64,000 bases of DNA from Thermodesulfovibrio sp. (lineage in GTDB: Bacteria > Nitrospirota > Thermodesulfovibrionia > Thermodesulfovibrionales > UBA6898), in NCBI GenBank assembly GCA_013824615.1, contig PNOC01000011.1, positions 1 to 64,000 of the forward strand. The letters run 5' to 3'. Within the stretch, counting starts at the first letter, position 1, and every line of letters begins with the position of its first letter. This document shows positions 1-64,000 of this stretch, in pieces. The position numbers and the translations under genes were made by a program. The notes under the pieces are model-generated. The model saw only the letters and a program-made list of their open reading frames with translations. It was not told the origin of the DNA and ran no database searches.

Positions 1-644
1 GGTATGCTCCGGCCTTTTTTCTTCATCCAGTCCTTGACAATGCGGACGTCATCAGCAGTTCGCACAAAGGATATCGCAATATAGTCCACCTTCATCTGCA
101 GGCCCAATTCAAGGTCTTTCCGGTCTTTTTCGGTGAAGGCCTTCTGGGAGATCTTCATGCCGGGAAGGTTCACGCCTTTTTTGTCCCTGATGATGCCGCC
201 CTCAATCACCCTGGTGATCAATGCCTCCTGCGTCTTTCCCGTAACCTTCAGGTAGATGAGGCCGTCGTCAAGCAGGATCTTGTCCCCCTTGACCGCGTCT
301 CTCAACAGCAGGGGATATGAGACAAAGAGGTTGGCTGAGTCCCCGAGGCCGTGCCCCGGATAAATGAGGACCTCGCTGCCCTTCCTGAGTTCCGCAGCGC
401 CGTCTTTAATAAGTCCGACCCGTATCTTAATCCCCTGCAGGTCCTGGACTATGGTCACCGGCCGGCCATATTTTTTTATTCCCTCGCGGAGAGTCCTGAC
501 AAGTCCCCGGTGAAAGGCATGACTGCCATGAGAGAAGTTCAGGCGTGCGATGTCCATCCCCTCGTTGATCAGACTGAACAGGACCTTCTTGTCGGACGAT
601 GCCGGCCCTATGGTGCAGATAATCTTTGCCCTGCGGGTGTTCAT
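1..644 (-). CDS. pyk: Pyruvate kinase (3' part lies outside the window)
   Basis: The last step of glycolysis: phosphoenolpyruvate plus ADP gives pyruvate plus ATP in the cytosol. The first 214 codons are present and the frame stays open to the window edge, so the C-terminal regulatory domain is not visible. The N-terminus carries family landmarks: CTIGPASSD near residue 10, ARLNFSHG near residue 33 (substrate/K+ site region), QDLQGIKIRVG near residue 68, LLDDGLIYL and GVNLPG flanking the B domain, and DYIAISFVR at the return to the barrel. The ATG at 644 follows the nadB stop codon without a gap (TAAATG) and has an AGGAGG ribosome site upstream, so it is probably co-transcribed and coupled with nadB. 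Confidence 0.95.
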   Translation of the reverse strand, partial: MNTRRAKIICTIGPASSDKKVLFSLINEGMDIARLNFSHGSHAFHRGLVRTLREGIKKYGRPVTIVQDLQGIKIRVGLIKDGAAELRKGSEVLIYPGHGLGDSANLFVSYPLLLRDAVKGDKILLDDGLIYLKVTGKTQEALITRVIEGGIIRDKKGVNLPGMKISQKAFTEKDRKDLELGLQMKVDYIAISFVRTADDVRIVKDWMKKKGRSI

Positions 645-2201
645 TTATATAGCCTCCTGTGAACTCAAAAAAAAGTTTTCCCTGTCGAGCATGATATGCT
701 CCTGCCACCGGTCTCCCCGATCCTTGAAGTCTGACCGGTAATGGGCTCCGACACTCCCCTGGCGTCTTAATGAGGCTTCAATAATCAGCCGTGCCACGGT
801 GAGCATGTTCTTCAGCTCCAGTTCATGTCGCTTAAGATATGTCCTGTTCATTATTTCGTTATATGTTTTCAGCACCTGTGTGGCCTCATCAAGTGACCGG
901 GCGCAGCGTATTATCCCGACTTTTTCCCACATGGTCTTGCGTAGAATCCTCTTGATTTCATCCCCGTCAGGGATTGCATAAACCAGAGTCTCAAGTTCAG
1001 TGCCGCCCACAGGAATAACCGTCGTCCTGCTGGCGGCAATGCCGGCCCGCGCGCCGTATACAAGTCCTTCGAGAAGGCTGTTTGAGGCGAGTCGGTTTGC
1101 GCCGTGGACCCCGGTGCAGGCCACCTCGCCGGCTGCATAAAGGCCGCGCAGGTTTGTTTCTCCGTCAAGGTTGGTCTTGACCCCTCCCATGATATAGTGT
1201 GCAGCGGGAGAGACAGGGATGAGGTCTTCAGTAATATCCACATCATATCTGAGACAGGTCGCGAATATCCCGGGGAATCTTTTTTTAATAAAATCTTTGC
1301 CGAGGTGCCTGAGATCAAGATAGACATGCCTGCTGTTTGTCTTCACCATCTCTGAGATGATCGCTCTGGATACGACGTCGCGCGGCGCCAGTTCCTCCAT
1401 CGCATGGTATGCCGACATGAAACGTTCTCTGTGGATGTTGAGGAGCACGGCGCCTTCGCCGCGCATCGACTCGCTCAGCAGAAACTGTGGCGCTGTCGGA
1501 GAGTAGAGGCTCGTGGGATGAAACTGGACAAACTCCATGTCCTCAAGGCAGGCTCCGGCCCTGAAGGCTATTGCCATGCCGTCTCCGGTTGCCACGAGCG
1601 GATTGGTCGTTCGGGAAAAAATCTGTCCTGCCCCTCCGGTAGCAAGCAGTGTGGACTTTGCCAGGAGTGCAATGATCTCGCCGTTCCTCAGCACATAGGC
1701 GCCGTGGCATTCATTTCCCCTGATGATAAGGTCTGTCGTAATTGCATAGGGATACTTTGTGACCGACGGCAGAGACCGCACTTTATTCAGCAGCACACGC
1801 TCGAGTTCCCTGCCGGTTGAGTCCCCCTGGGCATGCAGTATCCTGCGCCGCGAATGGGCCGCTTCAAGGGTCAGAGAGAGCTTCATCCCCTCGCGATCGA
1901 ATTCAGCACCCCAGTCGATCAGCTCCATGATCCTGTCGGTTCCTTCTTCAACAAGCGTTCTGACAGCGTCTTCACGGCAGAGTCCATCGCCGGCCTTCAG
2001 GGTGTCTTCAAGATGGATGCCGACCGTGTCTTCGTCGCTGATGACTGCTGCGATCCCCCCCTGGGCATATTCGGTGCTGCTTTCCGAAGGCCTGTCCTTG
2101 GTGACGACCACCACGCTGCCGAACGGCGCCAGTTCAATCGCTGCTCTCAACCCGGCCACCCCGCTGCCGATAATCAGAAAATCCACTGACTCAGTCTTCA
2201 T
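645..2201 (-). CDS. nadB: L-aspartate oxidase, first step of NAD biosynthesis
   Basis: FAD enzyme oxidising L-aspartate to iminoaspartate, which quinolinate synthase (NadA, not in this window) condenses with dihydroxyacetone phosphate. At 518 residues it has the usual length. The N-terminal dinucleotide motif GSGVAGLRAA is at residues 12-21, followed by the flavin-contact stretch EYAQGGIAAV, AHSRRRILHAQGD, ATGGAGQIF, EFVQFHPTSLY and the C-terminal FAD motif GANRLASNSLLEGLVYG, with HGANR typical of the fumarate reductase/NadB superfamily. The frame ends directly against the pyk start. It is divergent from panC with about 80 bases between the starts. Succinate dehydrogenase or fumarate reductase subunits are the main alternative, but the length and the ARLIIEASLRR-type C-terminal region fit NadB. 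Confidence 0.93.
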   Translation of the reverse strand: MKTESVDFLIIGSGVAGLRAAIELAPFGSVVVVTKDRPSESSTEYAQGGIAAVISDEDTVGIHLEDTLKAGDGLCREDAVRTLVEEGTDRIMELIDWGAEFDREGMKLSLTLEAAHSRRRILHAQGDSTGRELERVLLNKVRSLPSVTKYPYAITTDLIIRGNECHGAYVLRNGEIIALLAKSTLLATGGAGQIFSRTTNPLVATGDGMAIAFRAGACLEDMEFVQFHPTSLYSPTAPQFLLSESMRGEGAVLLNIHRERFMSAYHAMEELAPRDVVSRAIISEMVKTNSRHVYLDLRHLGKDFIKKRFPGIFATCLRYDVDITEDLIPVSPAAHYIMGGVKTNLDGETNLRGLYAAGEVACTGVHGANRLASNSLLEGLVYGARAGIAASRTTVIPVGGTELETLVYAIPDGDEIKRILRKTMWEKVGIIRCARSLDEATQVLKTYNEIMNRTYLKRHELELKNMLTVARLIIEASLRRQGSVGAHYRSDFKDRGDRWQEHIMLDRENFFLSSQEAI

Positions 2202-2281
2202 ACAGCAAGGATACAGGACACGTCAGCGGAAATCAAGCAGGAGGACCTGTGATACAATAAGTGAGCAAAGGAGAGTTCTTT

Positions 2282-3139
2282 ATGGAGATAATCAGAATTC
2301 CGGGAGTAATGCAGGACACCTGCAGAAAACAGCTTCAGAAGGGGCGGTCGCTCGGTTTTGTGCCGACGATGGGTGCGCTGCACGCAGGCCACCTCAGTCT
2401 TATAAAAAGGGCACAGCGGGAGAACGACATTGCTGTCGTCAGCGTTTTTATCAATCCCATACAGTTCGGTCCTTCAGAGGACCTTGCTGCCTATCCGCGC
2501 GATGTTGACAGTGACGTTGCAAAACTCCGGGAACTCGGCATCGACACCCTGTTTATGCCTGACAACAATCTCATGTATCCTGGCGGGTTTGCAACCTATA
2601 TACAGGTGGACGGGCTTTCTGGCAAGCTCTGCGGCATGACCCGTCCGGGACATTTCAGGGGAGTAGCTACAGTTGTAGCCAAACTTCTCAACCTGACGAG
2701 TCCCACGCGCGCCTATTTTGGACAGAAGGATTTCCAGCAGACCGTTGTAATAAGGAGGATGGTGAGGGACCTTAATCTGAACGTAGAGGTTGTGGTCTGC
2801 CCGACGCTGCGTGAGGAAGACGGGCTTGCCATGAGTTCCCGTAATCAGTATCTCAATCCAGAGGAACGCGCAGCCGCCACCGTGCTGCATCGCGCCCTGA
2901 CGCTGACAGCTGAAAGGCTTCTTGCAGGGGGACTGTCACCTGCCGGCCTGAAAGAGCTTCTGACCGCCGAACTGAAAAAGGAGACACTGGTAACCGCAAT
3001 AGATTATGCCGCACTTTGCCACGCAGAAACACTTGAGGAGCTTCAGGATATCGGCCAGGCAAAAGAGGTTCTGATTGCGGTGGCCCTAAAAATAGGCAGG
3101 ACGCGTCTGATCGATAACCTGATGGTTAATATTGACTGA
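2282..3139 (+). CDS. panC: Pantoate--beta-alanine ligase (pantothenate synthetase)
   Basis: ATP-dependent condensation of pantoate and beta-alanine to pantothenate, the coenzyme A precursor. The 285-residue protein has the nucleotidyltransferase HIGH-type motif in PTMGALHAGHLSLIKRA, then SVFINPIQFGPSEDL, GQKDFQQ and a KMSKS-like loop in LAMSSRNQYL. I take the ATG at 2282 as start because AAAGGAG lies 6-8 bases upstream and PanC proteins begin with a short strand like MEIIRIPG. An in-frame GTG at 2261 would add seven residues and place the ribosome site inside the gene. Transcription is divergent from nadB. Confidence 0.96.
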   Translation: MEIIRIPGVMQDTCRKQLQKGRSLGFVPTMGALHAGHLSLIKRAQRENDIAVVSVFINPIQFGPSEDLAAYPRDVDSDVAKLRELGIDTLFMPDNNLMYPGGFATYIQVDGLSGKLCGMTRPGHFRGVATVVAKLLNLTSPTRAYFGQKDFQQTVVIRRMVRDLNLNVEVVVCPTLREEDGLAMSSRNQYLNPEERAAATVLHRALTLTAERLLAGGLSPAGLKELLTAELKKETLVTAIDYAALCHAETLEELQDIGQAKEVLIAVALKIGRTRLIDNLMVNID

Positions 3140-3185
3140 GTGCGGTTTCATGGGAGCGGGCTGATGAGAGAGGATAGATCCGATA

Positions 3186-4205
3186 GTGAACCGACGTGAG
3201 CTGATCAGAGGGGTATTGCGCGGGGAGCGCAGCGAACGCATTCCCCGGGCCCTGTTCGGAGCCGGACGCTGGGCCTATCAGCAGGCCGGGCTTAGGCTTG
3301 AGGATATTGTCGCATCGCCCCGTCATTTTGCGGAAAGCCTTGCCGGGATTTTCAATAACCTGGACAGTGATATAGTCTTCCCTGGTTCAGGGCTGAACAC
3401 CTTTCCTGCTGAGGCGGTCGGGGGCAGCCTCGCCTTCCGGGGAGGACAGGCCCCGCTTCTTTCCTTTCCCCTCATCCAGCAAACCGAAGACTCGCGCTAT
3501 CTCACCCGTATTGATATTGCCGGTTCACCGCATACGCGTGCACTTGTGGAAATGATCAGCTCCCTGAGGGAGCGCCTGCCGGACCGGTTTCTCTGCGCAA
3601 CCACCTGGGGGCCCTTCACCTGGGCAATGATCCTCTGCGACTGGAACCTACTGAAAGAAAAGGTTGCAACTGAGAGGACATTCATCCGGGAGGTCTGTGA
3701 ACTTGGGGTGCGGCTCTCTTGTGCCTTTATCGCACCGCTTGCAGCAGAGGGCGCCATCGACGGGATTGTCATCTCGGACGGATCGACCACGCTGATACCT
3801 CTTGAGCTTTATCAGGAGGAGGTGCTTCCTGCACAGCAGGGCCTCTTTGCCTGGGCCAAAGGACAGGGGCTCAGGTGTTTTCTTCACCAGTGCGGCAATA
3901 TACAGTCCCAGCTTGCCCTCTATCCAGAAACAGGCGCTGACTGCATATCGGTTGATGCCTGTGTGCCCATAGGCGAGGTATACGACCTCTATCGTGATCA
4001 TGTCGTAACCGCCGGGAATGTGGATGTGGTGAATACTGTCTATGGTGGGGGTCTTCCTGAGATTGTCGAAAAGGTATCAGACTGTCTTTCAGCGGTATCC
4101 GATCCTCACCAGGCCTATATCCTCATGCCCTCCTGCGACCTGCCGCCTGATACTTCCCTGCTCAATGTTCGTGAGTTCCTCTCCAGTGCCGACCGTCTGC
4201 GGTAG
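3186..4205 (+). CDS. URO-D superfamily protein, MtaA/CmuA-like methyltransferase type
   Basis: A 339-residue member of the uroporphyrinogen decarboxylase superfamily. The branch with an HxC zinc motif (MtaA/MtbA/CmuA-like) moves methyl groups between corrinoid proteins and thiols. HQCGN at about residue 238 supplies His-x-Cys, and a Cys near the C-terminus (PSCDLPPDT) could be the third zinc ligand. VTAGNVDVVN and GADCISVDA are typical superfamily strands. The arginines of true HemE are not evident, so heme synthesis is unlikely. The GTG start at 3186 has a GAGAGAGGA ribosome site; panC ends 46 bases upstream, so co-transcription is possible. It converges with a corrinoid-activator-type gene, which supports a corrinoid role. 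The substrate cannot be read from the sequence. Confidence 0.75.
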   Translation: MNRRELIRGVLRGERSERIPRALFGAGRWAYQQAGLRLEDIVASPRHFAESLAGIFNNLDSDIVFPGSGLNTFPAEAVGGSLAFRGGQAPLLSFPLIQQTEDSRYLTRIDIAGSPHTRALVEMISSLRERLPDRFLCATTWGPFTWAMILCDWNLLKEKVATERTFIREVCELGVRLSCAFIAPLAAEGAIDGIVISDGSTTLIPLELYQEEVLPAQQGLFAWAKGQGLRCFLHQCGNIQSQLALYPETGADCISVDACVPIGEVYDLYRDHVVTAGNVDVVNTVYGGGLPEIVEKVSDCLSAVSDPHQAYILMPSCDLPPDTSLLNVREFLSSADRLR

Positions 4206-4291
4206 CAAGTTTTGCTGAAGTGCGCGGGAATAGCCTGTCCCTGCCTGGCACAAACAATTCTGAGTGGAAAATTATTGGTAGTGGAGTCGGA

Positions 4292-6160
4292 TCAGGACTT
4301 CTTGTACAGGTCGCGGACCGTGGGGAAGAGTTCCATATTGGTATGCGGCAGGAAGAGGGCTGACATATATTCGTCCATGAAGCCGCGCGATACGGAGAGT
4401 TCTATGTAGGTCATCTTGCTGGCGATATCCTCTGCCTCGGCACGCATCTTGTCTGACAGCAGGCAGAGGTAGGCGCCTGCTATGGAGGTATTGCCGATGA
4501 AGGAGAACTTGTCCTTCGGCAGGTCCGGCAGCATGCCGATCATGATTGCCTTGTCGATGTCGAGATAGTTGCCGAAGCCGCCGGCTATGTATATGCGTTC
4601 TACAACGTCGAGAGAAAGCCCAACCTCCTTCAGCATGATCGATATGCCGGCATAGATTGCGGCCTTGGCGCGCATCACGTTTTCGATATCCACCTCGGTC
4701 AGGACAATCTCCTTCAGTTCTCCGCGATGGAGGATATACTCGGGGCCTTCGTCCCCTATCACAATTCTGTCGGTCTGGAGATCCCGCATGAACTTCCCCC
4801 GCTGGTCGATGATGCCCGAGAAGAAAAGCTCCGAGATGGCATCGATCATACCCGAGCCGCAGATGCCGGCAGGGGCTGCATTGCCGATCACCTCGAGCGT
4901 GGGTTCAAAGGTTTTCGGGTCTATCTTTACGGATTCGATTGCGCCTTCGGTTGCCCGCATGCCGTGCCTGATGCCGCTGCCCTCAAAACACGGCCCTGCA
5001 GAGCAGGCCGCGGTCATGAGCCACTCGTTGTTGCCGACCGCTATCTCACCATTCGTGCCGATATCCATAAAGAGTGCGATCTCGGGTTTGAGATACATCC
5101 TCGAAGCCAGGACTCCGGCAACGATATCGCCGCCCACGTAGCTGCCGACACAGGGCACGGTATACACAGGCGCCTGTGGGAGGATATTCAGGCCTGCAGT
5201 TGCGGCCTGCCATTGAGGGAAGGCGTTCAGCGTTGGTATGTAAGGCTCTTCCCGGATGGAGGTCGGGTCAAAGCCCCAGAAAAGATGTGCCATTGTCGTA
5301 TTGCCGGATATTACGACAGAATCGACGTCATCGCGGCTGATGCTGTTTTTTTCGAGCATAGGGGCCAGGATATCATTGATATCATTAACGACTGCGGTGC
5401 GCAGTTCCTCGAGCCCGCCGCCTTCAGTTGCATAGACGATCCGGGTAATTACGTCATCGCCGTGACGCATCTGGGAGTTATAGGTCATGCCGAGGTCGAC
5501 GATACTGCCGTCAGAGTAATTGACGAGATAGACAACGACGGTGGTGGTTCCGATATCGACTGCAATACCGTAACGGTCGACCTGCTCCGGTGAAGAGATT
5601 GCCACAGCATAAAGGTCTTCAGTGTAATCAAGGTTGAATCTCCAGTTCAGTTCGCGCACCGACCGGGCAAGCCGCGTCATAAAATCGTGCGAAAAGCGCA
5701 TGGCGTCAAGCCCCTTTTCAGAGAGCCCGACTTTGATCCGATCCAGATCGCTCCTCGGGTCATCCAGCGACGGCGGGGTCAGCTCAAGATAGACCCTCCT
5801 GATCGCAGGCTGCAGTCCTGCGTCGACTGAGTGCAGGAACTCACGGAGGTCTTTGGATTTTGCTATCGCTATCTTGTCGCCGATGACAAGCTTTGACCCT
5901 TCGGGGATCTCTATCAGAATATCGTTTTCCGGAAAGGTGGTGCAGGCAAGCGTTATATGTTCATCAACCTCTGCTTTCATGAGCTTGCCGGTTGATTCGA
6001 CCCTGACCGGGCCTTCGAGAACCTTCACTCTGCATTTCCCGCAGACCCCTTTGCCGCCGCACGAGGCAACAAGGTATATGCCGTTGCTCTTCAGGGCCTG
6101 ATAGATATTCTGTCCGGGCTCAGCCTGGATGACCTTGCCGCTTGAGATCTTTATCTGCAT
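4292..6160 (-). CDS. 2Fe-2S ferredoxin-ASKHA protein, reductive activator of corrinoid enzymes (RACo-like, DUF4445)
   Basis: Proteins of this architecture use ATP to reduce inactive Co(II) corrinoid cofactors back to Co(I). The 622 residues start with a plant-type ferredoxin domain (Cys34, Cys40, Cys43 and a fourth Cys in LACTTF near residue 73), then a linker, then an acetate/sugar kinase-Hsc70-like ATPase. The ATPase has VDIGTTTVVVYLV, GNTTMAHLF, MDIGTNGEIAVG, GICGSGMID and IYIAGGFGNYLDI motifs. All cluster cysteines appear intact. It is the third gene of a same-strand series smc-glcD-like-this gene, separated from the flavoprotein by 94 bases, and converges on the MtaA-like gene. The partner corrinoid protein is not in the window. 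Confidence 0.85.
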   Translation of the reverse strand: MQIKISSGKVIQAEPGQNIYQALKSNGIYLVASCGGKGVCGKCRVKVLEGPVRVESTGKLMKAEVDEHITLACTTFPENDILIEIPEGSKLVIGDKIAIAKSKDLREFLHSVDAGLQPAIRRVYLELTPPSLDDPRSDLDRIKVGLSEKGLDAMRFSHDFMTRLARSVRELNWRFNLDYTEDLYAVAISSPEQVDRYGIAVDIGTTTVVVYLVNYSDGSIVDLGMTYNSQMRHGDDVITRIVYATEGGGLEELRTAVVNDINDILAPMLEKNSISRDDVDSVVISGNTTMAHLFWGFDPTSIREEPYIPTLNAFPQWQAATAGLNILPQAPVYTVPCVGSYVGGDIVAGVLASRMYLKPEIALFMDIGTNGEIAVGNNEWLMTAACSAGPCFEGSGIRHGMRATEGAIESVKIDPKTFEPTLEVIGNAAPAGICGSGMIDAISELFFSGIIDQRGKFMRDLQTDRIVIGDEGPEYILHRGELKEIVLTEVDIENVMRAKAAIYAGISIMLKEVGLSLDVVERIYIAGGFGNYLDIDKAIMIGMLPDLPKDKFSFIGNTSIAGAYLCLLSDKMRAEAEDIASKMTYIELSVSRGFMDEYMSALFLPHTNMELFPTVRDLYKKS

Positions 6161-6254
6161 AACTTTAATTTTATTGTTTGTCAGAGCACAAAATCAAGAA
6201 AGAACCGGGAGCGCAATTCAAAAGGATCAGACGGGACGCGGGGGGAATTAATCT

Positions 6255-7634
6255 TTACGGAAAGATCTTTCCCGGGTTCAGGATATTCAGGGGGTCAAAG
6301 GCCTGCTTGATCCGCTTCATCAGCTCAAGCTCGGCAGGCTTTATCTCCATCCCGATATAATCCATCTTGGTAAGGCCGACGCCGTGTTCTCCTGAGATGG
6401 TGCCGCCCAGATCGAGCGTGGCCCTGAAAACCTCTTTGACCAGAAGCAGTGCTTTTTCATATTCAGGTTTGTTGCTTTTGTCGACCATGATATTGACATG
6501 GATATTTCCGTCACCCGCGTGGCCGAAGTTGATTATCCTGATACCGCTTTCCGTTGAAAGCGCCTTCAGTTTTTTCAGCATCTGGGGTATCTTTGTGCGC
6601 GGCACGACAATGTCCTCGTTAATCTTGGTCGGCATGATATGGTAAAGGGCAGGAGAGAGTGCCCGCCTCGACTCCCAGATCTTCTCCTGTGCAGCTTCAT
6701 CTTCAGCCATGATGATCTCGCCGCCCTGCTGTGAACAAAGGTAGGATATTTTTTCAGCATCTTTCTTTATGACCACAGGGTCTCCGTCCAGTTCTATGAG
6801 AAGCAGGGCCCCTACATCCACCGGCAGGCCGACCGGTTTATAGTTTTCCACAGCCCGGATTGCCTCGCTGTCCATGAACTCAAGTGTCCGGGGAATAATG
6901 CCGCTGGTCATAATTGCAGAGACTGCGTTTCCGGACTGTTCAAGGTCTTTAAAGAGTACCAGCAGGGTGATGACGTCCTCGGGCACCGGAAGCACCTTGA
7001 GGCGGATCTTTGTCACGACAGCGAGTGTCCCTTCAGAGCCGACAAGGAGTCTTGTCAGATCATACCCGACGACGCCTTTGGATGTTCTGACGCCGGTATG
7101 GATGACGCTGCCGTCAGGCAGCACCGCCTCCAGTCCCATGACATAATCCCGCGTTACCCCATACTTCAGCGCCCGCGGGCCGCCGGCATTCTCGGCAACA
7201 TTGCCGCCGAGCGTGCAGATGTTCATGCTGGCAGGGTCTGGCGGATAAAAAAGATTGAAGCGGCTGAGTTCCCGCTGCAAAACCCCGTTGATAACTCCGG
7301 GTTCTACTAATACCTGCATATTTTCCCGGTCAATCTCGAGGATGCGGTTCATTTTTTCGAAGCTCATCACCAGTGCATTTTTATGCGGACCGGTGCCGGA
7401 TCTGCTTCCAGGGACTGTTCCTCCGGTCATGCCGGTGCCGGCGCCGCGCGGTATCAGCGGGATGCGGTTCGAACGGGCGTAGTTGACAATCTCGATTATG
7501 TCCTGCAGGTCCTCCGGCCATACCACGGCAGAGGCTGACCCCTCAAGGCCGGAGGCGTCAAAGCCATAGCAGACAAGGTCCTCGGGAGAGGTTGATATTT
7601 TGCCGTGGAGGTGTTTTGCCAGATCGTGTTTCAT
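6255..7634 (-). CDS. FAD-linked oxidase, GlcD / D-lactate dehydrogenase type
   Basis: Flavin-dependent 2-hydroxyacid dehydrogenase of the GlcD/DLD family; glycolate or D-lactate are the usual substrates. The 459 residues contain the PCMH-type FAD-binding domain (IPRGAGTGMTGGTVPG, CTLGGNVAENAGGPRALKYG, LVGSEGTLAVVTKI). The C-terminal FAD-oxidase domain has the conserved metal/substrate motif NFGHAGDGNIHVNI and the SGEHGVGLTK loop near the end. It starts 25 bases after smc on the same strand and is probably read from the smc promoter. GlcE, GlcF or an Fe-S partner is absent here, so the electron acceptor is unknown. Confidence 0.88.
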   Translation of the reverse strand: MKHDLAKHLHGKISTSPEDLVCYGFDASGLEGSASAVVWPEDLQDIIEIVNYARSNRIPLIPRGAGTGMTGGTVPGSRSGTGPHKNALVMSFEKMNRILEIDRENMQVLVEPGVINGVLQRELSRFNLFYPPDPASMNICTLGGNVAENAGGPRALKYGVTRDYVMGLEAVLPDGSVIHTGVRTSKGVVGYDLTRLLVGSEGTLAVVTKIRLKVLPVPEDVITLLVLFKDLEQSGNAVSAIMTSGIIPRTLEFMDSEAIRAVENYKPVGLPVDVGALLLIELDGDPVVIKKDAEKISYLCSQQGGEIIMAEDEAAQEKIWESRRALSPALYHIMPTKINEDIVVPRTKIPQMLKKLKALSTESGIRIINFGHAGDGNIHVNIMVDKSNKPEYEKALLLVKEVFRATLDLGGTISGEHGVGLTKMDYIGMEIKPAELELMKRIKQAFDPLNILNPGKIFP

Positions 7635-7659
7635 GGCGCCGGGAAAAAATTAATGGAGC

Positions 7660-10600
7660 TTATGCCGCAATCTCTTCAAGCTGCATAGAGATCACCTTTG
7701 AGACCCCGGCTTCCTGCATGGTGATGCCATAGAGGTGCTGTCCAACGCCCATGGTAGTCCGGTTATGTGTTACGACGATGAACTGCGTATGGTTCGAAAG
7801 TTCCTGAAGCATCCGGGAATACCGTTCGGTATTCGACTCGTCAAGCGGGGCGTCTGCCTCGTCGAGGATGCAGAGGGGGGTTGGCTTGATCAAAAAGCTC
7901 GCAAACGATATGGAGAGGGCTGTCAGCGCCTTTTCGCCGCCGGAGAGAAGATGGATGTTCTGGAGCTTCTTGCCCGGAGGCTGCGCCACAATATCAATGC
8001 CGGTTTCGAGGATATTACTCTCATCCGTCAGGACCAGTTCAGCCCTGCCGCCGCCAAAGAGCGTCACAAAAATCTCCCCGAACTTCGTATTCAGCGTCTC
8101 ATAAGCATCGCGAAGCTTCTTCCTTGTGGTGCTGTTGATCTTCGAGATCGCCTCTTCGAGTTCAGCGATGGATTTGTGGAGGTCCTCCTGCTGCCGGTTC
8201 ATGAACTCATACCGGGTGGTGAGTTCCTCATACTCTTCGAGCGTTCCGAGGTTTACCTGCCCCATCTCCTGGAGCTTGCTGCGCAGGTCGGCAAGCCGTT
8301 CCTGCTCCTCTGCCGAAACTTCCTCAACCGGCAGGTCTTCGATCTCAACTCCGAAGTTGTTCCTGACATTTATTCCGATATTTTCGAGACGCATCTTATG
8401 TTCGGCCCGCTGCACATCCAGTTCTGATATCCGGTGGACAATCGTGGAGAGCTCCTGCCGCAGAATCCTTAGTCCCTGATCGATCGTGAAGAGTTCTGCG
8501 TTTTCCTGGTCCATGGCCTCTTTCTTCTGCGAGATATCGAGACGGAAAACTTCAGCCTCTCCGACCATCTTTCTTAGCCGTGCATCGTGCTCCTGGATCT
8601 CTGCCTCCCTCTGGGTGATGCGCGCTTCAATGGTATTTTTTTCGGTCAGCAGTTCATTCCTTTTTTCCTGAAGGTCTACCAGTGTCTTTTGCGAGGTCTC
8701 AATCTCTTTTCGGACTGCCTCGAGCTTCTCACGATTGGACGCCGTAAGGAGCCTTAGTTCTGTCACCTCTGAGCGGTGGTCCTCAATCTCAGCCTTCCTG
8801 GCGGCGATCGCCTCCTGAATGCGGCTGGTGTCTTCCTCGATTTCTGCCTTCCGCGTCTCATCAGCGGCTATCTTCTGCTCTGTCCCCGCAATAACGTCAT
8901 TGAGAGCAGTTTTTTCCCTGCCGGCCTCTTCAATTTCGAGAGTGAGATACGAGAGCTTTCTGTTCGTCCGTTCCATTTCTTCTGTATAGTTGTCAATGGT
9001 CAGTTTCGAGAGCGAGATCTCTTTTTCGAGGTTATGGATTGCAAGCTCAACTTCCCTGACTGAGGCTTCCTTTTCTGCAATAGTAGCCTGGGCATTTAAA
9101 ATTTCATCATTCAGGGATGCAAGGGCTATTTTCCTGGTCTCCAGTGCCTCTTCCAGTTCCCTGATCTCGCGCTTCCTTCTGAAAATTCCCTTGCCTTCGC
9201 CAACAATAACCGCCCCGGTCGGCTCTATAACCTCTCCCTCAACGGTTACCAGGGTATAGGCTCCTTCGGATGCCTGCGCAATGGCAAGCGCCGCCTTGAG
9301 GTCTGTGACTATCAGTATGGTGCTGAGCAGGTTTCCGGCAACAGTGCCAAAGCCTTCTTTAATCTTTACCACATCGATGGCACGGGCGATGATCCCCTCA
9401 GGCACGGCAGGGGAAAAGGCAATCGGGTGCGGGGCCAGGGGCATGAAGGCGGTCCTTCCGGTCCCCGCTCCCTTGATCGAAAGCACGGCATTCTGGACAG
9501 ACTCTTCGTTTTCGAGGATCAGCATGTCCGCCTTTTCGTACAGGGCAGCCTCAACCGCCTTTTCATAGGCAGCCTCGACCTCAATAACATCAGATACCGA
9601 GGCCAGAAGTCTGACATCCGACCTTGCCGCGATAAGCTCGCGGGTAGGCTCGTCAAAAACAATCTCGCGAAGGGACTCAAGGCGGGACTGGTTCGAGGCG
9701 ATCTCTTCACGGACCTCTGCCAGTGATTTAAGGAACTCTTCCAGTCTGCTCCTGCAGACCGCGAGTTCCTCGGAAAAAATCCCCTTCTTCTCTCTCAAAA
9801 GAATGTTCTCGTTGTTGCTGCCGATAATGATCGCCTCGACGCTGCTGATAGAAGCCTCGACCCCGGCAAGTATCTTCCGGGCATCCTCGGACTCCTTCAG
9901 GGCATTTGTCTCACGGCGCTCGTGGTTTTCGTAGGCCGCGTGCTGGCGGCTCAGTTCATTGCGGAGTCTGCTGATCTCTTCTGAGACTTTGAAGATGCCC
10001 CGCCTCTTCTCCTCGATCTGTTCTTCCTGTTCAGCAAGAGCCTCTTCAATCGATCTGAAGGCGCTGGTTTTCTGGTGGAGCTGTTCAGCGTGGTTCTCCA
10101 TGTCGCTGGCAAGCTGCTGGCTGCTGATCTTCAGCTCTTCGGAACGCTGGCTGATCTCGACAGACCTTTTGTCGTTTTCTTCGACCTGGGTCAACAGGCG
10201 CGTCCGATAATCGCCGAGGTTGCTAATGTCATTCCGGCTGACGGCTATGGTCCGCTCTATTTCGGCAATTTCCCGCTCCATCTGCTGAAAGTCTTTCTGG
10301 ATAAGCTCCAGGGCCTTCTCGCGGTCAAGGAGGTCAATCCTCCGGGACTGGGTCCTGTTTTCGGTGCCGGTTATCTCTGCAGCCAGGACCGCCTCTTTTT
10401 CCTTCAGTCCTGCATATTCTTCACCGATGGTCTGATTGGCGTCTTTGATGTTCTGGTATTCGTTCCGCTCGATCTTGAGCTCGATCATATGCATCTCTGC
10501 AGAGAGCTTTTTGTAGCGTTCGGCCTTTTTAGCCAGCCGGTCGAGTATGTTGATCTGTTTCTTGACTTCCGTGACAATATCGTTAATCCGGACAAGGTTG

Positions 10601-11229
10601 GTACGCGATGACTCAAGCTTCGAGAGAGCCTCGGCCTTGCGCACCTTGTATTTCATGACTCCGGCGACTTCTTCAATGATAAAGCGGCGGTCGAAAGGTT
10701 TCGCATTCAGGATTTCGGCTATCCTTCCCTGTTCAAGGATTGAATAACTCTTGAAATCAAGCCCCGTGTCCAGAAAGATATCCTTGATATCCTTCAGACG
10801 GCAGGGAGTCTTGTTGATCATGTATTCGCTTTCACCGGACCGATAGAGCCTTCTGGTGACCGAAAGGGTGTCCCCCTGGCCCGGGTCGCTGCTGCGGCTG
10901 ATACCGCCCTGTGTGCTGTCAGTGCTCCCCCCGGTATTGTCCTGGGACAGGATTGGACTGGTTGTGTTCATGCCGGCGAGGTACATAGTCACTTCTGCCA
11001 TGCCCTTCTGCTTCTTCTGGGCAGAGCCGTTGAAGATCACCTCTTCCATCTTCTCTCCCCTGAGACTCTTGGCGCTCTGCTCGCCAAGCACCCAGCGGAA
11101 GGCATCGACGATATTGCTCTTGCCGCAGCCATTCGGGCCGACAATACAGGTTATCCCCGGATGAAGATTGAAGACGGTCTTGTCCGCAAACGATTTAAAG
11201 CCTATGAGTTCGAATTTTTCGATCCGCAT
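7660..11229 (-). CDS. smc: Chromosome segregation protein SMC
   Basis: Condensin ATPase that folds and segregates the chromosome with ScpA/ScpB. At 1189 residues the protein is full length. Walker A GPNGCGKS is at residues 31-38, followed by the Q-loop region RWVLGEQSAKSLRG. Two long heptad-rich coiled coils flank a hinge at roughly residues 510-680. The C-terminal head has LLSGGEKALTALS and the Walker B CILDEADAPLDESN. A Ser/Thr/Gly-rich stretch of about 30 residues interrupts the N-terminal head before TRRLYRSGESEY; such head loops vary between SMCs. There is no convincing ribosome site before the ATG at 11229. A good promoter lies 45-75 bases upstream. Confidence 0.97.
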   Translation of the reverse strand: MRIEKFELIGFKSFADKTVFNLHPGITCIVGPNGCGKSNIVDAFRWVLGEQSAKSLRGEKMEEVIFNGSAQKKQKGMAEVTMYLAGMNTTSPILSQDNTGGSTDSTQGGISRSSDPGQGDTLSVTRRLYRSGESEYMINKTPCRLKDIKDIFLDTGLDFKSYSILEQGRIAEILNAKPFDRRFIIEEVAGVMKYKVRKAEALSKLESSRTNLVRINDIVTEVKKQINILDRLAKKAERYKKLSAEMHMIELKIERNEYQNIKDANQTIGEEYAGLKEKEAVLAAEITGTENRTQSRRIDLLDREKALELIQKDFQQMEREIAEIERTIAVSRNDISNLGDYRTRLLTQVEENDKRSVEISQRSEELKISSQQLASDMENHAEQLHQKTSAFRSIEEALAEQEEQIEEKRRGIFKVSEEISRLRNELSRQHAAYENHERRETNALKESEDARKILAGVEASISSVEAIIIGSNNENILLREKKGIFSEELAVCRSRLEEFLKSLAEVREEIASNQSRLESLREIVFDEPTRELIAARSDVRLLASVSDVIEVEAAYEKAVEAALYEKADMLILENEESVQNAVLSIKGAGTGRTAFMPLAPHPIAFSPAVPEGIIARAIDVVKIKEGFGTVAGNLLSTILIVTDLKAALAIAQASEGAYTLVTVEGEVIEPTGAVIVGEGKGIFRRKREIRELEEALETRKIALASLNDEILNAQATIAEKEASVREVELAIHNLEKEISLSKLTIDNYTEEMERTNRKLSYLTLEIEEAGREKTALNDVIAGTEQKIAADETRKAEIEEDTSRIQEAIAARKAEIEDHRSEVTELRLLTASNREKLEAVRKEIETSQKTLVDLQEKRNELLTEKNTIEARITQREAEIQEHDARLRKMVGEAEVFRLDISQKKEAMDQENAELFTIDQGLRILRQELSTIVHRISELDVQRAEHKMRLENIGINVRNNFGVEIEDLPVEEVSAEEQERLADLRSKLQEMGQVNLGTLEEYEELTTRYEFMNRQQEDLHKSIAELEEAISKINSTTRKKLRDAYETLNTKFGEIFVTLFGGGRAELVLTDESNILETGIDIVAQPPGKKLQNIHLLSGGEKALTALSISFASFLIKPTPLCILDEADAPLDESNTERYSRMLQELSNHTQFIVVTHNRTTMGVGQHLYGITMQEAGVSKVISMQLEEIAA

Positions 11230-11274
11230 TGTTATAGTAGAGATGAAGTATGTGTTCAGTTATTAAAGCTCCCT

Positions 11275-11304
11275 AGTATACCCTATATCATTTTTTGCTG
11301 ACAA
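11275..11304 (-). promoter_or_regulatory. Sigma-70 promoter candidate for smc
   Basis: Reading the minus strand: TTGTCA, an 18-base spacer, then TATACT. Transcription would start about 38 bases before the smc ATG. Confidence 0.55.
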
Positions 11305-11431
11305 GCAGTTTTAAAAGCCCGGATAATTTCAGGAACAAATGAACGGCCTGGCCAGCTGCAACTGCCTGTTGTGACATGGCGAACAGCTGCCTGCTCATAG
11401 CATTAAACCGGCAATCAAATAGTACAATATT

Positions 11432-11456
11432 GTCATTCCGGCTTGTCCGGAATCTA
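11432..11456 (+). repeat. Dispersed palindromic repeat, copy 1
   Basis: GTCATTCCGG, a short loop, then CCGGAATCT. It matches the pattern of the other copies at 30198, 42190, 42241, 42997 and 43045: GTCAT, C/G-rich arms, and an ATC(CAG) end. Confidence 0.6.
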
Positions 11457-11545
11457 TCCGAAAACAAAGAAGGATCACCGACAAGCGAGGCTGACAGACT
11501 GCTATAGTACGTTGCCAACTTAATAATAAAAGCAAAGGAGCAGAC

Positions 11546-12142
11546 ATGGACATTGTATTAGCGACAAAAAACAAGAAAAAGGCTGCGGAGATGAGCCGCA
11601 TGTTTAAAGGACAGGACTTTCGCTTTCTTACCCTGGAGTCATTTCCTGATTGTCCTGATGTTGAAGAGGACGGTAAGACTTTCAGGGCCAATGCTCTAAA
11701 AAAGGGGCGCGCTGTTGCTTCCTTCACCGGGCATCCGGCGCTTGCCGATGACTCCGGGCTGGAGGTGCTTGCGCTCGGAAAGGCCCCTGGTGTCTACTCA
11801 GCCCGTTATGCAGGCCCTGACGCGGATGACCGGAAAAATCTGAAAAAGCTGCTTCGCGAGATGAGGGAACTGGAGGGTGAGGAGCGGGATGCACGGTTTG
11901 TCTGCTGCATGGCCCTTGTGCTGCCGGACGGACACCACAAAACCTTTACCGGTTATGTCAGTGGCAGAATCGGGAAGAAAGAAAAAGGAAACAATGGGTT
12001 TGGCTATGATCCGGTTTTTTATCCGGAAGGACATGCCGGAACTTTTGCCGAAATGGACGCCTCAGAAAAAGATTCCATGAGCCACCGGGGCAGGGCCCTG
12101 AAAAAATTATTTCAGTACCTCTCCTCCGTGGCTTTGTTATAA
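11546..12142 (+). CDS. rdgB: XTP/dITP pyrophosphatase (RdgB/HAM1)
   Basis: Hydrolyses non-canonical purine triphosphates (XTP, dITP, ITP) to monophosphates and so keeps them out of DNA and RNA. The 198 residues start with the family signature MDIVLATKNKKKAAEM. They continue with LADDSGLEVLALGKAPGVYS (metal and nucleotide binding), GYDPVFYPEG and the C-terminal SHRGRALKKL. The AAAGGAG ribosome site is well placed. It stands alone, with smc divergent upstream and an orphan gene convergent downstream. Confidence 0.95.
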   Translation: MDIVLATKNKKKAAEMSRMFKGQDFRFLTLESFPDCPDVEEDGKTFRANALKKGRAVASFTGHPALADDSGLEVLALGKAPGVYSARYAGPDADDRKNLKKLLREMRELEGEERDARFVCCMALVLPDGHHKTFTGYVSGRIGKKEKGNNGFGYDPVFYPEGHAGTFAEMDASEKDSMSHRGRALKKLFQYLSSVALL

Positions 12143-12197
12143 TGAGTAATTAAACGGTAGGGCAGACCTTGTGCCCGCCCTGCTGACTTTCGGGAAA

Positions 12198-12668
12198 TCA
12201 GAACTTTTTCAGGTAATCCGAGACTGTGACCCCATCATCGCCAATCAGGATACCGGCATAGGTCAGTTCGCCGGTTGCTATTTTGCTCAGGGTGTCTGAT
12301 TTTGGATAGAACTCAAATTTTTTGGCCAGCCCGGGGGTTACGATATAGGCTGTTCCGCCTATTTTACCGTTGTCGAGTATTTTTGCAGCTTTTACGATGC
12401 CCGCGCTTATGACCTGGGCTATAAAAGACATGAGCGAATCAAAATTATAGCTGAGGTTGCGTTCGTCAAACTGGAGCTCATAATTGCCGTTTTCCGGAGA
12501 TTTCCGTATGGGGCACCGCAGCGGAAGGTGGTCCCGCCTGACCCCGCTGCAGGTCTTGGCAAAAGCCTCGTAAGCCTGCGCTACTGCTTTTTCGTCCATG
12601 TTCGAGATGAAAGATATTTTTTTGTCAAACCCGTCTTTTTCAGCCAATTGAGCAACCGAGTATCCCAT
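12198..12668 (-). CDS. Hypothetical protein, no family recognised
   Basis: A 156-residue soluble-looking protein (MGYSVAQLAEKDGF...) with no signal peptide or membrane segment. It contains two cysteines in TCSGVRRDHLPLRC and otherwise a mixed alpha/beta composition. I recognise no domain. An AAGGAG sequence lies about ten bases before the ATG, codon use looks like that of its neighbours, and its frame is uninterrupted, which supports a real gene. It converges with rdgB and diverges from the rpsB operon. The middle segment, with ISAGIVKAAKILDNGKIGGTAYIV, looks like a folded core. No function is proposed. Confidence 0.6.
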   Translation of the reverse strand: MGYSVAQLAEKDGFDKKISFISNMDEKAVAQAYEAFAKTCSGVRRDHLPLRCPIRKSPENGNYELQFDERNLSYNFDSLMSFIAQVISAGIVKAAKILDNGKIGGTAYIVTPGLAKKFEFYPKSDTLSKIATGELTYAGILIGDDGVTVSDYLKKF

Positions 12669-12856
12669 GAACCCCTGTCTCCTTATTATTCTATAAATGA
12701 ATTATTATGACAAATCCTTGCTGCTGTCTTACTATAGTAGTACACTTTAAGTCTGTTTTCTATAACTATTTTATTTCATAATTCTTGCAAAATAAAATGG
12801 TCTGTGTTAAGCTTTAAAACCCAAAGTACCTGTTTTTACAGGACATAAAATCGCAC

Positions 12857-12925
12857 GCCTGCTACAGTCCTGACCTTTGGTCCCGCAAGGGTGAGTCAGG
12901 ACAGGCGGAGGAAAAAACCACAGGA
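12857..12925 (+). promoter_or_regulatory. Structured rpsB leader, possible S2 autoregulatory element
   Basis: Upstream of rpsB the arms GTCCTGAC (12867-12874) and GTCAGGAC (12895-12902) form a perfect 8-base-pair stem. GCCT and AGGC just outside can extend it, and the AGGAGG ribosome site follows about 18 bases later. S2 represses its own operon through leader RNA in Escherichia coli. That this hairpin does the same is inference. Confidence 0.45.
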
Positions 12926-12933
12926 GGAGTACC

Positions 12934-13698
12934 ATGGTAGCTACAATGAAGGAACTGCTTGAGGCCGGTGTACATTTCGGTCATCAGGTGAAGCGCTGGA
13001 ACCCGAAGATGAAAAAGTATATCTTCGGTGAGAGAAACGGGATCTACATCATCGATCTGCAGAAAACAATGAAGGGTCTCGAAGAGGCTTATAATTTCGT
13101 GAGGAGCGTATCTGCATCAGGCCAGTCAGTCCTTTTTGTCGGGACAAAGAAGCAGGCCCAGGATGCCGTGATGGAAGAGGCGAACCGCTCCTCATCCTAT
13201 TTCGTCAACCAGAGATGGCTTGGCGGCATGCTGACCAACTTCCTTACGGTCAAAAAGAGTATTGAGCGGCTTAAAAAGATAGAGACGATGAAAGAGGACG
13301 GGACCATGAGTCTCCTGCCGAAGCGCGAGACCTCGATCCTTGAGAAGGAACGCGCCAAACTCGACAAGAACCTCTCCGGTATCAAGAACATGAAGGAACT
13401 GCCGGGAGCCATCTTTATCATCGATCCGAAGAAAGAGAGAATTACGATTGCAGAGGCCAGAAAACTTTCTATTCCGATCGTTGCTGTTGTCGATACCAAT
13501 TGCGATCCTGATGAGATTGACTATGTAATCCCCGGGAACGATGACGCGATCCGGGCGATCAAACTCCTGGCCGCCAAGATGTCAAATGCGGTGATGGAAG
13601 GCCGTGAGGCTATCGCAAAAGAGGCCCAGCAGGTGGCCGAAGCTGCAAAGATAGAGGAGAAGGTCCAGAGTTCTGAGGCTGCGGAGGTAGCAGGATGA
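12934..13698 (+). CDS. rpsB: 30S ribosomal protein S2
   Basis: Small-subunit protein that binds last during assembly and bridges to S1. The 254 residues include the family signatures [56 protein letters not shown] and [21 protein letters not shown]. The start at 12934 has an AGGAGG site seven bases upstream. The stop overlaps the tsf start by four bases. The alanine/glutamate-rich tail of about 25 residues is common in S2. Confidence 0.98.
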
Positions 13699-14564
13699 CA
13701 GAGATTTCAGCAGCTGTTGTAAAAGATCTCAGGGAAAAAACCGGCGCTGGCATGATGGAATGCAAGAAAGCGCTGACCGATGCCGGCGGTGATGTTGAAA
13801 AGGCCATAGATATTTTGAGGCAGAAAGGACTTGCCTCAGCAGCGAAGAAGGCCTCCCGCAGTGCATCGCAGGGCCTGATTACTGTTGCAGCTTCTGAGAG
13901 CGTCAGTGCCATGTCCGAGGTCAACTGCGAGACCGACTTTGTGGCCAAGACAGATGATTTTAAAGAGCTCGTAGCCGATATTAATGCCTATCTGCTGGCC
14001 ACGCCGTCTGCAGCGACAGATGATCCGAAGATAGCTGATCTGGTTAAGGCAAAGATAGCAAAGCTTGGCGAAAATATAGTTTTCAGGCGTTTTGCACGGT
14101 TTGACATGTCAGGCAAGACCGGGGCAACCGGCTCCTATATTCATATGGACAAAATAGGCGTAATGGTTGAGGCTTCATGTGAGCAGGCGGCACATGCCTC
14201 CAGTGAGGCCATGAAAACCCTCCTGAAGGACGTTGCAATGCATGTGGCTGCTGCAAATCCTTCCTTCCTTTCTCGCGAAAAAGTGCCTCAGGACACCCTT
14301 GACCGCGAGAAGGATATTTACCGGGCGCAGGTCGAGGGCAAGCCGGCCAATGTCATTGACAAGATTGTTGAAGGAAAAGTTGAAAAATTTTATTCTGATG
14401 TCTGCCTTGTGGATCAGATATTTGTTAAAGACCCTGACGGCAAGAAAAAGATAAAGGATGTTGTCGCGGAGGCCGGCAAGTCTCTGGGCGGAAATATTTC
14501 TCTGGAAAGCTTTGTGCGCTTCCAGCTCGGTGAAGGGCTGCCTTCCGAGCCGAAGAGTTGCTAG
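13695..14564 (+). CDS. tsf: Translation elongation factor Ts
   Basis: Nucleotide exchange factor for EF-Tu. The 289 residues begin with a UBA-like domain ([19 protein letters not shown]) and contain the EF-Tu-contacting [10 protein letters not shown] motif in the core domain near residue 81. The coiled-coil subdomain and [13 protein letters not shown] near the end are as expected. Translation is coupled to rpsB through an ATGA overlap. The stop codon TAG is itself part of the ribosome site for pyrH. Confidence 0.97.
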
Positions 14565-14571
14565 GAGACCA

Positions 14572-15318
14572 ATGCGCCTCAAATATACACGCATACTGCT
14601 GAAGGTCAGCGGTGAGGCCCTGATGGGCGATAAAGGATACGGCATAGACGCCGGCACGGTGGATTTTCTTGCCAAGGAGATTAAGGATGTTTCCTCCCTG
14701 GGCATTCAGATATCTATCGTGATCGGCGGCGGCAATATCTTTCGCGGTGTCCAGGGAAGCCTCGAAGGCATGGAGAGGGCCTCGGCGGACTATATGGGGA
14801 TGCTGGCCACGGTCATTAACGCGCTGGCGCTTCAGAACGCCCTTGAAAAGTATGATATACCTACCCGGGTCCAGTCTGCGATAGAGATGCAGGAACTTGC
14901 CGAGCCGTATATCAGGCGCAAGGCTGTCCGCCACCTTGAAAAGGGCCGGGTTGTAATCTTCGCTGCAGGCACCGGAAACCCTTATTTTACAACAGATACT
15001 GCTGCAGCCCTGCGGGCTATGGAAATAGGCGCTGCTATCATTCTCAAGGGTACGAAAGTGGATGGCGTTTATTCGTCAGACCCGGTGAAGGACCCGAAGG
15101 CGACGAAGTTTTCAGAGTTGACCTATATGGAGGTGCTCAAACGGGGCCTCGGGGTCATGGATTCTACAGCAGTATCATTATGTATGGACAACAACCTTCC
15201 AATTGTGGTATTTAATCTTAGAGGCAAAGGCAATATCAGAAAAGTGGTCGAAGGCAAGAAAGTCGGCACTCTTGTAAGGGGGACCCATGATTCAGGAGCA
15301 CAGAAAAAAAGTAAATGA
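14572..15318 (+). CDS. pyrH: UMP kinase
   Basis: Phosphorylates UMP to UDP; bacterial PyrH is a hexameric amino-acid-kinase-fold enzyme. The 248 residues have [18 protein letters not shown] at the start, IGGGNIFRG (phosphate-binding glycine loop), [17 protein letters not shown] and [13 protein letters not shown] chose the ATG at 14572 because AGGAG lies seven bases upstream, overlapping the tsf stop. The open frame continues further upstream inside tsf, but that stretch is not homologous. The gene order rpsB-tsf-pyrH-frr is widely conserved. Confidence 0.97.
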
Positions 15319-15844
15319 ACGCATGAACGGCGCGATTGATGCGCTGAAGAAAGAGTTCACCAGTGTCAGGACAGGAAGGGCCTCGCTTGGTCTTCTTGAC
15401 GGCATGGCGATCGATTACTACGGCACCATGACCCCGATACAGCAGCTCGCGAATTTAAGTGTTCCTGAGTCCCGCCAGATAGTTATACAGCCCTGGGAGC
15501 AGAAAATAATCCCTGATATAGAGAAAGCAATCATGAAGTCGGACCTTGGGCTGACGCCGATGAACGATGGCAAGGTGATAAGGATCAATATCCCTGCCTT
15601 GACCGAGGAGCGGAGAAAGCAGCTCGTCAAGGTCGTCAAGAAGAGGGCTGAGGAAGGTAAGGTTGCCGTAAGGAATATTCGCCGGGATGCCAACGATGAC
15701 CTGAAGAAGATGGAGAAGGACAAGCATCTGAGCGAGGACGACGTCAAGAAAGAGCACGACGAGATCCAGAAGCTGACTGATGCTTTTATTAAAAAGATTG
15801 ATGATGTCCTGGAGCATAAGGAAAAAGAGATCATGGAGGTATAG
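15287..15844 (+). CDS. frr: Ribosome recycling factor
   Basis: Splits post-termination ribosomes with EF-G. At exactly 185 residues it has the typical length. It shows the [41 protein letters not shown] and [10 protein letters not shown] motifs of the three-helix bundle. The ATG at 15287 lies 32 bases inside the pyrH coding end, with AAGGGGG upstream. This overlap is longer than usual, but starting later would remove the conserved first helix. Confidence 0.96.
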
Positions 15845-15848
15845 GGGT

Positions 15849-15986
15849 ATGAACAGCAATTTTGTGGTGAAAGTAGAAGACGCAAAGCTGCCGGATGTCC
15901 AGAAGGCACTTCAGCAGGCGGGGATTAAGGTCCGGAGCATTATTGAAGTATTTAAAGAAGAGACTGCGAAGGAAGAGCCGAAGTAA
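15849..15986 (+). CDS. Small 45-residue protein, unrecognised
   Basis: A short frame, MNSNFVVKVEDAKLP to FKEETAKEEPK, sits four bases after frr, and its TAA stop overlaps the next ATG by one base (TAATG). The tight packing and the G-rich stretch before the ATG argue for translation. The product looks like a small beta-alpha-beta unit (FVVKVEDAKLPDVQKAL, then IKVRSIIEVF) with a charged tail. I know no family for it. It might be a small regulator or a translational-coupling peptide for the downstream DksA-like gene. Confidence 0.5.
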   Translation: MNSNFVVKVEDAKLPDVQKALQQAGIKVRSIIEVFKEETAKEEPK

Positions 15987-16597
15987 TGGCGGGGAGTAAC
16001 AAGACAACGGCACAGCCCAAAAAGACTGTAAAGGTAAAAGATGTTCCTTTGTCAACAAAAACAGCTGCAAAGTCAGCTGCAGAAAAGAAGGCAGTAAAGT
16101 CTGTAGTCAATAAATCTTCTGCAACAAAGAAGAAAGAGGTAGAAAAGGGCGTTCCGGTGCGCTCAAAGGTTATGAAGAAAGAGATAGAAAAAAATACCCA
16201 GAGGGAAGAGCCAAAGCCGGAACGGTTGAGGGAGCTGAAAAGCGTTCTTCTGAAGAGACGCGATGAAATTGTCAAAGAGGCCAAGAATGAAATTGCCAAG
16301 TATATAAGCGGGGAAAACAGGCAGCTGGTTGATACCGCAGTCGATGAAGGGGACTGGGCAACCGTTGACATCTCCGAAGACCTCAACCTTATGCGGCTGG
16401 ATGCGCACCGCAAGGTGATGCTCGATATCGATGAGGCCCTTCGCAAAATAAACGAAGGCACCTACGGGATCTGTGAGGACTGCGGGGAAGAGATCAGCGA
16501 GAAAAGACTCGGGGTAATGCCGGCGGCGACCCTTTGTATCAGCTGCAAGGAGAATAAGGAGCAGTTGGAGGCTATTTCCCGTCAGGATGTAGAGTGA
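15986..16597 (+). CDS. DksA/TraR family zinc-finger transcription factor with long basic N-terminal tail
   Basis: DksA proteins enter the RNA polymerase secondary channel and work with ppGpp. The 203 residues have about 75 N-terminal residues rich in Lys, Ala, Ser and Val. A coiled-coil follows, with a tip carrying the acidic motif D-x-x-D-x-A (DEGDWA), as in E. coli DksA. A four-Cys zinc finger completes the protein, CEDC and CISC separated by about 17 residues. A DksA function is therefore plausible. The basic tail, which looks disordered and histone H1-like, is an addition relative to E. coli DksA. It is the last gene of the rpsB operon and is followed by a strong terminator. Confidence 0.85.
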   Translation: MAGSNKTTAQPKKTVKVKDVPLSTKTAAKSAAEKKAVKSVVNKSSATKKKEVEKGVPVRSKVMKKEIEKNTQREEPKPERLRELKSVLLKRRDEIVKEAKNEIAKYISGENRQLVDTAVDEGDWATVDISEDLNLMRLDAHRKVMLDIDEALRKINEGTYGICEDCGEEISEKRLGVMPAATLCISCKENKEQLEAISRQDVE

Positions 16598-16601
16598 TCT
16601 G

Positions 16602-16650
16602 AAAAACAGAAAGGCCCCGGTACGATGCGTATCGGGGCCTTTCTGTTTTT
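16602..16650. terminator. Bidirectional intrinsic terminator between the rpsB operon and hemC
   Basis: AAACAGAAAGGCCCCG and its complement pair with few mismatches, and T-runs lie on both sides. The hairpin serves the plus-strand operon and hemC on the minus strand. Confidence 0.9.
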
Positions 16651-16663
16651 GTATGAGACGAAC

Positions 16664-17632
16664 TTAGTGCAGCCCGATCTGTCCGATGTTCTTGCCATAG
16701 ACCTCGGCAAGTATTTTTTCTGCTCCTTTTGACAGGAGTTCCTCCCCAAGGGCTGTCCCGAGTGCTTCCGGTTCGTCAATAGTGCCCTCGCGGTGTGCCC
16801 TGATTATCCTGTCGCCCGAAACGCTGCCTACCAGGCCGTCGATTATTATACTGTTTTCTGACATCTTGGCATATGCCGCAATCGGTACCTGGCAGCCGCC
16901 CTCAAGTTTCTTCAGGCACGCCCGCTCAGCCCTTACGCATAATGCGGTTTCAGTATGGTTGAGCGGGCTGATCAGGCCTTTGATGAATTCGTCGCCGATC
17001 CGGCATTCTATGCCGATCGCCCCCTGGCCGATAGCCGGCAGGCTCACCTCGGCAGGGATGAGTTCCGCTATCCTGTCGGACCATCCCAGTCTGTTGACTC
17101 CTGCTGCCGCGAGGATAATCGCGTCGAATTGTCCCTCGTCAAGTTTTTTGAGACGGGTATCGAGATTTCCCCTGAGCTGCATGATCCTGAGATCGGGCCT
17201 GCTGCTCAGCAGCTGACAGGAGCGTCTGAGGCTGCTGGTGCCGACCGACGCGCCCTGCGGCAGTTTCTGGAAACCATTATATCTGAACCCACCGTCAACC
17301 CTGGCCGAGATAAAGGCGTCCCGCGGGTCTTCCCGTTTGCAGATAACCGGCAGATACAGGCCTTCGGGAAATTCGGTAGGCACGTCTTTCATGCTGTGGA
17401 CTGCAAGGTCTGCCTCGCCCTTCAGCAGCGCCTCTTCAATCTCCTTAACAAACAGGCCTTTGCCGCCGACCTGCGCCAGGGGCACATCCAGTATCTTGTC
17501 GCCTGTTGTTTTGATCTTGTTGAGTTCTACCTCGAGCCCCGGGTTCATACGCTGCAGTTCTGACTTGACCCATTCAGCCTGCCAAAGAGCAAGCTTGCTG
17601 GAGCGTGTGCCGATGATGACTTTATTCTTCAA
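16664..17632 (-). CDS. hemC: Hydroxymethylbilane synthase (porphobilinogen deaminase)
   Basis: Polymerises four porphobilinogens to hydroxymethylbilane in tetrapyrrole synthesis (heme, siroheme, corrinoids). The 322 residues show [44 protein letters not shown] and the dipyrromethane-cofactor cysteine in [12 protein letters not shown] place the start at the TTG at 17632 ([12 protein letters not shown]) because GGGAGG lies ten bases upstream. An in-frame TTG at 17665 would add eleven residues and put that site inside the gene. It diverges from adk across a region with two inverted repeats. Confidence 0.95.
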
Positions 17633-17654
17633 TTCCCTCGTGCCTCCCGTGGTT

Positions 17655-17704
17655 GCCTTGATCAATTGTCAAGGCAGAAAATATGTTGAATATTTTAACA
17701 TATT
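17655..17704. promoter_or_regulatory. Two inverted repeats upstream of hemC (possible operators)
   Basis: GCCTTGA (17655-17661) pairs with TCAAGGC (17669-17675). AATATGTT (17680-17687) pairs with AACATATT (17697-17704). Both lie between the hemC start and the adk leader. A regulatory role is inferred from position and symmetry only. Confidence 0.35.
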
Positions 17705-17845
17705 GGACGTTGCGATTGATTTGACTGTAATTGTCAACAATACTCGCAATAATGTGACCTTTTCTGGTATATTTCCCTACCCGCATTTTTAACAAGTGCC
17801 TCCGGGTATGGGAGGTACAAATACATAAAGCGAAAAGGAGACAGA

Positions 17846-18523
17846 ATGAACATCTTGATTTTTGGACCAAACGGCAGCGGCAAAGGCACACAGGGTGCAA
17901 TTGTTCAGAAGAAGTATGGGACCGCACATATCGAGTCCGGTGCCATATTCCGGAAAAACATTGTCGGCGGTACTGAGCTCGGCATGAAGGCAAAGGCGTT
18001 TATCGACAAGGGAGACCTTGTGCCTGATGACATCACGATTCCGATGATCCTCGACAGGCTCAAAGAGGACGACTGCAAAAAGGGATGGCTCCTCGACGGC
18101 TTTCCCCGCAACGTTGTGCAGGCTGAAACTCTTCATAAGGCCCTTGAAGAGGCCAGCATCAAGCTTGACTATGTAGTCGAGATCTCTCTCGACAGGCAGA
18201 TAGCCGCGGACAGGATCATGGGCAGGAGGCTCTGCGTCAACGATAACAACCACCCGAATCATATCCATATCGATGCCATCAAGCCGGTAGAAAAAGACGG
18301 CAAACAGGTGTGCAGAGTATGCGGCGGTGAACTCAAGACCCGTGCTGATGATCAGGACGCGGCAGCCATTAACAAGCGGCACGACATTTACTATGATACA
18401 ACGAGCGGAACCATGGCTGCGGTGAACTACTTCAAAAAGATAACCGGACCGAAGGTGATCACGGTTGACGGTGCCCCGGCAATTGGCGAGGTTTCAGAGA
18501 AGCTGATGAAACAGCTGGACTAA
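17846..18523 (+). CDS. adk: Adenylate kinase with zinc-binding-type lid
   Basis: Interconverts 2 ADP and ATP plus AMP. The 225 residues have the P-loop FGPNGSGKGTQG (instead of the common GAPGAGKGTQ), the AMP-site residues in IESGAIFR and the LLDGFPRNVVQAE segment. The lid contains Cys and His residues (RLCVNDNNHPNH and CRVCGGELKTR) that could hold a metal ion, as in zinc-containing adenylate kinases. The invariant DD-type motif after the lid appears as RADDQDAAAINKR. A clear AAAGGAG site lies upstream, and a strong terminator follows. Confidence 0.92.
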   Translation: MNILIFGPNGSGKGTQGAIVQKKYGTAHIESGAIFRKNIVGGTELGMKAKAFIDKGDLVPDDITIPMILDRLKEDDCKKGWLLDGFPRNVVQAETLHKALEEASIKLDYVVEISLDRQIAADRIMGRRLCVNDNNHPNHIHIDAIKPVEKDGKQVCRVCGGELKTRADDQDAAAINKRHDIYYDTTSGTMAAVNYFKKITGPKVITVDGAPAIGEVSEKLMKQLD

Positions 18524-18537
18524 CTAAAAAGCTGGCA

Positions 18538-18575
18538 TAAAAAAAGGCGGCATAATTTTATGCCGCCTTTTTTTT
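18538..18575. terminator. Bidirectional terminator between adk and trpS
   Basis: GGCGGCATAA pairs with TTATGCCGCC, with A-runs before and T-runs after, so it works on both strands. Confidence 0.9.
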
Positions 18576-18614
18576 ATGAGGTGTTTCTGTCTGTCATAAT
18601 GCAACGGGCAATAA

Positions 18615-19607
18615 TTAACGCAGTCCCATAACATCCCTCACCAGGGCCATGGTCTCCTGGGTGACCTTGCGGGCCTTGCTGGTACCTGCTTCGATTATCT
18701 GCCGGAGCTGTTCAGGGTTGTTCGCCAGTTCTTCACGTTTTGCCCAGATCGGGCCGAGTACTTCAAAGACATTTTTTATCAGGACCTTCTTGCAGTCGAT
18801 ACAGCCAATGCCGGCAGTGCGGCATCCCACCGCAACTTCATCCTGCTCTTCCTTTGAGGAAAAAACTTTATGGAGCTGGAAGACGGGGGAAAATTCAGGA
18901 TTTCCAATGTCTGTCCGCTTGATTCGGGCAGGATCAGTGGTCATCGTCCTGATCTTCTGTTCCACCTCTTTGGCGCTGTCGGAGAGATAGATGGCGTTTC
19001 CGTAGCTCTTGGACATCTTCCTGCCATCGACCCCCGGCACTTTTGGGAAGGCTGTCAGAAGGGCCTCTGGTTCAGGGAAAATTTCCTTATTGTAAAGGCC
19101 ATTGAACCTCCGGGCTATCTCCCGCGATATCTCCAGGTGAGGCACCTGATCGACTCCCACCGGGACGTGTTTTGCCCGGTAGATAATAATGTCGGCTGTC
19201 TGCAGGAGGGGATAGCCAAGAAACCCATAGGTCGAAAGATCCCGCTCACGGAGTTCCTGCTGTTTTTCCTTGTACGTAGGGACCCTCTCCAGCCATCCCA
19301 GCGGCGTGATCATCGAGAGCAGCAGGTGCAGTTCAGCATGCTCCAGGATGCGCGATTGGACAAAAATGGTGCATTTGTCCGGGTCGAGACCAGCGGCGAG
19401 AAAGTTGATCACCAGGTCGTTGACAGACTCACGCATCAATTCCGGATTGGCATACCCGGTCGTAAGTGCATGCCAGTCTGCCACGAAATAATAACAGTCA
19501 TAGGTCTCCTGAAGACGCACCCAGTTCTGTAACGCACCGACCAGATTGCCGAGATGAACCCTGCCACTGGACTGCATGCCGCTTAAGACTCTCTCTTTAT
19601 TGCTCAT
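18615..19607 (-). CDS. trpS: Tryptophanyl-tRNA synthetase
   Basis: Class I synthetase charging tRNA-Trp. The 330 residues carry the HIGH-equivalent SSGRVHLGNLVGAL at residues 13-26, the substrate-contacting VADWHALTT, YPLLQTADIIIY and PVGVDQVPHLE, and the KMSKSYGN loop. The Cys pair in GIGCIDCKKVL is common in this subgroup. It is the last gene of a minus-strand series rpmB, DUF721 gene, trpS; the gap to the preceding gene is 16 bases. Confidence 0.96.
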   Translation of the reverse strand: MSNKERVLSGMQSSGRVHLGNLVGALQNWVRLQETYDCYYFVADWHALTTGYANPELMRESVNDLVINFLAAGLDPDKCTIFVQSRILEHAELHLLLSMITPLGWLERVPTYKEKQQELRERDLSTYGFLGYPLLQTADIIIYRAKHVPVGVDQVPHLEISREIARRFNGLYNKEIFPEPEALLTAFPKVPGVDGRKMSKSYGNAIYLSDSAKEVEQKIRTMTTDPARIKRTDIGNPEFSPVFQLHKVFSSKEEQDEVAVGCRTAGIGCIDCKKVLIKNVFEVLGPIWAKREELANNPEQLRQIIEAGTSKARKVTQETMALVRDVMGLR

Positions 19608-19623
19608 GAAGACTATCGACCTC

Positions 19624-20067
19624 TTATTTTTTTATTCTTACCGAAAGAAAGTTTTCAGCGGCATTCCTGATTGCGGTCTTCAGTTCCTCATCGCTGACTG
19701 CAGCTACAAGCCCGTCAATAAACAGGGCATCTTCATTTGATACACTTCGAGGCACCTGCCTCCCTGTGTCCGGATCTTCGTTCCTCTGCCTGAAGACCTT
19801 TCCGACCCTCAGCCTGATTTCTCTCACCCCATACGCCGCAAGTTTTCCGAGAATCTCCTTCCGGCAGAAGTTGAGCTGCTGCATCCAGATCGGAGAGTCG
19901 GTGTTTAAAAGTAGTTCACCCTCAAGAAGTCTTGAGGGTGACATATGGAGGGAAAGTGGTTCATTGAAAATGGTATCCCAGTCGTTTTTTATGCGCTGGA
20001 GCCGGACGTCCTCCTCAATCCCGAGCCGCTTAATTGCCGGCATCAGGATGGAGCCCGCCCTTTCCAC
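19624..20067 (-). CDS. DUF721 (DciA-like) protein
   Basis: DUF721 proteins include DciA, the predicted loader of the replicative helicase DnaB in bacteria that lack DnaC. The 147 residues have the family pattern, with IKNDWDTIFNEPLSLHMSPSRL, ELLLNTDSPIWMQQLNF and VREIRLRVGKVF. I choose the GTG at 20067 because it overlaps the rpmB stop codon (TAGTG) and has GAAGG seven bases upstream. A GTG at 20103 would overlap rpmB by 37 bases. The C-terminal 60 residues are not conserved in a way I recognise. A DciA role is inferred from the family. Confidence 0.75.
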   Translation of the reverse strand: MERAGSILMPAIKRLGIEEDVRLQRIKNDWDTIFNEPLSLHMSPSRLLEGELLLNTDSPIWMQQLNFCRKEILGKLAAYGVREIRLRVGKVFRQRNEDPDTGRQVPRSVSNEDALFIDGLVAAVSDEELKTAIRNAAENFLSVRIKK

Positions 20068-20255
20068 TAAACGACCTTCTTTACTGTCCCTGATCTGAGA
20101 CACCGGGTGCAGACATACGCACGTTTGACCCCGTGATCAGTCTGTATCCTTGTCTGCTGCAGATTGGGCAGGATCTGTCTCTTTGTTTTGTTATTGGCAT
20201 GGCTAACATTGTTGCCGATGGTTCTTTTCTTACCGCATGAATAACAGCTTGCCAT
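20067..20255 (-). CDS. rpmB: 50S ribosomal protein L28
   Basis: The 62-residue protein begins [20 protein letters not shown], with the L28 motif SHANNKTKR and the C-terminal [10 protein letters not shown]. Cysteine pairs CYSC and CTRC suggest the zinc-binding form. The start at 20255 has AAAGGAGG with ideal spacing. An upstream in-frame ATG would add 28 unrelated residues. Confidence 0.96.
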
Positions 20256-20297
20256 TTTCACTGACCTCCTTTCAGAATTGCATAAATAAGGACTTTT

Positions 20298-20326
20298 ATG
20301 ATAACATTTTAAGATTGATGATACAA
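20298..20326 (-). promoter_or_regulatory. Promoter candidate for rpmB-DUF721-trpS
   Basis: On the minus strand TTGTAT, 17 bases, TATCAT. The -10 is good and the -35 is weak. The start would be about 35 bases before rpmB. Confidence 0.4.
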
Positions 20327-20375
20327 GAATCACGTTCATTTTTTTTCAAATCATTGCCTAAGGCCGGGTTAAAAC

Positions 20376-22760
20376 ATGTCAAAAGTCAGAATATATGAAT
20401 TAGCAAAGAAGCTGAACAGAAACAGCAAGGATATCCTTGATGAGCTCCATAAGTACGGTATTGAGGGAAAAACACATTCCTCAAGTGTCGATGCGGATGT
20501 TGCTGAAAAGATAACCCGGACACTTTCCGGCCAGCAGGGGGGGACACCACCACCGCCGGCAGGTGCTTCGGCAGCGGATAAAAAAGCAGTCACGAAGCCC
20601 GAGGCCGTTGCCGGCAAAACAGCCGCCGGCGCCAAGCCCGCTGAACAAGTGACGCTGCGCCCGGCCAATCTGAAGCCGGATCCGGGAGTTGTGATCCCGG
20701 AAGCAGTTATGGCAGAAGAGGAATTGGCCGGTGCCGGAGCAGAGGAGCCGATTGCCGGAGGGTTAGCAGTCCCCGGTCCGGATACAGAGGCCGAGGAGGA
20801 GATTGTTCTTCCGGATAAATTAAAAAAAGAGGCCGAGGCTGACAAAATAGAAAAATTCAAGGAACGTCCCGGTCTGCACAAAGCTTTTGTCAATGTACGT
20901 AAAATAGAGCAGAGAAAAGGACACGATATCCGCGGTGGGAAAAAAGGCGGGTCCAGGTTCCAGGGCAGGTCGGACCAGAAGCAGCAGCTCCAGTCGACGG
21001 CTCCCAGAAGAAAGACACTGAAACTCCGCGAGGGGACCACGGTCAAGGAATTTTCCGAGCTGATTGGCCTGAAAATCTCTGACGTTATCAAGAAATTCAT
21101 GGAACTTGGTTCCATGCCGACGATAAACCAGCCGGTTGATCCTGATGCTGCACTGATAGTTGCAGAGGCCTTTGGCATCAAGCTTGAACTCGCGTCGGTG
21201 GAGGAGGATGTGCAGGTCGAAGAGGTGCGGGAGGATGCGCTGAATCTTACCCACCGGGCCCCGGTCGTGACGATTATGGGACATGTTGACCACGGAAAAA
21301 CATCGCTCCTGGACGCTGTACGCGAGACGAAGGTGACCGAGACCGAGGCAGGAGGCATAACACAGCACATCGGTGCTTACAAGATCAACCTGCACAACAA
21401 GGATATTGTTTTTCTCGATACCCCGGGTCATGAGGCTTTTACGGCAATGAGGGCAAGAGGTGCAAAGGTCACGGATATCGTGGTGCTGGTTGTCGCGGCT
21501 GACGACGGGGTCATGCCCCAGACGGTCGAGGCGATTAACCATGCCAAGGCGGCGAATGTCCCGATTGTGGTGGCGGTCAACAAGATCGACAAACCCGATG
21601 CCAATTCCCAGAAGGTGAGAAGCGAACTTTCGGAGCATGGCATTATTTCTGAAGAATGGGGAGGCCACAATATTTTTGTTGAGGTCTCGGCCAAGAAGCG
21701 GATGGGCATCGAGCACCTGCTGGAGATGATACTGCTCCAGGCAGAGATAATGGAACTCAAGGCCAACCACGACCGTGAAGCGCGCGGCACCGTGATAGAG
21801 GCCAAGCTCGACCGGGGCCGCGGGCCGGTTGCGACGCTGCTCGTCCAGAACGGGGCGCTGAAGGTTGGCGACGCACTCCTCTGCGGCATCCATGTGGGAA
21901 AGGTGCGGGCACTGATTGACGACATGGGCAAGCGCATACAGGTTGCCGGTCCGTCGACACCCGTGGAGGTTATCGGGTTTTCCGAGGTCCCAGCAGCAGG
22001 CGAAGTCTTTACGGTTGTTGAAGATGAAAAGAGGGCGCGGCAGATCGCTTTGACAAGGTCCCAGAAGCAGAGGACTATCGAACTTGCCCATGCCAAGAAG
22101 CTTACCCTTGATGAGCTTTATACCAAGATCCAGGAAGGCCAGATTCGAGAACTGAATATCATCATCAAGGGTGATGTTCAGGGGTCTGTCGAGGCCATCA
22201 AGGATGCTTTTGAGAATATAAGCCATGCCGAGGTCAAGGTCAGGGTTATTCATACCTCAGTCGGCGGTATTAATGAGTCTGACGTGATGCTTGCGACAGC
22301 CTCGAATGCAATTATTATCGGGTTCAACGTGAGACCCGAGACCAAGGCGTCGCAGATGGCAGAGAAAGAAGGCGTTGATATCCGCCTCTACAATGTCATC
22401 TATGAGGCTATAGAAGACGTGAAAAAGGCTCTGGAGGGCATGCTGGCCCCGACACTGAAGGAAAAGGTGCTTGGCCGCGCAGAAGTCCGGCAGCTCTTCC
22501 CGGTATCAAGACTGGGGACCATAGCAGGCTGTTCAGTTATTGACGGTTATATGTCGCGGGCCTGCGACGGCATCAGAGTCCTGCGGGACAACGTGGTCGT
22601 GTATGAGGGGAAACTCCACACGCTCAAGAGGTTCAAGGATGATGTCAAGGAAGTCCAGACCGGCTACGAATGTGGTATCCTGGTCGAAAACTTCAATGAT
22701 CTTAAAATCGGCGATATCCTCGAGAACTATATCATCGAGAAGATTGCCTCAAAGCTGTAA
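20376..22760 (+). CDS. infB: Translation initiation factor IF-2
   Basis: GTPase placing initiator tRNA on the 30S subunit. The 794 residues begin with an IF2_N domain ([18 protein letters not shown]), then an Ala/Pro/Glu-rich linker to about residue 205. A second IF2_N unit around 215-275 precedes the G domain ([37 protein letters not shown]). Domains II, III and IV follow. The frame is complete. It heads the conserved cluster infB-rbfA-nrnA-truB and is divergent from rpmB. A nusA gene is not adjacent, unlike in many genomes. Confidence 0.98.
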
Positions 22761-22780
22761 GAAGCCGAACATAACACGAT

Positions 22781-23149
22781 ATGCTTCCCTATAAACGCTC
22801 CCAGAGAGTCAGCGACCTGCTCAGGGAAGAGGTTGCTGATATCATTATGTATAAGCTGAAAGACCCCCGTATCGGGTTTGTGACCGTCACGGGGGTTGAC
22901 CTTTCTCCTGACCTTAAGAATGCAAAGGTTTTTGTCAGCATCCTGAAAGAAGAGGAGCGTGAACCGACGCTCGATGCCCTGACCTCGTCAAAAGCCTTCA
23001 TGCGAGCGACCCTTGCGAAGCGCCTGAAGATGAAATTCATTCCCCACCTGGATTTCAGACTCGACAGTTCTATTGATTACGGATTCAAGATTGATAAGCT
23101 CCTCAAAGAGGTGCGCGACAAGGAACACGGGGATGATGAGGACACCTAA
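22781..23149 (+). CDS. rbfA: Ribosome-binding factor A
   Basis: Cold-shock and 16S rRNA maturation factor that binds the 30S subunit near helix 1. The 122-residue KH-like protein has YKRSQRVSDLLREEVADII, DPRIGFVTVTGVDLSPDLKNAKVFVS and a C-terminal segment FIPHLDFRLDSSIDYGFKID. It starts 20 bases after infB and overlaps the next gene by 17 bases. Confidence 0.96.
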   Translation: MLPYKRSQRVSDLLREEVADIIMYKLKDPRIGFVTVTGVDLSPDLKNAKVFVSILKEEEREPTLDALTSSKAFMRATLAKRLKMKFIPHLDFRLDSSIDYGFKIDKLLKEVRDKEHGDDEDT

Positions 23150-24086
23150 AAGACTCCTGTCCGGTCTGCTTAGGGAAGATTGCTTTCTGATTGCTACGCA
23201 TATCAATCCTGACGGCGATGCTATCGGTTCGTCACTTGCGCTGGCCGAGGCTCTGGCGTCTCTTGGGAAAAAAGTATTTTTGTATGACCGTGACCCTGTT
23301 CCCAAATACTACCATTTTCTCCCCGGCCACAGGAAATTCGGCACAGACCTGAAGAAAGCTCTCAAGCTGGACCCGGTCCTTATCCTGCTTGACTGCAACA
23401 GTCCTGCGCGCGCTGCACTTGGCGAGGTCCTGTTCAGAAAAAATTTGGTCATAGATCACCACGAGACTGCCGGAGAGTTTGGCGACCTGCGGTGGATCGA
23501 AAAGGACGCTGCTGCCACAGGCATACTCATTTATACGCTGATCCATTCTCTTGGGCTGAAGATTACCAAATCCATGGCCACAAACCTCTATACCGCGATT
23601 GCGGTTGACACAGGGACATTCAGATACAGCAACACAACGAATGAAGTGCTGCGTGCAGCTGCGGAGCTTGTCGGGGCAGGAGCTGAGCCGAACAGCATTG
23701 CCGAGCATCTCTATGAGACCTGGGATTATGGCAGGTTTAAACTTTTTCTTATGGTGATGAACACCCTGGACAAAAAAGATGGGGTGGCGATTGTCCATGT
23801 CACGACTGACATGTTCAGCCAGACCGGTACAACGGCTGAGGATACTGAAAATTTTGCCAATCTGCCGCGCAGGATTGACGATGTGAATGTTGCGGTTCTG
23901 TTCAGAGAGACCGGCAGCGGCGAATGGAAGGCAAGCCTGAGGTCCAAGGGATCTGCGAATGTTGCGCGGGTTGCTGAGCAGTTCGGCGGCGGTGGCCATA
24001 AGAATGCGGCAGGGTTCAGGATGAAAGGCGATCTTGTGACGGTGAAGAAAACACTGCTGAAGGCCCTCAAAAAAACCATTGTCTGA
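23133..24086 (+). CDS. nrnA: DHH/DHHA1 phosphoesterase, NrnA-like oligoribonuclease/pAp phosphatase
   Basis: Degrades short oligoribonucleotides and/or 3'-phosphoadenosine 5'-phosphate. The 317 residues have the DHH metal motifs HINPDGDAIGSS, LLDCNSPAR and VIDHHETAG. AVDTGTFRYSNT and the DHHA1 domain motif FGGGGHKNAAGF near the C-terminus complete the family pattern. I choose the ATG pair at 23133/23136, downstream of AGGAAC. The open frame begins earlier inside rbfA, but the extra residues have no family counterpart. Its position between rbfA and truB is conserved. Confidence 0.92.
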   Translation: MMRTPKRLLSGLLREDCFLIATHINPDGDAIGSSLALAEALASLGKKVFLYDRDPVPKYYHFLPGHRKFGTDLKKALKLDPVLILLDCNSPARAALGEVLFRKNLVIDHHETAGEFGDLRWIEKDAAATGILIYTLIHSLGLKITKSMATNLYTAIAVDTGTFRYSNTTNEVLRAAAELVGAGAEPNSIAEHLYETWDYGRFKLFLMVMNTLDKKDGVAIVHVTTDMFSQTGTTAEDTENFANLPRRIDDVNVAVLFRETGSGEWKASLRSKGSANVARVAEQFGGGGHKNAAGFRMKGDLVTVKKTLLKALKKTIV

Positions 24087-24119
24087 GAAAATCAGTTCCT
24101 CTGCCAGCAGGCATTCCGC

Positions 24120-25022
24120 ATGGACCTGATCATAAATCTGCATAAACCTTCGGGGATTACCTCTCAGCAGGCGGTGACCCGTGTCAAGAAGATGCTTAAG
24201 GTCAGGAAGGCCGGTCATACCGGGACCCTTGACCCCCTTGCTACCGGCGTTATGCTCGTCTGTCTTGGCGAGGCCACAAAGGTCTCCCGGTTTTTCCTCG
24301 ATATGGACAAAAAATACCGCGCCACGGTGAAGCTCGGTGAGCGGACCGATACGGGCGATGCGGAGGGACGGGTGATAGAAACAACGGATTTTTCTTTAGT
24401 CACTGAGCCCGGTCTCATGGATGCGGCGATGAGTTTCACCGGGGCCATTGAGCAGACGCCACCCATGTATTCAGCCGTAAAAGTTGACGGGAAGGCACTC
24501 TACAAACTGGCACGGAAAGGGATTGAAATCGAGCGCAAGAGCCGGCTGGTCATGATTTACGACATAGGAGTGTCCGGGGTGAGTCTGCCATTTTTTGACC
24601 TGTTTGTTGCCTGTTCAAAAGGTACCTATATTCGCACCCTTTGCGAAGACATCGGCAGAAAACTCGGGACAGGGGCACATCTCACTGCGCTGCAGCGGTT
24701 GTCGGTCGGGAGATTTGATATAGAGGACGCACTGACGTTTGAGGATCTGGCAACAAGGGACCTTCTCCCTGACGGCAGATCGGTCTTTAACATCGACGCT
24801 GCGTTGTCAGAAATGCCGGAGATTATTCTTGATGAAGAGGAGGCCGGAAGGGTAAGACATGGTCAGCGTATTCCTATGAAATATCATGACCCTGTTGACG
24901 GGACCCGGGCCTTAAAGCTGAAGGGCCCCGACCGTGATTTGATAGGCATCGGAAGCTTAAATGCCGGGATGATTGTGGTGGAGAGAAACCTGAATCTACA
25001 GCTTGAGAGCGTAAAAACTTAA
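24120..25022 (+). CDS. truB: tRNA pseudouridine(55) synthase
   Basis: Makes pseudouridine 55 in the T-arm of tRNAs. The 300 residues open with LHKPSGITSQQAV and contain the catalytic aspartate motif KAGHTGTLDPLATGVMLVCLG near residue 40, then QTPPMYSAVKVDGKALYKLARKG and CSKGTYIRTLCEDIG. The C-terminal 70 residues form the PUA-like extension. The ribosome site is weak, and the start is supported by homology. The operon infB-rbfA-nrnA-truB ends here. Confidence 0.96.
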   Translation: MDLIINLHKPSGITSQQAVTRVKKMLKVRKAGHTGTLDPLATGVMLVCLGEATKVSRFFLDMDKKYRATVKLGERTDTGDAEGRVIETTDFSLVTEPGLMDAAMSFTGAIEQTPPMYSAVKVDGKALYKLARKGIEIERKSRLVMIYDIGVSGVSLPFFDLFVACSKGTYIRTLCEDIGRKLGTGAHLTALQRLSVGRFDIEDALTFEDLATRDLLPDGRSVFNIDAALSEMPEIILDEEEAGRVRHGQRIPMKYHDPVDGTRALKLKGPDRDLIGIGSLNAGMIVVERNLNLQLESVKT

Positions 25023-25086
25023 ACTAAATTCTCGATGATGACAGTGAACTATCTGATAACACAGAATTAATATATGCAAAAAAACC

Positions 25087-25115
25087 TTGACATTATTATC
25101 TATTTCTGGTATTCA
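25087..25115 (+). promoter_or_regulatory. Promoter candidate directly before pilM
   Basis: A perfect TTGACA at 25087-25092 with a 17-base spacer to TATTCA. The predicted transcription start falls at or within a few bases of the pilM ATG at 25122, and no ribosome site is visible. Confidence 0.45.
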
Positions 25116-25121
25116 TAGACT

Positions 25122-26174
25122 ATGCTTTTTGGTGGAAAAGGATCAATTGGTTTAGATATAGGCTCCAGCTATATCAAGGCAGTCAAGCTGAAGGAGTCGA
25201 AGGGGGGCTACGAGCTCGAGCTCTTCGACGTATATCCGCTGCCGCCGGAACTGATTGTTGACGGCTCGATTATTGACTCCATTCGTCTGGTCGATTCGAT
25301 CAAGGATATGGTCAAGAAGGCCGGCATCAAGACAAAGGACACGGTCATTGCTATCTCAGGTCATTCCTCGGTTATTATCAAACGGATTTCCCTGCCGGAG
25401 ATGTCAGAGGAAGAGCTTCAGGAATCGATCAAATTCGAGGCCGAACAGTATGTGCCCTTCGACATTGAGGATGTAGACCTCGATTTTCAGATAATCGGGC
25501 CAAAAGAAGAGCCGGGGCAGATGGACGTCATTCTGGTTGCGGTCAAAAAAGACATTATCAACGAATACATATCCGTTGTCAAAGAGGCTGGACTCAATCC
25601 GATTATTGTGGATGTGGATGCCTTTGCCCTCGAAAACATGTACGGGATCAACTACGATATTGAACCTGACCGGAACGTGGCACTCCTGAATATCGGGGCG
25701 AGTACGATTAACATGAGCATCCTGAAGGGCGGTATCTCGGTGTTCACCCGTGACAGTTCTCTGGGGAGCAATCTGCATACCGAGGCGATACAGCGTGAGT
25801 TCAATCTCTCGTACGAAAATGCGGAGAAACTCAAACGGGGCGAACCGATTGAGAATGTCCAGCCCGAGAGCGTTACGTCGGTCATAGAGTCTGCCTCGGA
25901 AGAGATCCTCAGCGAAATTATCCGCTCCTTTGATTATTATCGCAGCACGACGATGCATGAGGATATTTCAGAAGTAATTCTCAGCGGAGGCTGTGCCCTG
26001 CTGAGGGATTTTGCAACCATGATTGCCGAGAAAACCGGCATCGAGACGAAAGTCGCCGAGCCGTTCAGAAATGTCAAAATATCGAAAAAATTTGATATGA
26101 CCCAGATAAATGAGATTGCCCCGATCATGTCGATCGCGGTTGGTCTTGCGATGAGAAAACAGGGCGACCGATGA
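25122..26174 (+). CDS. pilM: Type IV pilus assembly protein PilM
   Basis: Cytoplasmic actin-like ATPase that links the pilus motor to the inner-membrane alignment complex by binding the N-terminus of PilN. The 350 residues start with the ATPase phosphate-1 motif SIGLDIGSSYIKAVKL and carry ISLPEMSEEELQESIKFEAEQYVPF, NIGASTINMSI (phosphate-2) and ILSGGCALL (adenosine motif). It overlaps pilN by four bases (ATGA). There is no ribosome site before the ATG, and a TTGACA promoter sits immediately upstream. Confidence 0.95.
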   Translation: MLFGGKGSIGLDIGSSYIKAVKLKESKGGYELELFDVYPLPPELIVDGSIIDSIRLVDSIKDMVKKAGIKTKDTVIAISGHSSVIIKRISLPEMSEEELQESIKFEAEQYVPFDIEDVDLDFQIIGPKEEPGQMDVILVAVKKDIINEYISVVKEAGLNPIIVDVDAFALENMYGINYDIEPDRNVALLNIGASTINMSILKGGISVFTRDSSLGSNLHTEAIQREFNLSYENAEKLKRGEPIENVQPESVTSVIESASEEILSEIIRSFDYYRSTTMHEDISEVILSGGCALLRDFATMIAEKTGIETKVAEPFRNVKISKKFDMTQINEIAPIMSIAVGLAMRKQGDR

Positions 26175-26716
26175 TTAAAGTCAACCTGCTTCCGGTCAAG
26201 AAAAAGAAAAAGGCCGTACAGATCCCCGGATTTGTTATTGCGGCTGTTCTGGTGACCCTGTTATCAGCAGCAGTAATGTTCTATGTTTACTACATGTTCA
26301 ACGAAAAGGTCACTTCCCGCAAGAATCTGGTTGCCTCAAATGATGCAAAGATAGCAGAGCTGGAAAAGAAGATTCTGGCAGTGACTGACTTTGAAAAGCG
26401 GAATCAGGACTATAAGGCCCGCAAGGATATAATCGAGCAGCTTGGCAAGAGCAAGACGCTGCCGGTAAAAGTCCTGGATGAAGTGAGCGCCCAACTCCCC
26501 AACGGTGTCTGGGTCACGGGAATGAGCGTCAGAAACTCAGGGGCTGAGCTCAGTATGAGCTGCACTGCTTTTACCAACACCGATGTTGTCAATTACGTCA
26601 ACAACCTCAAAGGCTCGAAACTGTTTGCCGATGTTTATCTTAACGAGTCGGTGCAGAGTCAGGTTTTAGGGTTCTCAGTCTATACGTTCAGTCTCGTAAT
26701 TAAGGTGAAGGGCTAG
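26171..26716 (+). CDS. pilN: Type IV pilus assembly protein PilN
   Basis: Inner-membrane component of the PilMNOP alignment complex. The 181 residues begin with the PilM-binding peptide MIKVNLLPVKKKKK. One membrane helix (about residues 20-42), a coiled-coil and a ferredoxin-like periplasmic domain with LPNGVWVTGMSVRNSG follow. It is coupled to pilM by overlap, and one base separates it from pilO. Confidence 0.93.
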   Translation: MIKVNLLPVKKKKKAVQIPGFVIAAVLVTLLSAAVMFYVYYMFNEKVTSRKNLVASNDAKIAELEKKILAVTDFEKRNQDYKARKDIIEQLGKSKTLPVKVLDEVSAQLPNGVWVTGMSVRNSGAELSMSCTAFTNTDVVNYVNNLKGSKLFADVYLNESVQSQVLGFSVYTFSLVIKVKG

Positions 26717-26717
26717 A

Positions 26718-27332
26718 ATGGCACTGAATGCCCCGATAAAGATCGATATGAAGAACCTGCCGGTTTATGCCAAGGCGATTATTGCTGCGCTGCCAACGGT
26801 GATTATCGTGGTGGTGGCTGTGATGATGTTCATCATGCCGAAACAGACGGAAATCAAAACGCTGGATGCGAGGATAGACGTGCAGAACAACAAGATCGCC
26901 GAGAGTCAGGCCAAGGTCGCGAAACTTGATGTTCTGCAGCGCGAGAACGAGAGACTCCTGGCACGTCTGAACGAACTGAAGGAGCAGCTTCCCGTTGAAA
27001 AGGAAGTCTCAGCCCTTCTGAAGCAGCTTTCTGATATGAGCATTGCCTCCGGGCTGGATGTCAAGTCATGGAAGCCAAGGGCCAAGGTTCAGCACCCCAG
27101 CGGGATTGTCATTGAAATACCGAGTGATATTCTGGTGAGCGGAACGTATCATGACTTTGGACGATTTCTCAGTAGTCTTACCAGAACGAACAGAATTGTA
27201 AATGTTGGCACCATAACCTTTGGCGGCATCAAAAAGGGAAAAGATCCGGCAAACAATATTCTGGATATAACATTCACCCTGTCCACCTTCTCGGCAGTTC
27301 CTGAGGCTGAGATTAAACCTACAGGCAAATAA
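26718..27332 (+). CDS. pilO: Type IV pilus assembly protein PilO
   Basis: Partner of PilN in the inner membrane and periplasm. The 204 residues have a short cytoplasmic lead, a membrane helix at about residues 18-40, a coiled-coil (KIAESQAKVAKLDVLQRENERLL) and a periplasmic domain with LPVEKEVSALLKQLSDMSIASG and SGTYHDFGRFLSSL, the PilO signature. Confidence 0.93.
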   Translation: MALNAPIKIDMKNLPVYAKAIIAALPTVIIVVVAVMMFIMPKQTEIKTLDARIDVQNNKIAESQAKVAKLDVLQRENERLLARLNELKEQLPVEKEVSALLKQLSDMSIASGLDVKSWKPRAKVQHPSGIVIEIPSDILVSGTYHDFGRFLSSLTRTNRIVNVGTITFGGIKKGKDPANNILDITFTLSTFSAVPEAEIKPTGK

Positions 27333-27336
27333 ACAT

Positions 27337-27855
27337 ATGACTTCAACTATATATAAAATAGCAACGGCAACCGCAATGTTGGGACTTCTGGGACTGGCAG
27401 GCTGCAGCGATAAACCGAAGGCCCCTGCTCCTGCTGCAGCCAAACCGGCGGCCCCTGTAGTGGCGGTTGTTGTTCCCCCGGCTGAAGAACCGAAAATAGA
27501 AAAAGAGGTCTATGTCTACGACCAAAAAGCCAGAAGGGATCCCTTCATGTCTCTGATCGTCGATATCAAGGAAAGACCCAAAACCAAGAAAAAAGCCAAT
27601 CCGATCGAGAATTTTGATGTGGATGAGATTAAGCTTATTGCCATTGCCTGGGAAAAGAATAATCACTATGCCATGATCACCCTGCCGGACGGCAAGTCCT
27701 ATACGATAAAAAAAGGCATGACTCTGGGCCTGTACGGCGGCCGGGTTGAAGAGATCACGCAGAAGACCGTCAGGATTTCCGAAAAAGTGAAAGACTATAA
27801 AGGTCAGACCATAAATAAAGACACCATACTGAAACTCCGCCAGGAGGGGGAATAA
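27337..27855 (+). CDS. pilP: Type IV pilus lipoprotein PilP
   Basis: Lipoprotein connecting PilNO to the PilQ secretin. The 172 residues have a lipoprotein signal with lipobox LAGC (Cys23), an Ala/Pro-rich linker, and then the PilP core. That core includes YDQKARRDPFMSL, DEIKLIAIAW, YAMITLPDGKSYTIKKGMTLG and the C-terminal RVEEITQKTVRISEKVKDY. The stop codon overlaps the pilQ ATG by one base. Confidence 0.93.
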   Translation: MTSTIYKIATATAMLGLLGLAGCSDKPKAPAPAAAKPAAPVVAVVVPPAEEPKIEKEVYVYDQKARRDPFMSLIVDIKERPKTKKKANPIENFDVDEIKLIAIAWEKNNHYAMITLPDGKSYTIKKGMTLGLYGGRVEEITQKTVRISEKVKDYKGQTINKDTILKLRQEGE

Positions 27856-30170
27856 TGAAGAAAATTATCAAGCTAACATTGCTTTTATTGTCCATATTCA
27901 TGCTTGTGCTGTCCGCAGGCTGTGCCAGGTCATCAGTCAAGGCCGATGCCACGGTAACTGCTGAGCCGCTGGTACTTACGGACTTACGCCTTCAGGACAA
28001 CGGCATTGTGATTGCCAGCAATAAGCAGTTCGTCTACACCATGTACAAGGGGAACGATCCCTACCGGATGACTATTGAGATTCCTGATATGGGCGCGGGC
28101 ATATTCCGTGATAAGATCGTCTCTGATAAGGCAGGCATTACCGAAGTCATCCCCCAGCAGGTTGATTCGCCGGTCAGGGCAATGAAGATAACCATTGCCC
28201 TGCAGAATCCTTCAACCGTGACTCCTGTCTATAAAGATAATACCCTCACCCTGACCGTGAAACCTGAAGAAGCCCTGCCGCCTGTTGAATCAGTTGAGAA
28301 GGTCATCCCGGCCGAAGCTGCACCGGCAGATGTCCCTGCTCCTGCAGCAGCCAAAGAGATGCCGGTACCTGCTCCTGCTGAGCCCGTAATGACATCTCCT
28401 GCCGAGAAACCGGCTGAGAGCGTTATTACCTATATCCCGCGTGCAACTGAGATCACTGCCATCGAGGTGAACAGGGCCGCCGAAGGAGCAAAGGTGGTTA
28501 TCCTGGGGAATGGTTCGATGCTGCCGAATGTTTTTCCGATTGACGAGCGGATTGTTATTGATATCCCCGGTGTCGTGATGAACGCTGCCGTGCCGACCAA
28601 TATATTTTCGCCGCTTAAAGGCATCAGAGCCGGCAGACATAAAGAGAAGGTTCGCCTGGTCCTTGATCTGAAAGAGAAAACAAAATTTGAGGTTACGGCC
28701 ATCGGCAAGTCGATTGAGGTGGCACTCAAAGGAAAAACTGCTGTAGCGGCTGAAGTCTCTGGCATGAGAGAGAGGCCGGACAGGGAGTCTGCAAAGGAAG
28801 GTTCAACACAAACTAAACATAAAAATCACCGTGAGCCAGCTGGAGTGGCAGCGCAGATGATGCCGGCCCAGACAGCTAAAGAATCGGTTAAAGAGTCAGT
28901 AAGAGAGATAAGCAATAAAGATATCCCGGCGGAAAACGGAGCTGCGCCAGAACAGAAATACACCGGCAAGAAAATATCACTCGATTTTCAGGATGCTGAA
29001 ATCGGGCCGATCTTCAGACTTCTGGCTGACGTGAATGGCTACAACCTGGTGCTTGACCCGGCAATAAAGGGCAAGATTACCATTAAGCTGATGAACGTGC
29101 CCTGGGACCAGGCTCTTGACATCATACTGAACACCTTTACTCTCGGCAAATCCATTGACGGCAATATACTCTGGATCGCCCCTCAGAGCGTTTTCAACAA
29201 GATTGCTGACGAAAAGTCTGCGGCCAAGATTACTCAGGAAAAGGCCGAGGACCTTGTTCAGGAAATTATCCGGGTCAATTACGCAATGTCGTCTGATCTG
29301 ACCGCAGCATTTACTGCGGGGAAGCTGCTGAGCCCCCGCGGCACCATTACGCAGGATACCAGAATGAATACTCTTATTATCAAGGATACTCAAAAGAGCA
29401 TCGATAAGATGAAGGAACTGGTCAAGGTCATGGATGTCACCAAACCGCAGGTCATGATCGAGGCGCGGCTTGTTGAGGTATCAACCACTCATAGCCAGAA
29501 CCTTGGCATCAGATGGGGTGGGGCCATGAACATTCAGTCCGGAGCCTACCCAATCGGTGGCACCTTTGCCGTAAACTCGCCGGTACTGACCCCTACGGCA
29601 AGCTCGACCAACCCCGGAGGGGTGCTCGGCATGACTGTTGGCGCCGTAAACTCTTTAAAGGTTGATCTTTCGCTTTCAGCGCTTGAATCTATCACCAAGG
29701 CCAAAACATTATCCAGTCCCAAGATCCTTACGATGGATAATGAAGCGGCTACGATTCAGCAGGGTACCACTTTTTATATTCCGACCGTGAGTCAGTCAGG
29801 AACCACATCTACTCCGGTCACCGCTACTCTAAGCCTTAATGTTACACCAAAGATTACTCCGGATGGATTTGTTCAGCTTAAGGTTAATGCCACAGACAAC
29901 AGTCTTCAGCCGGGCACTGCCGGAGCAACTGCGGTTGTCAATACCAAGAGTATGACAACCCAGGCCCTGGTCAAGAACGGCGAGACGCTTGTGCTGGGAG
30001 GCATCTACAGGCGGGATGAAGCTACGTCAACAGATGGCGTGCCGTTCCTGAGCAAGATTCCTGGCCTGGGGTGGCTTTTCAAGACTCAGTCGGTAACAGG
30101 ACCTGATGTGAAGGAATTGCTCATCTTCATCACCCCTACGATTGTTGAAAAACAGGGTGAAGGCAAGTAG
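27855..30170 (+). CDS. pilQ: Type IV pilus secretin PilQ
   Basis: Outer-membrane channel for the pilus. The 771 residues carry a signal with a lipobox-like LSAGC (Cys23), two AMIN domains (about 35-140 and 195-295; they bind peptidoglycan in other PilQs) and a Pro/Ala/Glu-rich linker after each. A secretin STN/N0 domain begins ISLDFQDAEIGPIFRLLADV near residue 375. N1 and the secretin barrel follow (PQVMIEARLVEV to LLIFITPTIVEKQ). A possible lipidated N-terminus is worth noting because many PilQs rely on a separate pilotin. It is the last gene of pilMNOPQ. Confidence 0.94.
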   Translation: MKKIIKLTLLLLSIFMLVLSAGCARSSVKADATVTAEPLVLTDLRLQDNGIVIASNKQFVYTMYKGNDPYRMTIEIPDMGAGIFRDKIVSDKAGITEVIPQQVDSPVRAMKITIALQNPSTVTPVYKDNTLTLTVKPEEALPPVESVEKVIPAEAAPADVPAPAAAKEMPVPAPAEPVMTSPAEKPAESVITYIPRATEITAIEVNRAAEGAKVVILGNGSMLPNVFPIDERIVIDIPGVVMNAAVPTNIFSPLKGIRAGRHKEKVRLVLDLKEKTKFEVTAIGKSIEVALKGKTAVAAEVSGMRERPDRESAKEGSTQTKHKNHREPAGVAAQMMPAQTAKESVKESVREISNKDIPAENGAAPEQKYTGKKISLDFQDAEIGPIFRLLADVNGYNLVLDPAIKGKITIKLMNVPWDQALDIILNTFTLGKSIDGNILWIAPQSVFNKIADEKSAAKITQEKAEDLVQEIIRVNYAMSSDLTAAFTAGKLLSPRGTITQDTRMNTLIIKDTQKSIDKMKELVKVMDVTKPQVMIEARLVEVSTTHSQNLGIRWGGAMNIQSGAYPIGGTFAVNSPVLTPTASSTNPGGVLGMTVGAVNSLKVDLSLSALESITKAKTLSSPKILTMDNEAATIQQGTTFYIPTVSQSGTTSTPVTATLSLNVTPKITPDGFVQLKVNATDNSLQPGTAGATAVVNTKSMTTQALVKNGETLVLGGIYRRDEATSTDGVPFLSKIPGLGWLFKTQSVTGPDVKELLIFITPTIVEKQGEGK

Positions 30171-30197
30171 ATAGAGTCTGTGTATAAAGTAAGGCTT

Positions 30198-30228
30198 GTC
30201 ATCCTCCGGCTTGACCGGTAGATTCAGG
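30198..30228 (+). repeat. Dispersed palindromic repeat, copy 2 (diverged)
   Basis: GTCATCCTCCGG, TTGA, CCGGTAGATTCAG. It lies between pilQ and the next lipoprotein gene. Confidence 0.5.
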
Positions 30229-30267
30229 ACATATCGAAATCGCAAGGAAAATCAGCAAGGAGGAAGT

Positions 30268-30873
30268 ATGAATAGAAAATATCACAGTCTTATACTCATA
30301 AGCTTTGTTCTGGTAGCCCTGATAAGCTGCGGCGGCACCGGCGGTGCCCCCGGATCAGATACGGCGGACACCGGGATAATGATTCAGTCGGCTATACTGT
30401 CGAGGACGTCTCCCGATATAGATACCTTTAGGGACTGTTGCTCCGTCGATGCGACAACGGGTGCCTGTGCGTCCGCTGAAGTATTTACGAGAGAGGATGC
30501 TACCCTGACCGTGATAACCTCAAACCTTACGGCAGGCGTAACCTCGGCCCATTTCCCTGCAAGTGTTGAGGAATGTACGGTAACCTATATCAAGGCCAAC
30601 GAAGATCCCGCTGCCCCGATTATCGAGAAGCTTACGATTTTTCCGAACTGCAAGCTTAGCGACGGATCCAATACCTGTGCTGTTACCCTTATCGATATCG
30701 CAAGAAAGCTTCAGTATTCCACTCCGGTATTTGTCACAGGCACGCATATCCCGGCTGAACAGCCTACTCACTATGTGGCTAAGTTCAGTTGCAATTATAT
30801 CAATAATTTTGGTAAAGCCGGGCACTTCGAGGCAGAAATTGATCTTTGGCTGAGTAATTTCGACAATTGTTAG
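30268..30873 (+). CDS. Putative lipoprotein, unrecognised
   Basis: A 201-residue exported protein. The signal peptide ends in the lipobox LISC (Cys21), followed by a Gly-rich linker. The mature part contains paired cysteines (FRDCCSVDATTGAC, VEECTV, PNCKLS, SNTCAV, FSCNY, FDNC), which suggests disulfides and export to the periplasm or surface. I see no known domain; the body looks beta-rich. The start at 30268 follows AAGGAGGA. The next gene starts twelve bases after the stop, so the two are likely co-transcribed. Confidence 0.7.
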   Translation: MNRKYHSLILISFVLVALISCGGTGGAPGSDTADTGIMIQSAILSRTSPDIDTFRDCCSVDATTGACASAEVFTREDATLTVITSNLTAGVTSAHFPASVEECTVTYIKANEDPAAPIIEKLTIFPNCKLSDGSNTCAVTLIDIARKLQYSTPVFVTGTHIPAEQPTHYVAKFSCNYINNFGKAGHFEAEIDLWLSNFDNC

Positions 30874-30884
30874 CAGGAGGAAAA

Positions 30885-32894
30885 ATGATAAAGAAGATAG
30901 TATTAATACTTATAGTTGCAGCGAGCCTTTTCGCTTGCGGCGGCGGCAATTCAACCTCGGATACGCCGACAGGTGTCAATCCCGGAGTAGTTTCCCGCGT
31001 GGAGTTGATGGCAACTTCATATGTGAACCAGACGAACGGTTACTGCTATCTCAAGACCAAGGCCATTGACGGCAACGGCCTGCCCATTGTCAACCGGCAG
31101 GTTGTCTGGACAAACCTGTCGACAACCGGTGTTTTGGACCACACAACCTCCATGACGAACGAGAGCGGCATTGCTACTGCAACGCTCTATTCCACTACAG
31201 CCGGATTTGCAACGGTTCAGGCCGAGGTGAATGCCGACAATACCGGTACGGAAAAAATCAGAGATAAAAAGACCGTTTATTTTACGCCGTTTGATATGGC
31301 GTGGCCTACTCCTCCGACTACAGGCACGACGAATCTGTCCTCTATTGCGCTTGATGTTGACAGTGGAAATCCCAGAAACAATATTTACAACGAGCCAACA
31401 GACTTTATAATGCTCGATGCTGCAGGTAAGACCGATGCTGATATCCGTGCGACCGTTACGGCCCGTGATGGCAGTCCTCTCCTTAACAGTGCGGTGACCT
31501 TCAGCGCTGACAGCGTTGAGGTGACCTTTCCTCTTGCAGGAGTCGGGGCCAAGACAGCAATTGTACATACCAACAGTTTAGGTATTGCCGCAACTACCGC
31601 CAGAGTGTCTCCCGAAATATTGAGGAATTCTGAGAGTACGGTTAACATTACGGCATCAGCAGTAATAGACTCCGCAACAACACTGCCTGCTGTAGTTACT
31701 CTTTTTCTGAAGCCGGTAACGATAGCCTCTGTCACGGTGACTGCTAATCCTACGACTGTTGCATCAGGCGGCACCTCCGAGATTACCGCAACGGTCACGA
31801 CATCCGCAGGGACTCCTCCCCCAAGCGGCACAACCGTTACGTTTACTTCGATCGGATCTACAACGTTTTCGCAGACTGATGACTTTGGCAGAGCGACGAC
31901 AACCTTCACTGCTCCGACAGTTGGCGTGGTGACAACCATAACCGTAACGGCAAGTGCAGGCGGCCGCAGTGGCAGCAGAAACATAACCGTGACGCCTGTG
32001 GCAGCACCTCTGACAGTCACTCCTGTTTCGGGTACCGTCACGGGCCTTGCAAATCCCGATGCCAATCCTACAGATGACCTGACGTTCTTCGTTGCAGGAG
32101 GCATAGGGCCCTATTCGGTTACTTCCTCCAATCCGGGTGTTATAACCAGCCCGGGCTCACTCGGGGCAACGGGAACTCAGTTTACGGTTGATCCGAATGC
32201 AGTCGCGGCCACAACTATTGTGACCCTGCGTGTGAGCGATAGCACCGGTGCCTTTGTCAATGCACTCGTTACGGTGAATCCGCTTGCGCTTACCATGATT
32301 TTCGATAAAATCAATGTGATTGGCCAGGCGACTTCGGCAAACGGGCCGTCAAATCTGGTGACGGTAACCGTGACCGGCGGAACAGGCCCCTACGTTGTCT
32401 CTTCGGATAGCCCTGCACTGACTCCGCCCGGACTCTGGTCATTTGCAGCGACACCTTTTTCCTTTACGTTTTATGCGAACAATGTCGGGGCTACGACTAC
32501 TGTTACTCTGACGGCAGCGGATAATACCGGGGCGACTGTTAACAGGACCCTGACGATATTCCCTCAGACAACGACGACCGGTCTGACGATCAGCGTAAAT
32601 AAGACCAGTGTAATCGGGCTTACGAATCCTGACGGCAATACAACGGATGATGTTACCTTCTCAGTCATAGGAGGCACGCCGCCGTATGTTATTTCTGCAG
32701 GGAACGGGACGGGGTGTAACAATGCATTCGTCTCCCCGGTTGGTCCCTGGAATCTGGCGGTCAGCGGAAACACCGTTGTCCTTGATCCGAAGAGTGTCTC
32801 ATCTGTCTCTTTGACAACGCCGCAGGTCTGCACCCTGACGGTTGTAGACAATGTGGGTTTGACAGCAACAACGACCTTTACGGTTTTACCGTAA
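30885..32894 (+). CDS. Large lipoprotein with bacterial Ig-like domains
   Basis: A 669-residue surface-type protein. It has lipobox LFAC (Cys18), then Big_1-like Ig domains: SRVELMATSYVNQTNGYCYL around 35-130, a second around 155-280 and a third starting SVTVTANPTTVASGGTSEIT near 285. Three tandem repeats of about 95 residues end the protein. Each starts with a V(T/I)GL/Q segment and a GG(T/I)GPYV(V/I)S strand pair. Such proteins usually act as adhesins or stalks. The start at 30885 has CAGGAGGA upstream; an in-frame start 18 bases earlier overlaps the previous gene. A terminator follows. Confidence 0.8.
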   Translation: MIKKIVLILIVAASLFACGGGNSTSDTPTGVNPGVVSRVELMATSYVNQTNGYCYLKTKAIDGNGLPIVNRQVVWTNLSTTGVLDHTTSMTNESGIATATLYSTTAGFATVQAEVNADNTGTEKIRDKKTVYFTPFDMAWPTPPTTGTTNLSSIALDVDSGNPRNNIYNEPTDFIMLDAAGKTDADIRATVTARDGSPLLNSAVTFSADSVEVTFPLAGVGAKTAIVHTNSLGIAATTARVSPEILRNSESTVNITASAVIDSATTLPAVVTLFLKPVTIASVTVTANPTTVASGGTSEITATVTTSAGTPPPSGTTVTFTSIGSTTFSQTDDFGRATTTFTAPTVGVVTTITVTASAGGRSGSRNITVTPVAAPLTVTPVSGTVTGLANPDANPTDDLTFFVAGGIGPYSVTSSNPGVITSPGSLGATGTQFTVDPNAVAATTIVTLRVSDSTGAFVNALVTVNPLALTMIFDKINVIGQATSANGPSNLVTVTVTGGTGPYVVSSDSPALTPPGLWSFAATPFSFTFYANNVGATTTVTLTAADNTGATVNRTLTIFPQTTTTGLTISVNKTSVIGLTNPDGNTTDDVTFSVIGGTPPYVISAGNGTGCNNAFVSPVGPWNLAVSGNTVVLDPKSVSSVSLTTPQVCTLTVVDNVGLTATTTFTVLP

Positions 32895-32905
32895 TTTGTT
32901 ATTCA

Positions 32906-32929
32906 GGGCGGGCGTAAGCCCGCCCTTTT
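32906..32929 (+). terminator. Intrinsic terminator after the Ig-like lipoprotein gene
   Basis: GGGCGGGC, loop GTAA, GCCCGCCC, then TTTT. Confidence 0.85.
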
Positions 32930-32989
32930 GTATTTCTCCGGCCTGACCGGGGATTCGGCAGTAGAGGACTTAAAAGAAGGAGAACATGC

Positions 32990-35596
32990 ATGAATAAAAT
33001 AATAATCTCAGCCTTCCTGACACTGTCCCTGGCAGCCTGCGGCACTTCAAAGACTGCAGATGTCATGACTGGTGGCAGCCAGCAGGGCACCACGGCAAAA
33101 GTTGTTACTGCCAAGGCGGTTCTCGACAAGATCGGCGATACAAACTACAAGGATGGCGAACTGCTTGTCAGGTTCAAAGACAATACTCCCCAGTCTGCGA
33201 TAGACGCCGCACATCAGGCAGCCGGCTCCACAGTGCTCAAGAAATTTTCTAACGTATCCAATCTTCAGCATATAAAATTGCCTGCGGGCCTTGCAGTCCA
33301 GGATGCGATTACCCTGTACATGGCCGACACCAATGTCGACTATGCAGAGCCCAACTATATCCGTACTGTTTCCACAATTCCGAATGACCGTTATTTCACC
33401 CCTCAGCAGTGGGCGCTGCAGAATACCGGCACCTTTGCCAACGGCACTGCCGGGGCAGATATAAAGGCCACCGGGGCCTGGGACATTACGATGGGCAATA
33501 GACGCGTGGCAGTAGGAATACTGGATACGGGCATTGATTACACGCACCCTGATCTGGTCGGTAATATGTGGGCTGACCGGGTCAAGGTCCTGCTTCAGGA
33601 CCTGCACTGGATGGGCCATGACACCTTCAAGATCGTCGGGGAACAGGTCATCTATACCGATCCCTACAGCCTGGAACGGGAAGATGTGGCGGATATTATC
33701 CTTATCTCGCATGACCACTTCGACCACTGCTCTCCTGCCGACGTGGTAAAAGTGCTGGGACCGGACACGATCATCGTTACCACTGCCGATTGCGCGCAGA
33801 GGTTGAGAGATACGGTTCCGACACTGAAGCCTCATGCAGTTCCGAATATCAGAACCGTCAGGCCAGGGGACAAACTCACAGTAAACGGCATACCCATAGA
33901 GGCAGTGCCTGCCTATAATGTTAATAAGGCTCAGAATTTTCATCCCAAAACAAGCAACTGGGTCGGCTTTGTCTTTACCGTCAACAGAGACCGCGATATT
34001 TATATCCCGACAGATGCAACGAACCCGGTCGATCTCAAGTTAGAGCAGGGCCCGCGGATATATTTTGCAGGGGATACTGATTACATTCCCGAGATGCTGT
34101 CGAATCCCGCGATAAGGGGCGCTGATGTGGCCCTGCTGCCGGTATCCGGCGTCAATGCGATGACGGCTGATGAGGCTGTGCTGGCTGCCCTCCATATCCG
34201 GCCGAAGGTGGCTATCCCGATGCACTACGCAACAATTGCCGGAACAAAGGCTGATGCCCAGAAATTCGTGGACAATCTTGAGGGCAGGATTGAGGCCGCA
34301 CTGATGGTTGACCACAGTGCCGCTTATACTTCCTTTACAGTTGAATATGACAATAATAAAAAGCTCGATGACTGGAGAGGCTGGAACTTTGTCTCCGGAA
34401 ATAATGACCCCTGGGACGACAATGGTCATGGCACGCACGTTGCCGGGACTGTTGGTGCCACAGGCAACAACGGTGAAGGCATATCAGGCGTCAACTGGCA
34501 TGTCGAAATCCTCCCGCTCAAGGTATGCGGTTCTGATGGATGCCCGAGTGCAGCCATTATCGATGCTATCGGCTATGCAGCTTTTAAAGGCGTAAAGATA
34601 CTGAATGCCAGCCTCGGCGGCTCCGGTCACTCTTATGCTGAAAGAGATGCAATTCTTGCTGCACGGGAAGCAGGGGTACTGCTGATTGCTTCCGCCGGGA
34701 ACGGAGGCGGAGACCGTATCGGTGATAACAACGATATCGACCCGCAGTATCCTGCTGCCTATGTATTGGATAACGTCATTGCCGTGGCTGCCACCGATCA
34801 GAACGACCGGCGGGCCACCTTCAGCAATTTCGGTCTCCAGACAGTTCACGTCGGAGCTCCGGGGACGTACATCCTGAGCACGGTCCCGACGAGTTCAACA
34901 ACGGTCCCGTCGCCGACTTCCTGGCAGAATGTAAACTGCACAGGGGCTCCCTTTGCCGGATATAACATCTGTGACGGCACCTCCATGGCCGCACCGCATG
35001 TGACCGGGGTGGTTGCTCTTCTGGCCCATGTTTATCCTTATTACAGTTATTCCCAGATCAGGGGGATGATCATTAAATATGTTGACAAGCAGCCTACGCT
35101 TGAAGGCTGGACCTACTCAGGTGGTCGGATTAATGCCCAGCGTGCAATCAGCTCTTTGCTGAACCCGGCGGCCTTCGTGGCTGCGGCGCCCCTGACTTCA
35201 GAGATTACGCTCTCCTGGAAGGATAACTCTGGCGAGGACAAGTATTTGATCGAGAGAAAACAGGCTGATGGAAGCTTCCAGTTGATAGCCGAACCGGTTC
35301 AGAATTCTACCACGTACACCGACAGGGGCCTGACTGCCGGCACATCATACACCTATCGCATCAAGGCTGTCAGCAGTCTTCCCAATCCGCCAAACCGGGA
35401 ACCGATTACTGCAGTTTCTGACTATACTGAAGTGACGGCTGTAACGCCCACTCAGTCTTCAAGTTCAGACAGTGGCGGTGGCGGCTGTTCTCTTGGCAGA
35501 AGCCAGAATATGCCGACGGCTGTTGCTGACAGTGCAGCCCTCCTTCTGCCGCTGATTCTGCTCGGACTGGCAAGCGGTCTTCGCCGCAGAAAATAG
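32990..35596 (+). CDS. Lipoprotein subtilase (S8) with a metallo-beta-lactamase-fold domain inserted in the catalytic domain
   Basis: An 868-residue exported protein. In order: lipobox LAAC (Cys17); a fervidolysin-like propeptide (GELLVRFKDNTPQSAIDAAH to YAEPNY, about 45-125); and the start of the S8 domain with catalytic Asp179 in ILDTGIDYTHPDL. After NMW (residue 194) about 260 residues form an UlaG-like MBL hydrolase. It begins LHWMGHDTFKI, with ligands H241, H243, D245, H246, probably H318, then D362 (AGDTD) and H412 (PMHY). At DDWRGWNF (460-467) S8 sequence resumes, with His480 in NGHGTHVAGT, Asn in SAGNGG and Ser665 in GTSMAAPHV. Residues 725-805 are fibronectin III-like. The end has GGGGC, a hydrophobic helix and RRRK, like a CTERM sorting signal. 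The frame is continuous, with an AAGGAG site. Both active sites look intact; substrates are unknown. Confidence 0.88.
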   Translation: MNKIIISAFLTLSLAACGTSKTADVMTGGSQQGTTAKVVTAKAVLDKIGDTNYKDGELLVRFKDNTPQSAIDAAHQAAGSTVLKKFSNVSNLQHIKLPAGLAVQDAITLYMADTNVDYAEPNYIRTVSTIPNDRYFTPQQWALQNTGTFANGTAGADIKATGAWDITMGNRRVAVGILDTGIDYTHPDLVGNMWADRVKVLLQDLHWMGHDTFKIVGEQVIYTDPYSLEREDVADIILISHDHFDHCSPADVVKVLGPDTIIVTTADCAQRLRDTVPTLKPHAVPNIRTVRPGDKLTVNGIPIEAVPAYNVNKAQNFHPKTSNWVGFVFTVNRDRDIYIPTDATNPVDLKLEQGPRIYFAGDTDYIPEMLSNPAIRGADVALLPVSGVNAMTADEAVLAALHIRPKVAIPMHYATIAGTKADAQKFVDNLEGRIEAALMVDHSAAYTSFTVEYDNNKKLDDWRGWNFVSGNNDPWDDNGHGTHVAGTVGATGNNGEGISGVNWHVEILPLKVCGSDGCPSAAIIDAIGYAAFKGVKILNASLGGSGHSYAERDAILAAREAGVLLIASAGNGGGDRIGDNNDIDPQYPAAYVLDNVIAVAATDQNDRRATFSNFGLQTVHVGAPGTYILSTVPTSSTTVPSPTSWQNVNCTGAPFAGYNICDGTSMAAPHVTGVVALLAHVYPYYSYSQIRGMIIKYVDKQPTLEGWTYSGGRINAQRAISSLLNPAAFVAAAPLTSEITLSWKDNSGEDKYLIERKQADGSFQLIAEPVQNSTTYTDRGLTAGTSYTYRIKAVSSLPNPPNREPITAVSDYTEVTAVTPTQSSSSDSGGGGCSLGRSQNMPTAVADSAALLLPLILLGLASGLRRRK

Positions 35597-35603
35597 TATT
35601 CCC

Positions 35604-35668
35604 CTTGCCCTGATTCCTGCTCCCGCAGAATTGCGGGGCAGGGTCAGGGGAGGGTAAATTTTTATTTT
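35604..35668 (+). terminator. Terminator candidate after the subtilase gene
   Basis: A long imperfect hairpin (CCCTGA..CCTGC.CCCGCA with TGCGGGGCAGG.TCAGGG, 35608-35649), followed by a T-rich tract. Confidence 0.6.
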
Positions 35669-35792
35669 GATGACATGCAGTACGAAAAAGACTATAACCG
35701 AAATAGTATATCCAGAGAGAAAGCGGCAGCCTGTGCTGCGGTTGGACCGTCATAAAAAACTGCTCAATTTATGAAATTAACAGGAGTAAGGT

Positions 35793-38700
35793 ATGCCCAG
35801 AGATAATATGACCCGAGACAAATCAAAATATTCAGGAATAATACGGGCGCAGTGGATAGGTTTAATGATCCTTGCGCTTTTTGCTTTTGGTTTGTCCGGA
35901 ATATCCGACGCTGCAACGATCACGGTTGTAAAAACCGGCACCGGCACCGGACTGGTCGAGAGTTCGCCGGCCGGTATAAGCTGCGGCGCTTCCTGCTCCA
36001 GTTCCTCCTTTGACACCCAGGTTACGCTCACGGCGACTGCAGATGCCGGTTCGCAATTTGTGTCGTGGGCCGGCTGCACCAGCGTCTTGAACGGCCAGTG
36101 TCTCTGGGATGCTGGACTGGACACGACAGTTACCGCAATTTTCGCAAGCCTGAACGACAGGATCGTAAAGATTAATGCCACAGACAATCAATGCTCCACC
36201 GTTAGCGCCTGTGTCAAGGTGAAGGGCACTGCAGGGCTTCTGACAAACCTGACCGAAAAAGATTTTACCCTTAGGGAAGACGCTATTCAGCAGACGGACT
36301 TTACGGTTCAGAGGGCAACCTGCCCCGGCTCAAGTGTTGCCATCGGCATGACCATGGACTACAGCGGAAGCATGTCAGGACAGGCCATAACAGATATGGA
36401 GAATGCGGCGGTAGGTTTTGTTAATACCATGGCTGCCTCGGGCAGCGAGATGGAGATCGTCAAGTTCGACGACCTCGTGTACGTTGTTCAGGGCTTTACC
36501 TCAAGTTCTAGTGCCCTGATCAACTCGATACTAGCCCCCTTCCCCGGACTAAACGGGGCAACAGCACTCTACGACGCGGTTTATCAGGCCCTGCTCGATA
36601 CGGCATCCCGGAATGCCTCGACTGCGGCAGTTATCGCCATGACCGATGGCGGCGATAACAGTTCCACCCAGACAGTCGATACGGTGATTCAGCTTGCTAA
36701 TGACAATGGCCTGCAGATTTTCTCGATCGGCCTCGGCACCGGGATTGATGCAGCCATGCTTACCCGGATGGCGCTCGAGACAGGAGGCAAATATTATGAG
36801 GCTCCGTCTTCATCTGATCTTGCCGCCATCTATGCTTCGATTTCCAATGATCTGGCTGAAGGGTATGTCCTGACCTATCCGGAGATGGACCTGCGGGTGA
36901 ATCAGGGCCATACGCTTGAGATTCAGGTCGGCCCCAATACGGGAGGTACGGCCTCTGTCCAGTACTCTACCCTCGGGTGCCGCGTATTGACGGTCAATGC
37001 CACCGGCCTTGGAGCCGGCTCGGTTCTGTCTGATATCGGGGGGGTTAATTTCGCCTACCCTGCGGCAGCGCTGCAGTCCACCATACTTGCCCCGAACAGT
37101 TACATCAATCTGTATGCGAACCTGGCAGGAGCGTTGTCTTTCGGCTGGTCAGGCGATTGCATAGGGGGCACCAATGTAAATCCGTGCGAAGTAAAGATGG
37201 ATGCAGACAATAAAAATGTTACCGTGGATTTTTCATCAACTGTTTCTGCAGCTCAGTATATCCTTACGGTAACAAAAGCAGGCACCGGCAGCGGGACGGT
37301 CCTCCCTATAGTCACCGAGAACGGTGATGCCGCAAACCAGCTTGCAAACTGGCAGCTCGATGGCATAACCACGGCGAATTCGAATGCCTATACCCTCTAC
37401 TGGAACCTCACTGATTTTGCCGGAGTCAGGACCGTGCAGCTCTATAAGGCCTTGGGCAAGACCTCCCCCGACCTCGTTGCCCAGGGTTCACATTCGGGCA
37501 ACGGGACCATCCTTCTGACTGCGCAGAATAGTTCAGGGATTACCGGAAGCGTTGATGTCACCTATACAGTGAACGACGTGGATGCATTAAACACACTGGA
37601 TTCACTGAATATGGGTTCTCTGGTATGGAACGGGAATACCGGTACTGCCACGCATAACAATACGGATATAGTGACACTTCAGGCTCTGCCAAACACCGGG
37701 TCAATCTTCACCGGCTGGGGTGGAGACTGTGGAGGGGTTGGAGTCTGTCAGGTTACCATGAGTGCTGCCAGAAGTGTAACAGCGAATTTTTCAGCAGATG
37801 GCGCCAATGGATATACGACCACCCTTACCGTGATAAAGGATGGCAACGGCAGCGGAAATGTACGGGTAACATCAGTGACCATACCCGGAGCTATTGACAA
37901 TGCCGAGATTGCTGAAAATGGTGATACATCTGACCAGCTTACGAACTGGCAACTGGCCGGAGTATCTACCGAAAATACGGATGCATATACGCTCTATTGG
38001 GAACTGACTGACTCCGGCGGTACACGGACGGTTAGGCTCTTTAAGACTGCGGCAAAGCCCGCTACGGATCTTGTTGCGCTGGGGACATTGCTCGGCGACG
38101 GGACCTTGACCCTCAGTGCGCAGAACAGTTCAGGCCTTTCAGGTTTTGTAGATGTTGTTTACAAGGCTGTCATTAGAGAAACAGGTGACACGAACTCCCA
38201 GGTTGCAGACTGGCAACTGTCCGGATTATCGGCCTCTAACGTTGATATTATCAGCCCGACCTTATTCCAGCTGACCTGGTCGCTCGACGGGACAGCCGGT
38301 GCAGGCACGATAGACCTCTCCAATACCGGGGGCGTGGTCGCGAGCGGGGTATTTGCCGGTGCAGGGCCTGTGGCGCTTGCTCCCCAGAACGGCTCAGGTC
38401 TTTCAGGCACGGTCAACGTCAATCCCCTGCTGACTCTGATTGAGGATGGCGATACAGCGGAACAACTTGCGAACTGGCAGTTGGTGGGTATCACGGCCGG
38501 GAACTCTGACGCCTATGTGCTCTACTGGGAACTGTCCGACGTAAGCGCAAACAGGACTGTAAGCCTTTATATGAATACGGCAAAACTTGCCGGTGATCTG
38601 GTGGCCCAGGGTTCGCATCTCGGGAATGGACAGATCCTGCTGACCCAGAGAAACGGCTCCGGGATATCCGGCACGGTAGATGTGCTGTATGGTGGGCTTC

Positions 38701-40100
38701 CAGACAATGACGATGGCAATACCCTTACCCTGACCCTGACGACAGACATTGACGCAGAAAACATACTTAACCTCACCTTTGGCGAAACTGACATCAATAA
38801 CACGCTTGTCCTGCCCGACATCGGGGTCCTGATCTGGAATGGCAACACCGCAACAGCCACGCATAAAACCAACGACATCGTTATTTTGACTGCGCTGCCA
38901 AGTCCGGGATCCACATTTACCGGCTGGAGCGGTGGCGGGTGTACAGGGACAAGCACCTGCACCGTAACCATGGATGCGGCCAAGACCGTCACGGCAACCT
39001 TCACGCGGCCTGACCCGCCCACGCTTACGGTTACTATGGCCGGGACAGGCTCAGGCAATGTGACGCCGGGCACAGCGACATATCCTTACAGCACTATGGT
39101 CACCCTGACGGCAGTGCCGGTCGCCGGGTCGGTCTTTACCGGCTGGAGCGGCGAATGCAGAAACACCGGCCCAACCTGCACCATACTGATGAACGGAAAT
39201 AAGAGCGTTACGGCACACTTCCTGCTGGAGAACACGTCATCGTATTTCGACGTTGCCTCAGGGAGCTTAGTTTTACCGTACACCGAATCCCTCTTCAACA
39301 ACAGTGTTGCGACCGGCTGTACAAGCGGTTTTTTCTGCCCGGGCACGGTGATCAATAATGGCCAGATGGCTGTATTCATCGTGAAGGCCCTGGGCCTGCC
39401 TCCGGCAGATACCTGCACCGGCACAATGTTTAATGACGTGAACAGTTCGATGACAGGCGGCACAGAGGCCTGCAGGTATATGGAGAAGTTTGGTGATCTG
39501 AATATTATGTCAGCCCGGGGTGACGGCTATTTTCTGCCGAATGCAACGGTTTCCCGAGCCCTGATAGCAGAGGTCATCCTGCGGGCACTCGGGGTGTCCC
39601 CGGCAGCGACCTGCAGTTCTGCAATATTTGATGATGTTACTGATGGCATGTTTGGCGGTACGACGGCCTGCAGATATATCGAGAAACTCAGTGAATTCAG
39701 TGCTGCGGCCGAATGCAGTCCGGATAACTATTGTCCTGACAGTCCGCTTACCAGGAGTCAGTTGGCAGTGTTTCTGACAGAGACGATCCTGCAGACCAAT
39801 AATTCCTGCAGAACCAGCCCGGTCAAAAACGCCCGGACGTATATTATGTACGATACCATCCAGAATGCGTACAGTGATCCTGCTAATATCCCTCAGAACG
39901 GCGATGTTTTCCAGATCAGCGGGACCACCTCTTTGCAGACGTATACGAATTCGGTGGACTTCAATCTCCCGGTTTCGATCACGGTGAGGGGCGGGTATGA
40001 TTGCGGCTTTATCAGCAGCCTCGCAACAAGGTCTGCAATTCTGGGGGTGTTGACGATCTCCGACGGTGATGTCACGATCGACAAGGTCGAGATCCAATAG
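35793..40100 (+). CDS. Giant exported VWA / repeat / S-layer homology protein
   Basis: 1435 residues. A signal peptide (membrane stretch about 22-40, ending SDA) precedes an InlB-B-like module with SFDTQVTLTATADAGSQFVSWAGC. A von Willebrand A domain (about 180-370) follows with MIDAS D189-S191-S193 (DYSGSM), GATALYD and MTDGGD, so metal-dependent ligand binding is plausible. Four copies of an unrecognised repeat of about 85 residues follow, built on GD...QLANWQL.G....DAYTLYWEL. They are interspersed with GWSG..C...TCTVTM modules. Three Cys-containing SLH domains (about 1160-1330) should anchor it to the cell wall or S-layer. The last 100 residues end in a GGYDCGF...TISDGDVTIDKVEI beta module. 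AACAGGAG precedes the ATG. Confidence 0.85.
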   Translation: MPRDNMTRDKSKYSGIIRAQWIGLMILALFAFGLSGISDAATITVVKTGTGTGLVESSPAGISCGASCSSSSFDTQVTLTATADAGSQFVSWAGCTSVLNGQCLWDAGLDTTVTAIFASLNDRIVKINATDNQCSTVSACVKVKGTAGLLTNLTEKDFTLREDAIQQTDFTVQRATCPGSSVAIGMTMDYSGSMSGQAITDMENAAVGFVNTMAASGSEMEIVKFDDLVYVVQGFTSSSSALINSILAPFPGLNGATALYDAVYQALLDTASRNASTAAVIAMTDGGDNSSTQTVDTVIQLANDNGLQIFSIGLGTGIDAAMLTRMALETGGKYYEAPSSSDLAAIYASISNDLAEGYVLTYPEMDLRVNQGHTLEIQVGPNTGGTASVQYSTLGCRVLTVNATGLGAGSVLSDIGGVNFAYPAAALQSTILAPNSYINLYANLAGALSFGWSGDCIGGTNVNPCEVKMDADNKNVTVDFSSTVSAAQYILTVTKAGTGSGTVLPIVTENGDAANQLANWQLDGITTANSNAYTLYWNLTDFAGVRTVQLYKALGKTSPDLVAQGSHSGNGTILLTAQNSSGITGSVDVTYTVNDVDALNTLDSLNMGSLVWNGNTGTATHNNTDIVTLQALPNTGSIFTGWGGDCGGVGVCQVTMSAARSVTANFSADGANGYTTTLTVIKDGNGSGNVRVTSVTIPGAIDNAEIAENGDTSDQLTNWQLAGVSTENTDAYTLYWELTDSGGTRTVRLFKTAAKPATDLVALGTLLGDGTLTLSAQNSSGLSGFVDVVYKAVIRETGDTNSQVADWQLSGLSASNVDIISPTLFQLTWSLDGTAGAGTIDLSNTGGVVASGVFAGAGPVALAPQNGSGLSGTVNVNPLLTLIEDGDTAEQLANWQLVGITAGNSDAYVLYWELSDVSANRTVSLYMNTAKLAGDLVAQGSHLGNGQILLTQRNGSGISGTVDVLYGGLPDNDDGNTLTLTLTTDIDAENILNLTFGETDINNTLVLPDIGVLIWNGNTATATHKTNDIVILTALPSPGSTFTGWSGGGCTGTSTCTVTMDAAKTVTATFTRPDPPTLTVTMAGTGSGNVTPGTATYPYSTMVTLTAVPVAGSVFTGWSGECRNTGPTCTILMNGNKSVTAHFLLENTSSYFDVASGSLVLPYTESLFNNSVATGCTSGFFCPGTVINNGQMAVFIVKALGLPPADTCTGTMFNDVNSSMTGGTEACRYMEKFGDLNIMSARGDGYFLPNATVSRALIAEVILRALGVSPAATCSSAIFDDVTDGMFGGTTACRYIEKLSEFSAAAECSPDNYCPDSPLTRSQLAVFLTETILQTNNSCRTSPVKNARTYIMYDTIQNAYSDPANIPQNGDVFQISGTTSLQTYTNSVDFNLPVSITVRGGYDCGFISSLATRSAILGVLTISDGDVTIDKVEIQ

Positions 40101-40154
40101 GGTTTATCCGTAAATATATAGTGCGGGTCTTGCAATAAGTCGAAGCTGACGACA

Positions 40155-40195
40155 AAATGGGACGGGGTATAAACCCGTCCCATTTGCTTTTTAAA
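40155..40195 (+). terminator. Intrinsic terminator after the VWA/SLH gene
   Basis: AAATGGGACGGG pairs perfectly with CCCGTCCCATTT around a 7-base loop, followed by GCTTTTT. Confidence 0.85.
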
Positions 40196-40323
40196 TCCCT
40201 GAAGGAGTACACTACAACAGCCTTAATCTGCCCTTATTGGAATTCCTTGCCGCATCTGCTAAGAGGTACATCCCCATATGTTTTGGCATTTCAGGTAATT
40301 TTATCTATTGAACCGAGGTACTC

Positions 40324-42135
40324 ATGAAACGTGAAGATTTAAGAAATATAGCTATTATTGCCCATGTTGACCATGGCAAGACAACGCTGGTCGACGGGCT
40401 GCTTAAACAGTCAGGGCTGTTCCGCTCGAACGAGAAGGTTCAGGAGCGGATGATGGACAACATCGACCTCGAGCGCGAGCGCGGCATTACGATTATGGCC
40501 AAAAACACGGCGGTGGATTATCTGGGCACCAAGATCAATATTATCGATACCCCCGGCCATGCGGATTTCGGCGGAGAAGTCGAAAGAACCCTCAAAATGG
40601 TCGATGGTGTGCTCCTGATGGTCGATGCCTCGGAAGGCCCTCTGCCGCAGACACGGTTTGTTCTGAGAAAAGCGCTGGAACTGAATCTGCCGCCGATCAT
40701 TGTTATCAATAAGATCGACCGGCCGGATGCTAGAATACAGGAAGTGCTCAACGAGGTCTATGACCTCTTTATCGACCTCGATGCAACTGAAGATCAGCTC
40801 GACTTTCCGATCATCTATACCAACGCGAAGATCGGCGTTGCCAAACTGAAGATGGAAGACGAGGCAACGGACTTCAGGGTCCTGTTTGAACAGATATTGA
40901 AGACCATTCCGGCTCCTGAAGCAGATCCTGAAGAGGTGCTTCAGCTGCTCGTGACGAATATCGATTATAACGATTATGTCGGCAGGCTGGCGGTAGGGCG
41001 TATCTTCTCAGGTACGATAAAGGTCGGCGACTGGGTGCTGGTGGTCAAGGACCATGACGAAACCGTAAAGACCAAGATAACCTCTCTCTTTGGCTTCTCA
41101 GGACTCAATCGGGTCGACATAAAAGAGGCCTCGATAGGTGATATTGTGGCTATTGCAGGCATCGAGGGAATCAATATCGGTGATACGATTACTGACGCCG
41201 AGAGGCCGAAACCGCTGCCGCGCATCAAGGTGGATGAGCCGACTATATCCATGGTTTTTTCTATCAATACATCACCGTTTGCCGGCAAAGAAGGCAAGTA
41301 TGTCACGTCCCGGAATCTGAGGGAGCGGCTCGAAAAAGAGCTTCTCTATAATGTTTCAATTAAGGTTGATTTTGAAAATACCGATGCCTTCAAGGTCCTG
41401 GGCAGGGGTGAGCTCCAGCTTGCAATCCTGATCGAGATGATGCGGCGCGAAGGCTACGAGCTTTCGGTTTCGATGCCTGAGACGGTCACCAAGACTATCA
41501 AGGGTGTGCTCCATGAGCCTATGGAAAATCTGATCATCGATGTTCCCGAGGACTATGTGGGTGTGGTGACACAGCAGATCGGCATGAGAAGGGGCAGGAT
41601 GCAGAAGATGCAGAATAACGGCCACGGCAGAGTCCGGCTTGAGTTCAGGATTCCCTCTCGCGGCCTTATAGGGTTTCGCTCCCAGTTTCTGACCGATACC
41701 AGGGGCACCGGCCTTCTGAACCATCTTTTCGACGGCTATGAACCATGGCAGGGAGTAATCTCTAAACGGATGACCGGTGCTCTTGTCTCTGACAGGACAG
41801 GCAAAACAACGGCCTATGCACTCTTTCATCTGCAGCCGAGGGGCACTCTCTTTGTGAAGGAAAGCACTGCTGTGTATGAAGGCATGATCATTGGAGAGAA
41901 TTCCAGAGATAATGACCTTGACGTGAACGTGACCAAAGAGAAGAAGATGACCAACATGCGGGCCTCAGGTTCTGACGAAGCTCTTCAGCTTGTACCCCCG
42001 AGACTTCTCAGCATGGAACAGGCTATAGAATTTATCAAGGAAGATGAACTTGTCGAGATCACTCCGACCTCTGTCCGGATCAGGAAGAAATTCCTCGACC
42101 CGAGCAAGCGGCCAAGAAACAAAGAAGAGAAATAG
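40324..42135 (+). CDS. typA: Ribosome-associated GTPase TypA/BipA
   Basis: Translational GTPase involved in 50S assembly and stress responses. The 603 residues have the G domain at the start ([52 protein letters not shown]), domain II, two EF-G-like alpha/beta domains and the TypA-specific C-terminal domain with [19 protein letters not shown]. The start is preceded by GAGG. It stands alone between terminators or hairpins. Confidence 0.97.
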
Positions 42136-42189
42136 GGGATCACTACCGATATCGGTTTTTTTTGAAGAGGGGAAAACCTGTATTCCTCA

Positions 42190-42219
42190 CTGGATTCCCC
42201 GATCAATTCGGGGAATGAC
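42190..42219 (-). repeat. Dispersed palindromic repeat, copy 3
   Basis: On the minus strand GTCATTCCCCG, AATTGAT, CGGGGAATCCAG. It sits 20 bases from copy 4 in opposite orientation. Confidence 0.7.
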
Positions 42220-42240
42220 ATGCAAAAAATAGTTGAGACT

Positions 42241-42270
42241 GTCATCCGCGGGCTTGCCCCGGGGATCCAG
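42241..42270 (+). repeat. Dispersed palindromic repeat, copy 4
   Basis: GTCATCCGCGGG, CTTG, CCCCGGGGATCCAG. Together with copy 3 it forms a back-to-back pair. Confidence 0.7.
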
Positions 42271-42320
42271 AGTATCTTGAACCTTAGTGCGGAAGACCTG
42301 AAGTTTTTTCAAGACATTGC

Positions 42321-42351
42321 AGCGGGAGCCGGCCATTCAGCGACTCCCGCT
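42321..42351. terminator. Hairpin between convergent typA and the next gene
   Basis: AGCGGGAG pairs with CTCCCGCT around 15 bases. There is no long T-run, so its strength is uncertain, but the position suits a two-way terminator. Confidence 0.45.
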
Positions 42352-42360
42352 TTAGTATGT

Positions 42361-42978
42361 CTACTCCTCAATCTTCAGTGAATAACAGCACATGTGATTG
42401 TCGAGAATCTTGTCAACCACCTCTTTCGGCACACCGGCCGCCTGCAGCCATTTATCAGCAAAGCCCTTCTTGCCTCCGCCTGACTTGCAGCCGAGCTGGA
42501 AGATCTGGATTTTCTTGCCCCCGATCCTTATTTTTTCCGCAAAGGCTGACCGCATCGGCTGGTGTACTGAGCAGAAGGGGCTGACCCCTGCACCTTCGCC
42601 AACGCGAAACTGGTCCGTGACATTGCTGGTCTTGTTGAACTCAGCGGTAAAGTCGGCATAGCCGTCCGGCAGTTTTTCGAAGACCTGGTTGTAGTCCTTT
42701 ATCGAGGGTCCGAACGGGCAGTTCTGCAGTCCGAAGACAAACTGGCCGATATGCGTCACCTTGCCCTCGATCATCGTGATCGGGTTGGTGGCATTTTCGA
42801 CCGCAGCCAGATAATCATCGAATGTAGGATAGTCGATTTCGCTGATCCGTTCCGCTGTCTTGATTGCATTTCTGATAAGCGTGCCCTTGGCGCTGGCCGC
42901 ACCGCTTAAGGTGATCATCACCTTGATCATATCCAGAAAACTTATATGGGCAATATCCAGTATTTTCCCTTCACTCAT
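42361..42978 (-). CDS. Hypothetical cysteine-containing protein
   Basis: A 205-residue cytosolic-looking protein of unknown family. The N-terminal 100 residues look helical (ISFLDMIKVMITLSGAASAKG, IRNAIKTAERISE). The rest contains possible metal or cofactor ligands: QNCPFGPS, SPFCSVHQP, QLGCKSGGGK and HMCCYSL. Five cysteines and two histidines in recurrent small motifs suggest an Fe-S, zinc or heme site, but I cannot name a fold. It is flanked on both sides by pairs of dispersed repeats, and is downstream of the signalling cluster on the same strand. No clear ribosome site precedes the ATG. Confidence 0.6.
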   Translation of the reverse strand: MSEGKILDIAHISFLDMIKVMITLSGAASAKGTLIRNAIKTAERISEIDYPTFDDYLAAVENATNPITMIEGKVTHIGQFVFGLQNCPFGPSIKDYNQVFEKLPDGYADFTAEFNKTSNVTDQFRVGEGAGVSPFCSVHQPMRSAFAEKIRIGGKKIQIFQLGCKSGGGKKGFADKWLQAAGVPKEVVDKILDNHMCCYSLKIEE

Positions 42979-42996
42979 GTCTCACCTCGTTAATTG

Positions 42997-43022
42997 GTCA
43001 TTCCCGTGAAGACGGGAATTCA
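42997..43022 (+). repeat. Dispersed palindromic repeat, copy 5
   Basis: GTCATTCCCG, TGAAGA, CGGGAATTCAG. It pairs with copy 6 in opposite orientation. Confidence 0.75.
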
Positions 43023-43044
43023 GATTCCTTTGTTATTGATAATA

Positions 43045-43075
43045 CTGGATCCCCCGATCAAGTCGGAGGATGACA
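43045..43075 (-). repeat. Dispersed palindromic repeat, copy 6
   Basis: On the minus strand TGTCATCCTCCGACT, TGA, TCGGGGGATCCAG. With copy 5 it flanks an AT-rich core of about 22 bases, as a small MITE-like unit would. Confidence 0.7.
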
Positions 43076-43102
43076 GAATTGGACTTGTCTATGCTTCAGA
43101 AT

Positions 43103-44350
43103 TTATATTGCCGCTGCGGTTGCGAGTTCGGCGCTGTGTTTTTTGAGTTTGAGTCTGATCATGCCGAGATTGGAGTCTTTTTCAGCAACAATGACCAGAA
43201 AGGCGTCGTCGCCCACCGGGGAGAACATGACCGGCCCCTTGTCGAACTCTATCATACTTATCGACATGACCCCCTTGCCGAGCTGTCTTCCCATAGACTC
43301 TGATGCACCGAAGCCGCTTGAGGCGATCGCCCCGATCATCTCGGTATCTATGCCTGTCCGGGATATGCTGTCGAGCAAGAATCCGTCTCTTCCGACCAGA
43401 CAGACTGCGTCTACCCCCTGTAATTTTGAAAACTCGTTCAATATCTCTTTTGCACTTGCCATCGCTTCCTCCTTTGTCATGCCTTCTATTATTGATAGGT
43501 CAACAGGTAACTGGTTCTGCTTCGATTTAATGTCGGTATCTGCGCCGGTATCAGGCCCCGATTCAGCGAGGATTGAACTGAAATCCTCAGCACCGGTGGT
43601 TGCCGTCAATGCTGCCTCCGGATATTGACTTCCGCCGTTGCCCCCGGATCTCTTCTCTTCATCTTTAAGCCTGAAGCCCTCCATCAGCAGATGGCTGAGG
43701 CTCGTCGGGATATTTCTGTTTTTTTCCCTGCAGACGCTGCTGATTTCTATCTCGGCTTCATCCCAGCAGACGATGTCGAGTGCAGCCTTCTCCTGTTGTT
43801 CTCTTCCGTTATCAGCGTCCATCAGTTCCCCGTCGCTGAAGTAGAGAAAGCCCTTCCGGCCACGGGACCTGATGGTAAGCGTGCAGGTCTTTCTCTCCAT
43901 CTCGACAAGCTGCAGAAATGCGGGGAGCGTGATGCCGCGAATATAGCCTTTAGATATGTTTGCAAGTTCGGCAAAAATACAATCGACCAGGTCCTTGAAG
44001 TCAAGTGGCTTTTCGAGCACCTTGAAGGAGCCTATCAATTCGAGCCGGGTCTTAATCTCCGGCGTGCAGTAGGCGGTCATAACGATGACCGGGATTGCAG
44101 GATAGTTCTTGGTCATGAAGGCAAGGAGTTCAAATCCGTCCATCTCAGGCATCTTCAGATCTGTGACGACGAGATCGATGCCGGTTCTATTCAGCACATC
44201 AACAGCCTTTTTGCCGTTTTCGGCCGTCAGGGTATTGAAGTCAGCTGCATAGGTGCCGAGCCCCTCAACGAGACTCATCAGAAAATACCGCTCATCGTCA
44301 ACGATCAGCACGTTCTTCATTCTGCTGTTCTTGTCCATAGTATTGCTCAT
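43103..44350 (-). CDS. Response regulator with REC, PATAN/DUF4388 and Roadblock domains
   Basis: A 415-residue signalling protein. The REC domain (about 12-130) has VLIVDDERYF, the phospho-acceptor aspartate in LVVTDLKMPEMDG and the switch lysine in VLEKPLDF. A PATAN/DUF4388-like domain (about 145-255) contains LVEMERKTCTLTIRSRGRKGFLYFSDGELMDA. A linker leads to a C-terminal Roadblock/LC7 domain (about 300-410) with MASAKEILNEFSKLQGVDAVCLVGRDGFLLD. Roadblock proteins of the MglB type control small GTPases such as MglA, which position pili. A role in polarity or motility is plausible given pilMNOPQ in the window, but this is inference. Start choice among three Met codons (residues 1, 5, 11) is uncertain. 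Confidence 0.82.
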   Translation of the reverse strand: MSNTMDKNSRMKNVLIVDDERYFLMSLVEGLGTYAADFNTLTAENGKKAVDVLNRTGIDLVVTDLKMPEMDGFELLAFMTKNYPAIPVIVMTAYCTPEIKTRLELIGSFKVLEKPLDFKDLVDCIFAELANISKGYIRGITLPAFLQLVEMERKTCTLTIRSRGRKGFLYFSDGELMDADNGREQQEKAALDIVCWDEAEIEISSVCREKNRNIPTSLSHLLMEGFRLKDEEKRSGGNGGSQYPEAALTATTGAEDFSSILAESGPDTGADTDIKSKQNQLPVDLSIIEGMTKEEAMASAKEILNEFSKLQGVDAVCLVGRDGFLLDSISRTGIDTEMIGAIASSGFGASESMGRQLGKGVMSISMIEFDKGPVMFSPVGDDAFLVIVAEKDSNLGMIRLKLKKHSAELATAAAI

Positions 44351-44456
44351 TACAGCAATGCGCGTGCCAAGAGGTGCTAAGAAGGTAAAGGCGGGCGGAA
44401 ACAGGGCGTCAGCAGGTTGGGCCCTCGGTTTTTTACTGGATCATAATGACTAAAGG

Positions 44457-44478
44457 TCAAATTGACCGGTCAATTTGA
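44457..44478. repeat. Perfect 22-base palindrome across the 3' end of the sigma-54 regulator gene
   Basis: TCAAATTGACC followed immediately by its exact reverse complement. It overlaps the last codons and the stop of the regulator gene. Confidence 0.6.
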
Positions 44479-45855
44479 TGGGGCTATCCCATAGCTCTTT
44501 ATCTTTCTCTTCAGGGTCGAAAGCGAGATCCCCAATGCCTGGGCGGCCTTTGTGTAATTCCAGGAGAACTGTTCAAGCGCAGTGCCGATCTGCTGCTTTT
44601 CAAGCTCGTCGAGTCGCAGGGGGGCGGCAGCAGCATGGGCAGCAGGGGCAGCGCAGGAAGAAAGGCTGTTTGTGTCCTTATTCGGTCTCTGTCGAAAACT
44701 GATAAGGACAGATGGTCTCATTTCCTGGCCCTGCTGAAGGATTGACGCCCGCTCAATGATGTTTCTGAGCTCCCGGACATTTCCTGGCCAGTCATAGGAC
44801 ATCAATTTTTCATATTCATCTGAAGGCAGTTCAACAGTTTTCTTCTTTGCATATTTGCCGACAAGATAATCACAGAGCAGGGGGATATCGCCGCGGCGTT
44901 CCCTGAGCGGCGGCATATGGATTTTAATGACACTCAGGCGGTAATAAAGATCGCCCCTGAATTGCTTCTGTCGTATGGCCTCCTCAAGGTCAACGCTCGT
45001 TGCGGCTATAATGCGCACAGCTACAGCGCGGACAGAGTCACCTCCCAGTCTCCTGATGTTCTTGTCGTCCAGCACGCCCAGGAGTTTGGACTGCAGATGG
45101 ACCGGCATCTCGCCGATTTCATCAAGGAAGAGCGTACCGCCTTCAGCCATCTCGAAGACCCCCTTCTTTGCAGAGGCTGCTCCAGTAAATGCACCCTTTT
45201 CATGGCCGAAAAGCTCCGCCTCAATCAGGGTTTCAGGCAGGGCTGCACAGTTGATGCTGACAAAAGGAGCTGCATTTCCCATCCCCCGGTAATGGATCGC
45301 CTTTGCTGCAACATTTTTCCCGGTCCCGGTCTCTCCGGTAATAAGTACCGGGGCCTCAGTTGCCGCAGCAAGATTCAGCATCCGGTCGACCTCAGCAAGC
45401 CCCCCGTTGCTGCCGATGAAGGTGTGCTCCCCTACTTCTTTATTGTTTCGGTAATGCTGCAACTGTTCGATGTTTTCGAGGGCGAGAGTCCGCAAAGCCC
45501 GGGAAATTGACAGGTCCAGTTCCTCGAGTTCGAACGGCTTTGACAGGTAATCGTAGGCACCAGCCCTGATCGCATTGACCGCGTGATCAATGCTGGGATA
45601 TGCGGTGGTGAAGATTATTTTTGTCTGCTCGTTATGGGAGAGTATCCCCGGGCAGAGGGTATGCCCTTCCTGGTCAGGCAGTCTCTGGTCAAGGAGTGCA
45701 ATATCAATTTTTTTCAGGGAGCATATTTCAAAACATGCAGCAGCGGTATGGACCGTGATTACCTCCAGGGTATCACTGGAGAGATAGTCGCTGACCGCGC
45801 TGCAAAAGATCCGGTCGTCATCAATGACCAGGAGCGTGCGCTTCAGTTTATACAA
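44470..45855 (-). CDS. Sigma-54-dependent response regulator (NtrC family)
   Basis: Activator of sigma-54 promoters, 461 residues. REC domain (LLVIDDDRIF, phospho-Asp in IALLDQRLPD, Lys in YLSKPFELEEL); AAA+ domain with GETGTGKNVAAKAIHY, the sigma-54-contacting GAFTGA and GGTLFLDEIGEMP; Fis-type HTH at the end (YTKAAQALGISLSTLKRKIKSYGI). The likely start is the TTG at 45855, which overlaps the end of the sensor-kinase gene by eight bases. The open frame extends further upstream, but those residues are antisense-like and not REC. It forms an operon with the upstream kinase. Confidence 0.9.
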   Translation of the reverse strand: MYKLKRTLLVIDDDRIFCSAVSDYLSSDTLEVITVHTAAACFEICSLKKIDIALLDQRLPDQEGHTLCPGILSHNEQTKIIFTTAYPSIDHAVNAIRAGAYDYLSKPFELEELDLSISRALRTLALENIEQLQHYRNNKEVGEHTFIGSNGGLAEVDRMLNLAAATEAPVLITGETGTGKNVAAKAIHYRGMGNAAPFVSINCAALPETLIEAELFGHEKGAFTGAASAKKGVFEMAEGGTLFLDEIGEMPVHLQSKLLGVLDDKNIRRLGGDSVRAVAVRIIAATSVDLEEAIRQKQFRGDLYYRLSVIKIHMPPLRERRGDIPLLCDYLVGKYAKKKTVELPSDEYEKLMSYDWPGNVRELRNIIERASILQQGQEMRPSVLISFRQRPNKDTNSLSSCAAPAAHAAAAPLRLDELEKQQIGTALEQFSWNYTKAAQALGISLSTLKRKIKSYGIAPSN

Positions 45856-46927
45856 GCTGACTGCCTGCCGGGATATTGATGGTGACGATCGTTTCGACGT
45901 TCTGCGTGCTGACGATGGTGATGGTGCCATCCATCTTTGAGAGCATCTTCTTGACAATCACCAGTCCAAGACCTGTGCCCTGGGTCTTGGTGGTGGTGAA
46001 TGGCTTGAAGAGATGTTTCTTCTGCTCATCCGGAATCCCGCAGCCGTTATCCCGCACCTTGATGATGATCCGGTCCCCGATCCTGTAGGTGCTGATAGCT
46101 ATTTCAGGGTTTTCTCTTCCCTGCAGTGCATCCGAGGCATTGGTCAGAATATTCAGGATGACATGCTGCAAAGCCCTTGGGTCAAAATAACCGAGTTCAG
46201 CTTCGGGGCGCAGCGCGGTCTTTATCTTTATGTTGCTGCTGCCGAAATCCGGTGCGACCATCGACAGAAGATTTTCGAGATACGGTGGAATAAGGACATT
46301 CCTGCGGTCGGGGTTTTCATACATGCTGAAGTTCTTGAGGTCTTTTAATAGATCCTCAACCCGGGTAATATCGGTCATGGCCCGGTTGATATATTCAAGA
46401 ATTGTATCTTTCGAGTATGCCTGTATGTTGTTTCTGCAAACGGTCATCGTGGTCTTTATCGAGTTTATCGGGTTGCCGAGTTCATGCCTGATTCCGGAGA
46501 AGATATATCCCAGATTGTTCATGGTGTTCACCGCCTCTGCGATAGAATCCAGACGCATTTTTTCGGTTATATCTGTTACATAGATCCAGAGATAGGACTC
46601 GGCTATCCGGTACACGGTGCAGCCCAGGAAGCGATTGCCGAACGGCAGGGTCTGCCTGAGATTGAACCGGTTGGCGGTTATGCAGTCCTCAATATTCAGG
46701 ACAGAGGAGACAGCATCATAATCCTTGGATTGTACCGTGCCTTTGAAAATCTCGACTGCCTGCTTGTTCTGAAAAAAGACCTTGCGCTCTTTGATATCCA
46801 GGCCAACCAGGCCCATGCTTATATCATCGAGGATATTGGCATAAATGCATTCGCCCAGGCAGGGGGTCTTGCTGATTGGACAGCATTTTTTATGACTGCA
46901 GGCAGTTGCATTAATGGAGGAATCCAT
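45848..46927 (-). CDS. Sensor histidine kinase with Cys-rich N-terminus
   Basis: 359 residues with no membrane helix, so cytosolic. Residues 10-27 contain five cysteines in an 18-residue stretch (C10, C15, C16, C23, C27, with H12). A PAS-like domain (about 30-120) follows, then a HisKA with the H-box IRHELGNPINSIK, then HATPase motifs NILTNASDAL, DNGCGIP and TGLGLVIVKKM. It is the partner of the downstream sigma-54 regulator (8-base overlap). The Cys cluster may bind an Fe-S cluster or metal and make this a redox sensor, which is inference. The gene lies just downstream of the heme-rhodanese gene. Confidence 0.88.
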   Translation of the reverse strand: MDSSINATACSHKKCCPISKTPCLGECIYANILDDISMGLVGLDIKERKVFFQNKQAVEIFKGTVQSKDYDAVSSVLNIEDCITANRFNLRQTLPFGNRFLGCTVYRIAESYLWIYVTDITEKMRLDSIAEAVNTMNNLGYIFSGIRHELGNPINSIKTTMTVCRNNIQAYSKDTILEYINRAMTDITRVEDLLKDLKNFSMYENPDRRNVLIPPYLENLLSMVAPDFGSSNIKIKTALRPEAELGYFDPRALQHVILNILTNASDALQGRENPEIAISTYRIGDRIIIKVRDNGCGIPDEQKKHLFKPFTTTKTQGTGLGLVIVKKMLSKMDGTITIVSTQNVETIVTINIPAGSQLV

Positions 46928-46980
46928 AGTGTACTATTGTATGAATATTGCTCTTGAAAAGGGAAGCGGATGTATCAGGA

Positions 46981-47031
46981 GAAGAAAGAACAATTCCGCA
47001 GCCACTGCCTTCTGCAGCGGCTGCGGAATTG
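46981..47031 (-). terminator. Terminator of the heme-rhodanese gene
   Basis: CAATTCCGCAGCC pairs perfectly with GGCTGCGGAATTG (13 base pairs), and a T-rich tract follows on the minus strand. Confidence 0.8.
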
Positions 47032-47041
47032 CAACTATTGT

Positions 47042-48382
47042 CTATTTCTTGATTATCTCGTATTTTCCGTATTTGTCAATCTGGATGACTGCATTCAGAA
47101 AACGTACCTTGAATCCGAGTTCCAGCAGGTCATCGTAAGCCATCTCGGCGCGGATACCGGTGGTACAGTGAGTGACAATTTCCTTGTCTTTCGGAATCTC
47201 GGCAACCCGTGCCTTTATTTCGCCGGCAGGGATATTGAGGGCGCCGCGAATCATGCCGCTTACTGCTTCATCAGCATCACGTACGTCCAGAATGAGTTTG
47301 CCGGCAGCTCCCTTTTCTGCCAGTGCTTTGAACTCCTCTATTGCTATCTCACCGGGCCTGGGCTTTGGTACATAGGAGATGGCAGTCTCCAGGTTTCCGG
47401 TCTTTAGTTGACCGCCTGCCTGCGTCCATGCGTCAAGGCCCCCACGCAGGACCGTGGTGTCCTTATAGCCCCAGTTTCTGACCATTTTAAAAGCATCTTC
47501 AGTTCCGCTGCCATACAGAATGACCGGGGCCGAGAGGTCAGCCGGAAACTTTGCCTTGGCTTCGGCAAGAACTTTAGCCGGCACGGAGACCGCACCGGGG
47601 ATAAAGCCTTCTGCTGCCTCTCCGGCAGGTCGCAGGTCGACCAGAACAAAAGCCATATCTTTTTCAATCATGTCTTTGAGATTTTTTGGTTCAGAGACCA
47701 GGAGATTGCCGCCTTTTTTCCAGACCGGCAGTCCATCATGAAACACCTTCGCATTTTTGTAGCCAAGCTCTCCTGCCCGACGGGCAGAATCAGGACTCAG
47801 CCTTCAGGTTACTCCCCCGCAGTAGAAGATGAGAAGGGTGTCCTTTTCTTTTGGGAGTACTTTGTCCTTCAGTGCATCGAAGGAAGGCTGCGGCATCGAG
47901 ACTGCATGGAGAATATGACCCTCTGCATACCTGGCCGCCGGCCTGGAATCGATGAGGACGAATTTCCCCTTTTCCGGGCCGAGGGCGAGCAGTTTTGACA
48001 ACTCTTCTGCTGATACCAGCTTTTCAGCAGGGACCTTGGCCGGCTGCTTTACCGCCAGACTGACCGCGTAGGGTGTTTTTTCCCCGCCGGTGAAAGTGAC
48101 TGCTATCTCTTTTTCCTTCGTGAGTGAGCCGAGCTTTTCCGCTCCGGAAAGTTTCAGGTCATCGCCGTATTTGATGACCCAGATAAGACTTCCGACAGAC
48201 ACCTGCACTGTTTTGAAGTTCTCGGATAAGCCGAAGAAATTTCCCCTTACAACATTGTCAGCCGGCTGATGGCACTGCTTACAGGCTGCAGCCGTGGTCG
48301 GTTTTGCTGCATAAGAAGGCACTGCGATGCTGATACATGCTGCCAGTACTGCAAATAAGGCTATACTGCTTTTTCGCATCAT
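47042..48382 (-). CDS. Exported heme c and triple-rhodanese protein with in-frame TGA (candidate selenoprotein)
   Basis: One frame of 446 codons plus stop, broken only by TGA at codon 193 (47804-47806). A signal peptide (FAVLAACISIAVPSYAA) is followed by a c-type heme motif CKQCH at about residues 34-38 and a beta-rich domain of about 70 residues. Rhodanese domain 1 has IDSRPAARYAEGH and the active loop FYCGGVT, then the TGA, then RLSPDSARRAGELGYKN. Rhodaneses of this type that I recall have Cys at the TGA position, so selenocysteine fits. Domain 2 lacks the catalytic Cys (LYGSGTED). Domain 3 has HCTTGIRAEMA. A GU-loop hairpin lies just after the TGA. GGAGG precedes the ATG. The alternatives are a nonsense mutation, or two separate products ending at 47804 and starting near 47746. 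Likely role: periplasmic sulfur/selenium transfer or redox chemistry. Confidence 0.75.
47771..47806 (-). promoter_or_regulatory. Candidate bacterial SECIS element
   Basis: On the minus strand, 22 bases after the TGA, the apical loop GTC is closed by TTCTGCCC and GGGCAGGA (eight pairs including one G-U). Bacterial SECIS elements have a short apical loop with an early G (usually GU) at about 16-37 bases from the UGA, which this satisfies. Confidence 0.6.
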
Positions 48383-48419
48383 AAATAAACCTCCAGTCTA
48401 AAGTTATAGCTTTAAGTTA

Positions 48420-48448
48420 AGTATATTCGATACTATGCTGTGTGTCAA
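48420..48448 (-). promoter_or_regulatory. Sigma-70 promoter of the heme-rhodanese gene
   Basis: TTGACA, 17 bases, TATACT on the minus strand; start near 48413. An imperfect palindrome AAAGCTATAACTTT overlaps the start region and might be an operator. No sigma-54 promoter was found despite the two sigma-54 regulators nearby. Confidence 0.65.
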
Positions 48449-48706
48449 GATGTGGAAGATAAATAACTCTCCGGTTTCTAACTTTAGCTTTTTGCTCCGG
48501 AGTTCATTGGTAACGGGGTGGATGGGGAAGAAATTATTGTGCGACACATTATAAAAGAAACCTGTTGAGGTACGCTCAGGTTGACCTTGATTGGGCGATA
48601 AACGTCAGCTATATAAATATTATGTCGATTACAAGAATTTCTGAGACGTCCGCCCCATTATACTCCGTACTCCTGGATGGAGAAGAACGAAAGAGAGGAG
48701 GGATCT
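48449..48706. other. Intergenic remainder upstream of the heme-rhodanese gene
   Basis: About 258 bases with no gene-like frame and no strong terminator. Apart from the promoter just described, I see nothing in the 324-base gap between the rhodanese and ntrC-type genes. Confidence 0.5.
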
Positions 48707-50098
48707 TTACAGCTTTATCTTATATTCTTTGATCTTTGATCGAAGGGTATTGCGGTTAATCCCGAGAATCTTGGCCGTCTGGACCTGATTGCCCCCGGTT
48801 TCTTTCAGGACGATCCCCATCAGGGCTTTTTCAACTTCTGAAATGACTGTTTCGTAGAGGTTGAAGTTCGTGATTTTTGTCATGTCCTTGAGGTAACGTT
48901 TCAGCTTTTCCTCGAGAAAGTCCCTGACTGACAAGGACGAATCCTCATCAATAAGCAGATCCTTTTTTTCTATCATCGAACCGGAAGAAAGCACACAGGC
49001 ACGCTTAATAACGTTCTCAAGTTCCCGGACATTTCCCGGCCAGTCATGACGCGTCAGGGCGTCCTTGGCCTCTTTCGAGAGTTCTTTTACCCCTGTTTCA
49101 AGTTTCTGGATAGACTCCTTCAGAAAGGTCCTGGCAAGCAGCTGAATGTCTTCTTTCCTCTCTCTCAGGGGTGGCAATTTGATCTGGACGACGTTGAAGC
49201 GGTAGTAGAGGTCTTCCCTGAACTGTCCTTTTGACACCGCATCGGTAAGATTCCGGTTCGTTGCCCCGATAATCCGGACGTCGGCCTTTTTCAGTTCATT
49301 GCTCCCGATCGGGCTGAACTCCTTTTCCTGCAGAAAACGCAGGAGTTTGGCCTGCAGTCCCGGGTCCATTTCCGAGATTTCATCGAGGAACAGCGTGCCG
49401 CCGTTGGCAGCTTCGATCTTTCCCTCCTTGTCCCTGACCGCCCCGGTGAAGGCTCCCTTCCGGTACCCGAAGAGCTCGGATTCCAGAAGATCTTTTGGTA
49501 TGGAGGCCGCATTAATGGCGATAAACGGACCCGCGCTCCTGCGGCTGTTGAAATGGACCGCCTTGGCAACCAGTTCCTTGCCTGTGCCGCTCTCCCCTGT
49601 TATCAGTACGGTTATGTCCTTGGCGGCTATCCTGCCGATATCTTTGAATACCTTAACCATCCCGGCGCTTTTGCCGATCATCTGGGGAGACTCTGTCTCG
49701 AAAACCGTTTTCTTCAGTTCCTTCAGTTCTGCCCGGATTGCCAGATCCCTGAAGGCTTTGTCGATGACGATCTTCAGTTCTTCGATGTCAAACGGTTTTT
49801 CGAGATAGTCGTACGCCCCCTCTTTCATGGCGGTGATAGTGCTCTGCATCATGGCGTTGGCCGTTATCATAATGACCGAGGCCTCCGGGTGCATGGAGCG
49901 AATCTCTTTGAGTCCCTCCAATCCGTCTCCGTCCGGCAGCATCAGATCAAGCAGGATAACCTGAGGCATATCCTGGACCGCCCGGAGACCGGATGCAAGC
50001 CGCGAGCGTGAGGTGATGCTGTACCCGGACGGCTCGAGGGTCTTTTTGATTACCCAGACAATACTTTCATCGTCGTCTATGATAAGAATCTTTTTAAT
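48707..50098 (-). CDS. NtrC-type sigma-54 response regulator with apparent ATT start codon
   Basis: 463 residues if begun at the ATT at 50098: (I/M)KKILIIDDDESIVWVIKK gives a complete REC first strand. No ATG, GTG or TTG exists in this frame between an upstream stop and that point. GGAG lies nine bases before ATT, and the ATT overlaps the kinase stop codon (CATTAA). The phospho-Asp is in LLDLMLPDGDG. AAA+ motifs are GESGTGKELVAKAVH, GAFTGA and GGTLFLDEISEMD, and the Fis-type HTH is VQTAKILGINRNTLRSKIKEY. The first downstream ATG (49969) would delete 43 residues including the acidic pocket. It pairs with the NtrB-like kinase. Confidence 0.85.
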   Translation of the reverse strand: MKKILIIDDDESIVWVIKKTLEPSGYSITSRSRLASGLRAVQDMPQVILLDLMLPDGDGLEGLKEIRSMHPEASVIMITANAMMQSTITAMKEGAYDYLEKPFDIEELKIVIDKAFRDLAIRAELKELKKTVFETESPQMIGKSAGMVKVFKDIGRIAAKDITVLITGESGTGKELVAKAVHFNSRRSAGPFIAINAASIPKDLLESELFGYRKGAFTGAVRDKEGKIEAANGGTLFLDEISEMDPGLQAKLLRFLQEKEFSPIGSNELKKADVRIIGATNRNLTDAVSKGQFREDLYYRFNVVQIKLPPLRERKEDIQLLARTFLKESIQKLETGVKELSKEAKDALTRHDWPGNVRELENVIKRACVLSSGSMIEKKDLLIDEDSSLSVRDFLEEKLKRYLKDMTKITNFNLYETVISEVEKALMGIVLKETGGNQVQTAKILGINRNTLRSKIKEYKIKL

Positions 50099-51158
50099 GT
50101 TTCTGTTCTCCGAACGGAAGATAAATAAAAAACGAAGTCCCTTTTTGTCTCTGGCTTGCCACTTTGATTAATCCCCTGTGGTCCTTAATAATCTTTTTTG
50201 ATAAAGCAAGCCCTATGCCAGTGCCGCTTTTCTTTCTCGTATAGAAGGGCAGGAATATTCTGCCCAGATCCTCTTCGGAGATGCCGGTGCCATTATCCCT
50301 GAAGGTCATCAGCGCCCATCGCTTTATTTTCCCGGCCTCTCTGAACGACTCTCCGGAGGGGGAGGTGGTTATCTCAAAAAGGCCGCCTTTTTTCATGGCC
50401 TCAATGGCATTCTTAATAATATTAAGAAATACCTGCAACAACTTTGCCTCATCCCCGTCAACGAGAGGAAGGCTGGGGTCATAACTGCGCCGGATAGTTA
50501 TTTTACGCTCCTTCAGCAGGACCTGCATGATCGACAGGGCCTTTTCAATGACCTCATGAATGTTAACCTGACTGAACGACGGTTTTCTGCAGATGGTCAG
50601 GTAATCATGCAGGATGGCATTCAGTCTGTCTGTCTCCCGGATGATGAGATCCGTGTATTCGTGAATAGACTCATCCTGCGCTTTATGGCGCAGTAACTGG
50701 GCCGCACCCTTAATGCCCCCAAGGGGATTTTTTATCTCGTGGGCAATTGACCCGATAAGAAAAACCATTGAGTCGAAATCATAGTCTTCCCTTTCTGCAA
50801 TACTTATGTTTCTCGATATGGAAAGGACCGCCCCCGCAACCTTGTTGTCGAGATACAGGGGTGAGAGGTTGAAATCCATATTCAACGGGGTTCCTATCTC
50901 GGCAACGGTTTCAGCCCCAATTTCAGCACTCACCGATTTTCCCCTGAAGGAACGGCCTTCAGCAATGGTTTTTTTAATCAGTGGCGGTATTATCTTCTCC
51001 CCCCGCAGCAGGCTGGAACATGTTTTTCCCATCAGGTCCCGGGAACCCTTGCCGAAAAGCTCTTCAGCTGTTCTGTTCAGGTACGTGATATGTAATGACC
51101 TGTTGAACAGGACAATAGCCTCTTCCAGACTGTTGATAATGGCTTCACAGGGGATCAT
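50094..51158 (-). CDS. NtrB-like sensor histidine kinase
   Basis: 354 residues, cytosolic. PAS domain (about 5-115, with ITYLNRTAEELFG); HisKA with SIAHEIKNPLGGIKGAAQLL, the GlnL/NtrB-type H-box; HATPase with NIIKNAIEAM, DNGTGISEEDLG and GTGIGLALSKKII. It forms an operon with the NtrC-type regulator through a 3-base overlap. Nitrogen control is possible from the H-box, but no glnA, glnB or amtB lies nearby, so the signal is open. A 12-13 base direct repeat (GGGCTCTATTCAG) occurs twice just upstream. Confidence 0.88.
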   Translation of the reverse strand: MIPCEAIINSLEEAIVLFNRSLHITYLNRTAEELFGKGSRDLMGKTCSSLLRGEKIIPPLIKKTIAEGRSFRGKSVSAEIGAETVAEIGTPLNMDFNLSPLYLDNKVAGAVLSISRNISIAEREDYDFDSMVFLIGSIAHEIKNPLGGIKGAAQLLRHKAQDESIHEYTDLIIRETDRLNAILHDYLTICRKPSFSQVNIHEVIEKALSIMQVLLKERKITIRRSYDPSLPLVDGDEAKLLQVFLNIIKNAIEAMKKGGLFEITTSPSGESFREAGKIKRWALMTFRDNGTGISEEDLGRIFLPFYTRKKSGTGIGLALSKKIIKDHRGLIKVASQRQKGTSFFIYLPFGEQKH

Positions 51159-51170
51159 GTTCTTATTCCA

Positions 51171-51198
51171 GGGCTCTATTCAGGGCTCTATTCAGGGT
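51171..51198. repeat. Short direct repeat upstream of the NtrB-like gene
   Basis: AGGGCTCTATTC appears twice in tandem, then a partial AGGG. It may be a slippage-prone tract in the kinase leader. Confidence 0.6.
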
Positions 51199-51346
51199 TG
51201 CACAGTATTAATGAAAAAAAAGACAGGTAATGACTCTATCATATCTCCTGCGGTATTTTCAATGACGGCTTGCGGCAACGTTGAGACGGTTTGCTAAGGC
51301 AATTGGTCTTTTTCCTTTATTTTCAACTGGTTTTTTCTAAAGTGCA

Positions 51347-51376
51347 TTGACATGGATGTTGCAGAACTGATAAAAT
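51347..51376 (+). promoter_or_regulatory. Sigma-70 promoter of rpsU
   Basis: TTGACA, 18 bases, TAAAAT; start about 28 bases before the rpsU ATG. Confidence 0.7.
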
Positions 51377-51410
51377 TGAAAAAATTTAAACAGGGAGGGG
51401 TGATTAGTGG

Positions 51411-51608
51411 ATGCCCTCAATCAGAGTTCGCGAAAGTGACTCTTTCGAAAACGCGCTGAAAAGATTTAAAAAACAGTGCGAAAAGGAAGGTATTCTTTCT
51501 GAGGTAAAAAAGAGAGAACATTACGATAAGCCGAGCGTCAAGAAGAAAAAGAAGGCTATCGCAGCCCGTAAAAAGGCGCTGAAAAAAGTCCGGATATCAG
51601 CCAGATAA
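51411..51608 (+). CDS. rpsU: 30S ribosomal protein S21
   Basis: A 65-residue basic protein, [19 protein letters not shown] with [19 protein letters not shown] and a Lys/Arg-rich tail, typical of S21. GGGAGGGG lies 10-12 bases upstream. In enterobacteria rpsU heads an operon with dnaG and rpoD. Here the order is kept, but a terminator and a NIF3-like gene lie between. Confidence 0.96.
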
Positions 51609-51716
51609 GGTATTCGTTTTTACAGAGATTTACCGGTTATACCGCATGTCTTGAAATCAGCTTTTTTTCTTCGCACTGCTCAGGACGGTATCAGGCAGTG
51701 ATTCATAATGAACACC

Positions 51717-51758
51717 AGGGTTCCCCGTAACGGGGAACCCTTTGCCGTTTTTTCGGTT
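51717..51758 (+). terminator. Intrinsic terminator after rpsU
   Basis: GGGTTCCCCG, TAA, CGGGGAACCC, TTT and a second T-run (TTTTTT) ten bases later. Confidence 0.85.
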
Positions 51759-51763
51759 ATTGT

Positions 51764-52732
51764 ATGAAGCTTATAGATATCTATAATAAGGCTATTGACA
51801 TAGGCATGCAGCATGATCCCAGGGGAAATGATCCTGTCCTGAAGGCCCTGAAGCGTGCCGAAAAGGCCTTTGATGACCAGAAACCAGGCGAAAAAGAACT
51901 GTTTGACAGGGAGACCCTCTCCAATCCGTATAGCGATTCACGGATCCTCTATGGTCGTGAGGATGCAGATATCAGGACCGTTCTGGTCGGCATCGATATA
52001 GAAGTCGGTGAGGTCCTGCTGGCCGAGGCACTCGGCAGGAGAGGGACCCCTGTTGACCTTATCCTGGCACACCATCCGGAAGGCATGGCTTACGCGAACC
52101 TCTATGAGGTCATGAATATGCAGTCGGATATACTTCAACGGTTCGGAGTTCCGATCAATGTAGCTGAAGGGCTTATGGAGAGCCGGGTGCGAGAAGTTGA
52201 ACGACGCCTGATGCCGCTGAACCATACAAGGGCGGTCGATGCCGCCAGACTTATGGACATACCGTTCCTCTGCCTTCATACCCCGGCCGACAACATGGTT
52301 GTACATTTTCTGCAGAAACTTTTTGATGAAAAAAAGCCGGAAACGCTGAGTGATCTGCTTGACCTGATCAGGGAGATTCCGGAATATAAAAACGCTGCTG
52401 CGCAGGGCTCCGGCCCCAAGATACTTGTCGGGTCCAGGACAAGGACTGCCGGCAGAGTATTTGTGGATATGACCGGAGGGACAGAGGGGTCAAAAGACGT
52501 TTTTGCCCGTCTGGTTTCAGCCGGCGTCAACACCATTGTTGGTATGCATATCAGCGAAGATCACAGGAAAGAAGCAGAAAAACATCATATGAATGTGGTC
52601 ATTGCCGGCCATATTTCGAGCGATAACCTGGGTGTTAACCTGCTTCTGGATGAGCTTAACAAAGGGGCCGGCCTTCAGATAATCGGCTGCTCCGGCTTTA
52701 CCCGGGTGGATCGCAGCAGTCCTGCATCATAA
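51764..52732 (+). CDS. NIF3/DUF34-family metal-binding protein
   Basis: A 322-residue cytosolic protein. LILAHHPEGMAY near residue 101 and VIAGHISSDNLGVNLLLDE near the C-terminus match the dinuclear metal motifs (HH and H-x3-D) of the NIF3/DUF34 superfamily, whose cellular role is unsettled (GTP cyclohydrolase I type 2-like, tRNA or metal insertion proposals). No ribosome site is evident before the ATG at 51764, only six bases after a terminator T-run, so the true start of the transcript is unclear. It lies upstream of dnaG. Confidence 0.75.
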   Translation: MKLIDIYNKAIDIGMQHDPRGNDPVLKALKRAEKAFDDQKPGEKELFDRETLSNPYSDSRILYGREDADIRTVLVGIDIEVGEVLLAEALGRRGTPVDLILAHHPEGMAYANLYEVMNMQSDILQRFGVPINVAEGLMESRVREVERRLMPLNHTRAVDAARLMDIPFLCLHTPADNMVVHFLQKLFDEKKPETLSDLLDLIREIPEYKNAAAQGSGPKILVGSRTRTAGRVFVDMTGGTEGSKDVFARLVSAGVNTIVGMHISEDHRKEAEKHHMNVVIAGHISSDNLGVNLLLDELNKGAGLQIIGCSGFTRVDRSSPAS

Positions 52733-52837
52733 CGTATCTGTCCGCTGTCAGCATCCTGCTCCCTGCCCGCATTACACGCAAAACCCTTCGGCTTCGTGGT
52801 AGAATAAAACTGAAGCTTTCTTCAGACGGGGAAAGGC

Positions 52838-54526
52838 ATGAAGACCGATAGAATCCTCGAAGACATAAAATCAAGAATTGATATCATTGACCTGATTTCC
52901 GAGTATGTCCAGCTGAAAAAGGCCGGCCAGAACTGGAAAGGGTTATGCCCGTTTCACGTTGAGAAGACCCCTTCTTTTACCGTAAGCCAGGCCAAACAGA
53001 TGTTCCATTGTTTCGGATGCAGCACCGGTGGAGATATCTTTGCCTTTGTCATGAAGCATGAGCATCTCTCTTTTCAGGAGGCTCTGGCCCTGCTTGCCAG
53101 GAAATCCGGGGTTTCGCTGCCTGATGCAGGGAGTTTTCGCCGGACGTCGGAGCGGGATGAAAAGGTCAGAAGCATTCTGCTTGAGACCCGTGACTACTTC
53201 AGCTTGCAGCTGGAGAGATCACAAAAGGCAGCTGCCTATGTGAAAGGCCGGGGGATTACGGAGGAACTGCTCCAGAGCTTCAGGATCGGATACGCGCCGG
53301 ATGGCTGGCAGAACCTCCTGCGCCATCTCAGGGGCAAGGGGTTTAAGGACCAGGAGATCCTGGAGTCCGGACTTGCCGTTTCAGGGACCAAAGGACTGTA
53401 CGATATGTTTCGGAACAGGGTCATGTTCCCTATCACGAATATGAGCGGGACGGTAGTCGCTTTTGGAGGCAGGGCCTTTGATGATGCGACCCCAAAATAT
53501 CTCAATTCTCCTGAAACAGCGGTGTTCCGGAAATCAGAGACACTCTTCGGCCTCAGTCACGCCAAGGAACAGATACGGCGCGAAAACAGGGTGCTGATTG
53601 CCGAGGGCTATATGGATGTTGTTATCTGCCATCAGTTCGGATTCAGCAATGTTGTCGCTCCGCTGGGGACCTCTCTGACCATCGCACATATCCGGAAACT
53701 GAGGACCATGGCCGACAGGGCTGTCCTGGTCTTTGACGGCGACGCGGCGGGGAAAGCTGCTGCCAGGAGGGCGCTCCCGCTCATCTGCCAGAATAATTTT
53801 GCTGCCTCGATACTGGTACTCCCTGACCAGGAGGATCCTGACAGTTATCTGAAAAAGAACGGGGCCGCGGCGTTTTCGGAGCTGTTGCAGCATGCACAGG
53901 GAATGATAGGCTTTCTCTTCAGCATTAACCAGGGCGACAAGCTGCAGACTGTCCGGGAGGTCCTTGGTCTTATTGCCTCAATCGGGGATCTTCTGACTGC
54001 GGACGAAATGCTGACGGAACTTGCGGAGACAACCCGGATCAATGAGACCACACTGAGAGATGAATTGAAAAAGATGAAAGCACCGGTCAAGGGAAAGTCC
54101 GCAGCCCCCCCGGCGCGTGAAGCGGGTCCGCTGGTCAGGCGCAATGAGGAGCACCTGCTGCTGAGTGCTGTGCTGTCGGCTCCCGGGAAGGCCGGCTATG
54201 TGCTTTCCCGGATCTCGGTGCGGGAGATTGCGGATAAGACCGTCGCCACGCTTTTCAGCCGGATGGCCTCCCTGCCGGCGGGAAAGGAACTGCTGGATGT
54301 TCTTGAAGAGGCCGGAGAGGACGAAAAGAAAATGGTGACGATGCTGTCTGTTGACCCCGGGTTTGATCCGGAGTTTATAGACCGCAATATCGATGACTGT
54401 CTTGCAAAAATAGAAAAGAGAAAATTGGATGAAAAGGTCCTGTTGATTGAGCGGTCAGATGACCCCGCACTGAGCAATGCTTTTCTGCTTGAGAAGCAAA
54501 AACTTCTTAAAGGAACAAATCTGTGA
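52838..54526 (+). CDS. dnaG: DNA primase
   Basis: Makes RNA primers for replication. The 562 residues have the CHC2 zinc domain (C37, H40, C58, C61), the core with GRAFDD, and the TOPRIM domain with [11 protein letters not shown] and [16 protein letters not shown]. The C-terminal DnaB-interaction part is short. GGGGAAAGG precedes the ATG. The stop overlaps the rpoD start by four bases. Confidence 0.96.
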
Positions 54527-56127
54527 AACCCTATAATGATTATGATGAAGAGGATGACAAGGACGAGATCCCGGTCGTGGAAGGGGAAGATGCCTATGAC
54601 GAGGGGCTGCTTAAGGATGATTTGGGAGAGGAGTCGGAAGAGGATGCGGAGGTAGAACTGGGGACAGAGAGTAATTTTGATGATGTTGACCGCGATCCGA
54701 TTAAACTTTATTTGCGGGAGATGGGAGGGGTTCCCCTTCTGACCAAGGACGGGGAAGTTGTGCTCGCCCGGAAGATTGAGTCCGAAAATGAACGGATGCT
54801 CAGAGTCATCTTTTCCATGCCTTTTGCCGCAAGAAAAATTATCACTCTCGGCGAAATGGTTGATCAGGGAGAGCTTCCGGTTGAGGACATCATCCAGGAT
54901 TCTGAAGATACCGCGGGCGATGACCTTCCGGATCAGAAGCCTGACTTCTACCGTATATGCCTGAAGCTCGCAGAGCTGCAGGACAAACGTCAGCAACTTC
55001 TTCAGGCCGGCAGTGCCCCGGCAGCAAAAGCCCGAAGGTCCCCTGGTGCGTCCGCGGGTAAAGCGCTCAGTACATCACTCGAGAAAAATATTGATGAGAT
55101 TATTGGGCAGGTCAAGGCGCTCAACCTGCGTCCCCGCGTTATCAATGCACTGGCCGATGAGATTGTGCGGGGCGTCCGTGAGATTGCTGAATTCATGGAA
55201 CTGCGCGGCAGACTGAGCAGTTCCGTCGTTCGCCGGGAGCCTGCTGCCAGGCGCACGGCAAAAGATAACAAATCAGGGCGGGGAGCACCTGTGAACGGGC
55301 TTCCGGATGAAATAAGGAAGCGGGAGCAGTATTTCGGGGTCAGCTATGCAGAGCTGCAGGATGCGCTCAGGATTCTTATCGATGCCGAATTGAAGGGCAG
55401 CGAGGCCAAGAACAGCCTCGTGGAAGCCAATCTCCGGCTTGTCATAAGTATTGTAAAAAAATATCTCGGCCGGGGGCTCAGTTTTTCAGATCTGATCCAG
55501 GAAGGGAATATAGGGCTGATGCGGGCAGTTGACCGCTTTGAGTACCGTCGCGGCTATAAATTCAGCACCTACGCGACCTGGTGGATCAGGCAGTCTATTA
55601 CGCGCGCGATCGCTGAGCAGGCCAGGACGATACGGGTCCCTGTCCATATTGTCGAGTCTGTCAACAAGATGGCGAGGGTGATCAAGGAAATGCTGCAGGA
55701 GCGTGGGAGTGAACCATCCCCTGACGAGATTGCGGTGAGAATGCATATCCCGGCTGAAAAAGTGAAGGAGATGCTGAAAATCTCCAAGGAGCCTATTTCA
55801 CTGGAAACACCGGTGGGTGATGATGAGGAGAGCTCGATCCTCGATTTCATTGAAGATAAAAACAGCCTTTCGCCTCTGGAAAGTGTGATCAATGATGATA
55901 TGCGCCGGAATATTGATAAGGCGCTGGACGGGTTGACTGACCGTGAGCAGGAAATTATCCGCAAGAGGTTCGGGCTGGGGGAGGACAAACCGCACACCCT
56001 TGAAGAGGTGGGCGCGGAACTTGATGTCACCCGGGAGAGGATACGCCAGATTGAGGTGAAGGCCATCCGGAAGCTGCGGCATCCCTCGCGGAGCCGGCTG
56101 CTGAAGACCTTTACCGAGAACTCTTGA
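54523..56127 (+). CDS. rpoD: Primary sigma factor RpoD (sigma-70)
   Basis: Housekeeping sigma factor. The 534 residues begin with an acidic segment instead of a full region 1.1, then region 1.2 ([16 protein letters not shown]). A non-conserved region with a Ser/Ala/Arg-rich linker follows (about 165-260). Region 2 ([36 protein letters not shown]) and region 3 come next. Region 4 has the -35-binding HTH ([20 protein letters not shown]). The GTG start overlaps the dnaG stop, with AAAGGA upstream. Confidence 0.97.
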
Positions 56128-56191
56128 CTTAATGCCATAACAGGTTTATAGTAAAAAACTGTGTTGCAGTCACGTATTGGCTGCACAGTAA

Positions 56192-56221
56192 GGACACTGG
56201 TACAGCGTTGTTGCAGTGTCC
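56192..56221 (+). promoter_or_regulatory. Hairpin between rpoD and the tRNA
   Basis: GGACACTG pairs with CAGTGTCC, twelve bases before the tRNA. It may be a processing structure for the tRNA 5' end. Confidence 0.35.
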
Positions 56222-56233
56222 GTACGTATCGCG

Positions 56234-56309
56234 GGGCCCATAGCTCAGCTGGTAGAGCTACCGGCTCATAACCGGTTGGTCCCAGGTTCGAGTCCTGGTG
56301 GGCCCACCA
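56234..56309 (+). tRNA. tRNA with CAU anticodon (probably Ile2, alternatively elongator Met)
   Basis: A complete 76-base cloverleaf with encoded CCA. Acceptor GGGCCCA/TGGGCCC, anticodon loop CTCATAA, T-loop TTCGAGT. C4-G69 and C5-G68 in the acceptor match the pairs that tRNA-Ile lysidine synthetase favours, so I lean to isoleucine AUA decoding. Confidence 0.95.
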
Positions 56310-56325
56310 CATCTCTGGAGGTTAA

Positions 56326-57033
56326 TTGAAGGAACCGATTCAGCAACTCATCAAGCTTCAGGAGATAGATTCCCGCATACTGGCCAAAAGGCTGTTTATC
56401 GACAAGGTCCCCGGCCGCATCAGTGAACAGGACGAACCTCTGAAACTCTCCCGCCAGAATCTTGAAAAAATGCAGCAGAAGAGTGAAGCCCTTCAGAAAA
56501 AGAAGCGTGACCGTGAAAAAACCCTTGAAGATATCCAGGAAAAAATAAAGAAGATGAAGGCCCGGACGCCGGATATCAAGACGAACAAAGAATATCAGGC
56601 GCATCTTAAAGAGATAGAGTCTTCTGAGAAGGAGATCGGGAAAATTGAGGAGGAGGTCCTCCTGATCATGGATGACCTTGACCGGACACTCAAGCTTCAG
56701 AAGACTGAGGAAGTGGTTGTGCGGCAGGAACTTGAAAAGCTTGAAGTCGTCAGAAAAGAGCTTGACCGCGAAGTTGCAAGCCACGAGAAGGAGCTGTCCG
56801 GGCTGAAGGCTGAGCGCCTGGGGATTGTCAACCTGATTGAGCCTGATGTCTATACCCTGTATATGCGGCTGTTGCGTGCAGGCGGCGGGATTGCCCTGTC
56901 TCCGGCAAAAAATGAGGTCTGCGGCGGCTGCGACATGAATATGCCTCCCCAGCTTTTCGTTGAAGTACGCAAGAACGAGGAGTTGCTGCAGTGCCCCCAG
57001 TGCCAGCGCATTCTCTTTTACCGGGAAGACTGA
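56326..57033 (+). CDS. Coiled-coil protein with C4 zinc ribbon (COG1579-like)
   Basis: 235 residues. A long coiled-coil (about 10-185, KKRDREKTLEDIQEKIKKMK and similar heptads) precedes a C-terminal zinc ribbon with CGGC and CPQC pairs around NMPPQLFVEVRKNEEL. COG1579 proteins are widespread, and a role with nucleic acids or the ribosome has been suggested; no defined reaction is known. The TTG start at 56326 has GGAGG close upstream. It is 16 bases after the tRNA. Confidence 0.82.
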   Translation: MKEPIQQLIKLQEIDSRILAKRLFIDKVPGRISEQDEPLKLSRQNLEKMQQKSEALQKKKRDREKTLEDIQEKIKKMKARTPDIKTNKEYQAHLKEIESSEKEIGKIEEEVLLIMDDLDRTLKLQKTEEVVVRQELEKLEVVRKELDREVASHEKELSGLKAERLGIVNLIEPDVYTLYMRLLRAGGGIALSPAKNEVCGGCDMNMPPQLFVEVRKNEELLQCPQCQRILFYRED

Positions 57034-57091
57034 CCAAAGTTTTTGGCCCGATCACCCTCCGGATGTACTTTTATTATTCAAGAAAATATTA

Positions 57092-57097
57092 TATAAT
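57092..57097 (+). promoter_or_regulatory. -10 element of the RNase P RNA gene
   Basis: A perfect TATAAT in an AT-rich stretch about 20 bases before the RNA. No good -35 is seen. Confidence 0.4.
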
Positions 57098-57114
57098 AAT
57101 TTAAATTTCTTATA

Positions 57115-57568
57115 GGCTGCCGAAGCAGAACAAGCGGTTGCCCGGTACCGCAGCAATGCGGCGATCACCTGATCGGAGAGAAAATTCTCACACCGGGAGG
57201 AAAGTCCGAGCTCCACAGGGCAAGGCGCTCCGTAATGCGGAGTCTCCTTTTGAACAGGAGAAGGAAAGTGCCACAGAAAGGGAAACCACCCCGCCCGTGT
57301 TTTTAGCGTTGGCGGGGAAAGGGTGAAAAGGTGGGGTAAGAGCCCACCAGTATACCGGGTGACCGGGATAGCTTGGAAAACCCCGTCTGGAGCAAGGCCA
57401 AATAGGTTCCGCCCTGAGAGGGGCCCCCTCGAATTCCGCTGCGACGGGATGGCGGAACGGGTAAGGCTGCATGATCCCGGCTTTATGCGGGACAGAGAGG
57501 AATGACCGACGTCCATTTGTCAGTACGGGAATGGTAGACAGAACTCGGCTTATGTGCTGCTTCGGCAC
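57115..57568 (+). ncRNA. rnpB: RNase P RNA (catalytic subunit), bacterial class A
   Basis: The ribozyme that matures tRNA 5' ends. P1 is formed by GCCGAAGCAG (57119-57128) and CTGCTTCGGC (57557-57566). The conserved region I GAGGAAAGTCCGAGC occurs near 57197. AGAGCCCACCAG (near 57340) is the loop pairing with tRNA CCA neighbours. The conserved region V ACAGAACTCGGCTTA is near 57537. The length of about 450 bases is at the long end for class A, with an extended P12/P17-type region. Confidence 0.95.
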
Positions 57569-57622
57569 TGAATAACACTGAATAGGGCACTGCAGTTTGC
57601 CACAGGTAAGCGGGAGGCTAGA

Positions 57623-58531
57623 ATGGAAGACCATAAGTTGAAGGTTTTTTGCACTGTGGCGGAAACCAGGAGTTTTTCGAAGACCTCTGAGATCATCCAC
57701 CTGACACAACCTGCGGTAAGTCTCCAGATACAGGCCCTTGAAGAAATATATGAGACAAAGCTGTTCGACCGGTCGAGCAGTACGGTCACTTTGACCCCGG
57801 CCGGAGAGATCCTCTACAAATTTGCGAAGGAGATTCTTGGGCTTTACGCAAATGTCGAGAAAGTAATCGGAGACATTACCGGACTGGTCAAGGGCAGTAT
57901 CAGTATCGGGGCCAGTTCAACCATCGGCAACTACCTGCTGCCCGGCGTTATTACTGATTTCAAAAAAGCACATCTGAAGATCAAGATACACCTTCTGGTA
58001 GGCAATACCAAGCGTGTTGTCGACATGCTGAACTCCGGGAGTATTGACGTCGGGCTGGTGGAGGGCGAGGTGTCGCGGCAGAAGATGGTGGTCGAGAAGC
58101 TGATCCCCGATGAACTGCTGCTCGTCGTCCCCGCGCATCATCCCTGGGCAAAAAAGAAAGATATCCCGATCAGCGAACTGACCAAAGAGCCTTTTATATT
58201 CAGGGAAGGCGGATCAGGGACACGCCAGATGATAGAGATGTTTTTGTCAAAGTATGGTATTTCCCCGAACAACATGAAGGTAGCCATGGTGCTCGGCAGT
58301 ACTGAAGCGATCAAAGAGGCGGTCGAAAATGGGCTGGGCGTCTCTATTCTTTCCCGCTGGGCCGTACGGAAGGAACTGAAGTACGGCACCCTGCAGCTGC
58401 TCAGAATAAAAGAAGAGCGGGTGAACAGGGATTTCTCACTGATTGTCAACAAAAGCTCTGTTTCATCTCATGCAGTTGATGAGTTTCTGACGTATCTGCG
58501 GTCATATCCGTTCAATAAACTCCTGGCCTGA
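57623..58531 (+). CDS. LysR-family regulator, CysB-like (selenium-metabolism-associated type)
   Basis: 302 residues. N-terminal HTH (VAETRSFSKTSEIIHLTQPAVSLQIQALEE, about 10-40) and the dimer helix. The substrate-binding domain has GASSTIGNYLLPG, VGNTKRVVDML and SIDVGLVEGEV. These latter stretches match the LysR subgroup found near sulfur or selenium assimilation genes in anaerobes. The ligand and targets are unknown, and no target gene is adjacent. It converges with the GH57 gene and the two coding ends overlap by 30 bases. Confidence 0.85.
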   Translation: MEDHKLKVFCTVAETRSFSKTSEIIHLTQPAVSLQIQALEEIYETKLFDRSSSTVTLTPAGEILYKFAKEILGLYANVEKVIGDITGLVKGSISIGASSTIGNYLLPGVITDFKKAHLKIKIHLLVGNTKRVVDMLNSGSIDVGLVEGEVSRQKMVVEKLIPDELLLVVPAHHPWAKKKDIPISELTKEPFIFREGGSGTRQMIEMFLSKYGISPNNMKVAMVLGSTEAIKEAVENGLGVSILSRWAVRKELKYGTLQLLRIKEERVNRDFSLIVNKSSVSSHAVDEFLTYLRSYPFNKLLA

Positions 58532-60163
58532 GGACTTTCTGCCAAAGATCCGGTAGTCAACATCAGGGAAAAGGGCGTTTCGTATTTCGAGCTGCTCAAG
58601 AGAGGCCACGTTAACCTCTCCCGCGGTGATTTCCCTCTGCAGAGACAAAAAATTCTGGATATGTCCGGTCAGGCGTTTTTCTGCATATGAGGCGGCGCTG
58701 CGGTTCTTTATCATAAAGGGCCAGTCGCTTGATTGTGCCAGAAGCAGCTCCCGTGCCGCCTGATTCAGTGCCCGTGTTATCACCTTCGAACTGCTGAAGG
58801 CCGGATTGGCTGCGGCAGTATCCGCCATATTTGACATTACCCGGGCAGCATGCAGCAGGTGCCGGTATATCCAGTTGTTTTCTCCGTCTATCCAGGTTGC
58901 CCCATACCCTTTTTTCCCCCAGCTGGACAGCGAAGGCATGCAGGGCTGAGTAACCGGATGCTCTGCCAGATAGTCAGCAGGCGTCGTAAGCTGAAGCTCG
59001 TCTTGCGCTGCTGCTGATCGGACAAGCACTTCTCTGAGCCAGGCAATTCCCTCAAACCACCAGTGTCCGAAAAGTTCGGCATCATAGGCAGCAGTGATGA
59101 CCGGTGCGGGGCTGCCATGTCCGAACCGCTGCCCGAGGCCGGCGATCTGCTCCTTTTTTTTCCTCACAAAGTCAGCTGCATGTATTTGTGCCTTGCTGAG
59201 TCCCCTTTCAATTATATAGGGCTGCTTCACGTCAGATTTTCCGGTTATCCGGTAATATTTCAGGCCGGTGAATGTCCTCAGGCCGTGGGGAAGATAGTCC
59301 CGAAGTTCCTCCGGATCCAGATCAAAGCCGATATCCCGGTAAAAGTCCCGGTAGTCAGGATCGCCGGGATACCCCGAGATAGAGCTCCAGACTTCGTGGG
59401 CAGAATCGATATCTCTCGCAAAAGCCACGGTGCCCGAGGGGGTAACCACCGGGCTGTAGATACTCTGCCGGGGTGGAGGTGTGCCCGCGATAAGTCCATG
59501 ACTTTCCAGGAAAAAGTAGCGGCTGCCGGCTTCCGCGATAAGCGGGTCAAGTTCCGGGGCAAACCCGCACTCCGGAAGCCATAGGCCTCCTGCTTCCCGG
59601 CCGAAGGTCCCGGCAAAATACCTTGCGCCGATGCCGAGCTGAGCCCTTACTGATGAGGGTTCCGACAGCAGGGCCGGCAGATAGGCATGCGTGGCTGCGC
59701 TGGTGATCAGTTCTACTGTCCCGCTTTCAGCCACTGCCCGGAAGGCGGCTATGAGGTCCCTGCGGTAGACGCGGTCATACAGATCACGGGTGGAACGAAA
59801 AAGCCGGTGATACATCCGGGCCAGGGGGAGAAAGTCGCTGTTGTTGCTGTTGCGTGCCATCTCCTCTTCAGCCAGAGCGGTCAGCCGATCCAGATGCCGG
59901 CAGTAGCGCTCCTGCAGAAGCCGGTCGCTGAACATGGCAATCAGGGTCGGTGAAAGAGACAGGGTCATTCGGAAATCCACGCGGTCGTTCAGTAGCCGGT
60001 CAAACATCCCCAACAGAGGGATGTAGGTATCTGTCAGGGCCTCATACAGCCAGCTTTCTTCAAGAAGATATTCCTGTTCCGGGCAGCGCACATACGGCAG
60101 ATGCGCGTGCAGTACGATCGCAAGAAAACCGGGTGCGTCCTGTGAGGTGATTTTTCGCACCAT
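58502..60163 (-). CDS. GH57 family glycosidase, 1,4-alpha-glucan branching enzyme type (DUF1957 at C-terminus)
   Basis: Acts on alpha-glucans (glycogen-like polymers). The 553 residues begin with the GH57 strand FLAIVLHAHLPYVRCPE. The nucleophile-region motif GGLWLPECGFAP is near residue 188, and the acid/base-region motif YDAELFGHWWFEGI lies near residue 363. The C-terminal helical part has SSDWPFMIKNRSAASYAEKR, typical of the branching-enzyme branch. I choose the ATG at 60163. The open frame extends to about 60655, but this extension runs antisense through the next gene and lacks family similarity. The stop overlaps LysR. Confidence 0.88.
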   Translation of the reverse strand: MVRKITSQDAPGFLAIVLHAHLPYVRCPEQEYLLEESWLYEALTDTYIPLLGMFDRLLNDRVDFRMTLSLSPTLIAMFSDRLLQERYCRHLDRLTALAEEEMARNSNNSDFLPLARMYHRLFRSTRDLYDRVYRRDLIAAFRAVAESGTVELITSAATHAYLPALLSEPSSVRAQLGIGARYFAGTFGREAGGLWLPECGFAPELDPLIAEAGSRYFFLESHGLIAGTPPPRQSIYSPVVTPSGTVAFARDIDSAHEVWSSISGYPGDPDYRDFYRDIGFDLDPEELRDYLPHGLRTFTGLKYYRITGKSDVKQPYIIERGLSKAQIHAADFVRKKKEQIAGLGQRFGHGSPAPVITAAYDAELFGHWWFEGIAWLREVLVRSAAAQDELQLTTPADYLAEHPVTQPCMPSLSSWGKKGYGATWIDGENNWIYRHLLHAARVMSNMADTAAANPAFSSSKVITRALNQAARELLLAQSSDWPFMIKNRSAASYAEKRLTGHIQNFLSLQREITAGEVNVASLEQLEIRNALFPDVDYRIFGRKSSGQEFIERI

Positions 60164-60238
60164 GAGAAATGATACAGGATATGACAGACAGGGGCAAGGC
60201 GAATTGAAAAAAAAGCATATCTGCCGCAAAATAGACCT

Positions 60239-61117
60239 ATGCAGATATTTCTGAATGACCGGCTTGTGGATGAATCTGAGGCAATGGTTTCTGTGTTCGA
60301 TCATGGGTTCCTGTATGGTGACGGGGTTTACGAAACGATGCGGGCGTATGAAGGAGTGGTCTTCAGTCTGGATGAGCACCTCGGCCGGCTTGGTCGGTCG
60401 GCCTCTCTGATCCGCATGCAGATCCCGGGCAGGAAGTTTATTGCCGGGGCTGTATATGAGACCATCCGGGCCAATGGCCTGAGCAATGCCTATGTGCGGG
60501 TAACGCTGTCGCGGGGAAAGGGCCCGATTGGACTTGACCCGGCCCTCTGCAAAAAGCCGACTTTGGTCATTATCGCCGAGCTGTTCAAGCCGTATCCCGT
60601 GAAGCTTTATCAGGACGGGGTTTTTCTTGTCATTTCGCCGGTCATCAGAAACCATGTCAGGGCTATCAATCCGATGATCAAGTCCCTGAATTTTCTCAAT
60701 AATATTCTGGCGAAGGCAGATGCAATAGACCGGGGGGCCTATGAGGCTATCATGCTGAACACAGAGGATAATATTGCCGAGGGTACGGTCTGCAATATCT
60801 TTTTTGTGAAGGACGGCAGCGTCTGCACCCCTTCTGTTGATGCCGGCATCCTGGACGGCATTACCCGTGAGATCGTTATCAGTCTGGCACGGAAATCAGG
60901 GCTACCCGTACACGAAGGGCTCTTTTCCCCGGCTGATATCCTGAGTGCAACAGAGGTTTTTTTTACGAATACGACTGCAGAGGTCATGCCTGTTTCACGG
61001 GTGGATGATACGGCATATGCCGTAGGCAGTGTCTCGCAAAAACTCCGCAAGCTGTATCAGGCAGAGGTCAGACACTACGTCCATTTATTCCGGGATAGTC
61101 AGAAAGAGATAGATTGA
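60239..61117 (+). CDS. Class IV aminotransferase (branched-chain aminotransferase or aminodeoxychorismate lyase)
   Basis: PLP enzyme of fold type IV, 292 residues. FDHGFLYGDGVYETMRAYEG is the N-terminal signature, SLNFLNNILAK follows the PLP-lysine stretch MIKS, and EGTVCNIFFVKDG is the cofactor phosphate region. The family includes IlvE, D-amino-acid transaminase and PabC, and the length and motifs fit IlvE or a PabC-like protein. The neighbours do not settle it. The 3' end overlaps the convergent lptG coding end by 33 bases. Confidence 0.8.
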   Translation: MQIFLNDRLVDESEAMVSVFDHGFLYGDGVYETMRAYEGVVFSLDEHLGRLGRSASLIRMQIPGRKFIAGAVYETIRANGLSNAYVRVTLSRGKGPIGLDPALCKKPTLVIIAELFKPYPVKLYQDGVFLVISPVIRNHVRAINPMIKSLNFLNNILAKADAIDRGAYEAIMLNTEDNIAEGTVCNIFFVKDGSVCTPSVDAGILDGITREIVISLARKSGLPVHEGLFSPADILSATEVFFTNTTAEVMPVSRVDDTAYAVGSVSQKLRKLYQAEVRHYVHLFRDSQKEID

Positions 61118-62149
61118 AAGCAGGCTGAAGACTCCGGGCATGATCCAGGCGGCAAGCAGCGGATGCAGAATTCCGGCATAGCCCATGGACAGAAAAAAGG
61201 TATAACTGAACCCGTAGACCAGGCTTATGAGAAGTCCGAGTCCCGCACTGAGAAACCCACCACTGCTGCCCATCCTCAGGGCCAGGGAGATGCCGAGCAT
61301 CATCATAAATATGGTGATGAGGGGGAACGAGACCTTTGAATTTATGTCCACCGCAAGTTTGATGTTCCGGAATCCGGCTTTTTTCAGTTTCTGCATATAC
61401 CGGTAGAGCTCGCCGATGTCCATCTCTTCCGTGGTCTTCATTTCACGGGTAAAAAGATCAGGAGATTCCAGGTTGCCGTAGGCAAGAGAGCGGAGCTTTT
61501 CAGTCCTGCCTGAATCAATATGGGATATCGTTACCTCTTCCAGGACCCAGGTCTTTCCGTCCCAGTAGGCACGGTCTGCAACGATGCGCTCTTTCAGAAT
61601 ATTTTTCCCTATGACAAAGATGCTTACTCCCTTTGCCATCTTTTTTTCAGCATGGTACAGATCTATTCTTACCGGTGAACCGTCGATACTCCGGAGCCAG
61701 AGCATACCGCTGTCGAACACCATTTTTTTTGCATCACCCTCCAGATAGTTTTTCATGCCGATGGCCTGCCTGGTGAACCCGGGGACTATAAACTCTCCTG
61801 TCAGAAAGGCAAAAATGCAGAGGGCTGCCCCTGCGGCAATAAACGGATAAAAAAGTGAACGGAGCTTCCCCCCCGCTGCCTTGATTGCGAGAATTTCCTT
61901 CCGGCGGGAGGCCTGGCTGAAGATGAACATTCCCGATATCAGTACGGACATCGGCAGCAGGTACAGGAAGAACTTGGGCATGATATATATCGAGTAAAGT
62001 ATCAGGTTGAGAGGAGAGGGTTTCCCCGGCAGGAAGCCCTGTATTTTGCCTGTCAGGTCAATCAGGCTGAAGATGAGAGAAAGCCCGATGACCAGCAGGC
62101 CAAGGAGGATAAAAAATTCTTTCAGGTAAAGTCGCTGGACTATTTTCAT
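61085..62149 (-). CDS. lptG: LPS export permease LptG
   Basis: Inner-membrane subunit of the LptB2FG transporter moving lipopolysaccharide to the outer membrane. The 354 residues have MKIVQRLYLKEFF and a helix, three more N-terminal membrane segments, a periplasmic jelly-roll region (about 140-250) and two or three C-terminal helices. I choose the ATG at 62149, which overlaps the lptF stop (ATGA). The frame is open further upstream, but that part is inside lptF. Confidence 0.9.
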   Translation of the reverse strand: MKIVQRLYLKEFFILLGLLVIGLSLIFSLIDLTGKIQGFLPGKPSPLNLILYSIYIMPKFFLYLLPMSVLISGMFIFSQASRRKEILAIKAAGGKLRSLFYPFIAAGAALCIFAFLTGEFIVPGFTRQAIGMKNYLEGDAKKMVFDSGMLWLRSIDGSPVRIDLYHAEKKMAKGVSIFVIGKNILKERIVADRAYWDGKTWVLEEVTISHIDSGRTEKLRSLAYGNLESPDLFTREMKTTEEMDIGELYRYMQKLKKAGFRNIKLAVDINSKVSFPLITIFMMMLGISLALRMGSSGGFLSAGLGLLISLVYGFSYTFFLSMGYAGILHPLLAAWIMPGVFSLLSIYLFLTIPE

Positions 62150-63225
62150 CGGACACTCTCCCGCCGGTAGAGAACAAGGCCAATGACCGTGAGCAGCAGC
62201 GGTGTTGCCCATGCCCCTACATAATGGGGGATGCGGGACTGCAGGGCGAGGCTTTCCAAATATATCTGCAGGACATAGTATCCGGCAAAGACCGTCAGCC
62301 CTATGGTCAGGCCCAGCAGTTTTCCTGATTTGCCCGACATGAGCGAAAGGGGAGGGGCGAGCAGCATAAGTATCAGGCATATGACCGGCAGCGCCAGTCT
62401 GCGATGAAGTTCAAGGTAAAAAGAGATGCGCTCCTTTTCCCCCTTCGCTTCGTTGATTCTGCTCACAAGCTCGGACGGCATGAGTTCCATCTTCTTCAGG
62501 GCAGGCGCATAAGGGGAGAGGGTCATGGTGAACTGGTACCGGTCGAAGAACAGCTCGATAATATTTGTTCCCTTCAAAATATTTATGTATCCGTCGGTCA
62601 GCGAGAGGCTGAGGGTGAAGTCATCCGCCAGTGAAAGTCTCCCTTCGCGGGCCATGAGAACCTTCGGCTCCTCACTGCTCCGGTTGTCATAGATGAAAAT
62701 GTCCTCAAGAACGTCCCCGCTCTTGCCCCTTACCAGTATAACCATGTCCTTCAGAGTCGTGTTGAAAGTCCCGGCCTCAACAGCGAGGGCCGCCCTGACC
62801 GTGACCATTTTCGCCAACTCATCCCGGAGTTTGAGGCTGCTTTTCGGGCCCAGATAAAAGCTGAAAGCGATACTGAACAGGAAACCCAGCAGTGCCATGA
62901 CCATGACCGGGTAGGATATCTGCCTGAAACTCATCCCGCTTGCCCGGAGAACAATGATCTCATTATCCATAGTCATTCTTCCGTAGACAACGATGGGGGC
63001 AAGGAGAATGGCCATGGGGATAGTGAGTGCCAGCAAAGACGGCTGCAGATAAAGGATAAGTTGGGCCATGTCGCAGGCAGAGGCCCCCAGTCCGGAGAGG
63101 TGTCTCGTCAGCTTCAGTATTTTTTCCATCATGAGGATCGAGTTAAGAAAGGCGATGATCAGCAGAAACATAACGAGCAACTCTTTCAAAACCGAACGGT
63201 AGATAATTTTAACCATGCAGGACAT
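62146..63225 (-). CDS. lptF: LPS export permease LptF
   Basis: Partner permease in LptB2FG. The 359 residues have IIYRSVLKELLVMFLLIIAF as first helix, IPMAILLAPIVVYGRMTMDNEIIVLRASG (the coupling loop contacting LptB) and a periplasmic domain. C-terminal helices end the protein. Start codons at 63225 or 63216 are both possible, and neither has a clear ribosome site. It shows that the host has a lipopolysaccharide outer membrane. Confidence 0.9.
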   Translation of the reverse strand: MSCMVKIIYRSVLKELLVMFLLIIAFLNSILMMEKILKLTRHLSGLGASACDMAQLILYLQPSLLALTIPMAILLAPIVVYGRMTMDNEIIVLRASGMSFRQISYPVMVMALLGFLFSIAFSFYLGPKSSLKLRDELAKMVTVRAALAVEAGTFNTTLKDMVILVRGKSGDVLEDIFIYDNRSSEEPKVLMAREGRLSLADDFTLSLSLTDGYINILKGTNIIELFFDRYQFTMTLSPYAPALKKMELMPSELVSRINEAKGEKERISFYLELHRRLALPVICLILMLLAPPLSLMSGKSGKLLGLTIGLTVFAGYYVLQIYLESLALQSRIPHYVGAWATPLLLTVIGLVLYRRESVR

Positions 63226-63578
63226 TCTACCATAAGAGCCGCGACGTTGGCCCCCGGTACTGTGGTAGTATCGCGTCAGGCTGACTGTTCGATCAACCTG
63301 TCGGACCTGGCAGGGACAGTCAGCCGGTAGGAACAGTCGTGGCCGGACAACTGTCCTATATTTGCCAGTGTGGTGTTGAAAAATAGATACACATTATTAT
63401 ATTTTTTTCATAATTCTCAGCACAATAATATGACATTAACAGTTTGAATTTAAAGCATATATTGTTATTTGCCGGTTTATTCCCATGCTTGGCCTTATTT
63501 TTGCAAAGTATATTGACGTCAAATAGCAGGCACCGCGAGCAGGATGATGCAGAAATGCTTATAGGTTTATTAAAAATC
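63226..63578. other. Intergenic segment with nested inverted repeats
   Basis: No gene is seen. GGCTGACTGT (63279-63288) pairs with ACAGTCAGCC (63316-63325), and CCTG/CAGG nest inside. An alternative pairing of GGACAGT with ACTGTCC further right exists. The rest is AT-rich. Confidence 0.45.
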
Positions 63579-63608
63579 TTGACAAAACGGGCGCCGAAAT
63601 GATATAAA
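63579..63608 (+). promoter_or_regulatory. Sigma-70 promoter of the porin-like gene
   Basis: TTGACA, 18 bases, TATAAA; start near 63615, giving a leader of about 250 bases. Confidence 0.7.
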
Positions 63609-63663
63609 TTTCAACGATTACAATGACCGGAATATGCAGTTAAGGCTAAATTATAGTTGACCA

Positions 63664-63768
63664 CTGTTTCCATGGGAAGCAGAACATTGTACAGGGAGGT
63701 GATATTAAGCTCAATTCTCAAGCTGGTACAAAAAAGTTTTAGCGTAAAAAAATCCGCCCTTGGCGGAC
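63664..63768 (+). promoter_or_regulatory. Structured 5' leader of the porin-like gene
   Basis: Three hairpins in order: CTGTTTCC/GGAAGCAG (63664-63682); TTGTAC/GTACAA (63687-63731), enclosing a ribosome-site-like GGGAGGTG; and TCCGCC/GGCGGA (63753-63767). The third has a T-run only on the minus strand. No known riboswitch family is recognised. Confidence 0.4.
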
Positions 63769-63864
63769 AAAATATTTAGTTAGATATTGCACCGAAAGCC
63801 GCTTGAAGATGTAAGGCCCAGGTTGATATCGAAACTCTACCTTTATAGAAGGAGGGATAGTACA

Positions 63865-64000
63865 TTGAAAAAATTTTTAGCGATTATTTTAGGCGCAATC
63901 TTCGTAATGAGCTTTGCAGCAAGTGCTTTCGCTATCCATGCTGAGATCCCGTCAGAGACTCAGGCAATCGTAGCAAAAGGCACAACCCAGATCACCCTTG
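63865..64000 (+). CDS. Porin-like outer-membrane protein (5' end only)
   Basis: TTG start at 63865 after AAGGAGGG. A clean signal peptide (MKKFLAIILGAIFVMSFAASAFA) is followed by IHAEIPSETQAIVAKGTTQI, where the window ends. The mature N-terminus resembles those of putative beta-barrel porins of Nitrospirota as I recall them. With only 45 codons visible this is an inference from the signal peptide and the strong promoter. Confidence 0.5.
   Translation, partial: MKKFLAIILGAIFVMSFAASAFAIHAEIPSETQAIVAKGTTQITL

Follow-up and report, generated by a model that had tools for sequence, protein, structure and literature searches.

The analysed window, 64,000 nucleotides of a contig from an uncultured Thermodesulfovibrio sp. 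(Nitrospirota), contains a gene in which a whole metallo-beta-lactamase (MBL) domain lies between the catalytic Asp and His of a subtilase (S8 protease). An earlier sequence-only reading had proposed this arrangement, and it is now borne out by nested Pfam matches, an AlphaFold model and two homologues in other genomes. Literature searches revealed no report of a subtilase with an MBL nested in it, in agreement with the earlier statement that no such family had been described.

Layout of the gene and the insertion site

The gene occupies 32990-35596 on the forward strand, as do all features given below, and has full-length homologues in genomes G003 (L087) and G012 (L088). It is one uninterrupted ORF of 868 amino acids with AGAAGGAG directly upstream of its ATG, and it encodes a secreted-type subtilase enclosing the MBL domain. 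The translation begins with a signal peptide of the lipoprotein type (32990-33040; lipobox LAAC, Cys17), in which Cys17 is common to all aligned subtilases, followed by a Fervidolysin_NPro-like propeptide (PF22148; residues 42-122; 33113-33355; Pfam E 1.2e-14). By Pfam and alignment, the first part of the S8 catalytic domain (residues 151-196; 33440-33577) contains the catalytic Asp179 (33524-33526), and the second part (residues 462-720; 34373-35149) contains His480 at 34427, the oxyanion Asn571 and Ser665 at 34982. Between them lie the inserted MBL domain (PF13483/PF12706; approximately residues 197-450; 33578-34339), delimited by Pfam, alignment and AlphaFold, and the right junction 'VEYDNNKKLDD' (34340-34372), located by alignment with insert-free relatives. 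The interval 33566-34370 (residues 193-460) originally given for the insert brackets it correctly.

Downstream of the catalytic domain are a fibronectin type III domain (fn3; residues 736-806; 35195-35407; Pfam E 3.4e-07) and a C-terminal tail of GGGGCS, a hydrophobic helix and RRRK (35465-35593). This tail resembles a MYXO-CTERM sorting signal, with a marginal match to TIGR03382 (15.9 bits against a cut-off of 15.85; E 0.015), and alignment shows that it is also kept in insert-free relatives. We infer from its lipobox, and from the borderline resemblance to MYXO-CTERM, that the protein is probably an exported, membrane-anchored protease.

Within the 868-residue protein the Peptidase_S8 match (PF00082; residues 172-698; 2.7e-55; 188 bits against a gathering score of 21.8) spans the Lactamase_B_3 match (PF13483; residues 205-412; 3.6e-21; 76.2 bits against a gathering score of 24), both far exceeding chance, and a Lactamase_B_2 match is nested within the Lactamase_B_3 region. 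Recounting confirmed a spacing of 301 residues from Asp179 to His480, while the corresponding gap in 34 related insert-free S8 genes is typically 50-60 residues and at most 83. S8 domains from 121 genomes of the order span ∼0.47-1.07 kb of DNA, except in the three fusions, where the span is ∼1.58 kb. Alignment with deseasin MCP-01 (3vv3) pairs residues 151-197 with 22-68 and residues 451-637 with 76-263, and ∼253 residues stand in place of seven deseasin residues (69-75). The insertion site named by the sequence-only reading was thereby confirmed, but the loop is not otherwise unchanged: where insert-free relatives keep a short acidic loop, '(G)IDDDGNGxIDD', the window protein has the right junction instead. 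The lost element, with its 'DxDGNGxxDD' motif, was likely a calcium loop.

A structure prediction, one of the checks suggested alongside the original proposal, was made for residues 150-730 with an alignment of 57 sequences. The AlphaFold model (mean pLDDT 87.7, pTM 0.78; MBL mostly above 90) predicts that both domains are folded, with the protease fold enclosing the MBL. Using Foldseek, this predicted structure matches deseasin 3vv3 along the entire S8 domain, the alignment bridging the insert (TM 0.86 of target, 578 alignment columns), and the two protease halves are therefore predicted to close around the insert.

The inserted domain and its metal site

The insert had been described as UlaG-like, and this assignment needs to be revised. 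It scores 91.1 bits with the UPF0173 equivalog model NF001911, below the curated cut-off of 144, and 28.1 bits with the UlaG model NF008688, below the cut-off of 306; its nearest solved folds are 3kl7 and 3x2z (TM1162). UPF0173/TM1162-type hydrolases are thus closer to the inserted MBL than UlaG is. Like the UPF0173/TM1162/Igni18 hydrolases (PF13483), which include its closest folds, it has the five His and two Asp ligand scheme of Igni18 (PMC7846560); those enzymes are normally free-standing, Igni18 acting as a trimer, whereas the fused MBL is nested, with an additional one or two segments.

Signal peptides are common in the standalone MBL family of the Thermodesulfovibrionales, so this family is probably periplasmic and the donor MBL would have shared a compartment with the host protease. 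In the alignment the insert starts at the mature start of the standalone MBLs (fusion ADRVKVLLQDLHWMGHDTFK, L020 AKEVKVMVQNIQWLGHDTFK) and ends in a linker of ∼16 residues that runs past their C-terminus. Two internal segments identified by alignment are absent from the 21 standalone MBLs compared: one of 11 residues (33809-33841), found in the window and G003 fusions and partly kept in G012, and one of ∼21 residues (33986-34048), common to all three fusions and a low-confidence loop in the AlphaFold model. Base composition is even between the insert and the rest of the gene, and a foreign composition of the insert was rejected. No direct repeats were found flanking the insert; site-specific or repeat-mediated insertion was rejected in their absence.

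The protease residues D179, H480, N571 and S665 are present in the window, G003 and G012 fusions. In the window MBL all seven metal ligands are found, namely H241, H243, D245, H246, D362 and H412, as listed by the sequence-only reading, together with H318; the second-sphere H210 is a further addition, and the roles of H318 and H210 were assigned by alignment. The site thus fits an HxHxDH motif plus three further ligands; in TM1162 the second-sphere residue is His8 (PMC7846560). These eight positions are invariant in 21/21 standalone MBLs, and the fusions keep 8/8 (window), 6/8 (G003; H210T and H412N) and 5/8 (G012; H210N, H241N and H318N). The earlier view that both active sites are intact therefore holds for the motifs of the window protein but not for its two relatives, which have lost metal ligands.

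The complete set of ligands and H210 in the window would be expected if protease and metal hydrolase were both active in this species on linked cell-envelope substrates, the other lineages having lost the hydrolase secondarily. The MBL tree points the same way, with a branch of 0.12 for the window against 0.59 and 0.60 for G003 and G012, and relative-rate counts agree in direction (9-14 changes in the window against 19-25). However, this excess is marginal (p 0.02-0.5), and the strong acceleration of the G003 and G012 domains that the tree suggests is supported weakly by the relative-rate test. Moreover, of 104 MBL columns that are otherwise nearly invariant, 18 differ in the window, the TYV motif (residues 388-390) among them, and a fully conserved standalone MBL is encoded elsewhere in the genome. 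We regard such a bifunctional enzyme as possible but somewhat unlikely.

Alternatively, the insert could be a tolerated passenger that folds alone, leaves the protease unharmed and is slowly decaying without function. Ligands have been lost in two of the three species, and between G003 and G012 the MBL has diverged further than the S8 domain (62% against 75% identity). Against this, the reading frame and most of the MBL sequence have been kept over a long divergence (62-71% identity among the fusions), and the fusion persisted after passing from one genus to another. For the MBL, each of the three pairs gives an approximate dN/dS ratio of 0.10-0.11, and the sole pair with usable dS gives 0.10 for S8; although dS is near saturation, these values indicate continuing constraint on the MBL sequence. 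A functionless passenger is accordingly a poor candidate.

Distribution, locus and origin of the fusion

The same arrangement occurs in the congeneric G003 (69% identity over residues 1-868) and in G012, from another genus of the same family (64% identity over 4-868). All three fusions have the junctions 'NMWADRVKVLLQD' and 'YDNN(K/H)(K/R)xDDWRGWNF' in common. The sequence-only reading had advised looking for other S8 proteins with an insert at this loop and had named the lack of any homologue sharing either junction as grounds for doubt; the search returned two genomes that share both. In a 96-contig draft genome that also encodes a separate, related MBL, one might suspect that assembly or binning had wrongly joined two genes, at 33566 and 34370. 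Because the architecture, including both junctions, recurs in two other genomes, the fusion is not an assembly chimera; in addition, the separate MBL is just 58% identical to the insert and base composition does not change across the gene, leaving an artefact with a negligible probability.

No fusions beyond these three were detected in 27 genomes of the family, 177 of the order and 396 sampled from the phylum, nor in a search with the MBL part of 231 genomes of the class. A scan of GTDB contigs by exact peptide patterns, which would miss G003 and G012, showed all of the 80 nearest MBLs to be free-standing.

The fusion resides in a locus with the conserved order pilM-N-O-P-Q, small lipoprotein, Big_1 protein, subtilase, (VWA/InlB protein), typA. 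At precisely this pilMNOPQ-typA position, the congeners G001 and G002 encode a subtilase that lacks the insert. The insert-free subtilases of G001, G002, G017 and G019 share with the fusion the signal, propeptide, S8 domain, fn3 domain, C-terminal tail and neighbours, and differ in having the short DxDGNGxxDD loop in place of the 253-residue insert. Between the Big_1 and fusion genes of the window (32906-32932) there is a GC-rich inverted repeat followed by a T-run, resembling a terminator. The VWA/InlB-repeat gene adjoins the fusion in the window (35793-40100) and is present in both genomes of genus g1, the window genus, that carry the fusion (G000 and G003), while it is absent from three insert-free congeners and from G012, G017 and G019. 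Its product may be a partner or substrate of the fusion.

The three fusions are monophyletic in every segment tree (support for the MBL 100/99, S8 100/99, propeptide 99/97 and tail 87/85), and grouping of their S8 core with the insert-free congeners was rejected (AU p 0.015). In the G012 fusion the first 36 residues are 76% identical to the resident gene of its own genus, while the S8 core falls firmly outside that resident group (AU p 5e-8). The simplest account would be one fusion origin followed by replacement of resident genes via homologous recombination. These phylogenies show the fusion gene to have moved between genera, apparently by recombination at the pilMNOPQ-typA locus. In G012 a fused subtilase and one without the insert lie in tandem (L117, 5801-10995), and G017 and G019 have two insert-free copies in the place of this tandem.

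The separate MBL of the window genome (L005, G000:C18:16113-16724) has a signal peptide and all ligands. Genes of this type are found in 5/5 genomes of g1 and in 0/5 of g9, the genus of G012; the fused copy is therefore the only MBL of this kind in G012. A recent duplication of the genome's own MBL was rejected, given the 58% identity and the separate clade formed by the fused MBLs. The AU test spoke against nesting of the fused MBLs with the g1 standalone copies without firmly rejecting it (p 0.067).

Role of the nested domain and its relation to known subtilases

Loss of metal-binding residues in both relatives suggests that the inner enzyme now serves the protease more than its own reaction. 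The domain persists despite different ligand losses in two lineages, which argues that MBL hydrolysis is not what retains it. We therefore favour, with middling confidence, a reading in which the MBL is an accessory (exosite or gating) module of the protease, possibly still catalytic in the window species. A subtilase lineage of the pilMNOPQ-typA locus in one Nitrospirota family has taken up a complete, mature UPF0173-like MBL of probably periplasmic type in its Asp-His loop, where the newcomer may substitute structurally for the lost acidic loop. In the putatively exported protease it could bind or position substrate near the cleft, or limit access to the cleft, as PA domains do. With its complete metal site, the window MBL may still bind metal or hydrolyse something, while persistence of the nested architecture would not need that activity. 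Two observations count against this accessory role: no metal ligand is missing from the window protein, although a purely structural role would require none, and the fusion is carried by three sequences only. We consider it doubtful that both nested enzymes are active and that, at the cell envelope, the inner one gates the proteolytic activity of the outer one through metal or ligand binding.

Large Asp-His inserts are known from other subtilases, including pyrolysin and tripeptidyl peptidase II, and Gao et al. 2017 reportedly found that the inserts of pyrolysin affect stability and activity. To our knowledge, none of these inserts is recognisable as a separate enzyme family. The novelty of the present case is an insert that is recognisable as a separately encoded enzyme, large inserts at this position being already known. 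PA-domain subtilases offer a second comparison, since they too contain an independently folding domain within the S8 catalytic domain, with shown or proposed effects on substrate binding and access control (PMC5177683). The PA domain differs in having a non-enzyme fold and in being inserted between His and Ser, as in P57 (triad 153/188/492, PA 340-479; PMC5177683), whereas here an MBL lies between Asp and His.

In summary, the fusion is a natural case of a whole enzyme nested in the catalytic domain of another, and its insert shows where the subtilisin fold has naturally accepted a further domain. The insert-free alleles at the same locus of congeners, together with the partly decayed inner sites of the relatives, provide a ready comparison set. 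This set is suited to testing how a host protein can tolerate an inserted domain, recruit it and put it to use, and whether a pseudoenzyme can be retained as an exosite.
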